Shown here: one piece after another, positions 1 to 49,967 of the stretch | Layout: each line of letters opens with the position of its first letter | How positions within the stretch are numbered: position 1 is the stretch's first letter | Source: Bacteroidota bacterium | GTDB taxonomy: Bacteria > Bacteroidota > Bacteroidia > Bacteroidales > VadinHA17 | DNA length: 49,967 bases | Reading direction: 5' to 3' | Assembly (NCBI GenBank): GCA_022561875.1 | Contig: JADFQJ010000018.1 | Coordinates: forward strand, 1 to 49,967 | The notes under the pieces: generated by a model | The model's input: only the letters and a program-made list of their open reading frames with translations | What the model was told of the DNA's origin: nothing | The model's database searches: none | Program-made: the position numbers and the translations under genes

Positions 1-1
1 T

Positions 2-1120
2 ATTATTTATAAAGATATCCGGACACCTGGTTTGTCAGAAGAGTTTTATAAAGAGGTACAGAAAGATGACCGCCTGTTCATGACTAAAGGGGAGATTAAT
101 GAGATTAAAGAAAAAGATAACAGATTGCAAAGAAGTGTAAAGAACACCTTTCTTGGCGATGATATTGAGATTACTGCAGATATGGTGGTTCTTGCTACCG
201 GCATGACCCCTGCAGGGACTGAAGATTTAAATCTTGCTTACCGACTGGGAAGAGGATTACCTGAATTGAAATATAATTTTGCCGATTCTCATTTTATTTG
301 TTTCCCCTACGAAACAAGGCGGACAGGAATTTATGCTGCAGGTTGTTTAAGAGCTCCTATGGATATTACCGCTTCAATGGAGGACGCAAGAGGAGCAATG
401 CTGAAAGCTATTCAATGTATTGAAGCAACTAAGAGGGGAGAGGCGGTGCATCCACGTTCGGGAGACAAGACATACCCCGATCTGTATCTTGAAAGATGTA
501 CCGATTGTAAAAGATGTACGGAAGAATGCCCTTTTGGCGCATACGATGAAACAGAAAAAGGAACGCCACTTCTTAACCCGAACCGTTGCAGACGTTGCGG
601 AATATGCCTCGGATCATGCCCTGAAAGAATAATCGGTTTTTCTGACTTTTCTATTAATAGTATCTCGGCTATGATCAAATCAATTGAGGTTCCTGACGAG
701 TTTGAGGAAAAGTCAAGAATATTGGTATTTGTTTGTGAAAATGATGCCTGTCCGGCATTAGATTTGGCTGGAAGAAAAGGACTGAAATATAGTCCGTATG
801 TGAGGATAATACCTGTCAGATGTATCGGTTCAATAAATAATGTGTGGATATCTGATGCACTTGCCAAAGGTTTCGATGGGATATTACAAATTGGTTGTAA
901 ACCCGGAGACGATTACCAATGCCATTATATTCATGGAAGTGAATTGACTGAGACCAGGAGTGAAAATTTACAGGAAACCCTCGAAACAATGATGCTGGAA
1001 CCGGAACGAATAAAAACTGAGTTTGTTGAAATTACCGGTTATTATAAGATAACGGAAATTATCAATGAGTACGCTGAGACGATAGAAGAGATAGGACCGA
1101 ATCCTTTTAAGGAAATGTAA
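2..1120 (+). CDS. qmoB: QmoB, quinone-interacting membrane-bound oxidoreductase subunit B (5' end outside window)
   Basis: The reading frame is open from base 2, so the N-terminal part with the first flavin-binding region lies outside the window. What remains is an HdrA-like C-terminal part ending in a conserved flavoprotein segment (LATGM near the start, GIYAAGC later), two [4Fe-4S] motifs (CTDCKRCTEECPFG and CRRCGICLGSCPE), then an MvhD-like domain with VCENDAC, VRCIGS and GCKPGDDYQC, and the tail GPNPFKEM. HdrA plus MvhD in one chain is the known build of QmoB. It would pass electrons between the quinone pool, via QmoC, and APS reductase. qmoC follows after a purine-rich spacer. I have not seen qmoA or aprAB because they would lie upstream. 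Confidence is high for the family and moderate for the physiological partner. Confidence 0.88.
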   Translation: MIYKDIRTPGLSEEFYKEVQKDDRLFMTKGEINEIKEKDNRLQRSVKNTFLGDDIEITADMVVLATGMTPAGTEDLNLAYRLGRGLPELKYNFADSHFICFPYETRRTGIYAAGCLRAPMDITASMEDARGAMLKAIQCIEATKRGEAVHPRSGDKTYPDLYLERCTDCKRCTEECPFGAYDETEKGTPLLNPNRCRRCGICLGSCPERIIGFSDFSINSISAMIKSIEVPDEFEEKSRILVFVCENDACPALDLAGRKGLKYSPYVRIIPVRCIGSINNVWISDALAKGFDGILQIGCKPGDDYQCHYIHGSELTETRSENLQETLETMMLEPERIKTEFVEITGYYKITEIINEYAETIEEIGPNPFKEM

Positions 1121-1213
1121 ATGAAGAGCGAAGGGGCGAAGGGGGCGAAAAGGCGAGGGGGCGATGAAGAGAAGAAGAGAAGAAGAGAAGATGAGAAAAC
1201 GAGAAAAAGATGA
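1121..1213 (+). repeat. Polypurine low-complexity spacer between qmoB and qmoC
   Basis: An almost pure G/A tract starts right after the qmoB stop. It is made of GGCGA-like units (1130-1165) followed by GAAGA-like units (1165-1200). It can be read as a 30-residue Lys/Arg/Glu-rich frame whose TGA overlaps the qmoC ATG. It has no recognisable domain, and the composition is better explained as an expanded simple repeat than as a gene. Confidence 0.6.
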
Positions 1214-2304
1214 TAGATATTCATCCTGATATAGAGTTTAAGAAGGAGGTTAAAAGATTAAGCAACTCTTCATTAAATGAGTGTATGCAATGTGGTACAT
1301 GCTCGGTTGTGTGCTCGCTGGCTCCTGACGAGAATCCTTTCCCGAGGAAGGAAATGATCTGGGCAGGGTGGGGAATGAAAGAGAGGTTAATTGTTAATAC
1401 TGATATCTGGCTATGTCATCAGTGTGGCGATTGCAGTACTTTTTGCCCGCGTGGTGTAAAACCTGCGGATGTGTTTTCTGCAATCAGGCAAATATGCTAC
1501 CGTCATTATGCAAGACCAAAATTCCTAAATAAAATATTAAGTAAGTCCATTTGGCTTCCGGTTGCAGTAATGATCCCGGTTATTGTAATTCTTTCAATAT
1601 TATTTTTAGCAGGCACTTTACAAATTCCGGAAGGAGCTGTGAATTATTCAAAGTTTTTCCCCCATGCCTGGTTAAATGGTTCTTTTGGTATCATTACTGT
1701 AATTATATATTGTTTTGCAATATCAGGATTAATAAGATTCCGTAATGATTTGCAAGCCAGGTATCATGATGTAAAAACTCAAAAAGGTTTTTTCAGACGT
1801 TTCATGACCACTTCAAAAGAGATTGTTTTACACTCAAAATTCAGTAGCTGTTCAGCACAGAAATCAAGGAAGATATCGCATTTACTGGTATTCTATGGAT
1901 TTATACTATTGCTTTTTGTTACGGGGTTTGCTATTATTGCGACATTAACTCACAATTACCCTTTTAAATTTACTAATCCGGTAAAAATCATGGGGAATGT
2001 TGCCGGTTTGATGCTGGTAACCGGATTGGGAATAATGATAATTAACAGGATTTTCAATAAAAAAAATTATGGTAATAATAACTATTCTGACTGGCTATTA
2101 ATTATTTCATTTTTTCTGTTAGTCATTTCAGGTGGGATAGTAGAACTTGCCCGTTTCCAGAATTGGTATTATGCATATCATTGGTACTTTTTTCATCTCG
2201 TCTGTGTATGGTTTGTGGTTTTTTATCTACCATACGCCAAATTCGGGCATCTGTTATACAGGACTATAGCTATAGGTTTTGCAAAGACCATTGACCGGAA
2301 ATAA
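1210..2304 (+). CDS. qmoC: QmoC, quinone-interacting membrane-bound oxidoreductase subunit C
   Basis: The 364-residue protein joins an HdrC-like iron-sulfur part to an HdrE-like membrane part, as in QmoC. Two [4Fe-4S] motifs are present (C25/C28/C31/C35 and C69/C72/C75/C79, the last followed by PRG). Hydrophobic helices follow at about 113-135, 157-175, 222-245, 258-278, 290-310 and 320-345. Histidines suited to b-heme ligation occur in the last helices (YHWYFFHLV, FGHLLYR). It anchors the Qmo complex and exchanges electrons with menaquinone. It is the second gene of the visible operon. The sensor kinase after it starts 90 bp downstream and probably has its own promoter. Confidence 0.88.
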   Translation: MIDIHPDIEFKKEVKRLSNSSLNECMQCGTCSVVCSLAPDENPFPRKEMIWAGWGMKERLIVNTDIWLCHQCGDCSTFCPRGVKPADVFSAIRQICYRHYARPKFLNKILSKSIWLPVAVMIPVIVILSILFLAGTLQIPEGAVNYSKFFPHAWLNGSFGIITVIIYCFAISGLIRFRNDLQARYHDVKTQKGFFRRFMTTSKEIVLHSKFSSCSAQKSRKISHLLVFYGFILLLFVTGFAIIATLTHNYPFKFTNPVKIMGNVAGLMLVTGLGIMIINRIFNKKNYGNNNYSDWLLIISFFLLVISGGIVELARFQNWYYAYHWYFFHLVCVWFVVFYLPYAKFGHLLYRTIAIGFAKTIDRK

Positions 2305-2369
2305 CAGCCAATATTTCTCCGGATATTTTATTCATTTTTCATATTAATATTTTTCATTACTTATTTTAT

Positions 2370-2377
2370 TATTTTTG
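2370..2377 (+). promoter_or_regulatory. Candidate Bacteroidota -7 box (TATTTTTG) before the sensor kinase gene
   Basis: TATTTTTG fits the Bacteroidota -7 consensus TAnnTTTG and lies 16 bases before the ATG of the kinase gene. No clear -33 TTTG box sits at the usual spacing, and the DNA is AT-rich, so a chance match is possible. Confidence 0.3.
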
Positions 2378-2393
2378 TAATTTTCAAATTAAT

Positions 2394-4778
2394 ATGTACG
2401 ACATAAACAAAGTACTTAAGCTAAGGATTAAAAGCAAAATGATTATTGCATTTATTGCTTTATCTACTATACCTTGGCTAATTGCAGGATTGGTTGGAAT
2501 TTCTTCAAATTTGAAATCTTTACAAAAAATATCAATTGAAAGCCTTAATTTTTCTTTGTCTATGACGCAAAACAAGTTAGATATGTTTTTTCATTCTATT
2601 GAAGAAAATGTTAACTTTTTTATATCATCCACTACTTTTAATAGATATGTAAATGCAATAAATAAGGAGGATAGCCCTGAAGTCAAAAACACGACATTAG
2701 ATATTATGCCGGAAATTATGAGTTTCACGCGTAACAAAGAATACTTTCATCAGATCAAATTAATAAACGGGTATGGAGATGAACTTTTTTGTTTGGAAAA
2801 ACGGGGGAATAGCTACCATTTCCTTAATAAAGATAAATTAAATCAAAGGGGTACACAATTTTATCTTCACGTTGCTAATAACATTCCCCCAAACACCGCT
2901 GCATTCTTGCCAACCGAGATATTAAAAGATGAAAATAATGAGTTGATATCTACTGTAAGCTGTATTTTTAATGTACGAAATTCTAATTTTTTCGGAGCTT
3001 TGGTATTTCAAATTTATGCGGATAGTTTTTTTAAAATACTAAAACAAGAAAGTTCCAAAATACAAGGAACGAAAGTAATGTTAGTTAATAAAGTTGGGTA
3101 TTATCTTTATCATTCAGAAAAAGAAACTGATTGGAATAAACTATCCGCCTCAAGGCAAACTTTGAATTTACAAGTTGACTTTGGAAATGAATTAGCTGAT
3201 AAAATATTATCTGACCCTTCTAATCTTAATTATGAATTAGGTGATTATATTATTGCTCAGACCAAGGTCTTTACATCTGATGTTGGTTTAGATAATCAAA
3301 ATACTTTATTAATAAGTGTTCTGAAAAAAGATATTTTTAAAGCAGTTAAAAAATACAAATTAGTTTTTGGGATTTTATTTTTGTTCTTTCTCTTATTATC
3401 ACTCGTACTGGCACTAATTGCTACAAATCAATTTATTGGACCAATCAGGAAATTAATAAATAAAGCCCGGATAATATCCACTGGAAATTATGATGTCAGG
3501 GTTAAGATTGATACTAATGATGAAATTGAAGAGCTTGCAAATCAGTTTAATATAATGGCCTCATCATTACAGCAACGTGAAATTGAAATTAACCAACATC
3601 AAGTTTTATTAGAACAAAAAGTGAAGGACAGAACCAGGGATTTGGAAAACGAAAAGAACAAGCTTAATACTATTTTTAATAATGTTCCAATTGGATTTCT
3701 TCTATTCGATATGGAAAACAAGATAATTTCAGCAAGTGTGGCAATAGAAAGAATTTTGGGGAATAAAATAGAAGAAATTACAGGTAAAAATTATTTTGAA
3801 ATAATAAAGTGGAAAAATGATGAGAAAAAAGAATTAATAAAAAAGATTAAACATACCGGAGAAACATTAACAGATTACACTTCCCTTATAAATAAGGATG
3901 GATCAAAACAATTCCTTGAACACCTGCTTATTCCAATAAAAAACAATAATCAAATTGAATCTATATTAGAAATAATTACTGACATTACTGAAAGGAAACG
4001 ATTGCAAGATTTATTAATCCATTCTGAAAGATTAGCTGCTACAGGTGAACTGGCAGCTGTTATAGCGCATGAAATCCGCAATTCATTAACATCTGTAAGA
4101 ATGATATTGCAGCTTTTTTCAAGGAGAGAAGAAAATGTAAAGCCTGATATTGATTCTTTTCATGTAGCTCTGGATTCAGTGAACAGAATGGAAAGAGTTG
4201 TAAATGATTTATTACAATTAGCCAGACCTTCAAAACTAGAAAGAAAATATGAAAATATAAACAATGTTCTTGAATCTGGAGTTGAATACTACCTGTCACA
4301 CATGGAAGAAAAGAATATTGAGATAGAATTGAATCTTGAAAACGATCTGCCAAAAATATTGATAGACAAGAACCGTATTATAGAAGTATTTATTAATATT
4401 ATCTTAAATGGAATTCAAGCTATTGATGGTACTGGAAAGATAACTATTTCCACAAAGCTCATTAAATTGGTTAAAGCTATAAGCGATATGGCTAAAATAG
4501 AAATTATAGAATCAGATTATCCACAGGTCAATATACAGGAAATATTGTTAAAAAAAGGAAGTAAAGTTATTGAATTAGAGATAAGTGATACAGGTCGAGG
4601 TATTAACTCCAACATTATTGACCAAATATTTGATCCGTTTTTTACAGATAAAATAAATGGTACCGGTTTAGGGTTATCGTTTGTAAAAAATGTAATAAAT
4701 AAACATGGTGGCATTATTCAGGTACAAAGCCAGGTTCAGAAGGGTAGTAAATTCACGATTTATCTGCCAATTAATTGA
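2394..4778 (+). CDS. Membrane sensor histidine kinase (extracytoplasmic sensor-HAMP-PAS-HisKA-HATPase)
   Basis: This 794-residue kinase has a first membrane helix at about 16-38, an extracytoplasmic sensing region of about 280 residues, a second helix at about 323-347, a HAMP linker (about 347-400), a PAS domain (about 430-535), a HisKA domain with phospho-acceptor His559 (AHEIRNSL) and a C-terminal ATPase domain with an N box, DTGRGI and GTGLGLSF. The sensing region resembles a Cache-type ligand domain, but I cannot name its ligand. The H-box type (HEIRN) is usual for kinases paired with NtrC-like regulators, and one is encoded directly downstream. The pair very probably controls the redox cluster beginning at 6401. 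Confidence 0.9.
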   Translation: MYDINKVLKLRIKSKMIIAFIALSTIPWLIAGLVGISSNLKSLQKISIESLNFSLSMTQNKLDMFFHSIEENVNFFISSTTFNRYVNAINKEDSPEVKNTTLDIMPEIMSFTRNKEYFHQIKLINGYGDELFCLEKRGNSYHFLNKDKLNQRGTQFYLHVANNIPPNTAAFLPTEILKDENNELISTVSCIFNVRNSNFFGALVFQIYADSFFKILKQESSKIQGTKVMLVNKVGYYLYHSEKETDWNKLSASRQTLNLQVDFGNELADKILSDPSNLNYELGDYIIAQTKVFTSDVGLDNQNTLLISVLKKDIFKAVKKYKLVFGILFLFFLLLSLVLALIATNQFIGPIRKLINKARIISTGNYDVRVKIDTNDEIEELANQFNIMASSLQQREIEINQHQVLLEQKVKDRTRDLENEKNKLNTIFNNVPIGFLLFDMENKIISASVAIERILGNKIEEITGKNYFEIIKWKNDEKKELIKKIKHTGETLTDYTSLINKDGSKQFLEHLLIPIKNNNQIESILEIITDITERKRLQDLLIHSERLAATGELAAVIAHEIRNSLTSVRMILQLFSRREENVKPDIDSFHVALDSVNRMERVVNDLLQLARPSKLERKYENINNVLESGVEYYLSHMEEKNIEIELNLENDLPKILIDKNRIIEVFINIILNGIQAIDGTGKITISTKLIKLVKAISDMAKIEIIESDYPQVNIQEILLKKGSKVIELEISDTGRGINSNIIDQIFDPFFTDKINGTGLGLSFVKNVINKHGGIIQVQSQVQKGSKFTIYLPIN

Positions 4779-4794
4779 ATTATAAGAAAGCTTT

Positions 4795-6189
4795 ATGAGA
4801 AGAGAAAAATTACTGATTGCCGATGATGATAAAAATATCCAATTTGCTTTTAGAAAAGCTTTTGAGAGTAAAAACATTGATGTCGTTTCAGCAGATAATG
4901 GTAATGAAGTTTTAAGAATAATAGGTATTGAAAAGCCAAATGTGATATTTATGGATGTGGCTATGCCGGGAAAAAATGGTTTAGATGTATTGGAAGAGCT
5001 AAATGAAAGAAAAGTAGAGATACCAGTTATTATAATAACAGGGTTTGGTACGATGAACACTGCAATAAAAGCAGTACAACTTGGTGCATATGATTACATT
5101 GTAAAACCTCTGGATATTGATCAGATTTATTTTGTTGCTGAACGAGCACTTGAGATGGTAAGGTTAAGGAATAAAATTGATAATTTAAATATTGAGCTTT
5201 CAAGAAAAACTTCGAAAGATGAAATTATAGGTAACCATCCAAAAATTCAGAAGGTATATAAATTGATAGGCGCTGTAGTTAATACATCAAATACTACAAA
5301 TATTTTAATAACGGGTGAAAGTGGTACAGGAAAAGAATTGGTAGCAAAGGCAATTCATAAAAATAGCAAAAATTCAGAAAGGCCATTTATTGCTTTGAAT
5401 TGTTCTGTATTTCCGGACAGTCTTTTGGAAAGTGAATTATTTGGGTATGAAAAAGGCGCATTTACAGATGCAAAAGAAAAAAGAATTGGAAAATTTGAAT
5501 TAGCCGATGATGGCACGATCTTTTTAGATGAAATTGGTGATATGCCTTTAAATTTACAGAAAAAATTGTTACGTGTTTTTCAGGAAAGGGAGTTTTACAG
5601 ATTAGGTGGCAACAATCTGATTAAGCTTAAAGCGAGATTCATTGCTGCAACGAATAAGGATCTGGAAAAAAGTATTAAAAACAAGGAATTCAGGCAAGAT
5701 CTTTTTTACAGAGTTAATGTTTTTCCTATTGAAATTCCTCCGTTAAGAGAGAGAGGAGAAGATATTTCCTTACTATTACATCATTTCATTCAAAAATATA
5801 GTAAAAATCTTGGTAAAAAAATTGATTTAATACATCCTGAGGTAATTAAATTTATTAATGAATATAAATTCCCTGGTAATGTACGTGAGCTTGAAAATTT
5901 TGTTGAACATGCCTTTATCGTAAGTAAAGATAATGTACTTCGATTATCGGATTTCCCAATAAAAGAAAATAGAACAACTGATAGTAATTATTTTAATTTT
6001 TCTTCATTAATATTAGAAGAAGCAAGAGGGCAATTCAATAATATGTTTGAAAAAAAATTCATTAATGAATTAATGAATGCTTCAAAAGGTAAAGTAAAGG
6101 TAGCAGCTGATATAGCCAAAGTAGATAGAAGGACCATTCATCGTCTTATTAAAAAACACAATCTGATTACCAGGGAATTTAAAGTTTAG
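4795..6189 (+). CDS. NtrC-family sigma-54-dependent response regulator
   Basis: The 464 residues form the classic three-part activator: a receiver domain with phospho-acceptor Asp54 and acidic residues 10-12, a central AAA+ domain with Walker A GESGTGKE (174-181), the sigma-54 contact loop GAFTDA (221-226, a variant of GAFTGA), Walker B FLDEIGD and an arginine-finger region, and a C-terminal Fis-type helix-turn-helix (about 420-460). It needs RpoN RNA polymerase and binds upstream activating sites as a dimer or higher oligomer. The kinase gene ends 16 bases upstream, so the two are probably co-transcribed. The tandem inverted repeats just after the stop codon are its likely targets. Confidence 0.93.
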   Translation: MRREKLLIADDDKNIQFAFRKAFESKNIDVVSADNGNEVLRIIGIEKPNVIFMDVAMPGKNGLDVLEELNERKVEIPVIIITGFGTMNTAIKAVQLGAYDYIVKPLDIDQIYFVAERALEMVRLRNKIDNLNIELSRKTSKDEIIGNHPKIQKVYKLIGAVVNTSNTTNILITGESGTGKELVAKAIHKNSKNSERPFIALNCSVFPDSLLESELFGYEKGAFTDAKEKRIGKFELADDGTIFLDEIGDMPLNLQKKLLRVFQEREFYRLGGNNLIKLKARFIAATNKDLEKSIKNKEFRQDLFYRVNVFPIEIPPLRERGEDISLLLHHFIQKYSKNLGKKIDLIHPEVIKFINEYKFPGNVRELENFVEHAFIVSKDNVLRLSDFPIKENRTTDSNYFNFSSLILEEARGQFNNMFEKKFINELMNASKGKVKVAADIAKVDRRTIHRLIKKHNLITREFKV

Positions 6190-6195
6190 CTAATT

Positions 6196-6235
6196 CGACA
6201 TAAAATGTCGCTAGTATGCGACAAAGAATGTCGCA
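6196..6235 (+). promoter_or_regulatory. Tandem inverted repeats, probable upstream activating sites for the NtrC-type regulator
   Basis: Two dyads share the core CGACA-N5-TGTCG. The first is CGACATAAAATGTCG at 6196-6210. The second is TGCGACAAAGAATGTCGCA at 6217-6235. Their centres (6203 and 6226) are 23 bp apart, about two helical turns, so both would face the same side of the DNA. They start 6 bp after the activator stop codon and lie about 105 bp (second) to 128 bp (first) upstream of the -24 element at 6331, a usual distance for DNA-looping activators. The assignment to this particular regulator is inferred. Confidence 0.72.
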
Positions 6236-6330
6236 ATTAATGAATTTTATTTCTTTCTGTTTCAACTTGTAAAAAGTTTAACCTTTTATTTTCAATTCAT
6301 TATAAGTTATTTAATGTTATTGTTTTTTTG

Positions 6331-6345
6331 TGGCATACTAATTGA
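6331..6345 (+). promoter_or_regulatory. Candidate sigma-54 promoter (-24/-12)
   Basis: TGGCATACTAATTGA matches the sigma-54 consensus TGGCAC-N5-TTGC. It has the invariant GG, the exact 10-base gap to the second dinucleotide, and GA in place of GC at -12. Transcription would start near 6357, giving a leader of about 44 bases before the ATG at 6401. The position between activator-type repeats and a large redox operon, next to an NtrC-type gene, supports it. The weak point is the -12 GC-to-GA change. Confidence 0.65.
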
Positions 6346-6400
6346 TTATAGTTGTATTACAAAAAAATAATTATTAATTGTTAACTTAAATTATTCCAAA

Positions 6401-7378
6401 ATGAAAAAGAAAAGAAGTTTAAGACTTTTATTAAACATTTTCCTAATTATTAGTGTGGTTACTGTAATGAGTAGTTGCTCTGATGAGGAAACAACTGGAC
6501 CGGATTGCCCGGACCTTACAGGAGCTCCAACATTGAATTCCGCCTGGGTGTCTTTCGTTAATTGGGACGCAGCTACTAAAATAGAAATAATAGCTGAAGA
6601 AGTAGATGAAAGTAATATGCATTACACACCTTCGAACATCCAGTTAATTGCAGGAATGCCATACATATTGACTTTAAAGGTATTAGCAAGTAATCAGGAA
6701 AAACATTATTTCCATTCGCCTGACTTCTTCAAAGCTATTGCAACACGTAAAGTGCAAACCACAAGTGCCGAATACAAAGCTCCATATTTTGACGATATTG
6801 AGCTGGTACTCAATGGTGAAGCTGAACTGTTTTTTGTTCCGGTCATAGCAGGTACCTACGATCTCTGGTGTACGATTACCGGGCATCAGGCAGCAGGAAT
6901 GGAAATGACACTCGAAATCGCATGTGGGGATGGACTATCGTTGGATTTGGAAGTCGATCCGAATTTCAACACAGCTTTGGGATCCGATGCTCGCCGATCC
7001 GGTGGCCATGCAGTATGGGATACAAAGCAGGAAATTGAAGTTACCCTGGTCGAGAATAGTCAGGACGATTATGCTTTTAGCCCGGACACAATAATTCTTA
7101 GCGCTGATCAGGCTTACGTATTAAAGATTAAAAATCCGGCAACCAATTCGTCGAAACATTACTTTACTGCTCCTGAATTCTTTCAGTCAGTTGTAACCCG
7201 TAAAGCAGAAGACCCAAGGGCAGAAATAAAAGTTCCTTATTTCAAAGCTGTTGAGATACTTATTGGCAGCTACACCGAACTGTTTATCGTGCCAACGGTG
7301 CCTGGTACTTATGCTTTGGAGTGTACAATTACAGGACATGCAGCCGCTGGAATGGTAGGAACCATTATTGTGCAATAA
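6401..7378 (+). CDS. Lipoprotein with two tandem type-1 copper (cupredoxin) domains
   Basis: A lipoprotein signal ends at Cys26 (SSC). Two homologous domains of about 135 residues follow. Each carries a full type-1 copper ligand set: His102, Cys157, His162, Met167 in the first, and His253, Cys308, His313, Met318 in the second. The shared motifs are KHYF near the first His and C-T-I-T-G-H-x-A-A-G-M around the others. The protein should be a two-copper electron carrier tethered to a membrane on the periplasmic side or at the cell surface. It is the first gene after the sigma-54 promoter and precedes two cytochrome-porins, so it probably receives electrons from or passes them to those. The family has no name I recognise. 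Confidence 0.82.
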   Translation: MKKKRSLRLLLNIFLIISVVTVMSSCSDEETTGPDCPDLTGAPTLNSAWVSFVNWDAATKIEIIAEEVDESNMHYTPSNIQLIAGMPYILTLKVLASNQEKHYFHSPDFFKAIATRKVQTTSAEYKAPYFDDIELVLNGEAELFFVPVIAGTYDLWCTITGHQAAGMEMTLEIACGDGLSLDLEVDPNFNTALGSDARRSGGHAVWDTKQEIEVTLVENSQDDYAFSPDTIILSADQAYVLKIKNPATNSSKHYFTAPEFFQSVVTRKAEDPRAEIKVPYFKAVEILIGSYTELFIVPTVPGTYALECTITGHAAAGMVGTIIVQ

Positions 7379-7461
7379 TCAGAATACAGTACAGATCGAC
7401 CGTTATTTTATTTTCCCAATATCCGGACAAAAATGGAAAGAGACAACAAATTCAACTATAT

Positions 7462-8784
7462 ATGATAAGGGGGGTTTTTTTTACAGGATTGATCTTATTT
7501 ACTTTATTAATCAAAACAAATGCAATACCTGCATTTGCAAGAAAATATCAAACAAGCTGTGTGACTTGTCATTCAGTTTATCCTAAATTAAATTCATTTG
7601 GGGTTGCTTTTAAGCTGAATGGTTATCAATTTCCAGAAGGAGATGAAGAACAAATTAAAGAAAAACCACTTATATTAGGAGCTGAAGCTTACAAGAGGGT
7701 TTGGCCTGAGGCGATTTGGCCCGGCAGTATACCGGGCTCGTCGCCTATCGCATTTCGAATTAATGGAGGCTTTGCCTATGACAAAGCAAAATCTAATACT
7801 CCTGCTGAATTTTCAGTTCCTTCAGCACAGATATTTATGGGCGGCACATTCACTGAGGGAATTTCTTTTTTTGGCAGTTTATTGCTTGCCAAAGGCCACA
7901 ATACCAATGCTCTCCAAATGGCCTACATTAGATTAAATGATCTTTTCAGTAATATCCTTTCCGAAAATGCACTTAATTTACACATAGGTCAATTCATTCC
8001 AGATATTACAACGTATAAAAACAAACACTACAGCCTTACACGAGCGCTATATGCATTGAACACATATGTTCCTTCTAATGGAAGCTCCTTGAAACTTAGT
8101 CATCGAAATTTCGGAATAATGGGACAAGTCATTGGGGTGGAAGCGAATGGACTGATCAACAAACGCTTTCGTTATGCACTGGGTTTGACGAACGGAAACG
8201 CATTATTCGGAGAAGATAACAAGGCAAAAGACTTTTATGGAAAAGTTGCCTACAAACTTGGAGGAATGGCATTTGACGGATCCTATGCGGGTGATAACTC
8301 CGGTACTTCTGATAACAATTTAACTGAAAAGTCGATAATTGTCTCTTTCTTCGCTTACTCCGCATCCAGACTTAACGATAGTGAAAAGGACGTTTCACTC
8401 TTTAGATTCGGAAGCGATATAAATGTTTTTTATCGTAATTTGAATGTTATCGGTGGTTTTATTACCGGAATGGATGAAGATTATTACATTCCATCAGGAA
8501 CAACAGGAAATGTGAGATTTAACCGGAAATATAATCTCTTCTTCGGTGAAGCAAATTATATGATCTATCCCTGGCTGGTCGGTGTATTTCGTTACGAAAG
8601 AGTGAAACCTCAGGAAATTCATAGTGGACTCGTAGACCAGGAATCTTTTAATTCGGTATCCAGGTATATCTTTCATGCTACCGCTCTTTATACAGCGAAT
8701 TTTAAGTTTTTCGTGGAAACTATTGTGACTACAGATATTCCATATGAAATGAACATGTTTGCTGGCATGGATTTCGCATTTTAG
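7462..8784 (+). CDS. Outer-membrane monoheme cytochrome c-porin fusion, Cyc2-like (copy 1)
   Basis: I chose the ATG at 7462 because it starts a clean signal peptide; the longer frame from 7321 overlaps the previous gene. After the signal come IPAFARKY, one heme motif CVTCH (33-37) and PKLNSFGVAFKLNGY. About 380 residues of alternating polar and hydrophobic strands follow, ending in a final aromatic residue (FAGMDFAF), as in outer-membrane beta-barrels. A short heme domain before a porin is the build of Cyc2, the Fe(II)-oxidising outer-membrane cytochrome, and the AxPxFAR...CxxCH neighbourhood is similar. Related cytochrome-porins exist whose function is unknown, so iron oxidation is only a possibility. 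A paralogue follows 33 bases downstream. Confidence 0.75.
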   Translation: MIRGVFFTGLILFTLLIKTNAIPAFARKYQTSCVTCHSVYPKLNSFGVAFKLNGYQFPEGDEEQIKEKPLILGAEAYKRVWPEAIWPGSIPGSSPIAFRINGGFAYDKAKSNTPAEFSVPSAQIFMGGTFTEGISFFGSLLLAKGHNTNALQMAYIRLNDLFSNILSENALNLHIGQFIPDITTYKNKHYSLTRALYALNTYVPSNGSSLKLSHRNFGIMGQVIGVEANGLINKRFRYALGLTNGNALFGEDNKAKDFYGKVAYKLGGMAFDGSYAGDNSGTSDNNLTEKSIIVSFFAYSASRLNDSEKDVSLFRFGSDINVFYRNLNVIGGFITGMDEDYYIPSGTTGNVRFNRKYNLFFGEANYMIYPWLVGVFRYERVKPQEIHSGLVDQESFNSVSRYIFHATALYTANFKFFVETIVTTDIPYEMNMFAGMDFAF

Positions 8785-8817
8785 TTTTTTAATAACATCA
8801 ATAATTTAGGTGGTACT

Positions 8818-10080
8818 ATGAAAAAAAAGATAGCAACAGAAGTATTAGTATTTATATTTTTATTTTCGGGAATTAACGAATTATTTTCTATTCCGGCATT
8901 CTCTAGAAAATACAAAACAAGTTGTGTTACTTGTCATTCTTCATTCCCTAAATTAAATCCGTTTGGAGAAGCTTTTAGATACAATGGATACAAATTTCCG
9001 GTAAATGATGAAGATAATGTAAAGGAAGAACCTATAATTCTGGGTGCGGAGGCATATAAAATGGTTTGGCCTAAAGCTGTATGGCCTGGCAGTCTACCTG
9101 GCACAACGCCAATTGCTTTTCGGGGTAGAACTGGGTTTACCATAGGCAATGAAGGAGACAGCCTGTTATTTTCAGAATTCGGGAAACCGACCCTTCAATT
9201 AATGGCTTCCGGAGTTTTAAGTGAAGGAATTTCGTTTTTTATCGGGGCACATTTATATGAAGAGGGTAAAATGGGGAATATAGACCGGTTTTTCATTAGA
9301 TTTAATAATTTATTCAAGAATTTTTTACCTGAAAAATCATTAAATATTAGAGTTGGACAGTTTATTCCTGATATTGTTCCTTTTGCCTCTAATCACAGGG
9401 GAATTACAAATTCGGCTTATGCTTTTAACACCTATGCTCCTGAGTTGGGTACCGGTTTTGTTGCCGGGCATGTTCATGGAGGCGGCCCGTTTGGAATAGA
9501 AAATTTCCAGTTAGGAGCAGAAGCAAGTGGTATTGTAAAAAGCAGGTTCCGATATGTAGCAGGTTTGGTGAACGGAAACGGAACGGAGGATGATGACAAC
9601 TCATTCAGGGATTTATATGGCAGATTAAGTTTTAAATTAGGAGGAATGGCCTTTGATGGCACATTTAGAGACGGGGTAACTGATATTGAAACATCTATTA
9701 CTCTGGGGGTATTTGCTTACAAAGGAATAAAAACGATTAATTCTTATGATATTGACTTTCACCGCCTGGGATTTGATGCCAATATATACTTAAATAAACT
9801 AAACCTTGTTGGTGGATTTATTACCGGTTCTGACGGGAATCAGGATAAGGATAAATACAACCTGTTTTTTACTGAAGCAAATTACGCTTTTTATCCCTGG
9901 TTAACAGGACTACTCAGGTATGAACAAGCTAATCCAAAAGGCAAAGAATCAGCCAAGCAATTAGTGCCGCATATTAGTGCTTTGACTGTTGCAAATGTCA
10001 GGTTGAAATTGGAAACCCGTTTAGATATAAGTGATATTAAATTTAACAATCTTTATTTCGGATTGGACTTTGCATTTTAA
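8818..10080 (+). CDS. Outer-membrane monoheme cytochrome c-porin fusion, Cyc2-like (copy 2)
   Basis: This 420-residue paralogue of the preceding gene has a signal peptide, then IPAFSRKYKTS, one heme motif CVTCH (36-40), PKLNPFGEAFRYNGY and a beta-barrel region ending in YFGLDFAF. Shared blocks (GAEAYKMVWP, AVWPGSLPGTTPIAFR, NVRVGQFIPDI-like) show a tandem duplication followed by divergence. The two proteins could carry electrons across the outer membrane for different donors or acceptors, or at different potentials. The next gene encodes a small lipoprotein 27 bases downstream. The direction of electron flow cannot be told from sequence. Confidence 0.75.
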   Translation: MKKKIATEVLVFIFLFSGINELFSIPAFSRKYKTSCVTCHSSFPKLNPFGEAFRYNGYKFPVNDEDNVKEEPIILGAEAYKMVWPKAVWPGSLPGTTPIAFRGRTGFTIGNEGDSLLFSEFGKPTLQLMASGVLSEGISFFIGAHLYEEGKMGNIDRFFIRFNNLFKNFLPEKSLNIRVGQFIPDIVPFASNHRGITNSAYAFNTYAPELGTGFVAGHVHGGGPFGIENFQLGAEASGIVKSRFRYVAGLVNGNGTEDDDNSFRDLYGRLSFKLGGMAFDGTFRDGVTDIETSITLGVFAYKGIKTINSYDIDFHRLGFDANIYLNKLNLVGGFITGSDGNQDKDKYNLFFTEANYAFYPWLTGLLRYEQANPKGKESAKQLVPHISALTVANVRLKLETRLDISDIKFNNLYFGLDFAF

Positions 10081-10107
10081 ATTAATTATAAAAATTGGAG
10101 AAGAAAA

Positions 10108-10524
10108 ATGAAAACAAAAAATTTATTATTTGTAGGTTTACTAGCATATTTAGTGTTAGTTGTAAGCACATCCTGTGAGAAAAAAACAGATGCAATGGAC
10201 ACCTTAATAGACATAGAAATGAGTTATTCACCTAATCCGGCTGTTGTAGATTCTGTAATCACTATTACATTTGAAGTAGTTGAAGCTGGTGCTGCACATG
10301 ATGACAATGGAGATGATCATCATTTTGAATTATCCATGGTTAGTTGTGAAGTCCATGGTGGAACTCTTGAAGAGGAGATTACACTTACGCATCATGAAGC
10401 TGAAGGTCACTATGAAGGTGAATGGACATTCACAGAAGCGGGGACTTATGAACTTCACTTTGGATACATGTATGAAAGTGAAATGTTTGAAAAAGAATTT
10501 GAAGTAGTGGTTGTTGCCAATTAG
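10108..10524 (+). CDS. Small His/Glu-rich lipoprotein, unknown function
   Basis: The 138 residues begin with a lipoprotein signal ending at Cys23 (STSC). The rest looks like a single all-beta, immunoglobulin-like domain resembling YtkA-type domains (TITFEVVEAG near the start, GTYELHFGYMY near the end). A His/Asp-rich loop (AAHDDNGDDHHFE) and further histidines could bind metal. I do not recognise a named family. Its place between the cytochrome-porins and cupredoxin genes suggests a helper in copper delivery or assembly of the electron carriers, but this is inference from context. Confidence 0.62.
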   Translation: MKTKNLLFVGLLAYLVLVVSTSCEKKTDAMDTLIDIEMSYSPNPAVVDSVITITFEVVEAGAAHDDNGDDHHFELSMVSCEVHGGTLEEEITLTHHEAEGHYEGEWTFTEAGTYELHFGYMYESEMFEKEFEVVVVAN

Positions 10525-10527
10525 TTT

Positions 10528-10559
10528 AATATTCCCTGGATTAAAACAAAGGGAGTATT
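10528..10559 (+). terminator. Hairpin inside the redox operon (possible attenuator or processing site)
   Basis: AATATTCCC (10528-10536) pairs with GGGAGTATT (10551-10559) over nine positions including one G-U. No U-run follows, so it is a poor intrinsic terminator. It may partly terminate or protect the upstream part of the mRNA, separating the porin genes from the bc-complex genes. Confidence 0.35.
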
Positions 10560-10635
10560 GTCTAATAACACTATCCATAATGTGGAATAAGTATTATTTA
10601 TTTATAAACTAATAAATAACATAATTCTGATATAT

Positions 10636-11226
10636 ATGAAATATATGACAACCTTGCTGATTATTAATTTTATTATTATTTCAACTGGAATAGGGCAAAT
10701 CACCGGTAAAATTGAAACAGATGCCGGCAAAATAAAGTATAAAGCTAATACAGTTGTATATATCGAGCATATCAATGGAGAATTTTCTCCTCCGGAAAAG
10801 AACCCTGTAATAAACCAAATAGGATTAAAATTTGTACCTCATACACTTCCGGTACTAAAGGGCAGTACCGTTGATTTCTTAAATAGCGATAATGTGCTTC
10901 ACAATGTATTTTCACCAGATAAATGTGCGAATAAATTTAATCTCGGTAATTGGCCGAGAGGAGAAGTAAGATCTCATAAATATGACAACTTTGGATGTGA
11001 ATCAGTTTTGTTATGTAATGTCCATCCTGAGATGGAAGCATATGTAATCGTGTTACAGAATCCATATTTTGCAGTAACTGATAAAGAAGGGAACTTCAAT
11101 ATCGAAAATGTGCCTCCGGGTGATTATACACTGAAGGTGTGGAATGAAAAGCTAAAGGCAAAAGTAGAGCAAATTACTATTCCTGAATCCGGGACTATTC
11201 AGATAAATTTTAAATTAATAAAATAA
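10636..11226 (+). CDS. Periplasmic cupredoxin with carboxypeptidase-regulatory-like tail (copy 1)
   Basis: A 196-residue secreted protein with a short signal peptide (cut near Gly20-Gln21). The middle forms a cupredoxin-like domain with the likely type-1 copper ligands His89 (LHNVFS), Cys127, His130 and Met133 (LLCNVHPEM). The C-terminal 60 residues (TDKEGNFNIENVPPGDYTLKVWNEKL) are a carboxypeptidase-regulatory-like beta-sandwich. Proteins of this build occur near bc complexes and methylamine or denitrification clusters and are often annotated as methylamine-utilisation-like. It is a candidate soluble carrier between outer-membrane cytochromes and the Rieske/cytochrome b complex. A paralogue follows after 8 bases. 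Confidence 0.75.
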   Translation: MKYMTTLLIINFIIISTGIGQITGKIETDAGKIKYKANTVVYIEHINGEFSPPEKNPVINQIGLKFVPHTLPVLKGSTVDFLNSDNVLHNVFSPDKCANKFNLGNWPRGEVRSHKYDNFGCESVLLCNVHPEMEAYVIVLQNPYFAVTDKEGNFNIENVPPGDYTLKVWNEKLKAKVEQITIPESGTIQINFKLIK

Positions 11227-11234
11227 TTAATAAA

Positions 11235-11924
11235 ATGAAAAAAATACCAAATCTAAATTGCTTTTGTTTATCTACTAGTTTTTTCTTTACTGTGAAAAGG
11301 AGATTATGGTTGATAAACAATATAAAAGGATATTTTATCCTTGCACCTATGTGTTTACTTTTTACAAACTTCATATTTGCACAAGATATAACAACAAATG
11401 GATCTATCATCACGGGTAAAATTGAAGTAAGAGGAGTGAGAGACGCGAGAAATGTTGTTGTATTTTTAGAAAATGTAAAGGGGGATTTTAAGCCTCCGGC
11501 AGAAAAACCTATTATTGATCAGAGGAATCTTATTTTCATTCCTCATGTACTTCCTGTGCTTGTGGGAACTACAGTTGAATACCCAAATAGTGATAATGTT
11601 ATGCACAACGTTTTTTCTCCGTCAAAAACAAAAAAATTCAACCTGGGCACATATGGTAGTGGTATTGTACGGGAAATGACATTTGATAAGCCAGGTATTG
11701 TTACTATTCTTTGTAATGTTCATACTGAGATGTCCGCTTTTATTGTAATTCTTGAAAATCCTTATTTCACATTAACCGGTCCGAAGGGTGAATTTACAAT
11801 AAATAATATTCCTTCCGGGACCTACACAGTTAAAACATGGCATGAGAAACTGAAAGAACAAAAACAGGAAATCACGCTTAACCAGGATGAAAGCAAGACA
11901 ATCAACTTTACACTTACACGCTAA
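11235..11924 (+). CDS. Periplasmic cupredoxin with carboxypeptidase-regulatory-like tail (copy 2)
   Basis: A 229-residue paralogue of the preceding protein. Likely copper ligands are His124 (MHNVFS), Cys160, His163 and Met166 (LCNVHTEM), and the same C-terminal module is present (GPKGEFTINNIPSGTYTVKTW). The N-terminus is unusually long for a signal peptide; the hydrophobic stretch near 33-49 ending in Ala-Gln suggests that the true start may be a later codon (TTG near residue 26 or ATG at residue 39). It lacks the extra Cys residues of copy 1 (C97, C121). The duplication parallels that of the cytochrome-porins and of the domains in the first gene. Confidence 0.75.
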   Translation: MKKIPNLNCFCLSTSFFFTVKRRLWLINNIKGYFILAPMCLLFTNFIFAQDITTNGSIITGKIEVRGVRDARNVVVFLENVKGDFKPPAEKPIIDQRNLIFIPHVLPVLVGTTVEYPNSDNVMHNVFSPSKTKKFNLGTYGSGIVREMTFDKPGIVTILCNVHTEMSAFIVILENPYFTLTGPKGEFTINNIPSGTYTVKTWHEKLKEQKQEITLNQDESKTINFTLTR

Positions 11925-11949
11925 TTGAAAATATTAAAATGTTATAAAT

Positions 11950-12507
11950 ATGAAATCTTTGGAACAAAACGAAGATAATAATGAAAAGAACACTATAAAA
12001 TCACGGTTGGATGCGTTAGAATCCCGGCGAAAATTTTTTAAACGTTTAGGATGGGGAGGAATTAATGCTTTACTGCTTGGAGGGATGATAATGTCACTTC
12101 GTTTTTTTTACCCGAGAGTGTTGTTTGAGCCACCTAAAAGATTCAAGGTAGGTAAGCCTTCTGAATATCCAAGAGATATGGTGAATACTGAATACAAAGA
12201 GAAGTATGGAATATGGATTATCAGAGATAAAGACGGACTGTTTTTTTGCCTGAGTGTAAGATGCACACACCTCGGGTGTACACCTAATTGGCTTGATGCA
12301 CAGAAAAAATTTAAATGTCCCTGTCATGGAAGCGGATTTTATAAAGACGGAGAGAATTTTGAAGGGCCGGCTCCAAGACCATTAGACAGATTTAAAATTA
12401 CCCTGTCGGGAGATGGACAATTAATTGTTGATAAAAGTGTTGTGTTTAAAGGTATAGCCGGTATGAATTCCGGAGAAATTTATCCTCAAAGTTTATTAAA
12501 GACTTAG
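11950..12507 (+). CDS. Rieske [2Fe-2S] subunit of a bc-type complex
   Basis: The 185-residue protein has a charged N-terminus, a Tat-like signal-anchor (SRRKFFKRLG then a hydrophobic helix about 36-50), and the two Rieske motifs CTHLGC (C105, H107, C110) and CPCHGS (C123, C125, H126). C105/H107/C123/H126 bind the cluster, while C110 and C125 form the usual disulfide. A GPAPRPL loop follows as expected. It takes the first electron from quinol at the Qo site and hands it to a cytochrome. It heads a block of ferredoxin, cytochrome b halves and multiheme cytochrome spaced by 3-26 bases. Confidence 0.92.
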   Translation: MKSLEQNEDNNEKNTIKSRLDALESRRKFFKRLGWGGINALLLGGMIMSLRFFYPRVLFEPPKRFKVGKPSEYPRDMVNTEYKEKYGIWIIRDKDGLFFCLSVRCTHLGCTPNWLDAQKKFKCPCHGSGFYKDGENFEGPAPRPLDRFKITLSGDGQLIVDKSVVFKGIAGMNSGEIYPQSLLKT

Positions 12508-12510
12508 TAA

Positions 12511-12798
12511 ATGAATTCTGCAAATAATAATGTTAAAAAAAAAAGAGCGGTAGCATTTGTAGATTCTGCTTATTGTACCGGATGCGCAATATGTGCTGCC
12601 ATTTGTCCTGTTAAATGTATTGAGATCGTCGAATCGTCCTTCAATTTTACCGGGGAAGCAAAAGTAAGTCTGGAAATTTGTACAGGATGTAATCTGTGTG
12701 CGATTGATTGCCCATGGGAAGCCATATCAATGATAAATCCTGATGGTTCAATCAAGGAATATAGTAAACAACTATTCAGAGTACGAGGTTATGTTTAA
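12511..12798 (+). CDS. 2[4Fe-4S] ferredoxin embedded in the bc-complex operon
   Basis: A 95-residue cytoplasmic ferredoxin with two full CxxCxxCxxxCP motifs (C22/C25/C28/C32 and C57/C60/C63/C67), an additional Cys36 and no signal peptide. It starts 3 bases after the Rieske gene and ends 26 bases before cytochrome b, so it is almost certainly co-translated with the complex. A bacterial ferredoxin in this place is not part of standard bc1 or b6f complexes. It could link the cytochrome b heme on the cytoplasmic side to a low-potential pool, in the manner suggested for b6f with ferredoxin in cyclic electron flow. That role is inference. Confidence 0.9.
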   Translation: MNSANNNVKKKRAVAFVDSAYCTGCAICAAICPVKCIEIVESSFNFTGEAKVSLEICTGCNLCAIDCPWEAISMINPDGSIKEYSKQLFRVRGYV

Positions 12799-12824
12799 TA
12801 ATATTTAATAAAGGATAAAAACAG

Positions 12825-13607
12825 ATGAAAAACCCGTTCACCCAGTTCAGGAAATCAATAGTCTGGAAATCCATTTTCAGACGAGATAATAAAGACACCC
12901 AGAGAAATCGGGCAAGGGCTATATCCGGTAATGTTTTCCTTCATTTCCATCCGGTAAAAATTCGGGAGAGCGCTATAAAATACAAATTTACCTGGGGAAT
13001 GGGGGGAATTACTTTTCTTTTGTTTATTATTTTATTCGTTACAGGAGTTTTTCTAATGTTTTATTATACCCCATCAGCAGATCAGGCATATTGGGACGTA
13101 AAAGATTTGGAATATCAGGTACCTTTCGGAATGTTTCTCAGGAATCTTCATCGCTGGTCAGCTCATTTGATGGTAATTACTGTAATGATTCATATGTTTC
13201 GTGTTTTCATGACCGGATCATATAAACCTCCCCGGCAATTCAACTGGGTAATAGGAGTTGTTCTTTTACTTTTAACCTTGCTGCTGAGTTTTACAGGATA
13301 TTTGACTCCATGGGACCAGCTCGGTTTTTGGGCAATTACTGTAGGAACTAATATGGCAGCCGCAGCACCATTTATAGGTTTTGAAGGTCCGTTTAGTGAA
13401 CAGATCGGTATTACTGTTTACAATGATATACGTTTTGCATTGTTAGGTGGTTCAACTGTTGGACAAAGTGCGTTGCTAAGAGCATATGTCTGGCATTGTA
13501 TCGGACTTCCTCTGATAGCCCTGATTTTTATGTTCTATCATTTCTGGAGAGTCAGAAAAGATGGGGGTATATCCGGGCCTAATATTAACAATACCGGAAT
13601 AAATTAA
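12825..13607 (+). CDS. Cytochrome b, N-terminal half (b6-type)
   Basis: The 260 residues contain four membrane helices and the four b-heme histidines. The pairs are H109/H123 (14 apart) and H224/H239 (15 apart). The 15-residue spacing of the second pair is the mark of b6-type proteins rather than mitochondrial bc1. Typical motifs include [19 protein letters not shown] and [12 protein letters not shown]. The protein carries the two b hemes and part of the quinol sites. The C-terminal half is a separate gene 22 bases downstream, as in b6f and many green-clade complexes. The N-terminus has an extended charged segment of about 50 residues. Confidence 0.93.
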
Positions 13608-13629
13608 TATTAAGTCATGAAATTACCAG

Positions 13630-14514
13630 ATGGATAATTTACTAAAATTAATCTCAAAACCGGATAATGTAGCAATTGTCATAATGCTTATTTTGATTAC
13701 TGTTTATACAGTGTGGGCTTTTCGTCAGGCTATTGCAAATGATCGAAGAAAACGCCTGGGGAAACATGTAGAAGGATCAGATGACAAAAAATTGGATACA
13801 TGGCCAAATCTTGTACGGATCGAAATGTTGGTTGCAATGGTTGTTATTGCAGGTTTAATTGTTTGGTCAATTGTTTTAGATGCTCCTTTAGAAGAGCATT
13901 CAAATCCTAGTTTAACACCAAATCCCGCAAAAGCTCCCTGGTATTTCTTAGGATTGCAGGAAATGTTAGTCTATTTTGATCCCTGGATTGCCGGAGTTAT
14001 CTTTCCTATTCTGATCATTTTCGGTTTAATGGCAATTCCTTATCTCGATATTAATCCTAAGGGGAATGGATATTATACTTTTTCTGAAAGGAAAAATGCT
14101 ATCCTTATTTTTTGTTTCGGATTTCTGGTTCTTTGGATATTATTAATAGTAATTGGTGTTTTTATGAGAGGGCCTGGCTGGCTTTGGTATTGGCCATGGG
14201 AAGAATGGGACCATAATCGTGTTATCTATAAGGTCAATGTTGACCTGACTCAATACTTTGGAATAGATTCACGCTCTCTCTTTGGATTTTTAATAGGCGG
14301 TAGTGTTGTGATTCTTTATTTCGGATTAGGAATGATACTGCCTTATTATATTTGGAAAAAAAGGAATAGCGATTTCTTAAAGAAATTGGGAATGACGAGA
14401 TACATTATTCTTAGTTTTTTATTCTGTGCAATGATTGGACTGCCTATAAAGATTATTTTAACATTAACATTGAATATGAAATACATTTGGGTGACTCCAT
14501 GGTTTAATATATAA
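13630..14514 (+). CDS. Cytochrome b, C-terminal half (subunit IV-like, extended)
   Basis: A 294-residue membrane protein with helices near 12-30, 76-95, 120-140, 155-180, 218-240 and 252-275. The Qo-site motif reads APWYFLGLQEML (near 98-109) where bc1 complexes have PEWY, so the usual Glu is replaced by Pro. The protein is much longer than plant subunit IV (about 160 residues), with at least two additional C-terminal helices. It completes the quinol-oxidising core with the preceding gene. The octaheme cytochrome gene follows after 5 bases. Confidence 0.9.
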   Translation: MDNLLKLISKPDNVAIVIMLILITVYTVWAFRQAIANDRRKRLGKHVEGSDDKKLDTWPNLVRIEMLVAMVVIAGLIVWSIVLDAPLEEHSNPSLTPNPAKAPWYFLGLQEMLVYFDPWIAGVIFPILIIFGLMAIPYLDINPKGNGYYTFSERKNAILIFCFGFLVLWILLIVIGVFMRGPGWLWYWPWEEWDHNRVIYKVNVDLTQYFGIDSRSLFGFLIGGSVVILYFGLGMILPYYIWKKRNSDFLKKLGMTRYIILSFLFCAMIGLPIKIILTLTLNMKYIWVTPWFNI

Positions 14515-14519
14515 TCCTG

Positions 14520-17054
14520 ATGATAGAAAAAATAAAAAAAGAGCCACCATATGCACTATATTTTTTCCTATTAGCTGTAGTTATTATCGCTTTGTCAGCT
14601 TGGGCTTTATGGGTTGAAACGGTTAAATTACGCCCATGGAAGGCTTATCAAAAACAATATATTGAATTGAAAAGCCAAAAATTAAAAAGTGAATATGAAA
14701 AAGCCAGGTATGAATTTCAAAGCCAGGAAACACAGAAAAGATATGAAGAACTTAAAATGCAACTTAAAAAAGCCACAGAGAATTTTCAGCAGCCTGGAGT
14801 TCAAGAAAAATATAAAGTGGTTAAAAGAGAATTAGATTTAATTAATGAGAAAATAAAGATTAATAAAGCTGAATTTCAAAAAGCACGGGGAATATACCTT
14901 GAGTTGGAATACCTTTATCACAAACATCAGAAGGAAGAAGATAAAGTTAAGATGGCAGAGCTGGAAAAAGAAGTTGTAATATTAGAGGATGAAAGGAAGG
15001 AATTACAGAAAAAAAAGAGCGTGATATCAGAAGAATTGAATGAATTTACTGCAGAGGAAGAAAAATATACGGCAGAAATAAGAGAAATTGAAAAGAGAGT
15101 GGAAGAAGCGAAAGAAAAATTTGAAAAGTTAAGCGAAGTTCCGTTTGAAATAAAACAGATTTATATTAATGACATAAATAAAGCAGATCGCTGTGAATCC
15201 TGTCATATGGGTATTAATAGCTCGGATAATATTTCTGAACTGCATCCTTTTACTATACATCCTGGAAAATCAGTATACATTGAAAATCATCCACCGGAAG
15301 TTTTTGGATGCACAATGTGTCATAGAGGACAAGGAAGAGCTGTCTCTTCTGCAGATAAGGCACATGGATGGGTTGAATTCTGGACAGAACCAATGCTAAA
15401 AGGCAATATGGTTCAAGCTACCTGTCAAACCTGTCATGGCGATGTACAGCACTTACGGGGCGCAGACTTATTAAAGAAAGGTTCCAGTCTGATTGAAAAA
15501 TATGGTTGTTACGATTGTCATAAAATCGCCGGTTATGAAAATCTCAGAAAAACCGGACCGGAGTTAACAGAAATAGGATTAAAAGTCAATTATACCTATT
15601 TGGTTAATTGGTTGCTGGATCCAAAAGATTATATTGAAACAGCGCGGATGCCTAAATTTGACTTTTCAGAAGAAGAGGCAAGTGCAATTGCCGATTATCT
15701 TTTCAGTATGACAATTGAACATCGGATTGATTACTCGCCTGGTGAAATTAACTGGAATTTAGCTGACAAAGGCAAAGCTTTATGGGGACAGTCACGATGT
15801 AGTATTTGCCATCCAACAAATAGTATCGGTGGATCATTCAAAGAAATTTATGCTCCTGATTTAGGGATTGCAGGCAGTAAAATAAATCGAGACTGGTTAT
15901 ATAATTGGCTTAAAGATCCCAAGAGCTATCTCCCGCAAACAAAGATGCCTCGTTTTCGTTTTACAGATGATCAAATTTGGGCATTAGTGGAATTTATAAT
16001 GAGTGAATATATTGATTGGGATTTTAACCCACAATATAATAAACCGGTACAATTAAACATTAAATCTATTCAGAAGGGGAAAGAACTTATTCAAAAATAT
16101 GGTTGTTTTGGTTGCCACGAGGTGAAAGGTTTAGAAGAAATGAAACCGATAGGTCCTTTCCTGCGTCATGATGAAGTAAGCTATTTGAAGGTTGGTGAAA
16201 TAGAAAGTAAAGTAGGAGCTGAAATTTCATCGATTGGCAATCAGCCTATTGAACGTTTTGATTTTGGAGTATTGGAAAAGCTGATCCCAAATGATCGAAT
16301 GAGTTATCTCCAACAAAAAATGAAAGCCCCCCGGAGTTTTAGAGATGACCTCATAATGCCTGATTTTCAATTCAATGAAGAAGATATCGAGGCATTAACA
16401 GCCCTTCTTCTAGGATTCACCGATGCCAATGTACCAACACGATTTAAAGTACCAAAAGCGCAAAGCTCTTTTGAACTGACCGGTAAATTTGCTCAAATCG
16501 ATGATGATGTGAAATGTTTAAATTGTCATATGATTAACGGTAAAGGCGAGGAGTTTGCGCCTGATCTGTCCATCGAAGGCAGCAAAGTTCAGGAGCAATG
16601 GTTAAGAGAGTTCCTTAAACAGCCCGATATCATTCGTCCTATGCTCAAACAAATGCCACTTTTTAATCTGGATCACGATCAAACAATGATTCAAGGTAAT
16701 TTGTCATATTCTGAAATTGAAACAATTATTCAATATTTCAATCACGTATTGGTTTCAAATGAAATTCCTGAAAATATACCGGATAACGGATTGAGTTTTC
16801 AAGAACAGAAAGAAGCCGGAAAGACACTATATTTTGATAAAGGGTGTCAGGCTTGTCATCAAATAGGTATTGAAGGTGGTGCTGTAGGGCCCAACCTGAG
16901 TAATGTCGGCAACCGGTTAACCGAAGGTTATATTTTTAAACATCTTGAGAATCCACGAACATTCATTCCGGATATTGTTGAACCTAACTACGGGTTTAAT
17001 GAAGATGAAAGAATCAGTTTAACCAGATATTTAATGTCTTTGAAAAATGAATAG
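14520..17054 (+). CDS. Membrane-anchored octaheme cytochrome c with long coiled-coil stalk
   Basis: The 844-residue protein begins with one membrane helix (about 12-32). A highly charged coiled coil of some 170 residues follows (about 40-210, rich in Glu/Lys). Eight CxxCH motifs come next, at C225, C264, C302, C330, C427, C529, C666 and C776. The last five sit in class-I-like cytochrome modules, each followed by a likely axial Met (ARMPKF, TKMPRF, LIMPDF, QMPLF or similar). The protein should be the periplasmic electron outlet of the bc complex, held away from the membrane by the stalk. Multiheme subunits occur in other alternative bc complexes, but I do not recognise this fusion with a coiled coil. 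Confidence 0.85.
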   Translation: MIEKIKKEPPYALYFFLLAVVIIALSAWALWVETVKLRPWKAYQKQYIELKSQKLKSEYEKARYEFQSQETQKRYEELKMQLKKATENFQQPGVQEKYKVVKRELDLINEKIKINKAEFQKARGIYLELEYLYHKHQKEEDKVKMAELEKEVVILEDERKELQKKKSVISEELNEFTAEEEKYTAEIREIEKRVEEAKEKFEKLSEVPFEIKQIYINDINKADRCESCHMGINSSDNISELHPFTIHPGKSVYIENHPPEVFGCTMCHRGQGRAVSSADKAHGWVEFWTEPMLKGNMVQATCQTCHGDVQHLRGADLLKKGSSLIEKYGCYDCHKIAGYENLRKTGPELTEIGLKVNYTYLVNWLLDPKDYIETARMPKFDFSEEEASAIADYLFSMTIEHRIDYSPGEINWNLADKGKALWGQSRCSICHPTNSIGGSFKEIYAPDLGIAGSKINRDWLYNWLKDPKSYLPQTKMPRFRFTDDQIWALVEFIMSEYIDWDFNPQYNKPVQLNIKSIQKGKELIQKYGCFGCHEVKGLEEMKPIGPFLRHDEVSYLKVGEIESKVGAEISSIGNQPIERFDFGVLEKLIPNDRMSYLQQKMKAPRSFRDDLIMPDFQFNEEDIEALTALLLGFTDANVPTRFKVPKAQSSFELTGKFAQIDDDVKCLNCHMINGKGEEFAPDLSIEGSKVQEQWLREFLKQPDIIRPMLKQMPLFNLDHDQTMIQGNLSYSEIETIIQYFNHVLVSNEIPENIPDNGLSFQEQKEAGKTLYFDKGCQACHQIGIEGGAVGPNLSNVGNRLTEGYIFKHLENPRTFIPDIVEPNYGFNEDERISLTRYLMSLKNE

Positions 17055-17499
17055 AAGAATGCGAATTTTAAGTTTTATCATAATTCTTTTATTATCTCTG
17101 AATTTTGCTGGTTGTCAGGAAAGATCAGAGAGTCACGAAAATAATCATGTCCGAAAAGAAAATTTTTCTGTCAGAGAGGGCAAAAGACTTTTTATTCACT
17201 ATTGCTCACCCTGTCATGGGGAAAGTGGAGATGGTTTCGGACAATATTTAGCTTATGGACTGGAACCAAAACCACCGGATTTTACATCTCCGGATTTTTT
17301 AATAAAAAGATCAGACACATTACTTTTGTTAACCATTAGTGAAGGATCGATCAGTATCGGCAAATCAAACCTTTGCCCACCATGGGGAAAAACCTTTCGA
17401 AAAGAAGAAATTAATTTTGTTGCCGATCATGTTAAATATCTTAATGAAAAAGCTAATGTTAACAGCAATAATATCGAGCTTGCTGGTGAAAAAAATTAA
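17047..17499 (+). CDS. Monoheme cytochrome c lipoprotein
   Basis: A 150-residue lipoprotein (signal ending AGC, Cys23) with one class-I cytochrome motif CSPCHGESGDGFG and the usual downstream pattern (KPPDFTS, then LCPPWGKTF with a possible Met-less distal ligand, then EEINFVADHVKYL). The gene overlaps the octaheme gene by 8 bases, which suggests translational coupling. It may shuttle electrons between the octaheme subunit and a terminal oxidase, a reductase or the cupredoxins. It is the last gene of the + strand redox run; the next genes are convergent. Confidence 0.85.
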   Translation: MNRRMRILSFIIILLLSLNFAGCQERSESHENNHVRKENFSVREGKRLFIHYCSPCHGESGDGFGQYLAYGLEPKPPDFTSPDFLIKRSDTLLLLTISEGSISIGKSNLCPPWGKTFRKEEINFVADHVKYLNEKANVNSNNIELAGEKN

Positions 17500-17533
17500 T
17501 GATTGCAAATGTGCTTATAAACTGCGTTAGCCA

Positions 17534-18568
17534 CTAAAAATATTTTGATTTCATTTTCAATGAAACATTAACAAGTGCTATTAATACCGGAACTTCTACC
17601 AATGGACCGATAACAGCAGCAAATGCTTCGCCGGAATTGATACCGAAAACTGCAATTGTAACAGCAATTGCCAATTCAAAATTGTTGCTTGCTGCCGTAA
17701 ATGAAAGTGTTATTGTTTTTTCGTAATCTGTCCCCATTTTTTTACTGATGAAAAATGACACAAAAAACATAACCACAAAATAAATCACAAGCGGTATGGC
17801 AATACGAACTACATCAAACGGGAGTTTCACTATGTGATCGCCTTTTAACGAAAACATTACAAAAATAGTAAACAATAAAGCAAGCAATGTTAAAGGGCTT
17901 ATTTTGGGGATAAATTTAGTTTGATACCAGACTTTATTTTTAATTTTAATCAGAAAATATCTGGTAAGCATTCCTGCAATAAACGGAATTCCCAAATAAA
18001 TAAAAACACTTTCGGCAATGCGTCCTATTGTAATATCTACTTCAGTTCCTTGTAATCCAAATTTACCCGGTAAGATGGTTATAAAAACATATGCATAAAT
18101 TGAAAAGAAAAGCACCTGAAAAATACTGTTAAAAGCTACCAGGCCGGCAGCGTATTCGGTATCGCCTTTTGCCAAATCGTTCCAGACAATAACCATTGCA
18201 ATACAACGTGCAAGTCCTATAAGTATTAAACCGGTCATGTAATGCGGATAATCTTTCAGAAATACAATCGCCAATACAAACATTAAAACCGGTCCGATTA
18301 TCCAGTTTTGAACTAATGAAAGCAATAATACTTTCCGATCACGAAATACATCTTTTAATTCTTCGTATTTAACTTTTGCCAATGGTGGATACATCATTAT
18401 TATAAGTCCGATTGCTATTGGAATATTAGTGGTTCCGCGGCTCATACTGTTCCAAAAATTAACAATTGACGGGAATAGCCAACCTGAACCAATGCCAATG
18501 AACATAATAAGGAAGATCCATACTGTTAGATAGCGGTCGAGAAATGAAAGTCTTTTTTGCGAAGGCAT
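17534..18568 (-). CDS. acr3: ACR3-type arsenite efflux permease
   Basis: A 344-residue membrane protein with about ten helices. It shows ACR3 features: [12 protein letters not shown] at the start, the GIGLARC-like segment [18 protein letters not shown] with its conserved Cys, [12 protein letters not shown], and a C-terminal [15 protein letters not shown] block. It extrudes arsenite using the proton gradient. It is the last gene of arsR-arsC-acr3, 4 bases after arsC, and faces the redox operon tail to tail with a 34-base gap in which I see no strong terminator. Confidence 0.93.
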
Positions 18569-18572
18569 ATTA

Positions 18573-18998
18573 TTAACTGCTTATATGTTTTTTATAAAAT
18601 TGTTGAAAATCTCTTTGAATTTGATCGCGTATCCTGCGAAACTCCGACAGAATAAATTCTTCTGTTCCGGTTGCTTCTGCCGGGTCGTCAAAACCAATGT
18701 GCAAACGATGGTTTACTTTACCCGTAAACATTGGACAAGTTTCTTTTGCACCGCCGCAAACGGTTATTACATAATCGAAACTTTTGTCAAGAAATTCGTT
18801 TATGGATTTCGGGTGTTTTTTACTTATGCCAATGCCTGATTCTTGCATTACTTGTATGGCTTTCGGGTGAACTTTCCTGCCTGGCTTGGTTCCTGCCGAA
18901 ACTACTTTTAATTTACTGTCGAAAGATTTTAAAAAACCCTCTGCCATTTGGCTGCGGCAACTATTGCCGGTGCAAAGAATTAAAATTTTCATTTTCAT
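18573..18998 (-). CDS. arsC: Thioredoxin-coupled arsenate reductase (LMW phosphatase type)
   Basis: A 141-residue protein of the low-molecular-weight phosphatase fold. The catalytic loop is C9-TGNSC-R15 and the redox relay cysteines are C81 and C88 ([10 protein letters not shown]), matching the triad of thioredoxin-coupled ArsC enzymes. It reduces arsenate to arsenite for export by the permease encoded next to it. The start could also be Met3. A probable ArsR operator lies 23 bases upstream of the ATG. Confidence 0.93.
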
Positions 18999-19020
18999 AA
19001 GTTTTAATTATAAGTTCGTA

Positions 19021-19038
19021 GTTCGTAAAACAACGAAC
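19021..19038 (-). promoter_or_regulatory. Inverted repeat, probable ArsR operator before arsC
   Basis: GTTCGTAAAACAACGAAC has perfect 6-bp arms with a 6-base spacer. The same plan, GTTCGY-N6-ACGAAY, occurs again upstream of arsR (19375-19392). ArsR proteins bind such dyads and let go when arsenite binds. The match between the two sites is the main evidence. Confidence 0.6.
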
Positions 19039-19056
19039 ATTATTCTTAATAAAAAA

Positions 19057-19359
19057 TTATATTTGTAAGATTTTTTTAAAAAGTTTTTGATTTAATTTCC
19101 AGTTTTCTTTATTAAGGCAATATTTTATTTTTGGTGGTTCAATTACTCCTTGAATTAAACCTGACTTTTTTAATTCTTTTAGGTGTTGCGACAGTGTTGA
19201 TTTGGCGATTGGTAATATTTTGGATAAATCACCGCTGTAACAACATGATTGTTTTGAAAGTAATTCTATTATATATATTCTGACCGGATGTCCCATAGCT
19301 TTTGCAAACCGGGCAGTACGTTTTTGTTTTTCTGTAAAAGTGTTTTTTGCTTTTTCCAT
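19057..19359 (-). CDS. arsR: ArsR-family arsenic-responsive repressor
   Basis: A 100-residue winged helix-turn-helix repressor. The recognition helix region reads AKSTLSQHLKELKKSGLI. Candidate arsenite ligands are the Cys pair in QSCCYSGDL and a Cys near the C-terminus (KYCLNKENW). The DNA-binding part starts with KAMGHPVRIYIIELL, typical of the family. It probably represses itself and arsC-acr3 through the two GTTCGY-N6-ACGAAY dyads flanking it. The copper ATPase gene ends 53 bases upstream. Confidence 0.9.
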   Translation of the reverse strand: MEKAKNTFTEKQKRTARFAKAMGHPVRIYIIELLSKQSCCYSGDLSKILPIAKSTLSQHLKELKKSGLIQGVIEPPKIKYCLNKENWKLNQKLFKKILQI

Positions 19360-19374
19360 AGTTGTATTTTTCCT

Positions 19375-19392
19375 GTTCGCAATAATACGAAT
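19375..19392 (-). promoter_or_regulatory. Inverted repeat, probable ArsR operator before arsR
   Basis: GTTCGCAATAATACGAAT keeps the arms GTTCG and CGAA with a spacing identical to the dyad before arsC. It lies 16 bases upstream of the arsR ATG, in the gap after copA, where an autoregulatory operator is expected. Confidence 0.55.
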
Positions 19393-19412
19393 AGTAAGTC
19401 ATTTTAACAATT

Positions 19413-21851
19413 TTATTTTTTTCGTAATCGTAAAGCATTGGTAATTACCGACACAGAGCTAAAACTCATAGCTGCAGCGGCAATTACCGGACTTAATAAC
19501 AGTCCGAAAAAAGGAAAAAGTATTCCGGCGGCAACAGGTACTCCAAGTGCATTGTAGACAAAAGCGAAGAAGAGGTTTTGCCTGATGTTTTTCATCACCT
19601 TGGAACTTAAATCCCTGGCCCTTACAATACCATTCAGGTCGCCTTTCACCAGGGTGATTTCTGCGCTTTGTATGGCAATGTCGGTACCGGTACCCATGGC
19701 AATTCCGATATTTGCCTGTGCCAGGGCAGGTGCATCATTAATACCATCGCCGGCCATGGCAACAATATGCCCTTGTTCCTGCAGCTCTTTCACTTTTTTA
19801 TATTTGTCGTCGGGCAGGCAATCGGCTATAAAACCATCTAAATCCAGCTCATCTGCTACCGCTTTGGCCGTAAATTTATTGTCGCCGGTAAGCATGTATA
19901 CTTTTAATCCCATTTTTTGAAGTGTTTTTATGGCTTTGGCTGAAGTTTCTTTAATCTTATCCGATACACTCACAATCCCTTCAACCTGGCTATCGATGAT
20001 TAAATACATCACCGTTTGTCCGGTAAGTTGCCACTTTTGAACCAGGTTTTTCTTGTCATCGTCAAGGATTGCCTGAAAATCTTCGATCAGTCGATGGTTA
20101 CCTAATCCGATTTTTTTCCTTTTGTAAACAGCTTGTACTCCTTTTCCGGTTACTGATTCAAATTCGTCAAGTTTAAAAAGCTTCAGGTGGTTGGCTTTTG
20201 CGCCGGCAACAATGGCATCAGCAAGCGGATGTTCGCTGTTTACATCGACAGAAGCTGCCAGTTGCAGGATTTCCCGGTCGCTCAGTTTCCCAAAGGATTT
20301 AAAACTATTCAGGCTTGGTTTTCCTTCAGTAATGGTGCCTGTTTTATCAATAATGAGCGTATCGATTTTATTCATTTCCTCAATGGCGCGGGCGTCTTTT
20401 ACCAGCACGCCTAATTGGGCTCCCTTCCCTGTTCCCACCATTATTGACATGGGGGTTGCCAGTCCCAATGCACAGGGGCAGGCAATAATTAACACTGCAA
20501 TGGCATTTACAAAAGCATAGACATAAGCCGGCTCGGGTCCCCAGATGGACCAAACGGCAAACGTAATGATTGCACAGGAAATCACAACCTGGACAAAGTA
20601 TTTGGCAACTTTGTCTGCCAGTTTTTGGATAGGCGCCCTGGAACGGCTGGCCTGGTTCACCATTTCGATGATTTGAGCCAAAAGGGTATCGTTGCCCACT
20701 TTTTCAGCCTTCATCTCAAATGCTGTTTGACTATTGATTGTTCCTCCGGTAATCTTATCTCCTTCTGTTTTATCAGCCGGAATGGGTTCACCGGTAATCA
20801 TGCTTTCGTCAATTACCGCATAGCCCTTATAAATGATGCCATCGACGGGAATTTTTTCTCCGGGTTTAACTTTTAGAAGATCACCAACTTTTACTTCTTC
20901 TAAAGGAATTTCTTCCTCCACGCCGTTGCGGATAATCCGGGCAACGGGTGGAACCAGCCCCAGTAAGGCTTTGATAGCCGAATTGGTTTTGCTGTGGGCG
21001 CGTAATTCCAATACTTGTCCCAGAAGTACCAGCGTTAATATTACTGCTGCAGCCTCAAAATACAGGTGAACATTTCCTTGTTCATCTTTGAACTGGGCAG
21101 GAAAAATATCTGGTAGCACTAAAGCAAACACACTAAACAGGTATGCCGCTCCTACACCGATCGATATTAATGTCCACATATTTGGAGACCACCGGCGGAT
21201 GGAAGCCCATCCCCGCTTAAAAAAAACCCAACTTGAATAAAAAACAACTGGGGTTGTAAGAACAAACTGAACCCAGCCCCAGACTTTTTCAGATGCAATA
21301 GATTCGAGATGCAGAAAGCTTAGAAGCTCAGACATGGCTATTAGGAAAACCGGAATACTCAATGCTAACGCAATCCGGAATTTTTTAGTTATTTTATTAT
21401 AGGCTTTTTCTTCCTCACTGGTAATTTCTCCCTTTTCCGGAATCAGATCCATTCCACATTTAGGACAGCTCCCGGGTTTTTTTTGCTTGATTTCAGGATG
21501 CATGGGGCAGGTGTACGTTACCGTAGAAGTTTTATTAATTTCCGCTTTTTGCAGGTGCATCCCGCAAACCGGGCAATCACCGGGGATATCGTAAGTCTCA
21601 TCACCTTCGCAGCGCATGGGGCAGTAATATTTTCCATCTACTGCAGAATCATTTGTTTTTATATGTACTCCATGGTACCCGGGTTGGTGCATTTGCCTAT
21701 TTTCCTCTTTATGGTGATGATGTTCATTACCCGGGTCCTCCACCGGTTTAAGGTGCATCCCGCAAACCGGGCAATCACCCGTGGCATTGTAGGTCTTATC
21801 ACCCTCGCAGTGCATGGGGCATGCAAACTTTTCGTTTTGTTTTTTATCCAT
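19413..21851 (-). CDS. copA: Copper-exporting P1B-type ATPase with three N-terminal heavy-metal-binding modules
   Basis: An 812-residue heavy-metal ATPase. Instead of ferredoxin-like HMA domains it carries three short Cys-rich modules at about 8-37, 74-103 and 112-141 (each CPM followed by CPxCGM), with a His run (HHHH) between the first two. The transport core has CPC (458-460) in its sixth helix, the phosphorylation site at Asp502 (DKTGT), TGE and GDGINDAPAL. CPC with this N-terminus indicates Cu(I) or Ag(I) export. It lies downstream of a DUF302 gene and upstream of arsR, in a block of metal-resistance genes. Module count varies in the family, and three is high. Confidence 0.92.
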   Translation of the reverse strand: MDKKQNEKFACPMHCEGDKTYNATGDCPVCGMHLKPVEDPGNEHHHHKEENRQMHQPGYHGVHIKTNDSAVDGKYYCPMRCEGDETYDIPGDCPVCGMHLQKAEINKTSTVTYTCPMHPEIKQKKPGSCPKCGMDLIPEKGEITSEEEKAYNKITKKFRIALALSIPVFLIAMSELLSFLHLESIASEKVWGWVQFVLTTPVVFYSSWVFFKRGWASIRRWSPNMWTLISIGVGAAYLFSVFALVLPDIFPAQFKDEQGNVHLYFEAAAVILTLVLLGQVLELRAHSKTNSAIKALLGLVPPVARIIRNGVEEEIPLEEVKVGDLLKVKPGEKIPVDGIIYKGYAVIDESMITGEPIPADKTEGDKITGGTINSQTAFEMKAEKVGNDTLLAQIIEMVNQASRSRAPIQKLADKVAKYFVQVVISCAIITFAVWSIWGPEPAYVYAFVNAIAVLIIACPCALGLATPMSIMVGTGKGAQLGVLVKDARAIEEMNKIDTLIIDKTGTITEGKPSLNSFKSFGKLSDREILQLAASVDVNSEHPLADAIVAGAKANHLKLFKLDEFESVTGKGVQAVYKRKKIGLGNHRLIEDFQAILDDDKKNLVQKWQLTGQTVMYLIIDSQVEGIVSVSDKIKETSAKAIKTLQKMGLKVYMLTGDNKFTAKAVADELDLDGFIADCLPDDKYKKVKELQEQGHIVAMAGDGINDAPALAQANIGIAMGTGTDIAIQSAEITLVKGDLNGIVRARDLSSKVMKNIRQNLFFAFVYNALGVPVAAGILFPFFGLLLSPVIAAAAMSFSSVSVITNALRLRKK

Positions 21852-21892
21852 ATTGGTTCTTTATAAACCAGAAGGCTGTTTACTCCTTTTTT

Positions 21893-22279
21893 TTAAACGG
21901 ATGCAATCGCTTTTTCGAGTTTTTCTTTTATTTCTCCGGCAATGCCGGCAAGATTCGGATTTTCAATAGCCATCATTGAAGCAACAGGATCGACAGCCGC
22001 AATTTCTACTTTATTACTGTCCAGTTCCTGTACAATTACGTTACAGGGGAGCATAATGCCAACCTTATCTTCCAACTGTAATGCTTTATATGCATAAGAC
22101 GGATTGCATGCTCCAAGGATTTTGTACTTTCGGAAATTGACATTCAATTTTTCTTTCAATTTATCCTGAATATCTATTTCAGTGAGAACCCCAAATCCTT
22201 CTTTTTTTAATGATTCTGTTACCAGTTGTACGGCTTGCTCAAAACTTGTGTTTAGTTTCTTACTGATATAATATTTCAC
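21893..22279 (-). CDS. DUF302-family protein
   Basis: A 128-residue protein of the DUF302 fold (YYISKKLNTSFEQAV..., GFGVLTEIDIQDKLKEK, YKILGACNPSYAYKAL, VGIMLPCNVIV). The two conserved cysteines in GACNP and LPCNV are kept. It starts with GTG; no better in-frame ATG is available. DUF302 proteins often sit near metal or sulfur genes and their biochemical role is unknown. Here it lies between a Met-rich protein and copA, 12 bases after the former, so a part in copper handling is plausible. Confidence 0.82.
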   Translation of the reverse strand: MKYYISKKLNTSFEQAVQLVTESLKKEGFGVLTEIDIQDKLKEKLNVNFRKYKILGACNPSYAYKALQLEDKVGIMLPCNVIVQELDSNKVEIAAVDPVASMMAIENPNLAGIAGEIKEKLEKAIASV

Positions 22280-22290
22280 AACTTCATTTT

Positions 22291-22749
22291 TTATTGTTTA
22301 TGTTCTTGTTTATTATCATCCTTTTTGTGCATCATTTGCATACAGCCCTTCATACGCATCATTCCTTTTAGTTTCATTTTTTGCATTTTCATTTGCATCA
22401 TTTCAGGATTTCCGGTCATCATGTTTGCCATATTACAGCACATTACAGAATCTTGTTTGCACATTTCCATCATTTTAGCATGATCCATCATTTGATGACC
22501 TTCTTTCATCTCCGTTTCACCATCATGCCCCGTCATTTTACTGTCTTCTTCCATCATCATCATGGCATGTTCGTTACCTTTCATGTTTTTCATGAATTCC
22601 ATCATGAGTTCATGATTTTCTAAAATGGTATTGAAAATTTCAGCACGTGTTTCCGGCTTATCCAAAAGCCCTTTGATATCTGCACTTTGACTATAGCCAC
22701 TGAAAGCTATAAATGCTACCATAGAAAAAATAATTACAAGTGTTTTCAT
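22291..22749 (-). CDS. Secreted Met-rich protein, probable copper/silver binding
   Basis: A 152-residue protein with a signal peptide (cleavage after about Ser20-Gln21). The mature part is dominated by methionine: 32 Met in the whole chain, in MM, MMMM and MxM patterns, with His and several Cys (MEMCKQDSVMCCNM). Such composition binds Cu(I) or Ag(I) in the periplasm. I do not recognise a named family. It is the first gene of a subcluster with DUF302 and copA, separated by 187 bases from the efflux-pump genes, so it may have its own promoter. Confidence 0.78.
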   Translation of the reverse strand: MKTLVIIFSMVAFIAFSGYSQSADIKGLLDKPETRAEIFNTILENHELMMEFMKNMKGNEHAMMMMEEDSKMTGHDGETEMKEGHQMMDHAKMMEMCKQDSVMCCNMANMMTGNPEMMQMKMQKMKLKGMMRMKGCMQMMHKKDDNKQEHKQ

Positions 22750-22936
22750 AATAGTAAATTTTTAAATTAATATGCGAAGTTATATTCTTAATTTATTGAT
22801 AATAAAATAATTTTAATGTTCGTTTCAAAGCATTTAATGTTTATTCAAAAATACAACTCATCCTGACAGCAACAAGTATTTCAAGTTTAATAAACATTTT
22901 TCGTATTATTTTTTTGTGCTGGCCGGTTATTGCCTC

Positions 22937-24745
22937 TTACTTCAGGATTTCCCTGTTCTCTCCGCATCCCAGCATCGCTTCACCAAAATACGGGTTCCTT
23001 ATTTCTTCAGAGTCGCTAAACCAATAGGCTCCCTGGTCGCGGTATGCCATGGGGCAGTATTGGTAATAAGCAGTTGCATCCTTCAAGCCAAATGCCTTCA
23101 AACTTTTGTAAAAAGTTAAATTGAAGTTGGCAAATTCATTTCTCTGTTGTTCAATATTCGATAGTTGACCGATTGATTTGATCGATTTTTCCAGGGTTTC
23201 CAACTGTTCCATCCAGGTCATGTGGGCATCGCCTTTCAATAATCCCATATTCACAGCTTTAATAGCGTTGCTTACTTTTTTGGCAGCATCGCTCACTTTT
23301 TTTGCATCGGAAGCCACGAAAGCATCTTTCATTATCAGGTATTTTTCATACACTTTTGTCAATTGTTTTTTGAAAGAGGTGCTTACTTCGGAACGTTGTT
23401 CCATTTTTTCGCTCTTTCCCATTTGGGCCATTTCCTCTTTGCTCATTGACTGCCCACCGTGGTTGTGCCCGGTCGACACCATTCCACCTTTCGGGCTCAT
23501 CATGCTTGATTTACCTTGCAACTGGGCTGCGGCATCAATGCTGAATACGCCATTAGTTACAATTTCCTCGCCTTCTTCCAGTCCTTCTTTCACTACGTAG
23601 TAATTGCCTGCATCCTCCCCCAGCGTTATTTCTCTATATTCAAATGTCGGTTTGTATTTATCAGGGTCTTTTACATAAACCACTGACCGTTTGCCTGTCC
23701 ATAGAATGGATGATTTGGGAATAACCAACGCGTTTTCACCACCGGGTAACATTGTTTTTAATATTCCGCTTGTAAACATACCGGGTTTTAATAAACCCCG
23801 GGGATTATCTAATTCCGTCCTTACGTAAGCCACTCTTGTTTTCGTGTTGACCACCGGATCAATAAAGGTAACTTTCCCAGTGAAGGTTTTGCCTGGCAGT
23901 GATTTGATTGTGAACTGGATTTTATCGCCCATCTTCACCCAGGGAATATCACTTTCGTAAGCGTCGAACATGACCCATACGTGGCTTAGATTAATGACTT
24001 CAAACAGGGGGGTGCCTTCTTTTACATAATCTCCTAACGCGACATGCCGCATTGTAACGGTGCCGGTTATTGGGGACAGGATATCGAAATAAAACTCCGG
24101 ATCACCGCTGCTGACAATCTTATCAATCTGAGCATCGGTAAGGTCCCACAATTTTAGCTTATTTCTTGATGCCTGGTAAAACTGAGGGTTGGAGTCCTTG
24201 TATTTCATCGCCTCAAAAAGTTCTTTTTGTGCAGTAACCAGTTCAGGCGAATAAATTTTAGCAAGCAACTCTCCCTTGCTTACTTCCTGCCCTGTAAAGT
24301 TTATGTTTAGCTTTTCAATCCTTCCAGGAAAGCGAGCCGTCAGTTTCATTATGTTCCGCTCGTCTGCTTTTACTTTGCCAGGGAAATACACCTCCTTGAA
24401 AGGAGTAGTTTTTACCACTTTTGTTGTTTGTACCTCCGCTATCCGAATAGCAGATTCAGACATTTGAATATGGATAGGAGAATCATTTTCAGAAACGCCT
24501 TCCAGCGGGATTAAATCCATTCCACAGAATGGACATTTCCCAGGTTTATTCTGTTTTATCTGCGGGTGCATGGAGCAAGTCCATATAGTTTCTTTTTCAG
24601 CATCTTCGTGCATATGTTCCATCGTTTCAGTTGTTTTTACATTATCATTGCCTCCAAAGAACAGCCATCCGAAAAACAATCCGATTACGAAAAGAATGGT
24701 TCCATACACGATGTTTTTTTTGTTGATTTTTATTGATGTCTTCAT
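22937..24745 (-). CDS. cusB: CusB-like periplasmic adaptor of a heavy-metal RND pump
   Basis: A 602-residue membrane-fusion protein. A helix at 12-30 anchors it. A heavy-metal-binding module follows (C57, C71, C74; CSMH then CPFCGM). The adaptor core contains lipoyl-like and beta-barrel segments (FPGRIEKLNINFTGQEV, PITGTVTMRHVALGDYV, RVAYVRTELDNPRGLLKPGMF). A C-terminal DUF3347-type domain of about 140 residues (from about 455) ends with YCPMA and GCGENREILK. It links CusA to the outer-membrane channel and delivers copper or silver. It is third in the cusA-cusC-cusB order, 13 bases after the channel gene. Confidence 0.88.
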   Translation of the reverse strand: MKTSIKINKKNIVYGTILFVIGLFFGWLFFGGNDNVKTTETMEHMHEDAEKETIWTCSMHPQIKQNKPGKCPFCGMDLIPLEGVSENDSPIHIQMSESAIRIAEVQTTKVVKTTPFKEVYFPGKVKADERNIMKLTARFPGRIEKLNINFTGQEVSKGELLAKIYSPELVTAQKELFEAMKYKDSNPQFYQASRNKLKLWDLTDAQIDKIVSSGDPEFYFDILSPITGTVTMRHVALGDYVKEGTPLFEVINLSHVWVMFDAYESDIPWVKMGDKIQFTIKSLPGKTFTGKVTFIDPVVNTKTRVAYVRTELDNPRGLLKPGMFTSGILKTMLPGGENALVIPKSSILWTGKRSVVYVKDPDKYKPTFEYREITLGEDAGNYYVVKEGLEEGEEIVTNGVFSIDAAAQLQGKSSMMSPKGGMVSTGHNHGGQSMSKEEMAQMGKSEKMEQRSEVSTSFKKQLTKVYEKYLIMKDAFVASDAKKVSDAAKKVSNAIKAVNMGLLKGDAHMTWMEQLETLEKSIKSIGQLSNIEQQRNEFANFNLTFYKSLKAFGLKDATAYYQYCPMAYRDQGAYWFSDSEEIRNPYFGEAMLGCGENREILK

Positions 24746-24758
24746 AGTTTTTATTTTT

Positions 24759-26024
24759 TTATTTACCCATTAAATAATTAATATACGCCACGGCCGTGTT
24801 TTGGTCAGCGCGTGCTTTTTCCAGTTCCAGTTCATATTTTAAAACCTTTTTTTCCATTCTCAAAACCTCCTCAAAATCCTTTCCTGCAGAAGTATAGTCA
24901 GTAATTAATATATCCAATGCCTGATTTGCAAAAGTGAGCAGTTGCAAGTATAATTTAACCCTTCTGATACCGTCCAGATAATCTCTGTAGCCCTTTTCAA
25001 AATATGTTTCCAATACATTAGAAGTATTTTCTTTTTCAAATTGAACTGCTTCCTTCTGCAATGATGCCTCATTTATCATAGCATTGTATTTATTACGGTA
25101 TAATGGTATTTTAATACCCACCTGAGGCAGCATTATAGCATCTTTCCCATTATCAGGCAATTCTATATCCGTTCGTTCGCTGATATTAATATAGCTCATA
25201 CCTATCACAAAAGAAGGCATCCCTAATCTGCGTGCTACATCTATCTGTTCATTCCATGACAAGGCTTCATGCTCTAATTTTTGCAATATCGGGTTTTGTG
25301 CAATGATGGAATCATAAATCGCCTTTTTATCTATGTTTACATTATCAAGCCACAATACATCAGGAAAAGTTACTTCCTGTTCAAGCTTGGTATTTAGCAA
25401 TTGTTCAAATTGAGCCACCAATGGAAGTTCAGTGTCTATTAAATAAGCCAGTTGCTCCTTTAATTCTTCAATGTCCATCTCAACTCTCAAAACATCAATC
25501 ATTCCATCTTTCTTACCGGCTTCAAATTTGATTGTTGCCAGATTCTTAAAGGATGACAACAGGTCAAGCGTTTCGTCTGTAATCCGGATTGCCTCCTCTA
25601 AAACATACAAGTTGAAATAAGTGCTTTTTACATCAAAAAACAATTTGTACTTTGCATCTTCAAATGCTTTAAAGCGGGCTTTAGCCCGTTCAGTGGCAAC
25701 CCGTTCCTGTGCGCTTAATGTTCCGAACCAGGGAAACATTTGCGATCCGGAGATAGTTGCTTGCTGAGCTCCTAATCGTGTTTCAACCGGCTGGACAAAA
25801 TATCCGAAAGCCAATTGCGGATCGGGTAATGTACCTACTTGCGGAACCTTTTCTAAAGCAGCCATATATTGCTTGAACAATGATTTTAGATGTGGATTAT
25901 TCTCTGCAGCTGTTTTCAAATAATTTTCTAACTGCACCTGCCCGAAAACAGGCGACAGAAAAATGATAAGGAAAACCGCAGACAGAAAATATTTGTTTAT
26001 TCTACATTCCATGTTTGATTTCAT
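24759..26024 (-). CDS. cusC: TolC/CusC-like outer-membrane efflux channel
   Basis: A 421-residue exported protein (signal ending near VFG) with the two repeated long-helix halves typical of outer-membrane factors. Recognisable parts are LPDPQLAFGYFVQPVETRLGAQQ-like helix entry, DVKSTYFNLYVLEEAIRITDETL and LGMPSFVIGMSY. It is the exit duct for the metal pump and lies between cusA (5 bases upstream) and cusB. The specific symbol rests on operon context. Confidence 0.85.
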   Translation of the reverse strand: MKSNMECRINKYFLSAVFLIIFLSPVFGQVQLENYLKTAAENNPHLKSLFKQYMAALEKVPQVGTLPDPQLAFGYFVQPVETRLGAQQATISGSQMFPWFGTLSAQERVATERAKARFKAFEDAKYKLFFDVKSTYFNLYVLEEAIRITDETLDLLSSFKNLATIKFEAGKKDGMIDVLRVEMDIEELKEQLAYLIDTELPLVAQFEQLLNTKLEQEVTFPDVLWLDNVNIDKKAIYDSIIAQNPILQKLEHEALSWNEQIDVARRLGMPSFVIGMSYINISERTDIELPDNGKDAIMLPQVGIKIPLYRNKYNAMINEASLQKEAVQFEKENTSNVLETYFEKGYRDYLDGIRRVKLYLQLLTFANQALDILITDYTSAGKDFEEVLRMEKKVLKYELELEKARADQNTAVAYINYLMGK

Positions 26025-26029
26025 CAGTA

Positions 26030-29000
26030 TTAATTTTTAATCCTATTAAGTTTCTTTACTTTCCTTTCCTGCCACATACTGTAAAGCACAGGCACTATAA
26101 ACATTGTCATTACCTGAATGGTCATTCCTCCAAAAATCGGAATAGCCATTGGCACCATAATATCGGCGCCCTTACCGGTTGAGGTGAATATGGGCAGTAA
26201 TGCAATAATTGTAGTGGCGGTAGTCATTACTGCAGGTCTTGCTCTTTTTATACCGGCACGTAAAACAGCTTCCCTTACTTTCACAATAGTTGTGGGTTTT
26301 TCTTTTTGAAATATCTGCATCATGTAAGTGCCCATAAGTACACCGTCATCTGTAGCAGTACCAAAGAGAGCAATAAAGCCCACCCAAACGGCAATGCTCA
26401 GGTTGATGGTGTGCATATTGAATAAGTCGCGTATGTTCATACCGGCAATTCCGAAATTCATAAACCAACCCTGACCATAAAGCCATATCATTATAAAACC
26501 ACCTGAAAAAGCAACAAATATGCCGGAAAAGACCATAAAAACAATGACTACAGATTTGAACTGAAAATACAATATCAGAAAGATAACCATCAAACAGATT
26601 GGTACTACGATTAATAGTCGCTTGGTTGCTCTTATTTGGTTTTCATAATTGCCCGTAAACCTGTAATTTACCCCTGGAGGTATTACAAATTCTCCTGACT
26701 CTATTTTAGCCTGGATAAAGCGTTTAGCTTCTTCCACAACATCCACTTCGGCATAGCCCTCTTTTTTATCAAAGATTACATATCCATTAAGAAAAGTATC
26801 TTCACTTTTAATGACTTGCGGACCTCTTCTGTATGTAATTTCAGCCAACTCTTCCAGTGGCACCTGAGCACCGGTAGGTGTTGGAATCAAAATATTTCCA
26901 ACCTCAAAAGGAGTATCTCTGAATTCACGGGCATAGCGTACTCTTACAGGGAACCGTTCTCTGCCTTCCACTGTAGTGGTTAGCTTAATGCCACCGATAG
27001 CTACTTCTATATAATTCTGGATATCTTTCATAGTTAATCCGTAGCGGGCAATTGCTTTTCTGTCAACATCAAATTCCAAATACGGTTTCCCAACTATCCT
27101 GTCCGCAAATACGGAAGAGCGTTCAATGCTTGGTACCTGCTGGAGAATTTTTTCGAGCTCAAGCCCTACCTTTTCAATGGTTTCCAGGTCGGGTCCGAAT
27201 ACTTTAATTCCCATCGGCGCCCTCATTCCTGTAGCTAACATAATCAACCTGGCTTGGATGGGCTGTAGTTTCGGAGCAGAAGTCATTCCCGGAATTTTAA
27301 TAACTTTTAAAATTTCTTTCCAGATATCGTCAGGGGATTTGATATGTTCGCGCCATTGCCTGAAATATTTTCCTTTGTTATCAGGTATTAAATCTTCAGC
27401 AGACAATTTCCTGAAACCATTTTTCCCCAGGCTGTATTTGCTTCCGTCTTTCAACAGATAATTCCCTTCTTTATCCACCTTGAAACGCATCCTGTGCCCA
27501 TCTTCATCAACAATATATTCAGGAAAATAGTTGATTATATTTTCAAACATGGAAATAGGTGCTGGGTCAAGGGCTGATTTCACACGTCCCCATTTGCCTA
27601 CGGTCATTTCTACCTCGGGGATAGAGCCCACACGCTGGTCCAATATCCGGATAACATTAATATTTTCTTCTATTCCTGAATGAGGCATCGTGGTTGGCAT
27701 CAGCAGGAATGAACCCTCATCCAAAGAAGGCATAAACTCCTTTCCTACTCCGGGAAACAGCTTGTTCATTGCCTGCCAGCCATTGGTTTGACGAAGATTT
27801 ATGCCAATTTTTTTAGAACCATCGGCAACTAAGCCAAAGATACTGTCAAATCCCAGCCATCCCATCATACCAAAAATAAAAATAGTAATGGGAATAACTA
27901 AAAACCTCCACTTATTTTCCAAACACCATTTCAGAATAAAGGGATAAAAATAAACAATGGTTATTAGTATTCCTAAAATTACCCCTACTGTTCCCGTAAT
28001 GAATAAAAAGTTAGTAAAGTTGCTGTTTTGAGTGCCCAGTGGCAACCATTCGATAGTCAAGAAATAAATAATGATAACACTTGTGATCGCAATATTGATG
28101 ATGTTGGTATATTTCTTTTTCTTTTCCGGCCAGTAGTTTTCCAATAAATTGTTAACACCATAGGCAATTAAAGCCAATACGATTAAATTATGGAAACTAA
28201 TTGCCAATATAACCCCAAGAGTTATTAAAGTGATGTTCCAAATTCTTTTAATTCGTTTTTTATCAATTTTTAATGAGAAAAGGGAATGCGCTAATGCAGG
28301 AATGACTACAATGCCAATTAACAATGCTGATAGAATTGCAGACGTTTTTGTAAAAGCCAGTGGTTTGAATAGCTTGCCTTCAGCCGCCTGCATAGCAAAA
28401 ATAGGCAAAAAGCTAACGATAGTAGTGGCAAGGGCGGTTACGACGGCTGAAGCAACTTCAACTGTAGCAGTGTAAATCACTTCAAGCAATGCCTTTCCCT
28501 TAACTTCCTTGTTTTCCGGCAACTCAAGGTTCCGTATAATATTTTCAGTAATAATAACTCCTACATCTATCATCACGCCAATTGCGATAGCAATTCCTGA
28601 AAGTGCCACAATATTGGCATCAACTTCGAAATTTCTCATTACAATAAAGGTCATTAAAACACCAAGAGGCAATATGCTTGATATAATCACAGATGCACGG
28701 AGGTTCATTACAAGAACAATCACAACAAGTATGCTTATCAATATTTCAAGGGTTAATGCTTCCTCAAGTGTTCCAAGTGTTTCCTTTATCAGTCCGGTCC
28801 TGTCATAAAAAGGAACTATTGTTACTTTAGACACGGTTCCGTCTGGCAGGGTTTTGCTTGGTAATCCCGGAGAGATTTCCTCTATTTTTTTCTTTACATT
28901 ATTAATAACTTCAAGAGGATTAGCGCCATAGCGGGATACTACCACTGCCCCGGTTGCTTCTGCCCCGCCTTTATCTAATCCGCCTCTTCTTGTCTCAGGA

Positions 29001-29857
29001 CCGAAATTCACTCTGGCAACATCCTTAATACGGATGGGGGTGTTGTCATTAACAGCAACCACCGCTTCTTCCAGATCATTTATATTCTTAATGTATCCTA
29101 AGCCCCTCACGAGGTATTCTACCCGGTTAAACTCTATTGTGCGGGCGCCAACATCAAGGTTGCTTTTCATTACTGCCTGCATTATCTGGGCAACGTTAAC
29201 ATTATGCGCCTTCATTGCATCGGGGTCTATATCCACCTGGTATTCCTTGACGAAACCGCCTATAGGCGCTACTTCAGAAACACCTTTGGCGGAAGTTAAG
29301 GCGTAACCCACATAAAAATCCTGAAGGGTTCTGAGCTCATGTGGGTCCCATCCACCTGTCGGTTCCCCTGTTTCGGGATTTCTACCTTCTAATGTGTACC
29401 AGAATATTTGCCCTAAGGCAGTGGCATCAGGACCCAGGGCAGGCTTAATACCAACAGGAAGTATCCCTGAAGGCAGGGAATTCAGCTTTTCCAGTATCCT
29501 TGTCCTGCTCCAGTAAAATTCTATATCATCTTCAAAAATGATGTATATGCTGGAAAGCCCGAAAATGGAGCTGCTGCGAATGGTTTTAACTCCGGGAACC
29601 CCGAGTAAAGAAACTGTCAAAGGATAGGTAATCTGGTCCTCAATGTCCTGCGGCGACCTGCCCATCCATTCTGTAAAAACAATTTGTTGGTTTTCACCGA
29701 TGTCGGGAATGGCATCAACAGGCACAGGGTCTCTCGGGAACCATTCCAACTCCCAGCTGAACGGAGCGGTATTAATGCCCCAGCCGATAAAGACCAGCAC
29801 GATAAGTGCGGTTACTAATTTGTTTTCTAAGAAAAATCTTATGATTTTATTTAACAT
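26030..29857 (-). CDS. cusA: CusA-like heavy-metal RND transporter, with extra membrane segments
   Basis: A 1275-residue proton-driven metal pump. Motifs include DAIPDIGENQQIVFTEW near the start, RSSSIFGLSSIYIIFEDD, the conserved VGVIITENIIR region with charged helix residues, ATATTIIALLPIF and the C-terminal helices. A Met-rich LATGMRAPMGIKVFG segment fits a Cu(I)/Ag(I) path. The family is usually near 1050 residues. Here about 115 more residues with three or four hydrophobic stretches lie at about 535-650, between the sixth helix and the second periplasmic domain. It starts the pump operon, preceded by a 126-base gap containing a small dyad. Confidence 0.92.
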   Translation of the reverse strand: MLNKIIRFFLENKLVTALIVLVFIGWGINTAPFSWELEWFPRDPVPVDAIPDIGENQQIVFTEWMGRSPQDIEDQITYPLTVSLLGVPGVKTIRSSSIFGLSSIYIIFEDDIEFYWSRTRILEKLNSLPSGILPVGIKPALGPDATALGQIFWYTLEGRNPETGEPTGGWDPHELRTLQDFYVGYALTSAKGVSEVAPIGGFVKEYQVDIDPDAMKAHNVNVAQIMQAVMKSNLDVGARTIEFNRVEYLVRGLGYIKNINDLEEAVVAVNDNTPIRIKDVARVNFGPETRRGGLDKGGAEATGAVVVSRYGANPLEVINNVKKKIEEISPGLPSKTLPDGTVSKVTIVPFYDRTGLIKETLGTLEEALTLEILISILVVIVLVMNLRASVIISSILPLGVLMTFIVMRNFEVDANIVALSGIAIAIGVMIDVGVIITENIIRNLELPENKEVKGKALLEVIYTATVEVASAVVTALATTIVSFLPIFAMQAAEGKLFKPLAFTKTSAILSALLIGIVVIPALAHSLFSLKIDKKRIKRIWNITLITLGVILAISFHNLIVLALIAYGVNNLLENYWPEKKKKYTNIINIAITSVIIIYFLTIEWLPLGTQNSNFTNFLFITGTVGVILGILITIVYFYPFILKWCLENKWRFLVIPITIFIFGMMGWLGFDSIFGLVADGSKKIGINLRQTNGWQAMNKLFPGVGKEFMPSLDEGSFLLMPTTMPHSGIEENINVIRILDQRVGSIPEVEMTVGKWGRVKSALDPAPISMFENIINYFPEYIVDEDGHRMRFKVDKEGNYLLKDGSKYSLGKNGFRKLSAEDLIPDNKGKYFRQWREHIKSPDDIWKEILKVIKIPGMTSAPKLQPIQARLIMLATGMRAPMGIKVFGPDLETIEKVGLELEKILQQVPSIERSSVFADRIVGKPYLEFDVDRKAIARYGLTMKDIQNYIEVAIGGIKLTTTVEGRERFPVRVRYAREFRDTPFEVGNILIPTPTGAQVPLEELAEITYRRGPQVIKSEDTFLNGYVIFDKKEGYAEVDVVEEAKRFIQAKIESGEFVIPPGVNYRFTGNYENQIRATKRLLIVVPICLMVIFLILYFQFKSVVIVFMVFSGIFVAFSGGFIMIWLYGQGWFMNFGIAGMNIRDLFNMHTINLSIAVWVGFIALFGTATDDGVLMGTYMMQIFQKEKPTTIVKVREAVLRAGIKRARPAVMTTATTIIALLPIFTSTGKGADIMVPMAIPIFGGMTIQVMTMFIVPVLYSMWQERKVKKLNRIKN

Positions 29858-29904
29858 ATCTCCGAATGTTTTTGAATGTCATGATATTGTTTAAGTTTTA
29901 TTAA

Positions 29905-29921
29905 AGATAAAAAAATTATCT
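29905..29921. promoter_or_regulatory. Small inverted repeat before cusA
   Basis: AGATAA and TTATCT (6-bp arms, A5 spacer) lie 48 bases upstream of the cusA ATG. They could be a regulator site for the pump operon or a chance AT-rich dyad. Confidence 0.25.
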
Positions 29922-29982
29922 ATATCAATTCAGCCGTTGTGGAATGCACACGGGAATGATTGATGTTACTTAAACAAAAAGA

Positions 29983-30366
29983 CTAACAGAGGTATGTCTG
30001 TAATAAAGATAATTTGGCTTGTATGGAAGGTGGAGGCGGAGATTCAGCGTAGTTTAAAACTCCTGTTTCAATGTTGCCTGGTGTATTAAAAAAATAAACA
30101 AACACCACCTGGAAAAGAATATCAAAGTCTGCAATCCGTGTATTTTCGAAAGAAACAGGTGTAACTAAATCTTCTATAAGCTGAAAATACTCCGTTTCAT
30201 AGCGACAACAATTGGAATTTTCCATATCGTCACAACATGGCTCTTCTTCCGAATTTATTGATACTTCAACTAAACGTGAACCACAGTAATGTTTAGACAC
30301 AGAAAAGCCAATCGTTGCAGTTAACAATAAGAGAACTAATATGATATTTGCTGTTTTTCTAAACAT
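29983..30366 (-). CDS. HYC/CC/PP-type small secreted protein
   Basis: A 127-residue protein with an N-terminal signal or anchor helix. Its sparse conserved residues are characteristic: KHYCGSRLVEVSI just after the signal, PCC and NCC pairs in the middle, and SPPPPSIQ near the C-terminus. These mark a small Bacteroidota family usually found beside heavy-metal efflux genes. The Cys and His residues suggest metal sensing or binding, but no function is proved. It lies upstream of cusA in the same direction. A TATCTTTG box sits 4 bases before its ATG. Confidence 0.72.
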   Translation of the reverse strand: MFRKTANIILVLLLLTATIGFSVSKHYCGSRLVEVSINSEEEPCCDDMENSNCCRYETEYFQLIEDLVTPVSFENTRIADFDILFQVVFVYFFNTPGNIETGVLNYAESPPPPSIQAKLSLLQTYLC

Positions 30367-30370
30367 GCAA

Positions 30371-30378
30371 CAAAGATA
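30371..30378 (-). promoter_or_regulatory. Candidate -7 box (TATCTTTG) for the HYC/CC/PP gene
   Basis: The bottom strand reads TATCTTTG, an exact fit to TAnnTTTG, ending 4 bases before the ATG. If used, transcription would begin at about the start codon and give a leaderless mRNA. No -33 TTTG is seen at the usual spacing. Confidence 0.35.
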
Positions 30379-30457
30379 ATGACTTATTTTAGAATCGTTT
30401 TATATAATTACGGAAAAGACTTATATCTTTTTTGGATTTAGCTTGAATAATTCATCA

Positions 30458-30585
30458 CGCAAAGACGCAAAGATTTGAATTGAAACAATTTAACGCCTGC
30501 AATATTTTTTTTATGTTGAAATTGAATGTTTAAAACTCCTATTGCTAATTTGTTTATTCTTTGCGGTTTAGCGGCTTTGCGAGAG
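30458..30585. repeat. Intergenic inverted repeat (CGCAAAG-type element)
   Basis: CGCAAAGACGCAAAGA (30458-30473) faces TCTTTGCGGTTTAGCGGCTTTGCG (from 30558) in inverse orientation across about 85 bases. Similar CGCAAAG units scattered between genes are a familiar sight in Bacteroidota genomes. It may be a decayed mobile or structural repeat. No gene is visible in the gap. Confidence 0.6.
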
Positions 30586-30604
30586 ATTTTATGAATAATG
30601 CAGA

Positions 30605-31177
30605 TTAGACTTTATCTAAAGGATTTCGTTTTTTTTTCTTCGATTTTTTGAATTGAGAAGGTGAAAAACCTGTATTTTTTTTAAACTGGTTAGACAGATG
30701 CTGAACGGAGCTATACCCAACTTGATATGATATTTCGGTTAAAGAAAGCTCATCATAAGTTAAAAGTTCTTTTACTCTCTCTATTTTCTGATTGATTATA
30801 TATTTTTCAATAGTCGTATCTCCAATTGAAGAAAACAGTTTGCTCAAATAAGAATAATCGTAACCCAATTCTCTTGCAATGAAATCCGATATATTCACAT
30901 TGTCAGGAATTTCTTTTTTGTAATGGATAATTTCAATAATTGTATTCTTGATTTTTTCAATTATTTTACTTTTTTTATCATCAATAAGTTCAAATCCATT
31001 GTCGTTTAATGCTTTATCAATCTTTTTAATTATCTCATCCTCAATTTGTCCTTCTATTTCCACTTTACCCAATTCAATGTGCTCCACCATAAGCCCGATT
31101 TTTCTAATTTCTTCTTCCACAGTTTTAATACATCTTGGACAAACCATGTTTTTTATGTATAAAGTAGTTCTGCTCAT
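30605..31177 (-). CDS. AraC-family regulator with N-terminal HMA metal-binding domain
   Basis: The 190 residues join an HMA-like domain (1-70, metal site C13-P-R-C16 in NMVCPRCIK) to an AraC-type double helix-turn-helix domain (about 90-185, with LTEISYQVGYSSVQHLSNQFKKNTGFSPSQFKK). This fusion lets the transcription factor sense a soft metal directly, most likely Cu(I). It lies upstream of the HYC/CC/PP and cus genes in the same direction and is the obvious candidate regulator of the pump. A TAACTTTG box precedes its ATG by 4 bases. Confidence 0.88.
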   Translation of the reverse strand: MSRTTLYIKNMVCPRCIKTVEEEIRKIGLMVEHIELGKVEIEGQIEDEIIKKIDKALNDNGFELIDDKKSKIIEKIKNTIIEIIHYKKEIPDNVNISDFIARELGYDYSYLSKLFSSIGDTTIEKYIINQKIERVKELLTYDELSLTEISYQVGYSSVQHLSNQFKKNTGFSPSQFKKSKKKKRNPLDKV

Positions 31178-31181
31178 GTTA

Positions 31182-31189
31182 CAAAGTTA
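31182..31189 (-). promoter_or_regulatory. Candidate -7 box (TAACTTTG) for the HMA-AraC gene
   Basis: The bottom strand reads TAACTTTG, matching TAnnTTTG, 4 bases before the ATG. The geometry is the same as at the HYC/CC/PP gene and would again give an almost leaderless mRNA. The HMA domain needs the residues right after this ATG, so a later start is unlikely. Confidence 0.35.
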
Positions 31190-31281
31190 AAATATTTGTC
31201 TTTGCAATGAATGAATACCGAAAGTTTCCGGTGATGGTTTGGCAGAATTTTTGAACACTCCCACTTGATTACCGTTTCGTG

Positions 31282-31851
31282 CTATATCTTTCCTGTTCTT
31301 TTCAATTCCCAGAAACATTTTGCTGTTGCATTAATATCAACAGCAGCGTTGTGAGCTTCCTCCAATCCTGTCTTGAATAATTTGTAATGTAATTCTGACA
31401 ACTTTGGCCATTTATATCCATAAGGTCCGTCAATTGCACAGAAATTTGTGGTGCTTTTCATCGTACAGATTTTTCTTTTTGTTGGTAATGGATTTTGTTT
31501 TCCCATGCGCAAAAATTCTGCACCGACAATCTTCTCATCAAAACTTATGTTATGTGCAACAAGAAATTCTGCCTGACTTACAAAAGATTGAAAAGTTTGC
31601 AAAACTGTCAATAAAGATTTCCCCACTCTAATAGCTTTTTCTGTTGATATACCATGAATACGTGAGGCATCTGCTGGAATGGTAAAACCTTCCGGCTTAA
31701 TGATAAAGTCACCACCGGAAATTTTAATGCCATTACTGTCATAGTACAAATAAGCTAATTGCACCAATCTTGGCCAATTATTCAAGTCAGTAATAGGGGC
31801 TTTCCGATTTTTTGGTAGTCCGGTTGTTTCTGTGTCAAAAAATAAATACAT
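31282..31851 (-). CDS. DEDDh 3'-5' exonuclease (DNA polymerase III epsilon-like)
   Basis: A 189-residue nuclease of the DnaQ superfamily. The three exonuclease motifs are present: FFDTETTG (Asp6, Glu8), LVAHNISFDEKI and EAHNAAVDINAT with the catalytic His and Asp of DEDDh enzymes. It is a stand-alone proofreading or repair exonuclease rather than a full polymerase subunit. It is unrelated to the metal genes upstream of it. The next gene on its left begins 105 bases away. Confidence 0.85.
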   Translation of the reverse strand: MYLFFDTETTGLPKNRKAPITDLNNWPRLVQLAYLYYDSNGIKISGGDFIIKPEGFTIPADASRIHGISTEKAIRVGKSLLTVLQTFQSFVSQAEFLVAHNISFDEKIVGAEFLRMGKQNPLPTKRKICTMKSTTNFCAIDGPYGYKWPKLSELHYKLFKTGLEEAHNAAVDINATAKCFWELKRTGKI

Positions 31852-31898
31852 AATAAGTTATTTGTAACTATTCAGTGTCTTAAGTTTGGTTTTTATAA

Positions 31899-31990
31899 AG
31901 TACTTAAAGTGCCTGGAGTGCCTAAAATGCCTAAAGTTATTACTTCTTCTAAACTTCAGGCACTCTTAACTTTAGTTCACTTTAAGTACT
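31899..31990. repeat. Intergenic imperfect inverted repeat with perfect 13-bp ends
   Basis: AGTACTTAAAGTG (31899-31911) and CACTTTAAGTACT (31978-31990) are perfect reverse complements. Between them lie AGTGCCTAAAATGCC-like units and a partly complementary CAGGCACT. It could fold as a long imperfect hairpin between two divergent transcription blocks, or be a small non-autonomous repeat. It ends 12 bases after the stop of the Crp/Fnr gene. Confidence 0.6.
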
Positions 31991-32002
31991 GATTAGTTAC
32001 TT

Positions 32003-32668
32003 CTACTTAATTAATTCAATAAGTGCTTTTCTGTTTAAAATCTCAACCTGCTTCTTTTCAATTTTAATAAGTCCTTCTTTTTGCATTTCTCTAATAGTTC
32101 TGGCAAACGAAGGACGGGTAACACCAAATAATTCGGAAAGCTGTTGTTGGGTCTGTTTTAATTCTACAATATAAAAATCGTTTTTGGCAAGCTCTAATAT
32201 ATATTGTGCAAATTTACTTTTTATTGTACTAAAAGAAAGGAACTTAATTTTATTCGATAAAAACTGGCTTCGGCTCGATATAGCATTCAGGAAATTATTC
32301 AGAATTCTTACATTCGTTTGCAACAGCTTTAAAAATTCACTTTTATATATAACCAATAGTTCGGTGTCCATAACAGCTTCAACGGTTACAGGAAATTTAT
32401 TATTCTTGCCAAAGATAAAAGCAATAGCAATAGGCTTTGGAGCATATACATCCTCAATTTTTATTGTTTTACCTGAATAATCAATCATCTCTCCTTTAAC
32501 ATAACCTTTTAAAACTATCATTAAATAATTACACTCTTCACCACTCAATGCAATAATATCTTTCGGTTTATATCTTTTGATTTGAAAATTTATTTTTTTG
32601 AACAAGTTCTCTATATTCCATTCACTGAGGCCTTTAAATAATATTGAGTCAGAAAGTATCTTATACAT
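32003..32668 (-). CDS. Crp/Fnr-family regulator, HcpR-like
   Basis: A 221-residue regulator with a cyclic-nucleotide-binding-like sensor (about 1-120), a dimer helix and a winged helix-turn-helix (about 165-205, QQQLSELFGVTRPSFARTIREMQKEGLIKI). It has no Fnr-type N-terminal Cys cluster. It is divergent from a ferredoxin-like gene, and the intergenic palindrome TGTAACATATGTTACA matches the GTAAC-N4-GTTAC type reported for HcpR proteins, which respond to nitrosative stress and control hcp and a ferredoxin-like gene. The neighbourhood fits HcpR, but hcp itself is not in the window. Confidence 0.78.
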   Translation of the reverse strand: MYKILSDSILFKGLSEWNIENLFKKINFQIKRYKPKDIIALSGEECNYLMIVLKGYVKGEMIDYSGKTIKIEDVYAPKPIAIAFIFGKNNKFPVTVEAVMDTELLVIYKSEFLKLLQTNVRILNNFLNAISSRSQFLSNKIKFLSFSTIKSKFAQYILELAKNDFYIVELKQTQQQLSELFGVTRPSFARTIREMQKEGLIKIEKKQVEILNRKALIELIK

Positions 32669-32697
32669 AATTCAAATGATTAAAAATCTCTGCTAAA

Positions 32698-32713
32698 TGT
32701 AACATATGTTACA
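32698..32713. promoter_or_regulatory. Perfect 16-bp palindrome, probable Crp/Fnr (HcpR-like) operator
   Basis: TGTAACATATGTTACA is fully self-complementary and contains GTAAC-N4-GTTAC. It lies between the divergent regulator and ferredoxin-like genes. Its centre is about 41 bases before the start predicted from the TATTTTTG box at 32735, the position of a class II activator. Confidence 0.68.
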
Positions 32714-32734
32714 ATTTCTAATTTTGGATGACAG

Positions 32735-32742
32735 TATTTTTG
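32735..32742 (+). promoter_or_regulatory. Candidate -7 box (TATTTTTG) for the ferredoxin-like gene
   Basis: TATTTTTG fits TAnnTTTG and lies 87 bases before the ATG at 32830. The palindrome overlaps the place where a -33 box would be, which suits an activator-dependent promoter. A weaker dyad (ATGACA 32728-32733, TGTCAT 32741-32746) spans this box. Confidence 0.4.
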
Positions 32743-32829
32743 TCATAGAAAAATATTCTAAGGTGAAAAAAGAATATTAAAAGTACTTAATAAAGGATTA
32801 ATTACCTGGTTTTTTTTAAACAAAAAACA

Positions 32830-33711
32830 ATGAAAAGAGATATTGTAAAAATTGACGAGGATTTATGCGATGGGTGTGGAGAATGCGTGCCTAATTGTCA
32901 TGAGGGTGCTCTGCAAATTATTGATGAGAAAGCACGGTTAATCAGTGATCTGATGTGTGATGGATTAGGTTCATGTATCGGCCATTGTCCGCAGGGCGCA
33001 ATTACAATTGAGCAACGCGAAGCTGAACCTTATGATGAGGTAAAAGTAATGACCGATATGGTAACTAAAGGTAAAAATGTTGTAGTTGCCCATTTAAAGC
33101 ATTTAAAAGATCATGGAGAAGAAAGCTATCTTAATGAAGGTTTAACATATTTATTAAGTCATAAAGATGAATTCAACATAGATGTGTATGAGATTATTAA
33201 TGAAATAAAAGGAGTAAATAAAATGGAACAAAATGAAAACAATTCGGCAAGTGGATGTCCCGGGTCACAGGAAATGAGTTTTGGAGAAGGTTATGAATCC
33301 GGAAATATGGGAGAATCGGCAAGTCAAAGATCTGAATTAACACACTGGCCGGTTCAGATGCACCTGATTAATCCCAATGCAGCGAATTTCAAAAATTCAG
33401 ATGTTATTATTGCAGCGGACTGCGTAGCTTTTTCACTGGGAAATTTTCATAAAGATTATTTAAAAGGCAAAAGCTTAGGTATTGCATGCCCGAAATTAGA
33501 CTCAAATACAGAAGTTTATATTGAAAAATTCAGACAACTGATTGATGAGGCTAAAGTTAATACAATAACAGTGATGATTATGCAAGTGCCTTGTTGCGGT
33601 GGCTTAATTCAGATGGTTGAAGCAGCTGCTGCAAAAGCAGAACGTAAAATACCTGTCAAACAAATAATTGTTGGGGTGAAAGGTGAAATTCTTGAAGAGC
33701 AATGGGTGTAA
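32830..33711 (+). CDS. Ferredoxin-domain protein of the FrdX type associated with HcpR
   Basis: The 293 residues start with a ferredoxin-like domain. The first cluster motif is complete (CDGCGECVPNC); in the second (CDGLGSCIGHCP) the second Cys is replaced by Leu. A middle helical part follows, then a C-terminal domain with several Cys (AADCVAF, GIACPKLD, VPCCGGL). Proteins of this build are co-regulated with the hybrid-cluster protein in HcpR regulons and are thought to act in electron supply during nitrosative stress. The biochemical activity is unknown. A hairpin with a T-rich tail ends the transcript. Confidence 0.75.
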   Translation: MKRDIVKIDEDLCDGCGECVPNCHEGALQIIDEKARLISDLMCDGLGSCIGHCPQGAITIEQREAEPYDEVKVMTDMVTKGKNVVVAHLKHLKDHGEESYLNEGLTYLLSHKDEFNIDVYEIINEIKGVNKMEQNENNSASGCPGSQEMSFGEGYESGNMGESASQRSELTHWPVQMHLINPNAANFKNSDVIIAADCVAFSLGNFHKDYLKGKSLGIACPKLDSNTEVYIEKFRQLIDEAKVNTITVMIMQVPCCGGLIQMVEAAAAKAERKIPVKQIIVGVKGEILEEQWV

Positions 33712-33716
33712 ATTCA

Positions 33717-33746
33717 GAAAACAGCAACTTATCGTTTGCTGTTTTC
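33717..33746 (+). terminator. Rho-independent terminator after the ferredoxin-like gene
   Basis: GAAAACAGCAA (33717-33727) and TTGCTGTTTTC (33736-33746) form an 11-bp stem with an 8-base loop, 5 bases after the stop codon. The following DNA is moderately T-rich. It could also serve the leftward hem operon that ends at 33875. Confidence 0.65.
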
Positions 33747-33874
33747 TTAACTTGAACTTATTACTTTTTCTTCAATTTCTTTTAAATTATTTTCTAATCG
33801 TGTAAGATTGGATTCAATGAAAATTGGCATAAAGTCAGAAGTATTCTTTTAACTGTTTATTATATTCATTAGTA

Positions 33875-34879
33875 TTAATGAATTAAGCTGAATAAGCCTT
33901 TTGACCACCTGTCATCATCATTTAGACTCTCTACCAGAGTGAATTCTTTACCGCCGTTTTGTAAAAACAGTTTTTTGTATTCCTGGCCAATTTCAATAAT
34001 TGTTTCAAGGCAGTCGGCCACAAATGACGGACAAATAACCAACAATCTATCAATCCCTTTTTGGGCAAGCTCCCTGATCGTGTCGTCTGTAAATGGTCCC
34101 AGCCAATTTCGTGTAAACCTTGACTGAAAGGCCACTGAGAATTTATTCTGTTCCAACCCTGCTTCTGCAGCAATAAGACGGGCTGAATGGTAACAGGATG
34201 CCTGGTAACAATTCCTGTTCTGCTCTGTTATTGATCGATCACATTTAAACTGCGAACATTCAATATCCTGATGCATCATGTAAACCTGACGCACCGGGAG
34301 GCTGTGAAAGCTAAACAGCACATGATCATACCGTCCGGGATCATGATCCTTCAGTTGGCTTGAAATAGCATGAACATACTGAGGTTTGTTGTAAAAAGAA
34401 CCGATAACCCGTATATCGGGAACCATGTTCCATTCCGACACTGTCCTTAATGCATTGGCGGTAATGCTTCCTGTAGTTGATGATGCATACTGGGGAAATA
34501 ATGGAACAAGTATGATCTGCAGGTAATTCTTTTCCTTCAGCGAGTTTAAAAGCCTTGAAAGGCTCGGTTTGCCATACCGCATTGCCAGAAATACATCATA
34601 ATCATTTCCGGCAATCATGTTGAGTTTCCGGCATAGTTTCATACTGTTTGCCAAAAGCGGTGATCCTTCCTCTGTCCATAGTCTTTTATACAATTTTGCC
34701 GACTTAAAGCTCCGGAAAGGAGCTATAATGAAATTTACAAGTATGAACCGGATCCATGGATGAATATCAATAACCCTGGGATCGCCCAGGAACTCCCGCA
34801 AATACTTTCTTACAGAAGGAACAGTGGGAATATCCGGTGTCCCAAGGTTTACAAGTATAATTACTTTTTTGTGTTTCAA
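33875..34879 (-). CDS. hemH: Ferrochelatase
   Basis: A 334-residue enzyme that inserts Fe(II) into protoporphyrin IX, the last step of protoheme synthesis. It starts ILVNLGTPD and has the FPQYASSTTGS segment, the active-site His in SFHSLPVRQ and the QSRFTRNWLGP block. A cysteine-rich stretch (ECSQFKCDRS...NCYQASCY) recalls that of some bacterial ferrochelatases. The start is TTG; no upstream in-frame ATG is available. It is the last gene of the hem run, 9 bases after a small membrane protein. Confidence 0.93.
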   Translation of the reverse strand: MKHKKVIILVNLGTPDIPTVPSVRKYLREFLGDPRVIDIHPWIRFILVNFIIAPFRSFKSAKLYKRLWTEEGSPLLANSMKLCRKLNMIAGNDYDVFLAMRYGKPSLSRLLNSLKEKNYLQIILVPLFPQYASSTTGSITANALRTVSEWNMVPDIRVIGSFYNKPQYVHAISSQLKDHDPGRYDHVLFSFHSLPVRQVYMMHQDIECSQFKCDRSITEQNRNCYQASCYHSARLIAAEAGLEQNKFSVAFQSRFTRNWLGPFTDDTIRELAQKGIDRLLVICPSFVADCLETIIEIGQEYKKLFLQNGGKEFTLVESLNDDDRWSKGLFSLIH

Positions 34880-34888
34880 TTTTCCGGA

Positions 34889-35335
34889 TCAAGTTTTCTG
34901 AAGGATATAATAGCCTAAGGAAATAATAGTAATAAGTATACCTAAACCAAAATATATGAAGGAAAACTTAAATTTCTTCTCTGACAATTTTGAATTAAGG
35001 GTAAAGATCCAGCCAATCTGGCAAAAGATCAGGACAAACAACATGGTCGAAAAATGAATGACTGCCCAGAATCGCAGGTCTGATTGTCTCATAGCCTCAT
35101 TAATATTCTGAATTTCGTCTGGTCGTCTGAGAAAAAAATACATGACAATACCCATGAATAGTTCAAAATAGAGGAAAATGATAAAGGTCCAACCCAATAC
35201 TTTATCTGTTTTGCCATATGAAAGATTATTTGTCCAGCCCCATAATGATCGGAAAATGACCCCCAGACCGATCAGGAGGAAAACGATACTGGTAACCACG
35301 TGGATGCGAATAAAATAATCAAAGATACTTTCCAT
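34889..35335 (-). CDS. Small four-helix membrane protein in the hem operon
   Basis: A 148-residue integral membrane protein with four predicted helices (about 10-30, 45-68, 93-115, 125-143). Histidines lie in the first (IRIHVVTS) and third helices (WAVIHFST) at positions that could bind a b-type heme, as in small cytochrome b-like proteins. It does not look like HemJ (its first-helix motif is absent), and a HemY-type oxidase gene is already present just upstream. It may be an electron acceptor for protoporphyrinogen oxidation or a heme chaperone; both ideas rest on location only. Confidence 0.65.
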   Translation of the reverse strand: MESIFDYFIRIHVVTSIVFLLIGLGVIFRSLWGWTNNLSYGKTDKVLGWTFIIFLYFELFMGIVMYFFLRRPDEIQNINEAMRQSDLRFWAVIHFSTMLFVLIFCQIGWIFTLNSKLSEKKFKFSFIYFGLGILITIISLGYYILQKT

Positions 35336-35445
35336 GGTTTCTGTTTGTTCGAATCATTCAAATATAATAATAATAACAATATTTTGAAGAATCATTTTCA
35401 CAGTCCCGATTGTGCTAATACGCCCTGTTAAGGATATACCGGTAT

Positions 35446-36813
35446 TTATCGTACAAGATCGGCTAATTGCCGTCCTTGTTTTACCCTGTCAGCCATTCCA
35501 ATGCCGTCACAAAGATTTCCCCCCAGCAGCAAACCAGGATATTTCTTTCTTATTTTTTCAACTGCTATAATCCTTATTTTGCTTTCACTGCCATATTGAG
35601 GTATGGCTTGTTTGTGCGTAAATATTTCAAAAAGTTCAGGCTTAAATTCTTTCAATTTCATTAAAGGTACCAGATCTTTTTCAAGAAGATATGCCACTTC
35701 TTTTTTATTAAGTTTTGTTAATTCCAAACGCCTTGCTCCACCAATGAATATGGATAGCAGTGCACCTTCTTTGGGCGCTCTTCCTTTGAACAGCGATGAC
35801 ATGAACATAATCCCAAGTATGTCTCTGTTTTCCTTAAACGGTATCAGGCCACCAAATGCCTCGAGTGGCATACCATCCCATTTATTGAATCCCAATGCCA
35901 CTTCCAGAACCGGGGCATAATACACATTTCCGGCATCTTTAAGCAGATTGGTATCGATTTCATGCATTATTTCTTTTAATTCAAAAGCCGGTACCGTTGA
36001 TATGACACTAGAGGCTTTAATTACAAATTCATCCTTCCCGGGTACCTCGACTTTAATTTCATAGATACCTTTATTGCATCGAAGGGTAATATTCCGGGAT
36101 CCTAATATAAAATTCCCTTTTCCTGCCAGGGCATACAATGTGTCTGTAATCGATGATAATCCTTGTTCTGCAGAAAATATCCTACGTGTTACTTTTTTGT
36201 TCCGTTCATCTTTTTTCTGAAATTTCTTTTTAACCGCACCTCCAATAAAACTTCCATAGTCCTGCTCAAGTTTGTAAAGCTTTGGTAAGGCATATTTTGT
36301 TACCAGATAGGCAGGATCGCCTGCATACACTCCAAGAATGAAGGGATCAACTGCATATTCGAGGAAGCTTAGACCCATTCTTCTTTTAACCATTTCTGCC
36401 AGGCTTTCATTAGTATCTGTTCCACGCTTCCGGAATGGTTCTTTTAACAATCTTATTTTATCTTTCAGTGTAAACAAAGGTGTTTTTATACCCCCGATAA
36501 GTCCGGATGGCAGAACCTCCCAGTTATCATCCTTAAGAATATAACGGTTATTAACCTGCTCATTCGCTTCAATGATCTTGCAATCATCTTTTATGGCCTC
36601 GAATAACTCAGCTATTTCGGGGGTCCCGATAATTCCTGTATTTGGCCCTTCCTCATATAAAAATCCATTAACCTGCCTGGTACTGATGACGCCTCCAACC
36701 CGGTCTGACTTGTCGAGAACCAGAAACGATTTACCTCTTTTATTAAGGTAATATGCTGCGGTTAAACCAGTTAAGCCTGCCCCTATGATTACTGCATCAA
36801 TTTTCTTCTCCAT
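35446..36813 (-). CDS. hemG: Protoporphyrinogen oxidase (HemY-type flavoprotein)
   Basis: A 455-residue FAD enzyme that oxidises protoporphyrinogen IX to protoporphyrin IX. The N-terminal dinucleotide-binding motif is VIIGAGLTGLTAAYYL, followed by FLVLDKSDRVGG. EEGPNT and the C-terminal GGNLCDGIGMADRVKQG fit HemY-type oxidases. I take the ATG at 36813; a TTG at 36822 overlapping the hemN stop is the alternative. HemY-type enzymes often need oxygen, which contrasts with the oxygen-independent HemN next door; some use other acceptors. Confidence 0.9.
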   Translation of the reverse strand: MEKKIDAVIIGAGLTGLTAAYYLNKRGKSFLVLDKSDRVGGVISTRQVNGFLYEEGPNTGIIGTPEIAELFEAIKDDCKIIEANEQVNNRYILKDDNWEVLPSGLIGGIKTPLFTLKDKIRLLKEPFRKRGTDTNESLAEMVKRRMGLSFLEYAVDPFILGVYAGDPAYLVTKYALPKLYKLEQDYGSFIGGAVKKKFQKKDERNKKVTRRIFSAEQGLSSITDTLYALAGKGNFILGSRNITLRCNKGIYEIKVEVPGKDEFVIKASSVISTVPAFELKEIMHEIDTNLLKDAGNVYYAPVLEVALGFNKWDGMPLEAFGGLIPFKENRDILGIMFMSSLFKGRAPKEGALLSIFIGGARRLELTKLNKKEVAYLLEKDLVPLMKLKEFKPELFEIFTHKQAIPQYGSESKIRIIAVEKIRKKYPGLLLGGNLCDGIGMADRVKQGRQLADLVR

Positions 36814-36818
36814 AGTCC

Positions 36819-38189
36819 TCAAATTGTTTTCGAAAACTTCTTTTCTTTCAATTCCAGCAAGGGATCCATTGTCATAGCTATATTGCGAACAACAAGCATA
36901 CCTTTTAAGCTAACCTGTAGCTTCGACCCTTTTACTTCAAGCAATTCATCATCTATAAATGGTTGCAGCTTAACAGGGTCATAGCCAATTACTTGTTTCA
37001 CGTCCCCGGCGCTTTTACCAAAGGATTTCCCTATTTCCACGAAATCAACAAAGCCATTGCACATGATCTCGTTGATCACTTTACCTGTCATCAATTCTTC
37101 AGAATTCATTATATAGCCACGTTCTGTGGCAAATCCTGATTCATGTATTTTCCTGATATATGTCTCGTTATCTTTTACGTTTTGTGCATAGCAGTTATAA
37201 AGCTGGCTTATGGCAGTGGAACCAAATGCATATACCTGGCCGGTACTTTCCTTTGTGCAATATCCCTGGAAATTGCGATGAAGCATTTTATTTTTTAAGG
37301 CAATAGCAAGTTCATCATCCGATTTTGCATAATGGTCCATTCCAATAGGTACATAACCACTTCCGGTAAGCATTTCATAAGCTATTGCAAACATTTCCAG
37401 CTTTTCACCAGGTTCAGGCAGGCCTATATCCTCGAGTTTCTTTTGTGCTGATTTTATCCATGGCACATGAGCATATGAAAAGGTCACCAACCTGTCGGGT
37501 CCTATTTCCAGTACCTTGTTGATGGTTTTGGCAAAACTTTCACTGTTTTGATGTGGTAAGCCATAGATAAGATCAATGTTCACACCTTTAAACCCACGTG
37601 TACGGATGATATTTACAAGTTCCCGGACATCATGTTTGGAAGGTTTACGGTTTACAGCCCTGAGCACCTTTATATCAAAATCCTGGATACCGAGGCTAAT
37701 CCTGTTGAATCCAATTTCCGACAAGTTATCAATATCATTGAATGAGAGGTATGCAGGGCTGCATTCCATAGCAATTTCAGCATCCGGGTGAAAATCAAGT
37801 TTTAACTTCAGGCTTTTAATTATCCGCTCAATATACTTCAGAGGTACGGAATTGGGTGTTCCTCCACCCAAGTGAACTTGTGTTACCTGACGCGACTTAT
37901 CAAGCAATGCGGTAACATTTTCTATCTCTTTTAACAAAGCTTCGAAGTATTGACCAGTACTATCGGCATTTGTGAGCAATGTAGTGCTGCAGCCACAAAA
38001 ATGGCAAAGTCTGGGACAATAGGGGACATGGATATAAATTGAAATATTCTCAGGACTCATTGCATTCGAAAGAGTAATGCATTCCTTGTAATCATCGGTT
38101 GTAAAATCACCGGCAAAATGGTTTGCAGGCGGATAGCTGGTATATCTTGGCCCGGGACGGTTATATTTTAGTATTAAATTTTTATCCAT
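36819..38189 (-). CDS. hemN: Oxygen-independent coproporphyrinogen III oxidase (radical SAM)
   Basis: A 456-residue radical-SAM enzyme that converts coproporphyrinogen III to protoporphyrinogen IX without oxygen. The cluster-binding motif is C58-P-R-L-C62-H-F-C65, followed by GC67 as in true HemN. YNRPGPRYTSYPP at the start and VHLGGGTPN and GLQDFD-like (GIQDFD) segments are diagnostic. The frame extends further upstream into hemE, but homology starts at the ATG at 38189, one base after the hemE stop, so I use that start. Confidence 0.94.
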   Translation of the reverse strand: MDKNLILKYNRPGPRYTSYPPANHFAGDFTTDDYKECITLSNAMSPENISIYIHVPYCPRLCHFCGCSTTLLTNADSTGQYFEALLKEIENVTALLDKSRQVTQVHLGGGTPNSVPLKYIERIIKSLKLKLDFHPDAEIAMECSPAYLSFNDIDNLSEIGFNRISLGIQDFDIKVLRAVNRKPSKHDVRELVNIIRTRGFKGVNIDLIYGLPHQNSESFAKTINKVLEIGPDRLVTFSYAHVPWIKSAQKKLEDIGLPEPGEKLEMFAIAYEMLTGSGYVPIGMDHYAKSDDELAIALKNKMLHRNFQGYCTKESTGQVYAFGSTAISQLYNCYAQNVKDNETYIRKIHESGFATERGYIMNSEELMTGKVINEIMCNGFVDFVEIGKSFGKSAGDVKQVIGYDPVKLQPFIDDELLEVKGSKLQVSLKGMLVVRNIAMTMDPLLELKEKKFSKTI

Positions 38190-38190
38190 C

Positions 38191-39225
38191 TTAATCTCTG
38201 TTCCAGTTAGCATTCTTGATCCAGTCAGTAATAAACCGGGCATTCTCGAAAGGAGTTTCCGGTATGAAGCCATGGCCAAGGTTAAATATCCATTTTGTTT
38301 CACTGCTTCCAAAATCCACAAATTTTTGCAGGACTGCTTCAATGACCTTTTTGTCAGCAAAAAGCAGGCGTGGATCGAGGTTTCCCTGCAAGCCTATTTC
38401 CTGATTCACTATTTTACGGGCATATTGTATTGATACCTGCCAGTCTATCCCAACGAAATCACAGTCTTCGGGCCTGAGAGCTGCTAGTCCGGTTCCCAGT
38501 CCTTTCGGGAAGAATATAAACGGCACGCCTTTTTCTTTAGCAAGTTTTCCGAGGCGTGATACCGACCTCATGAATATTTCGGCATAAAGTTCAGAAGGCA
38601 CCAGACCGGCGTGAGTTTCGAAAAGCTGAAAAGCATCAATACCGTGTTCTATCTGCCCGAGCATATATTCTGCTGACAGTTCAGTTATCGCATCCACGAG
38701 TTTAATGGTCAGTGATTTATTCTTGTAGAAGAAATTTATGGCATCGGGAAACATTGAATTACTCCCAATTCCCTGGATCATATAACATAATACGGTCAAA
38801 GGTCCCCCGCAAAATCCTATCAAGGGGACATCCCGCGGCCTTGTATTAATGATCTCATCGATAACCCGGTAAACAAATTCCAGTTTTTCAGGTTGAGGAT
38901 TTAGTTTATCCGGTGGGCATTCAACAGTTCTCAGCGGGTCTTCAAATACAGGGCCGTTATCGGTAAACTCAAGACCCATGCCCATTGCATATGGTATTAC
39001 CAATATATCAGAAAACAAAATTGCGGCATCAACGCCCAGATCATTTACCGGAAGCAAAGTTACTTTTGCTGCCAGTTCCGGGGTTTGCATCATTTCCCAA
39101 AAACTATGATTTTTTTTAAGTTCCAGATAGGAGGGCAATACCCTTCCAGCTTGTCGCATATACCATACAGGAGGCCTCGAGTGAGGTTTCCCTTTCAATG
39201 TATCGATAAACACGCTTTTATGCAT
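38191..39225 (-). CDS. hemE: Uroporphyrinogen decarboxylase
   Basis: A 344-residue enzyme that removes four carboxyl groups from uroporphyrinogen III. Diagnostic parts are PPVWYMRQAGR near the start, ILFSDILVIPYAMG with the active-site Asp, GFCGGPLTVLCYMIQG and FNLGHGFIPETP. It belongs to the tightly packed hem run (13 bases after hemL, 1 base before hemN). Confidence 0.95.
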   Translation of the reverse strand: MHKSVFIDTLKGKPHSRPPVWYMRQAGRVLPSYLELKKNHSFWEMMQTPELAAKVTLLPVNDLGVDAAILFSDILVIPYAMGMGLEFTDNGPVFEDPLRTVECPPDKLNPQPEKLEFVYRVIDEIINTRPRDVPLIGFCGGPLTVLCYMIQGIGSNSMFPDAINFFYKNKSLTIKLVDAITELSAEYMLGQIEHGIDAFQLFETHAGLVPSELYAEIFMRSVSRLGKLAKEKGVPFIFFPKGLGTGLAALRPEDCDFVGIDWQVSIQYARKIVNQEIGLQGNLDPRLLFADKKVIEAVLQKFVDFGSSETKWIFNLGHGFIPETPFENARFITDWIKNANWNRD

Positions 39226-39238
39226 TCTTCTCTTTTTT

Positions 39239-40534
39239 CTATTTGAGCTGTTGCAAAGCTTCTAAATTGGCAGTTATTGCCTTGCTGATATTTTCCTCGC
39301 TATGTGCACGTGAGATGAAAGTACATTCAAACTGTGAAGGTGCAAGGTAAATGCCGTTTTGCAGTGATAACTTAAAATAGCCGGCATATTTTTCAGTATC
39401 CGACTGCATGGCATCTTCAAACGAACTGATGACACCCTCAATTTCATTAAAAAACAAGGTCATCATTGAACCTGCCCGGTTTACAACTGCTTTGACGCCT
39501 GTTTTTTCCAGGTTGTCTTTTATGCCTCTTTCGAGGATGGCTGCTTTTCTTTCCAATTCATCATATATTTCAGGATTTTCATTCAGTTCATTAAGCATGG
39601 TAAAGCCCGCGGCCATGGAAAGCGGGTTTCCCGATAATGTACCGGCCTGGTAAACCGACCCTTTTGGGGCAAGCATTTCCATTATTTCCTTTTTCCCACC
39701 GTAGGCACCAATCGGCAATCCTCCGCCAATAATCTTTCCAAGAGTGGTAAGATCAGGAGTGATGTCAAAATATTCCTGTGCCCCTCCTCTGGCCAGCCGG
39801 AAACCTGTTATAACTTCATCAAAGATCAAAACGGCTCCATATTTGTGTGACAGCTCGCGCAGTCCTTTCAGGAAACCGGGTCCGGGCAGTACAACACCCA
39901 TATTTCCGGCTACAGGCTCAACTATAATAGCGGCAATATTCTCACCGTTTTTGCTGAAGAGTTTCTCTACTGATTCCAGGTCGTTGTACCGGGCCAGCAA
40001 TGTATCTTTAGCGGTTCCTATTGTAACCCCCGGGCTATCAGGTAATCCAAGCGTAATTACTCCCGATCCGGCTTTAATGAGGAAACTGTCGGAATGTCCA
40101 TGGTAGCAACCTTCAAACTTCACTACCATCTCGCGGCCTGTAAAGCCCCTGGCAAGCCTCAGTGCACTCATGGTAGCCTCGGTACCCGAACTCACCATTC
40201 TCACGGTATCGATAGAGGGAACCATTTTTTTTATCAGCTCGGCAAGATCGCTTTCTATTACAGTGGGCGCTCCGAAGCTGGTGCCTTTTGATGCTGCTTC
40301 TTCAATGGCTTTTATCACCGGCTGATAAGCATGTCCCAGAATCAGAGGTCCCCAGGAGCTGACAAAATCGGTATAGGTATTGCCATCTATATCGGTAATT
40401 TGTGATCCTTTTGCGTGACTGATAAATATGGGATCGGCATTAACACTTTTAAAAGCCCGGACGGGCGAATTCACACCACCGGGGATAGAGCGGACAGCCC
40501 TGTGAAACTCCCTGATTGAATTAGGAATATTCAT
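39239..40534 (-). CDS. hemL: Glutamate-1-semialdehyde 2,1-aminomutase
   Basis: A 431-residue PLP enzyme that makes 5-aminolevulinate in the C5 pathway. It has the SIPGGVNSPVRAF start, VSSGTEATMSALRLAR, the FEGCYHGHSD block and the PLP lysine K267 in LGKIIGGGLPIGA. It works with HemA encoded in the same run. Spacing is 14 bases to both neighbours. Confidence 0.95.
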   Translation of the reverse strand: MNIPNSIREFHRAVRSIPGGVNSPVRAFKSVNADPIFISHAKGSQITDIDGNTYTDFVSSWGPLILGHAYQPVIKAIEEAASKGTSFGAPTVIESDLAELIKKMVPSIDTVRMVSSGTEATMSALRLARGFTGREMVVKFEGCYHGHSDSFLIKAGSGVITLGLPDSPGVTIGTAKDTLLARYNDLESVEKLFSKNGENIAAIIVEPVAGNMGVVLPGPGFLKGLRELSHKYGAVLIFDEVITGFRLARGGAQEYFDITPDLTTLGKIIGGGLPIGAYGGKKEIMEMLAPKGSVYQAGTLSGNPLSMAAGFTMLNELNENPEIYDELERKAAILERGIKDNLEKTGVKAVVNRAGSMMTLFFNEIEGVISSFEDAMQSDTEKYAGYFKLSLQNGIYLAPSQFECTFISRAHSEENISKAITANLEALQQLK

Positions 40535-40548
40535 TATTAATTCTTTTT

Positions 40549-41523
40549 CTACTTTGATAACTGTTCAGCCACATCGGCTGCAAAATATGTAATGATAATA
40601 TCGGCTCCTGCCCTCTTAATCGATGTCAGTATCTCCATGACGATCCGTTGTTCATCGATCCATCCTTTTTCAGCAGCAGCCTTTACCATCGAGAATTCGC
40701 CACTAACATTGTACGCAGCAACAGGGATATTAAAATTATCCTTGGCACGACGGATCACATCAAGGTAACTCAGTGCGGGTTTCACCATTACGATATCCGC
40801 ACCCTCTTCGATGTCTAGTGCAATTTCCCTCATGGCTTCGTCTGAGTTAGCCGGATTCATCTGGTAGCTTTTACGATCACCGAACTTCGGGGCGCTTTCT
40901 GCCGCCTCCCTAAACGGTCCGTAAAACGCTGAAGAATATTTAGCAGAATAGGCCATAATAGGAAGATTTTTATAACCACCTTCGTCAAGGGCCTTGCGTA
41001 TTCTGGCCACCCGGCCGTCCATCATATCACTGGGTGCAACCATGTCAGCGCCAACACGTGCAAACGAAACAGCTTGAGCGGCAAGTGTTTCAAGGGTTAA
41101 ATCATTATCAACATCGCCGTCTACAATAGTTCCGCAATGTCCATGGGTGGTATACTCGCAGTTGCATATGTCGGCAATTATATAAATATCCTCAATTTCT
41201 TTTTTTATAGCCTTGATGGCACGTTGAACAATGGCATTATCATCGGTAGCCACAATGCCATGCTCATCCTTGTGTTCAGGAATTCCGAACAAAAGGATTG
41301 ATTTTATCCCTTTTTCAACCAGTTTTTTACATTCTTCAACAATCATATCTGTTGATAACTGGTAATTTCCCGGCATAGACTTAATTGGGTTCCTGACTCC
41401 TGTACCGGGACATACAAACAATGGCATGATGAGATCATTAACAGAAAGTTTTGTTTCTGTGATCATATCTCTAATAATCTGATTTTTGCGTAATCTTCTC
41501 AATCGTGTAGCTGGAAATGTCAT
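40549..41523 (-). CDS. hemB: Delta-aminolevulinic acid dehydratase (porphobilinogen synthase)
   Basis: A 324-residue enzyme that joins two aminolevulinates to porphobilinogen. Zinc-type cysteines C120, C122 and C130 ([13 protein letters not shown]) and the active-site lysines K195 (YSAKYSS) and K248 ([11 protein letters not shown]) are present. The [11 protein letters not shown] motif is typical. Its ATG overlaps the end of hemD by 4 bases, so translation is coupled. Confidence 0.95.
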
Positions 41524-42311
41524 AATTTAGATGTTTTAATTAATTGTTTTTCGTAATATATTTTAGTTTCTTTTATCATCCCTTCAATATCTGATTTCTG
41601 TGCAACGACCAGGGGGTAATATCCCATATCCTGAACTGCTCGTTCTGTTGTTTTTCCTATGCATGCAATTCTGAGGCAACCGGACCGGAATTCCGGCTTA
41701 ATGATTGAAATAAAATTCCTGAATGCAGAAGGACTAAAAAAGAAAATCAGATCATATTCACCGGCATATATCTTATTTAATATTTCATGATTCATCGTTT
41801 GTACCGGGACAGTTTTATAGACCACTAAAGAGGATATTTTATGGGTTTTACCAAGTTCGGCGGCCAGAACACCTCCCGTAAGATTTCCTGTAGGATGGAG
41901 AATGCGGATGGTTTTATTACCCAATACCGTTGTCATCTCCCTGACCATTTTTTTAGATCTGTTGCTCATACTTACAAAGTCTGCCTGAACGCCATAATCC
42001 ATTAGCTTCAAGGATGTTGCCTTTCCAATAGTAGCGAATTTAATAGTCTGCGACCATTCCGGTGGATGATTGTGCTCCTTCATAAGCTCAAAAAAGTTGC
42101 TTACTCCATGGCTGCTGGTAAAAATTATCCAATCGAATAACTTAATATTATCAAATGCATATTTCAGGTTTTCGGTAATCCCGGCCCTTTCTATCTCTAT
42201 CATTTGCAGGTCGAATAATTTAGCTCCCCTGTTATTCAGATGATATCTCAACTTCGAGACCTTATCTGATGTACAGGTGCTAATAAATATTTTGTCTTGC
42301 AATGTTGACAT
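41520..42311 (-). CDS. hemD: Uroporphyrinogen-III synthase
   Basis: A 263-residue protein with the weakly conserved two-domain fold of HemD. Recognisable blocks are [33 protein letters not shown], the [17 protein letters not shown] segment and [14 protein letters not shown] with [15 protein letters not shown]. It closes the tetrapyrrole ring with inversion of ring D. It lies 1 base after hemC and overlaps hemB by 4 bases. Confidence 0.9.
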
Positions 42312-42312
42312 A

Positions 42313-43251
42313 TTACTGCAGGTTTAATTGCCTTATCCGTTCCACAATTTCACCGGCGCCTTTCCTTATAAATGACATGGCAAGATTTTGCGCCAGATTA
42401 TATGCCTCGTCTACTGGTCCGCTCCGGCTGAATTTTAGTGAATCGCTACCATCGGTATTTGAAATGAACCCGGTTATGGAAAAAATATCCTTTTCAAGGG
42501 ATGTATAGCATCCTACGGGAATCTGGCACCCACCTTCGAGAAGATGCAGGAAAATTCGCTCAGCATGGGTGGATAAATATGTATGATCATGATTAATGAC
42601 CTTCACTATTCTCTCTATCCGTTGATCATTCTTTCTTATCTGCATGGCAATGGCTCCCTGACCTACTGCCGGGACAAGCAATTCCGGCTCAAGAATTTCA
42701 GTAATATAACTGTCTAATCCAAGCCGTTGCAATCCTGCTGCAGCCATCACCATTGCATCACAATATCCATTTTTCATTTTACCTATCCGGGTATCGACAT
42801 TTCCCCTTATATCGATAATATTCATGCCTTTATTTAACATTAAAAGCTGGGCTTTCCTCCGAAGGCTTGAGGTTGCCACCACATGTCCGGAAGTCAGATC
42901 TTTAAACTTGATATTTTTATTACTGACCAGGGCATCCCTGCAGTCGCCCCTGGGTAAAACACCGCCTATCTGTAATTCCTCCGGCAGCGCCGTCGGAAGA
43001 TCTTTTAAACTATGTACGGCAATATCGGTGTCCTTTTGTAGCAATGAATTCTCTAATTCTTTTGTAAACAGACCCTTATCACCTATCCTGGATAGTGAAA
43101 CATCGAGTACTTTATCTCCGGTTGTTTTAAATATTACAATTTCAATTGAGATATCAGGAAATGAAGCCGCGATCTCTGCCTTGACCATGTTGGCCTGGTA
43201 TAGTGCCAGCTTACTTCCTCTTGTGGCTATTCTTACAGTTTCGGACATCAT
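42313..43251 (-). CDS. hemC: Porphobilinogen deaminase (hydroxymethylbilane synthase)
   Basis: A 312-residue enzyme that joins four porphobilinogens on a dipyrromethane cofactor. The cofactor is attached to Cys242 (EGGCQIPVG). ATRGSKLALYQA, DIAVHSLKDLPT, ATSSLRRKAQLL and DIRGNVDTRIGK are family signatures. It overlaps hemA by 4 bases. The chain starts Met-Met; either could be used. Confidence 0.95.
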   Translation of the reverse strand: MMSETVRIATRGSKLALYQANMVKAEIAASFPDISIEIVIFKTTGDKVLDVSLSRIGDKGLFTKELENSLLQKDTDIAVHSLKDLPTALPEELQIGGVLPRGDCRDALVSNKNIKFKDLTSGHVVATSSLRRKAQLLMLNKGMNIIDIRGNVDTRIGKMKNGYCDAMVMAAAGLQRLGLDSYITEILEPELLVPAVGQGAIAMQIRKNDQRIERIVKVINHDHTYLSTHAERIFLHLLEGGCQIPVGCYTSLEKDIFSITGFISNTDGSDSLKFSRSGPVDEAYNLAQNLAMSFIRKGAGEIVERIRQLNLQ

Positions 43252-44507
43252 TTTCGGGACAAATCAAATAATTTATACAACATTTCCACATACTCCTTAC
43301 TACAACCATTCCGGGTAACATCTTTCAGATTCTTTGTTAAAAGCCGGGTATATTTTTCAGTGATGTGTCTGCCATACAGATCGAGCAACACATTTTCCTC
43401 TGCTTTATTTATCTTTTTGAAACCCGCAAGTTCAGTTTTATTAATTTTGCTGAAATGATTTCTTATCTGATTAATAACAGGTTTTAGGTTCCTGGCATCG
43501 AACCAGTCAGTAAATTCCGCAGCACTCTCAAGAATGATCTTTTCGGCGCTGGTCAATAACTTTTCACGTTTATGATTGTTTCTGTTTATAACTCCCTTAA
43601 GAAGGTCAACATTAAATACAAATACATTTTCCAACTCTCCAACAGAGGGATCCACATTTCTTGGAACAGAATAATCAATAAATACATAGGGGAGAGAATT
43701 TCTTGTTTTCAAGGCTTTCTCAACTAATTTTTTATTTATAATATTTTTTTGGGATGCAGTGGCAACAATAATAATGTTGCATTTAGCTATCCCCTCTTCA
43801 AGGCGCTCGAATGAAATTACTTCAGCATTGTATTTTTTTGAAAGAGCAACAGCTTTTTGACGTGTTCTGTTGGCAAGATATATTTTATCGCATCCTTTTT
43901 TTACAAGATATTGCAGGGTAAGTTCACCTGTTTTACCAGTACCGATCAGTAAGATCGAATGGTCTTTCAGGTCGGGAAAGATTTCACTGCATTTCTCTAT
44001 TCCGGCATAGCTAACAGAAAAAGCCCCATTATTGATTTTTGTTTGTGTTCTTACTTTCTTTCCGGTTTCCAGCGCTTTTTCAAACATACGCGACAGTACC
44101 GGATCGTTTAATCCCAAAGAAATACTGATCTGATAGGCTTCTTTTACCTGAAAGGTTATCTGAGCCTCGCCCAGCACCATGGATTCAAGGCCGGAAACGA
44201 CCCTGAAAAGATGTTTATATGTTTCTTCTCCTGTCCGGTAATAAAGAAAAGGAGTTAAATCTTCTTTAATTCCTTTAAATTGCAGCAAGGCTTTTAACAG
44301 AAATTCATAAGCTGCTGTTTCATCTTGTTCGTCTGTGCTAAAATACATTTCTGACCGATTGCATGTAAACAAGGTAACAATTCCGGTAAAATTGTTATCA
44401 GCCTTCAGTATTTTAGCAAATCCCGCAATTTGTTCAGAATTGAACGAAATTTTCTCCCGAATATTTATAGGTGCAGTTTTATAGTCAATTCCGAGTAACC
44501 CAATCAT
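43248..44507 (-). CDS. hemA: Glutamyl-tRNA reductase
   Basis: A 419-residue NADPH enzyme that reduces glutamyl-tRNA to glutamate-1-semialdehyde, the committed step of the C5 pathway. The catalytic Cys49 lies in TCNRSE, and the ESMVLGEAQI block and the ILLIGTGKTGELTLQYL nucleotide-binding motif are present. I chose the ATG at 44507; a TTG at 44531 would add eight residues without known conservation. It is the first hem gene, 74 bases after the sensor kinase stop, so the two-component genes could be in the same transcript. Confidence 0.94.
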   Translation of the reverse strand: MIGLLGIDYKTAPINIREKISFNSEQIAGFAKILKADNNFTGIVTLFTCNRSEMYFSTDEQDETAAYEFLLKALLQFKGIKEDLTPFLYYRTGEETYKHLFRVVSGLESMVLGEAQITFQVKEAYQISISLGLNDPVLSRMFEKALETGKKVRTQTKINNGAFSVSYAGIEKCSEIFPDLKDHSILLIGTGKTGELTLQYLVKKGCDKIYLANRTRQKAVALSKKYNAEVISFERLEEGIAKCNIIIVATASQKNIINKKLVEKALKTRNSLPYVFIDYSVPRNVDPSVGELENVFVFNVDLLKGVINRNNHKREKLLTSAEKIILESAAEFTDWFDARNLKPVINQIRNHFSKINKTELAGFKKINKAEENVLLDLYGRHITEKYTRLLTKNLKDVTRNGCSKEYVEMLYKLFDLSRK

Positions 44508-44581
44508 CTTTTTAGTTCTGTTCGGAAACAAAAATAGATATCAATTCTGAAGAAATTCTGTTGTTTTTATTAAGACTGAAT

Positions 44582-45859
44582 TTAAACAACTGTTTCAAGT
44601 TGTTCAACAAGGGATGAGAAATCTATTGTAAAGTGATGCATACTGGATTTATACTCATATTTAACAGGAAGTTTATAGTAATCACATATTTTTTTCACTA
44701 TACAAAGCCCCAGTCCGCTGGACTCACTATTTTCGGAACCCTTGACAAACCGATCAAAGATCCTCTCCCGGGGAATTTCAAGGGCCTTGCCTGAATTGGC
44801 AACATGAAATTCATAATCAATATAATTGACATAAATTTCACCCTTTTTGTTGCAATAAGAAATTGCGTTTTTCAGAAGATTTATCAATAACACATCGAGG
44901 AGTAAGGGATTGATATAAATATTTCCATGGCGAATATCGGATTGAAAATGGGAATAATCAATTAATGCCTGGAAGTTTTCTATGTGGGTCTTAAGGGTTT
45001 CCGCCATCTTAACCGGTTCTGACCTGGCGAACTGATTATTTTCAATCTTTGTGATCAATAACAATGATTCATTCAATTTCGATAAACGGTGAGCGCTCTG
45101 TAGAACTCCGGAAATCAAGTCGGTTTGGTTCTCTGATAAATTATCTGATTGAAGCAGCAATTCCGCCTTGGACCTGATAATTGCCAATGGAGTTTGAAGT
45201 TCATGTGTAGTATTGGCTGTCAATTCCTTGAGGTTCAGGAAATCCTTTTTTATTCGGCTTATCAGTGTAGTCAGAACCTGGTTAAGGGTGTTGAATTCTA
45301 TAATCTCCGAATTCTTCAGTGTAATATTGTCAAGTTTTTTTATATCATAGTTTTCAATTTTTTTTAGAGATGTAAAAAAATCCCGCCAGATACTTCTGAA
45401 AATTATCCGGTTAATGAAATATATTGATATAATTAAAACAATGGCTAAAACCAATGTTGCCAGTGTAATACTCTCAAGCAGGGTATTCGGCTCAAGCATG
45501 GATTTATATATCTCCACCTGGTAGTTTTGCCGGTTAGCTGTCAATGTAAAAACCAGTACCCGGTTAGGGATATATTTCTTCTCAAATGTACTATATATTG
45601 TGGTATCCTGAAATTCGGGTATAATTGTTTTATTGGGACTTATTCTTTTTATTATTGTATTATATGAAAAGGAAGCAGGTGGGTTGGCGATGTTTTTATC
45701 AAAATTCTGCATGGTGCTGTGCATCATGGAAAGAAGCTCCATATTCACCTGTTTATCGATGATTCTTCGTGTAATCTGAAAGAATACGATGCTTCCGATA
45801 AAAAGAATGAAAAGTGAAATTGTCGTAATCAGCAAACTGGTTCGCGTCAAAAGTCTCAT
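44582..45859 (-). CDS. Sensor histidine kinase paired with an OmpR-type regulator
   Basis: A 425-residue membrane kinase. Helices near 9-28 and 131-153 flank a short extracytoplasmic sensor of about 100 residues. The HisKA motif THELQTPL places the phospho-acceptor at His219, followed by an ATPase domain with NLLKNAISYCN, a degenerate G1 region (VANSGKALE) and SSGLGLCIV. The signal is unknown. It overlaps the regulator gene by 4 bases and precedes the whole hem run, so it may link heme synthesis to a respiratory or metal cue. That link is inferred from order only. Confidence 0.9.
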   Translation of the reverse strand: MRLLTRTSLLITTISLFILFIGSIVFFQITRRIIDKQVNMELLSMMHSTMQNFDKNIANPPASFSYNTIIKRISPNKTIIPEFQDTTIYSTFEKKYIPNRVLVFTLTANRQNYQVEIYKSMLEPNTLLESITLATLVLAIVLIISIYFINRIIFRSIWRDFFTSLKKIENYDIKKLDNITLKNSEIIEFNTLNQVLTTLISRIKKDFLNLKELTANTTHELQTPLAIIRSKAELLLQSDNLSENQTDLISGVLQSAHRLSKLNESLLLITKIENNQFARSEPVKMAETLKTHIENFQALIDYSHFQSDIRHGNIYINPLLLDVLLINLLKNAISYCNKKGEIYVNYIDYEFHVANSGKALEIPRERIFDRFVKGSENSESSGLGLCIVKKICDYYKLPVKYEYKSSMHHFTIDFSSLVEQLETVV

Positions 45860-46536
45860 TCTGTAATAAATTTATAACCCACACCATACACAGTTTTTAT
45901 GTAATCAGGGCATCCTTTATCCAATAGTTTTTTTCTTAAATTTTTAATATGAGTGTACACAAAATCAAGAGAACTGTAAATGTCAATATATTCACCGCAA
46001 AGATGCTCTGCAATAGATACTTTTGTTAGTACCTTGTTACGGTTAGACAGGAAATATAATAGCAGATCATACTCACTTTTTGTAAGATCTACATTTTCAT
46101 CTTTAACCGTAACCTGTCGTTTTAGAGTGTCTACAAGCATCTCATCAATTTTGATAACACTTTTGCCCTCAAATCGTATTCTTCTGAGAATGGAGTGAAC
46201 CCGGGCATTCAATTCTGACAAATGAAATGGTTTTATCAGATAATCATCAGCCCCGACATTCAGCCCTTCTATTTTATCATCCAGCGTATTATTTGCTGAG
46301 ATAATAATTATTCCCATATTTAAATCCATTGATTTGGCTTCCCTTATCACATCCAATCCGCTGCCATCCGGCAGGCCGATGTCAACAATCAGACAATCAT
46401 AGTCGAACGACTCCATCAATTGCATTGCCTTATTATAGTTTAATGCCATATCGCATGTAAACTCCTCAAATTTAACCAGGTAGTTTACTATTGAATTTGC
46501 CAGTTCTTTCTCGTCCTCAACAATCAGTATTTTCAT
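45856..46536 (-). CDS. OmpR/PhoB-family response regulator
   Basis: A 226-residue regulator with a receiver domain (acidic pair near residues 7-8, phospho-acceptor Asp52 in IVDIGLPDGSG, Lys in LIKPF) and an OmpR-type winged helix C-terminal domain (EYDLLLYFLSNRNKVLTKVSIAEHL..., DFVYTHIKNLRKKL, YIKTVYGVGYKF). I use the ATG at 46536; a TTG at 46542 is possible. It heads the leftward block that runs into the hem genes. Confidence 0.93.
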   Translation of the reverse strand: MKILIVEDEKELANSIVNYLVKFEEFTCDMALNYNKAMQLMESFDYDCLIVDIGLPDGSGLDVIREAKSMDLNMGIIIISANNTLDDKIEGLNVGADDYLIKPFHLSELNARVHSILRRIRFEGKSVIKIDEMLVDTLKRQVTVKDENVDLTKSEYDLLLYFLSNRNKVLTKVSIAEHLCGEYIDIYSSLDFVYTHIKNLRKKLLDKGCPDYIKTVYGVGYKFITE

Positions 46537-46616
46537 TCTCAATCAGTATTATAACGAGTTATTTATAAGCCGGTATCATCATTTTCTCTACGTGTGAGTG
46601 ATGCAATAAGTTTGGA

Positions 46617-46624
46617 CAAAAGTA
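46617..46624 (-). promoter_or_regulatory. Candidate -7 box (TACTTTTG) for the two-component/hem block
   Basis: The bottom strand reads TACTTTTG, matching TAnnTTTG, 80 bases before the regulator ATG. The rest of the 46.54-46.76 kb gap holds no gene that I can see. The -33 region is not well conserved. Confidence 0.3.
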
Positions 46625-46763
46625 AGAAATTCTGTAATAACATATTAAAAGCAGGTACTTCTGCCAGGTTATTTGAAATTCTTCTTAAATTCGTTAAAAC
46701 TATTTCGACGTGTCGGAATATTTCAAGGGAGCGCTCCATTTAAGCCGGCTTCATAAACAAGTA

Positions 46764-47962
46764 CTATTTAATTACTATGGGAAAATCGTGCCCAATGGAA
46801 AATGTATAGGGGTATTGTACCTGGCCTTTGTACTTTTTTGATAATTCCGGAACCTGGTCTTCAAGGAAAGCTCTTAACTCAAAGATTGTCACCTTCCCAT
46901 CCCTGGGTGCACCATCGGCTTTTCCTCTCAATGCCTCCAGGATTACGTAGGTAAACAAGCCATGGCCCAAACTTCCTACTTCTGCAGCAAACTGTTCACT
47001 TTCCGCTGCAGCGAGAACATGCACCCCGGAACTCCTTGACATCTGGGCAAGAGCCTTTTCTTCCATTGCCCCTCTTTGTGCCAGCAGGACCGCAGAACCC
47101 CCGGATTGACACGCATCAAGAATAATTAGCTGTTTTTGAGCCTGGATATTTTTAAACTTTTCCTGGATATCACCTGAATATATGGATTCTTTGATCAGCT
47201 TATCCATTTGGTATAAACTGATACTTTCGGTAGGAATAAAGAAAAATTTATTTTCAACCATGCTTCCATGCCCCGCATAAAAGAATAAGAAAACATCCTC
47301 CGGTTTTACGATCTTGGCAAGTTCATCCAATTTTGCCAGGATATTGGTTTTAGTAGCCTGTTTATCATATAATTCATGAATTTCAACTTTCTTAAAAAGC
47401 TTTTGCCCATACTCATCGATTATTTTACTAAAGGCTTTTGCATGAGAATATCCCTGGGAACAGGTTTGAACCTTCTTATTTCTTTTCCGGTCTCAATATC
47501 CCAGAGAATGGCATGGTTTTCTTTTGAACCGGTAATTATATTACCCTCCGGTGAAAATGTTGCCGAGATAATCCTGTCTTTCAGTATGGAAATTGTTCTG
47601 ATCTCTTTACTACCGGCAACCTCCCAAATTTTAAGGGAATGATCCGGATCGATGGAAGCCACATATTTCCCGGTTTGGTTAAATGTTAAAAAGGTAATGT
47701 CTCCTGAATTTCCCAGGTAAGAACGGATTTCCCTGCCGGTGGACACTTCCCAGAGTTTAATAGTTTTGTCGGCGCTTCCCGTGATAGCGAATTTTCCATC
47801 CGGACTATAAGCAACGGCTGTTACAGCATCATAGTGACCTGTTTGAATAACGGTTTCAATGGATTGTTCGGCTGTCTGAGCACCAACATTCCGGATGATT
47901 AAATTAAAGAGAATAAAGGAAAAACACAACAATTCGGGTTTTGTAATACCGGGTATTTTCAT
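46764..47962 (-). pseudogene. Broken WD40-caspase (metacaspase-like) gene
   Basis: The upstream part (47962 to 47420) encodes a signal peptide and about three WD40 repeats (DAVTAVAYSPDGKFAITGSADKTIKLWEV and similar), then runs into a stop after GKEIRRFKPVPRDILMQ. A caspase-like domain continues in another frame from about 47453: GYSHAKAFSKIIDEYGQ, then the catalytic His of FYAGHGS and the catalytic Cys of DACQSGGS, ending at 46764. The intact family has more WD40 repeats and a further 40 or so caspase residues before AKAFSK. Thus an internal deletion with frame change has joined the two parts. A ribosomal slip cannot restore the missing pieces. Confidence 0.75.
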
Positions 47963-48015
47963 ATTGTGAAAATTATTTTAATGGAAAGTCAGCATATCCC
48001 CGTTTGTGTTTTTTA

Positions 48016-49533
48016 TTATTCCATTGACGGCAGCACAAGAATGTCTGTTGCTGCTTTCCCACCGCTCTTGTCAACGGAAACGAGCTTATATTCATGCGCC
48101 TTCCTGTCAGCCACATTTTCTTTGAAAACAAATGGCTCTTTGGTTGTTTGCGGTTTATGGATTATCTCGCCAATCTTTTCATTATCACGGAGGATCTCGT
48201 AAGTTTTTATTGGTTCGCTTCCTGCATAAGCCGTATGCCAGGAGAGATTTATCACACGCTGCTCATCTTCTAATTGCTGGCTTATGGAAGGATTTTCCGG
48301 AGCAGTAAGACCTCCTTCAGGGATCTGGAAATAATTGGTTTTACCTCCTTTCACCATACTCGCCATTTGTTCAACTTCCAGTCGTTCTGTTTCATTAAGC
48401 CCGTCAGGTTCAATCCGGGAAGACTGAAAATTTTGATGTAGCTGGCATAATTCAGGGTCTTCGCTGATCTGACCAATACCGATTATGGCGGTATGAATGC
48501 CGGGTGTAGTGAGCGAATATTCAATCAGAGGCCTGGATGGCAGAGACCTGCTCCCAACCGTTCTGACTACATGTTCGGGTTTCCATGACCAGTTGGCATC
48601 CTTTGTGTACATAGCGCCGTCGGCGAAAACCTTCATGGCAATTATTCCCATGTTTTTTGCGGATGCCACAGAGATTACGTTATGCTGCATGTTGAAATTA
48701 AGTCTGTCGTTTGCATTGATGGTCACCAGCATTCCATCAAGCAGGTTGAATTTATCTCTCTGTATCATTTCTATCATTACCGGAGCTGAATAATGACCGG
48801 AAAACCCGATATGCCGGATCAGCTTTTCCTCTTTCGGGTTAAGTCCGGTAAGGTTTGTTCCGTCACGGTAATCACGCAAAGCAACGAGAGCCCCAATATG
48901 TTCGGCTTTTGGATCCGGATTTTCAAGCCCTTCATACAGAACATCGACCTCCTGAAGTGTATTAAGGTTGTGGATCAATATCATATCAAGATAGGAGCCT
49001 TCCGGGTAATTTCCCTCTCCATCACCAAATATCTGGGACAGGGATCTTTTCAGATCATCTACTGTAAGTGACCCTTCTGTGCCATTGGTAACGTGCCTGA
49101 TACCTTCTTTCTTCACAGCTCCTTTTGCCCACCGTAAGTGAGTCTTCGAAGTAAGCCAGATCGATTTTCTGAGACTTTCTTTATAGCCTGTATTGCCTGA
49201 AATCAGGTTAAGCTTGCGGAAAGCTGTTCCGAAATTCAACTGACTGGGACCGTAAACATTGGATGTGTCAAAATAATTTACTCCCAGGTCAAAGGCTTTC
49301 AGTATTATGTTTACGGGATCAACATTTTCGGGTGTCCATTGAATGGAAGCTTGTCCGCCAAGACCAAGTGTAGTCACGTCGAAATCTAACTTTCCGAACG
49401 ATCTTTTCATAGGGCCGGCAATTGCCCCTCCGCTGCAACGGATGTATGGAACAACCGATAAACCTGCAACTGTTATTGCCGATGCTTTTAGAAATCTGCG
49501 TCGGGAAATGGGATTGATTTTTGTTTCAGACAT
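48016..49533 (-). CDS. Tat-exported aldo/keto reductase with C-terminal beta domain
   Basis: A 505-residue protein with a Tat signal (RRRFLKAS at 11-18). The aldo/keto reductase barrel follows, with the expected catalytic set: Asp and Tyr in NYFDTSNVYGPS, Lys in TSKTHLRW and His in DMILIHNLN. A C-terminal fibronectin-III-like domain of about 85 residues follows (NLSWHTAYAGSEPIKTYEILRDNEKIG). The substrate is unknown; exported members of this type are found in Bacteroidota and may act on sugars. Its neighbours are a broken caspase gene and a broken fragment. Confidence 0.82.
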   Translation of the reverse strand: MSETKINPISRRRFLKASAITVAGLSVVPYIRCSGGAIAGPMKRSFGKLDFDVTTLGLGGQASIQWTPENVDPVNIILKAFDLGVNYFDTSNVYGPSQLNFGTAFRKLNLISGNTGYKESLRKSIWLTSKTHLRWAKGAVKKEGIRHVTNGTEGSLTVDDLKRSLSQIFGDGEGNYPEGSYLDMILIHNLNTLQEVDVLYEGLENPDPKAEHIGALVALRDYRDGTNLTGLNPKEEKLIRHIGFSGHYSAPVMIEMIQRDKFNLLDGMLVTINANDRLNFNMQHNVISVASAKNMGIIAMKVFADGAMYTKDANWSWKPEHVVRTVGSRSLPSRPLIEYSLTTPGIHTAIIGIGQISEDPELCQLHQNFQSSRIEPDGLNETERLEVEQMASMVKGGKTNYFQIPEGGLTAPENPSISQQLEDEQRVINLSWHTAYAGSEPIKTYEILRDNEKIGEIIHKPQTTKEPFVFKENVADRKAHEYKLVSVDKSGGKAATDILVLPSME

Positions 49534-49574
49534 CTTAATACTGTTTAGTTTAAAACATGAATGATTAAGTAAAT

Positions 49575-49967
49575 TTATGTATTAAAATGATTCAAAACAA
49601 TGATGCACCACATTGTCTCAACCACATCTGTCCAACCGCCGTCATCCCTTTGCATATCAATACACTTTTCGGTTAGGTTATGATAAAGAATGGTCTCAGG
49701 ATTTACACCACTTTCTTTTAAAAGTACCGCTATTCTGCCAATACGGATGAGCTCGATGTATTTATTGAGGAAGTCCTTGACGATTTGGCACAGAGAGCTT
49801 ACACTACGGTAGATTGTGGTTTCTATATCAGGTAAATCATTACCTGCACCCATGGCATCTGCTACACTGGACACAAAACTGTCCACCATTGAATTTTTCA
49901 ATGATCTCCTTGTGAGCGATGGCGTATTTCAAATAACCCTGGTTGCCAAGGGTCTCAAACTGGGAAA
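49575..49967 (-). pseudogene. Frameshifted gene fragment with terpene-cyclase-like QW segment, running off the window
   Basis: Two overlapping frames look like one protein. The upstream frame enters from the window edge (FETLGNQGYLKYAIAHKEII, then EKFNGGQF) and soon stops. The downstream frame continues with VSSVADAMGAGNDLPDIET and ends QRDDGGWTDVVETMWCIIVLNHFNT. Removing one base from the AAAA run at 49875-49878 joins them as GGQF-VSSVADAMG. The QRDDGGW block resembles the repeats of squalene-cyclase-like proteins. It may be a pseudogene or an assembly error. Confidence 0.5.

Follow-up and report, generated by a model that had tools for sequence, protein, structure and literature searches.

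The window, by which we mean the whole stretch of 49,967 nucleotides that was analysed, is one contig of a Bacteroidota genome that comprises 104 contigs and 2.77 Mb and is 98% complete. Genes for a sensor kinase and a response regulator are followed in it by a short control region and by twelve genes that mostly read as redox and outer-membrane proteins:

2394-4778, plus strand: sensor histidine kinase with dCache-like sensor, HAMP, PAS, HisKA and HATPase domains (Pfam)
4795-6189, plus strand: NtrC-type response regulator with a receiver, a sigma-54 activation domain and a C-terminal helix-turn-helix-like stretch, VDRRTIHRLIKKH (Pfam, alignment)
6196-6210, plus strand: putative operator dyad 1, an exact CGACA-N5-TGTCG, CGACATAAAATGTCG
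6219-6233, plus strand: putative operator dyad 2, an exact CGACA-N5-TGTCG 23 bp 3' of dyad 1, CGACAAAGAATGTCG
6234-6330, plus strand: A+T-rich linker from the operators to the promoter (17% G+C over 6235-6330)
6331-6345, plus strand: predicted -24/-12 (sigma-54) promoter element, TGGCATACTAATTGA
6401-7378, plus strand: first operon gene, SoxE, Cupredoxin_1 and Copper-bind matches, read from sequence as a lipoprotein-like protein with two cupredoxin-like repeats
7462-8784, plus strand: outer-membrane porin-like protein with one N-terminal CxxCH haem site, a paralogue of the next gene
8818-10080, plus strand: second haem-porin-like protein with one CxxCH, 46% identical to the first porin-like protein
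10108-10524, plus strand: YtkA-like protein (Pfam)
10636-11226, plus strand: carboxypeptidase-regulatory-like domain protein, copy 1 (Pfam), plastocyanin-like by eye
11235-11924, plus strand: carboxypeptidase-regulatory-like domain protein, copy 2, with weak halocyanin/plastocyanin matches under cut-off
11950-12507, plus strand: Rieske iron-sulfur protein (Pfam)
12511-12798, plus strand: ferredoxin, 4Fe-4S dicluster (family match)
12825-13607, plus strand: cytochrome b, b6/ExtP-like (family matches)
13630-14514, plus strand: cytochrome b C-terminal subunit, subunit IV/ExtQ-like (family matches)
14520-17054, plus strand: multihaem cytochrome c with 8 CxxCH, partly ExtS-like (family matches, motif count)
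17047-17499, plus strand: monohaem cytochrome c, last operon gene (family matches, motif count)

The twelve genes from 6401 to 17499 are co-directional, and nine of the eleven gaps between them are of 33 bases or fewer, the other two measuring 83 and 111. The start of the first porin-like gene was shifted from 7321 to the ATG at 7462. Its paralogue has no Pfam or NCBIfam match; the moderate model of this second protein (mean pLDDT 66.4, with much of the haem region below 50) matches general porins of the OmpF/OmpC type, suggesting that the pair may be porins. At E <= 1e-10, the first operon gene was matched in one of 393 genomes of the order, the window's own. Directly upstream of the kinase, positions 32-2304 encode a FlpD/ferredoxin-domain protein together with qmoC, whose score of 381.8 bits exceeds the cut-off of 300; these neighbours hint at sulfur metabolism. 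Much further downstream, an open reading frame at 30605-31177, near copper-efflux-like genes, combines an N-terminal heavy-metal-binding-like domain with an AraC-type helix-turn-helix when read by eye.

The dCache_1 match of the kinase (31.5 bits) is under the cut-off of 45. However, an AlphaFold model of residues 1-393 (mean pLDDT 72.9) matches dCache-type sensor domains in the PDB, such as 2p7j and 3lid, and the sensor region thus models as a dCache domain. The original prediction had placed the dyads directly after the gene of a sigma-54 activator, and the upstream gene does encode both a receiver (PF00072, E = 2.9e-28) and a sigma-54 interaction AAA+ domain (PF00158, E = 6.1e-69), the latter with Walker motifs that can be read from the translation. 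D54, invariant in an alignment of three such regulators, is probably the phosphoacceptor Asp, and the best solved relatives are 1ny5 and 4l4u. The Pfam matches at E <= 0.001 include no helix-turn-helix family; the helix-turn-helix-like stretch is conserved in relatives. The protein is not NtrC/NR(I) proper, at least by the TIGR01818 equivalog cut-off (430.9 bits against 558.6), and it stays under the cut-off of all of the best 25 of 119 NCBIfam models matched. Among the matches listed from 99 genomes of the genus, family and order, the best full-length identity is about 41%, and partial matches to the AAA+ domain reach at most 49%. A search of viral contigs with the regulator returned three distant loci with best segments of 36-42%. 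The loop that contacts sigma-54 reads GAFTDA rather than GAFTGA in the window's regulator, which counts against its acting on sigma-54. The same GAFTDA is found in the related locus L076, and GAFTGA in L094. Of 48 distinct loop stretches, a count that includes the window's regulator and its relatives, four were GAFTDA and one GAYTDA.

Between the regulator gene and TGGCATACTAATTGA, the two dyads lie 23 bp apart centre to centre, with their centres about 128 and 105 bp before 6331. Two dyads of one core, 23 bp apart and about 105-128 bp before a promoter element, were what the original prediction described, and all proved exact at their positions. It had also noticed no other copy in the window, which holds at up to one mismatch: a search of the whole window found no dyad beyond the two. 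Since at least two matches at up to one mismatch also occurred in 8 of 100 whole-window shuffles, the improbable part is the exact tandem arrangement. The tandem dyad score was reached by none of 2000 dinucleotide shuffles of the intergenic region, a figure that is partly circular as the motif was derived from the window itself. A scan of the whole genome, which had been proposed along with the prediction, returned one further exact dyad, within an 852-residue coding frame that by eye reads as infB, and not the many unrelated copies that would have told against the prediction. The tandem pattern YGACA-N5-TGTCR-N8-YGACA-N5-TGTCR was found, at up to one mismatch, in one of 395 genomes drawn from the phylum, the window's own, and no second tandem site was found in that genome, so that calling the module self-contained is fair at the sequence level. 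Single dyads (YGACA-N5-TGTCR) and a reversed control pattern numbered, respectively, 7 and 6 in genome G000, 2 and 7 in G594, 36 and 13 in G646, 9 and 14 in G836, 2 and 1 in G839, and 7 and 16 in G840. Six of the 36 copies in G646 read TGACAAAGGATGTCA, possibly a repeat family.

The correctly spaced TGGCAT-N5-TTGA element that had been predicted was found at 6331-6345, the only exact match to TGGCAY-N5-TTGM on either strand of the window, and transcription would start near 6357. At up to one mismatch the window holds 14 matches against a shuffle mean of 14.6, and the promoter element alone is therefore weak evidence. Among 3000 dinucleotide shuffles of the intergenic region, the exact pattern arose in one and a pattern with up to one mismatch in 23. 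The -12 consensus of sigma-54 promoters is TTGC; the TTGA of the window counts against activation through sigma-54. The genome encodes rpoN (PF04552, E = 2e-50), whose presence had been named as a check of the prediction.

With the porin pair as query, 28 loci and seven further regions were collected, and in several of the loci tblastn showed the porin to be preceded by genes for a kinase and a regulator. Three relatives carry the CGACA-type operator in whole or in part. The first, L080, is a contig of a Bacteroidetes MAG that begins, as read, within the last codons of a regulator gene; a second contig of the MAG ends in the front part of such a gene, which has 87% identity over residues 1-409 and follows a kinase gene with 70% identity. 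Its dyads are again 23 bp apart, dyad 1 being exact and dyad 2 having one changed base. Identity between L080 and the window is 31/40 over the dyads, 76/96 over the linker, 14/15 over the promoter element, where the GG and G at the fixed -24/-12 spacing of TGGCATACTAATTGA are kept, and 30/55 over the leader. As the linker is conserved as much as the dyads, this close pair alone would not single out the dyads. They are singled out by L094, from an Ignavibacteria MAG with a regulator 59% and a kinase 50% identical to those of the window, where the tandem sites and their distance are kept although the linker is only 60% alike in a global alignment. The dyads of L094 are 23 bp apart, dyad 1 with one changed half-site base and dyad 2 exact, and its element has TGGCAT at -24 and a poor -12 part (TTTAT). 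In L076, whose regulator is 65% identical, dyad 1 is partly kept and the second site is degenerate (14/20 tandem positions), followed by the element TGGAAC-N5-TTGA.

The spacing varies little among these loci. The centre of site 2 is 104.5-106.5 bp from the element in the window, L080 and L094 and 96.5 bp in L076, the linkers being 97, 96, 98 and 88 bp long in the same order; the element starts 112, 111 and 113 bp after the start of dyad 2 in the window, L080 and L094. With the motif taken from the window, the observed tandem score was matched by none of 2000 shuffles in L080, none of 2000 in L094 and 22 of 2000 in L076. Dyad 1 overlaps or touches the regulator stop codon in L076 and in L106, which is L094 retrieved again; a free scan for tandem palindromes missed the dyads of these two loci because it began after the stop codon, while the fixed-motif test included those bases. 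A scan of the four linkers for IHF sites gave only matches with one or two mismatches at scattered positions, and no IHF role is claimed accordingly.

These comparisons bear on whether the dyads might serve another regulator, or the NtrC-type protein might repress, with the operon read from a housekeeping promoter. Sigma-70-like matches do occur nearby, for example at 6342-6371, but at shuffle level (79 found against a mean of 72.2), and the Bacteroidota-type -33/-7 matches that overlap the element are weak, with two mismatches. Yet the genome contains this tandem operator once only, related loci have it again beside orthologous regulators, and L080 retains the -24/-12 element but not the leader, so this explanation is very unlikely. 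L080 offers a further observation. At the other end of this 7304 bp contig lies a second, slightly different copy of the dyads and promoter, inverted, which precedes an open reading frame that reads as ankyrin repeats and another protein, this one having a secretion tail and a DOMON match under cut-off; a duplication may have placed new genes under this control region. A second copy before ankyrin-like and DOMON-like genes would fit a regulator whose main targets lie elsewhere, the downstream operon being incidental. We consider this slightly less probable still, as the window's genome has no other tandem site and as the sites in the window, L080 and L094 face the operon with a promoter at a near-constant distance. 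Activation of the adjacent operon by the adjacent regulator is the reading that these loci favour.

A wider set of 20 regulators from 18 genomes (E <= 1e-140) came from searching 245 genomes of the class of L094 with the three-regulator alignment; three were already known loci (L106 is L094, L124 is L072 and L136 is L073). In six of the 20 a sensor-like gene comes next, either immediately or after no more than about 115 bp, and a further one breaks off at a contig end. The remaining 13 include nine with the recognition helix M(T/S)RQNFQR and four with others: L106 (VDKRTI type), L124 and L125 (VRRQSL), and L126 (VTRQNL). Eight of the nine M(T/S)RQNFQR loci have a tandem site that is significant, with 0-1 of 100 shuffles doing as well, and that is made of TGCCAA-N7-TTGGCA-like sites in seven and of a more diverged TGTCA/CGCCAA pair in L131 (1 of 100). 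In these eight loci 20 or 22 bp separate the two sites, and the element lies 90.5-93.5 bp from the centre of site 2 in 8/8; it has at most two mismatches to TGGCAC-N5-TTGC in seven, that of L131 having been picked by eye. L130, the ninth, has a gap after the regulator and no tandem site (97 of 100 shuffles as good). The six regulators without a control region also have the M(T/S)RQNFQR helix and no significant tandem site, and their targets may be elsewhere. With 15 of the 20 regulators carrying this helix and seven of these lacking a tandem site, the helix is no guarantee of an adjacent operator.

The free scan found nothing significant in L083, L124, L125, L130, L084, L090, L085 and L097, nor in the six loci that lack a control region, since 46-100 of 100 shuffles did equally well; for L076 the figure was 10 of 100. 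An A+T-rich pair in L126 (1 of 100) was not counted as an operator, and a pair in L124 that had been picked by eye is not relied on, as 61 of 100 shuffles proved as good. The other regulator types share a further trait: in L073, the first gene after the sigma-54 promoter (7780-8094) reads by tblastn as a stand-alone receiver protein, and the same reading was made by eye in L124, L127, L128, L130, L131, L132, L136, L139 and L140; such a receiver is perhaps a phosphate sink or a feedback element.

The operator sequence thus varies between regulators with different recognition helices. This matters for the possibility that the dyads are mainly an RNA feature, serving to end the regulator mRNA, to stabilise its 3' end or as an attenuator. 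Both dyads (6190-6240) can be folded as one RNA hairpin of -19 kcal/mol (-26 in L080), and a terminator-like site is listed on the minus strand at 6223-6206. Any tandem palindromes would give such a fold, however, and on the plus strand no T run follows the dyads and none of the 12 terminator-like sites listed lies there. What recurs is the half-sites, their spacing of 20-23 bp and the distance to the promoter, and that the half-site sequence should vary with the type of recognition helix is not predicted by an RNA hairpin. A role mainly in RNA is therefore very unlikely, and we favour DNA sites that the regulator would bind.

Promoter and regulator also tend to occur together. In the 700 bp before the target genes, the strict element TGGCAY-N5-TTGN is present in 7 of the 12 loci with an upstream NtrC-type regulator, counting the window, L080 (regulator inferred from another contig) and L086 (regulator 2.5 kb away), and in none of the 23 loci where tblastn showed no regulator (Fisher p = 1.2e-4). 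Allowing up to two mismatches to TGGCAC-N5-TTGC narrows the contrast to 10 of 12 loci against 5 of 23 (p = 9e-4), and one of the ten elements, that of L085, falls inside the regulator gene. The loci compared are not independent, as several are Geothrix-like; L078 was omitted since it is the same contig as L069. Seven of the 23 loci have less than 3 kb of upstream sequence, so that a regulator may have been missed past the contig end. The absence of the strict element from five of the 12 regulator-linked loci counts against the activation account.

Regulators of the NtrC type combine a receiver, an AAA+ domain and a helix-turn-helix and act from upstream sites on -24/-12 promoters, and ordinary activation of this kind at a sigma-54 promoter is the simplest account of the locus. 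Under this scenario, the kinase (2394) would sense a signal through its dCache-like domain and phosphorylate the regulator (4795), which would bind both CGACA-N5-TGTCG sites just past its own gene and assemble as a ring. The ring would then contact the sigma-54 RNA polymerase poised about 105 bp further on at TGGCATACTAATTGA, and ATP hydrolysis would open the promoter for transcription, from near 6357, of the twelve-gene electron-transfer operon (6401-17499). The near-constant distance between operator and promoter for each type of regulator may reflect looping that depends on helical phase. We put the probability that the kinase/regulator pair activates the twelve-gene operon through the tandem dyads and the sigma-54 promoter at roughly 85%. 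The gene order, domains, operators, promoter element, rpoN and recurrence in relatives behind this estimate are all read directly from sequence; what we infer from them is that the regulator is phosphorylated, binds the sites and activates instead of repressing, and how far the transcript extends. The order of kinase, regulator, tandem operator, promoter and operon recurs in distant genomes with near-constant spacing, and this, together with operators that differ between regulators with unlike recognition helices, lends support to the original prediction that the pair switches on the operon from 6401.

Several known systems resemble parts of this module. In Geobacter, the sigma-54 activator BccR controls CbcBA, an inner-membrane electron-transfer module, which may be a similar arrangement. 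Cyc2-type fused haem-porins have a single N-terminal haem motif followed by a beta-barrel, an architecture that the porin-like proteins of the window may share. The module follows the same scheme as the NtrC-family/sigma-54 systems of Geobacter sulfurreducens, with a different operator and target. According to a study of these systems, the genes of such activators often, but not always, adjoin their target promoters, and the Geobacter RpoN regulon includes cytochromes (PMC2725144); to that extent the regulatory principle is not new. The target is like the G. sulfurreducens extHIJKLMNOPQS genes, which encode a Rieske protein (ExtO), a cytochrome b (ExtP), a membrane subunit (ExtQ), a cytochrome c (ExtS) and an outer-membrane porin (PMC5877670, PMC6148476). 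The matches in the window to the NCBIfam models of these proteins are under cut-off (ExtP 272.4 of 290 bits, ExtQ 53 of 150, ExtS 80.6 of 100), and its porins carry a haem motif, unlike the ext cluster. Control appears to differ as well: extHIJKL-like clusters, according to a figure legend, have a LysR-type regulator upstream, with marked exceptions (PMC6148476), whereas that of the window is NtrC-type. The literature searched contained no paper in which we recognised the module, which does not prove that none exists.

The switch looks real and its type is well known; a target of haem-porins, cupredoxins and a Rieske-cytochrome b pair is less familiar. The window may be one instance of a cassette spread over several phyla, in which a dCache-type kinase and an NtrC-type regulator serve only one route to the outer membrane, made of haem-porins, blue-copper proteins and a Rieske-cytochrome b pair. 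Operator and recognition helix would then have changed in concert, with hardly any change of geometry inside each type (sites 20-23 bp apart, promoter at about 92 or about 105 bp). We hold this tentatively, at somewhat less than even odds. The relatives form a natural variant set in which operator and recognition helix differ jointly at near-constant geometry, and the window provides a testable operator and promoter for an electron-transfer operon in bacteria that metagenome-assembled genomes have brought to light. Of greater interest is the biology of the target pathway, and the sensor domain of the kinase would offer a way to learn what the haem-porin pathway is for. If the cassette reading is true, these bacteria would respire by a pathway that has not been described, that responds to an environmental trigger and that comes with its own sensor, the ligand of which would report the electron acceptor or donor.
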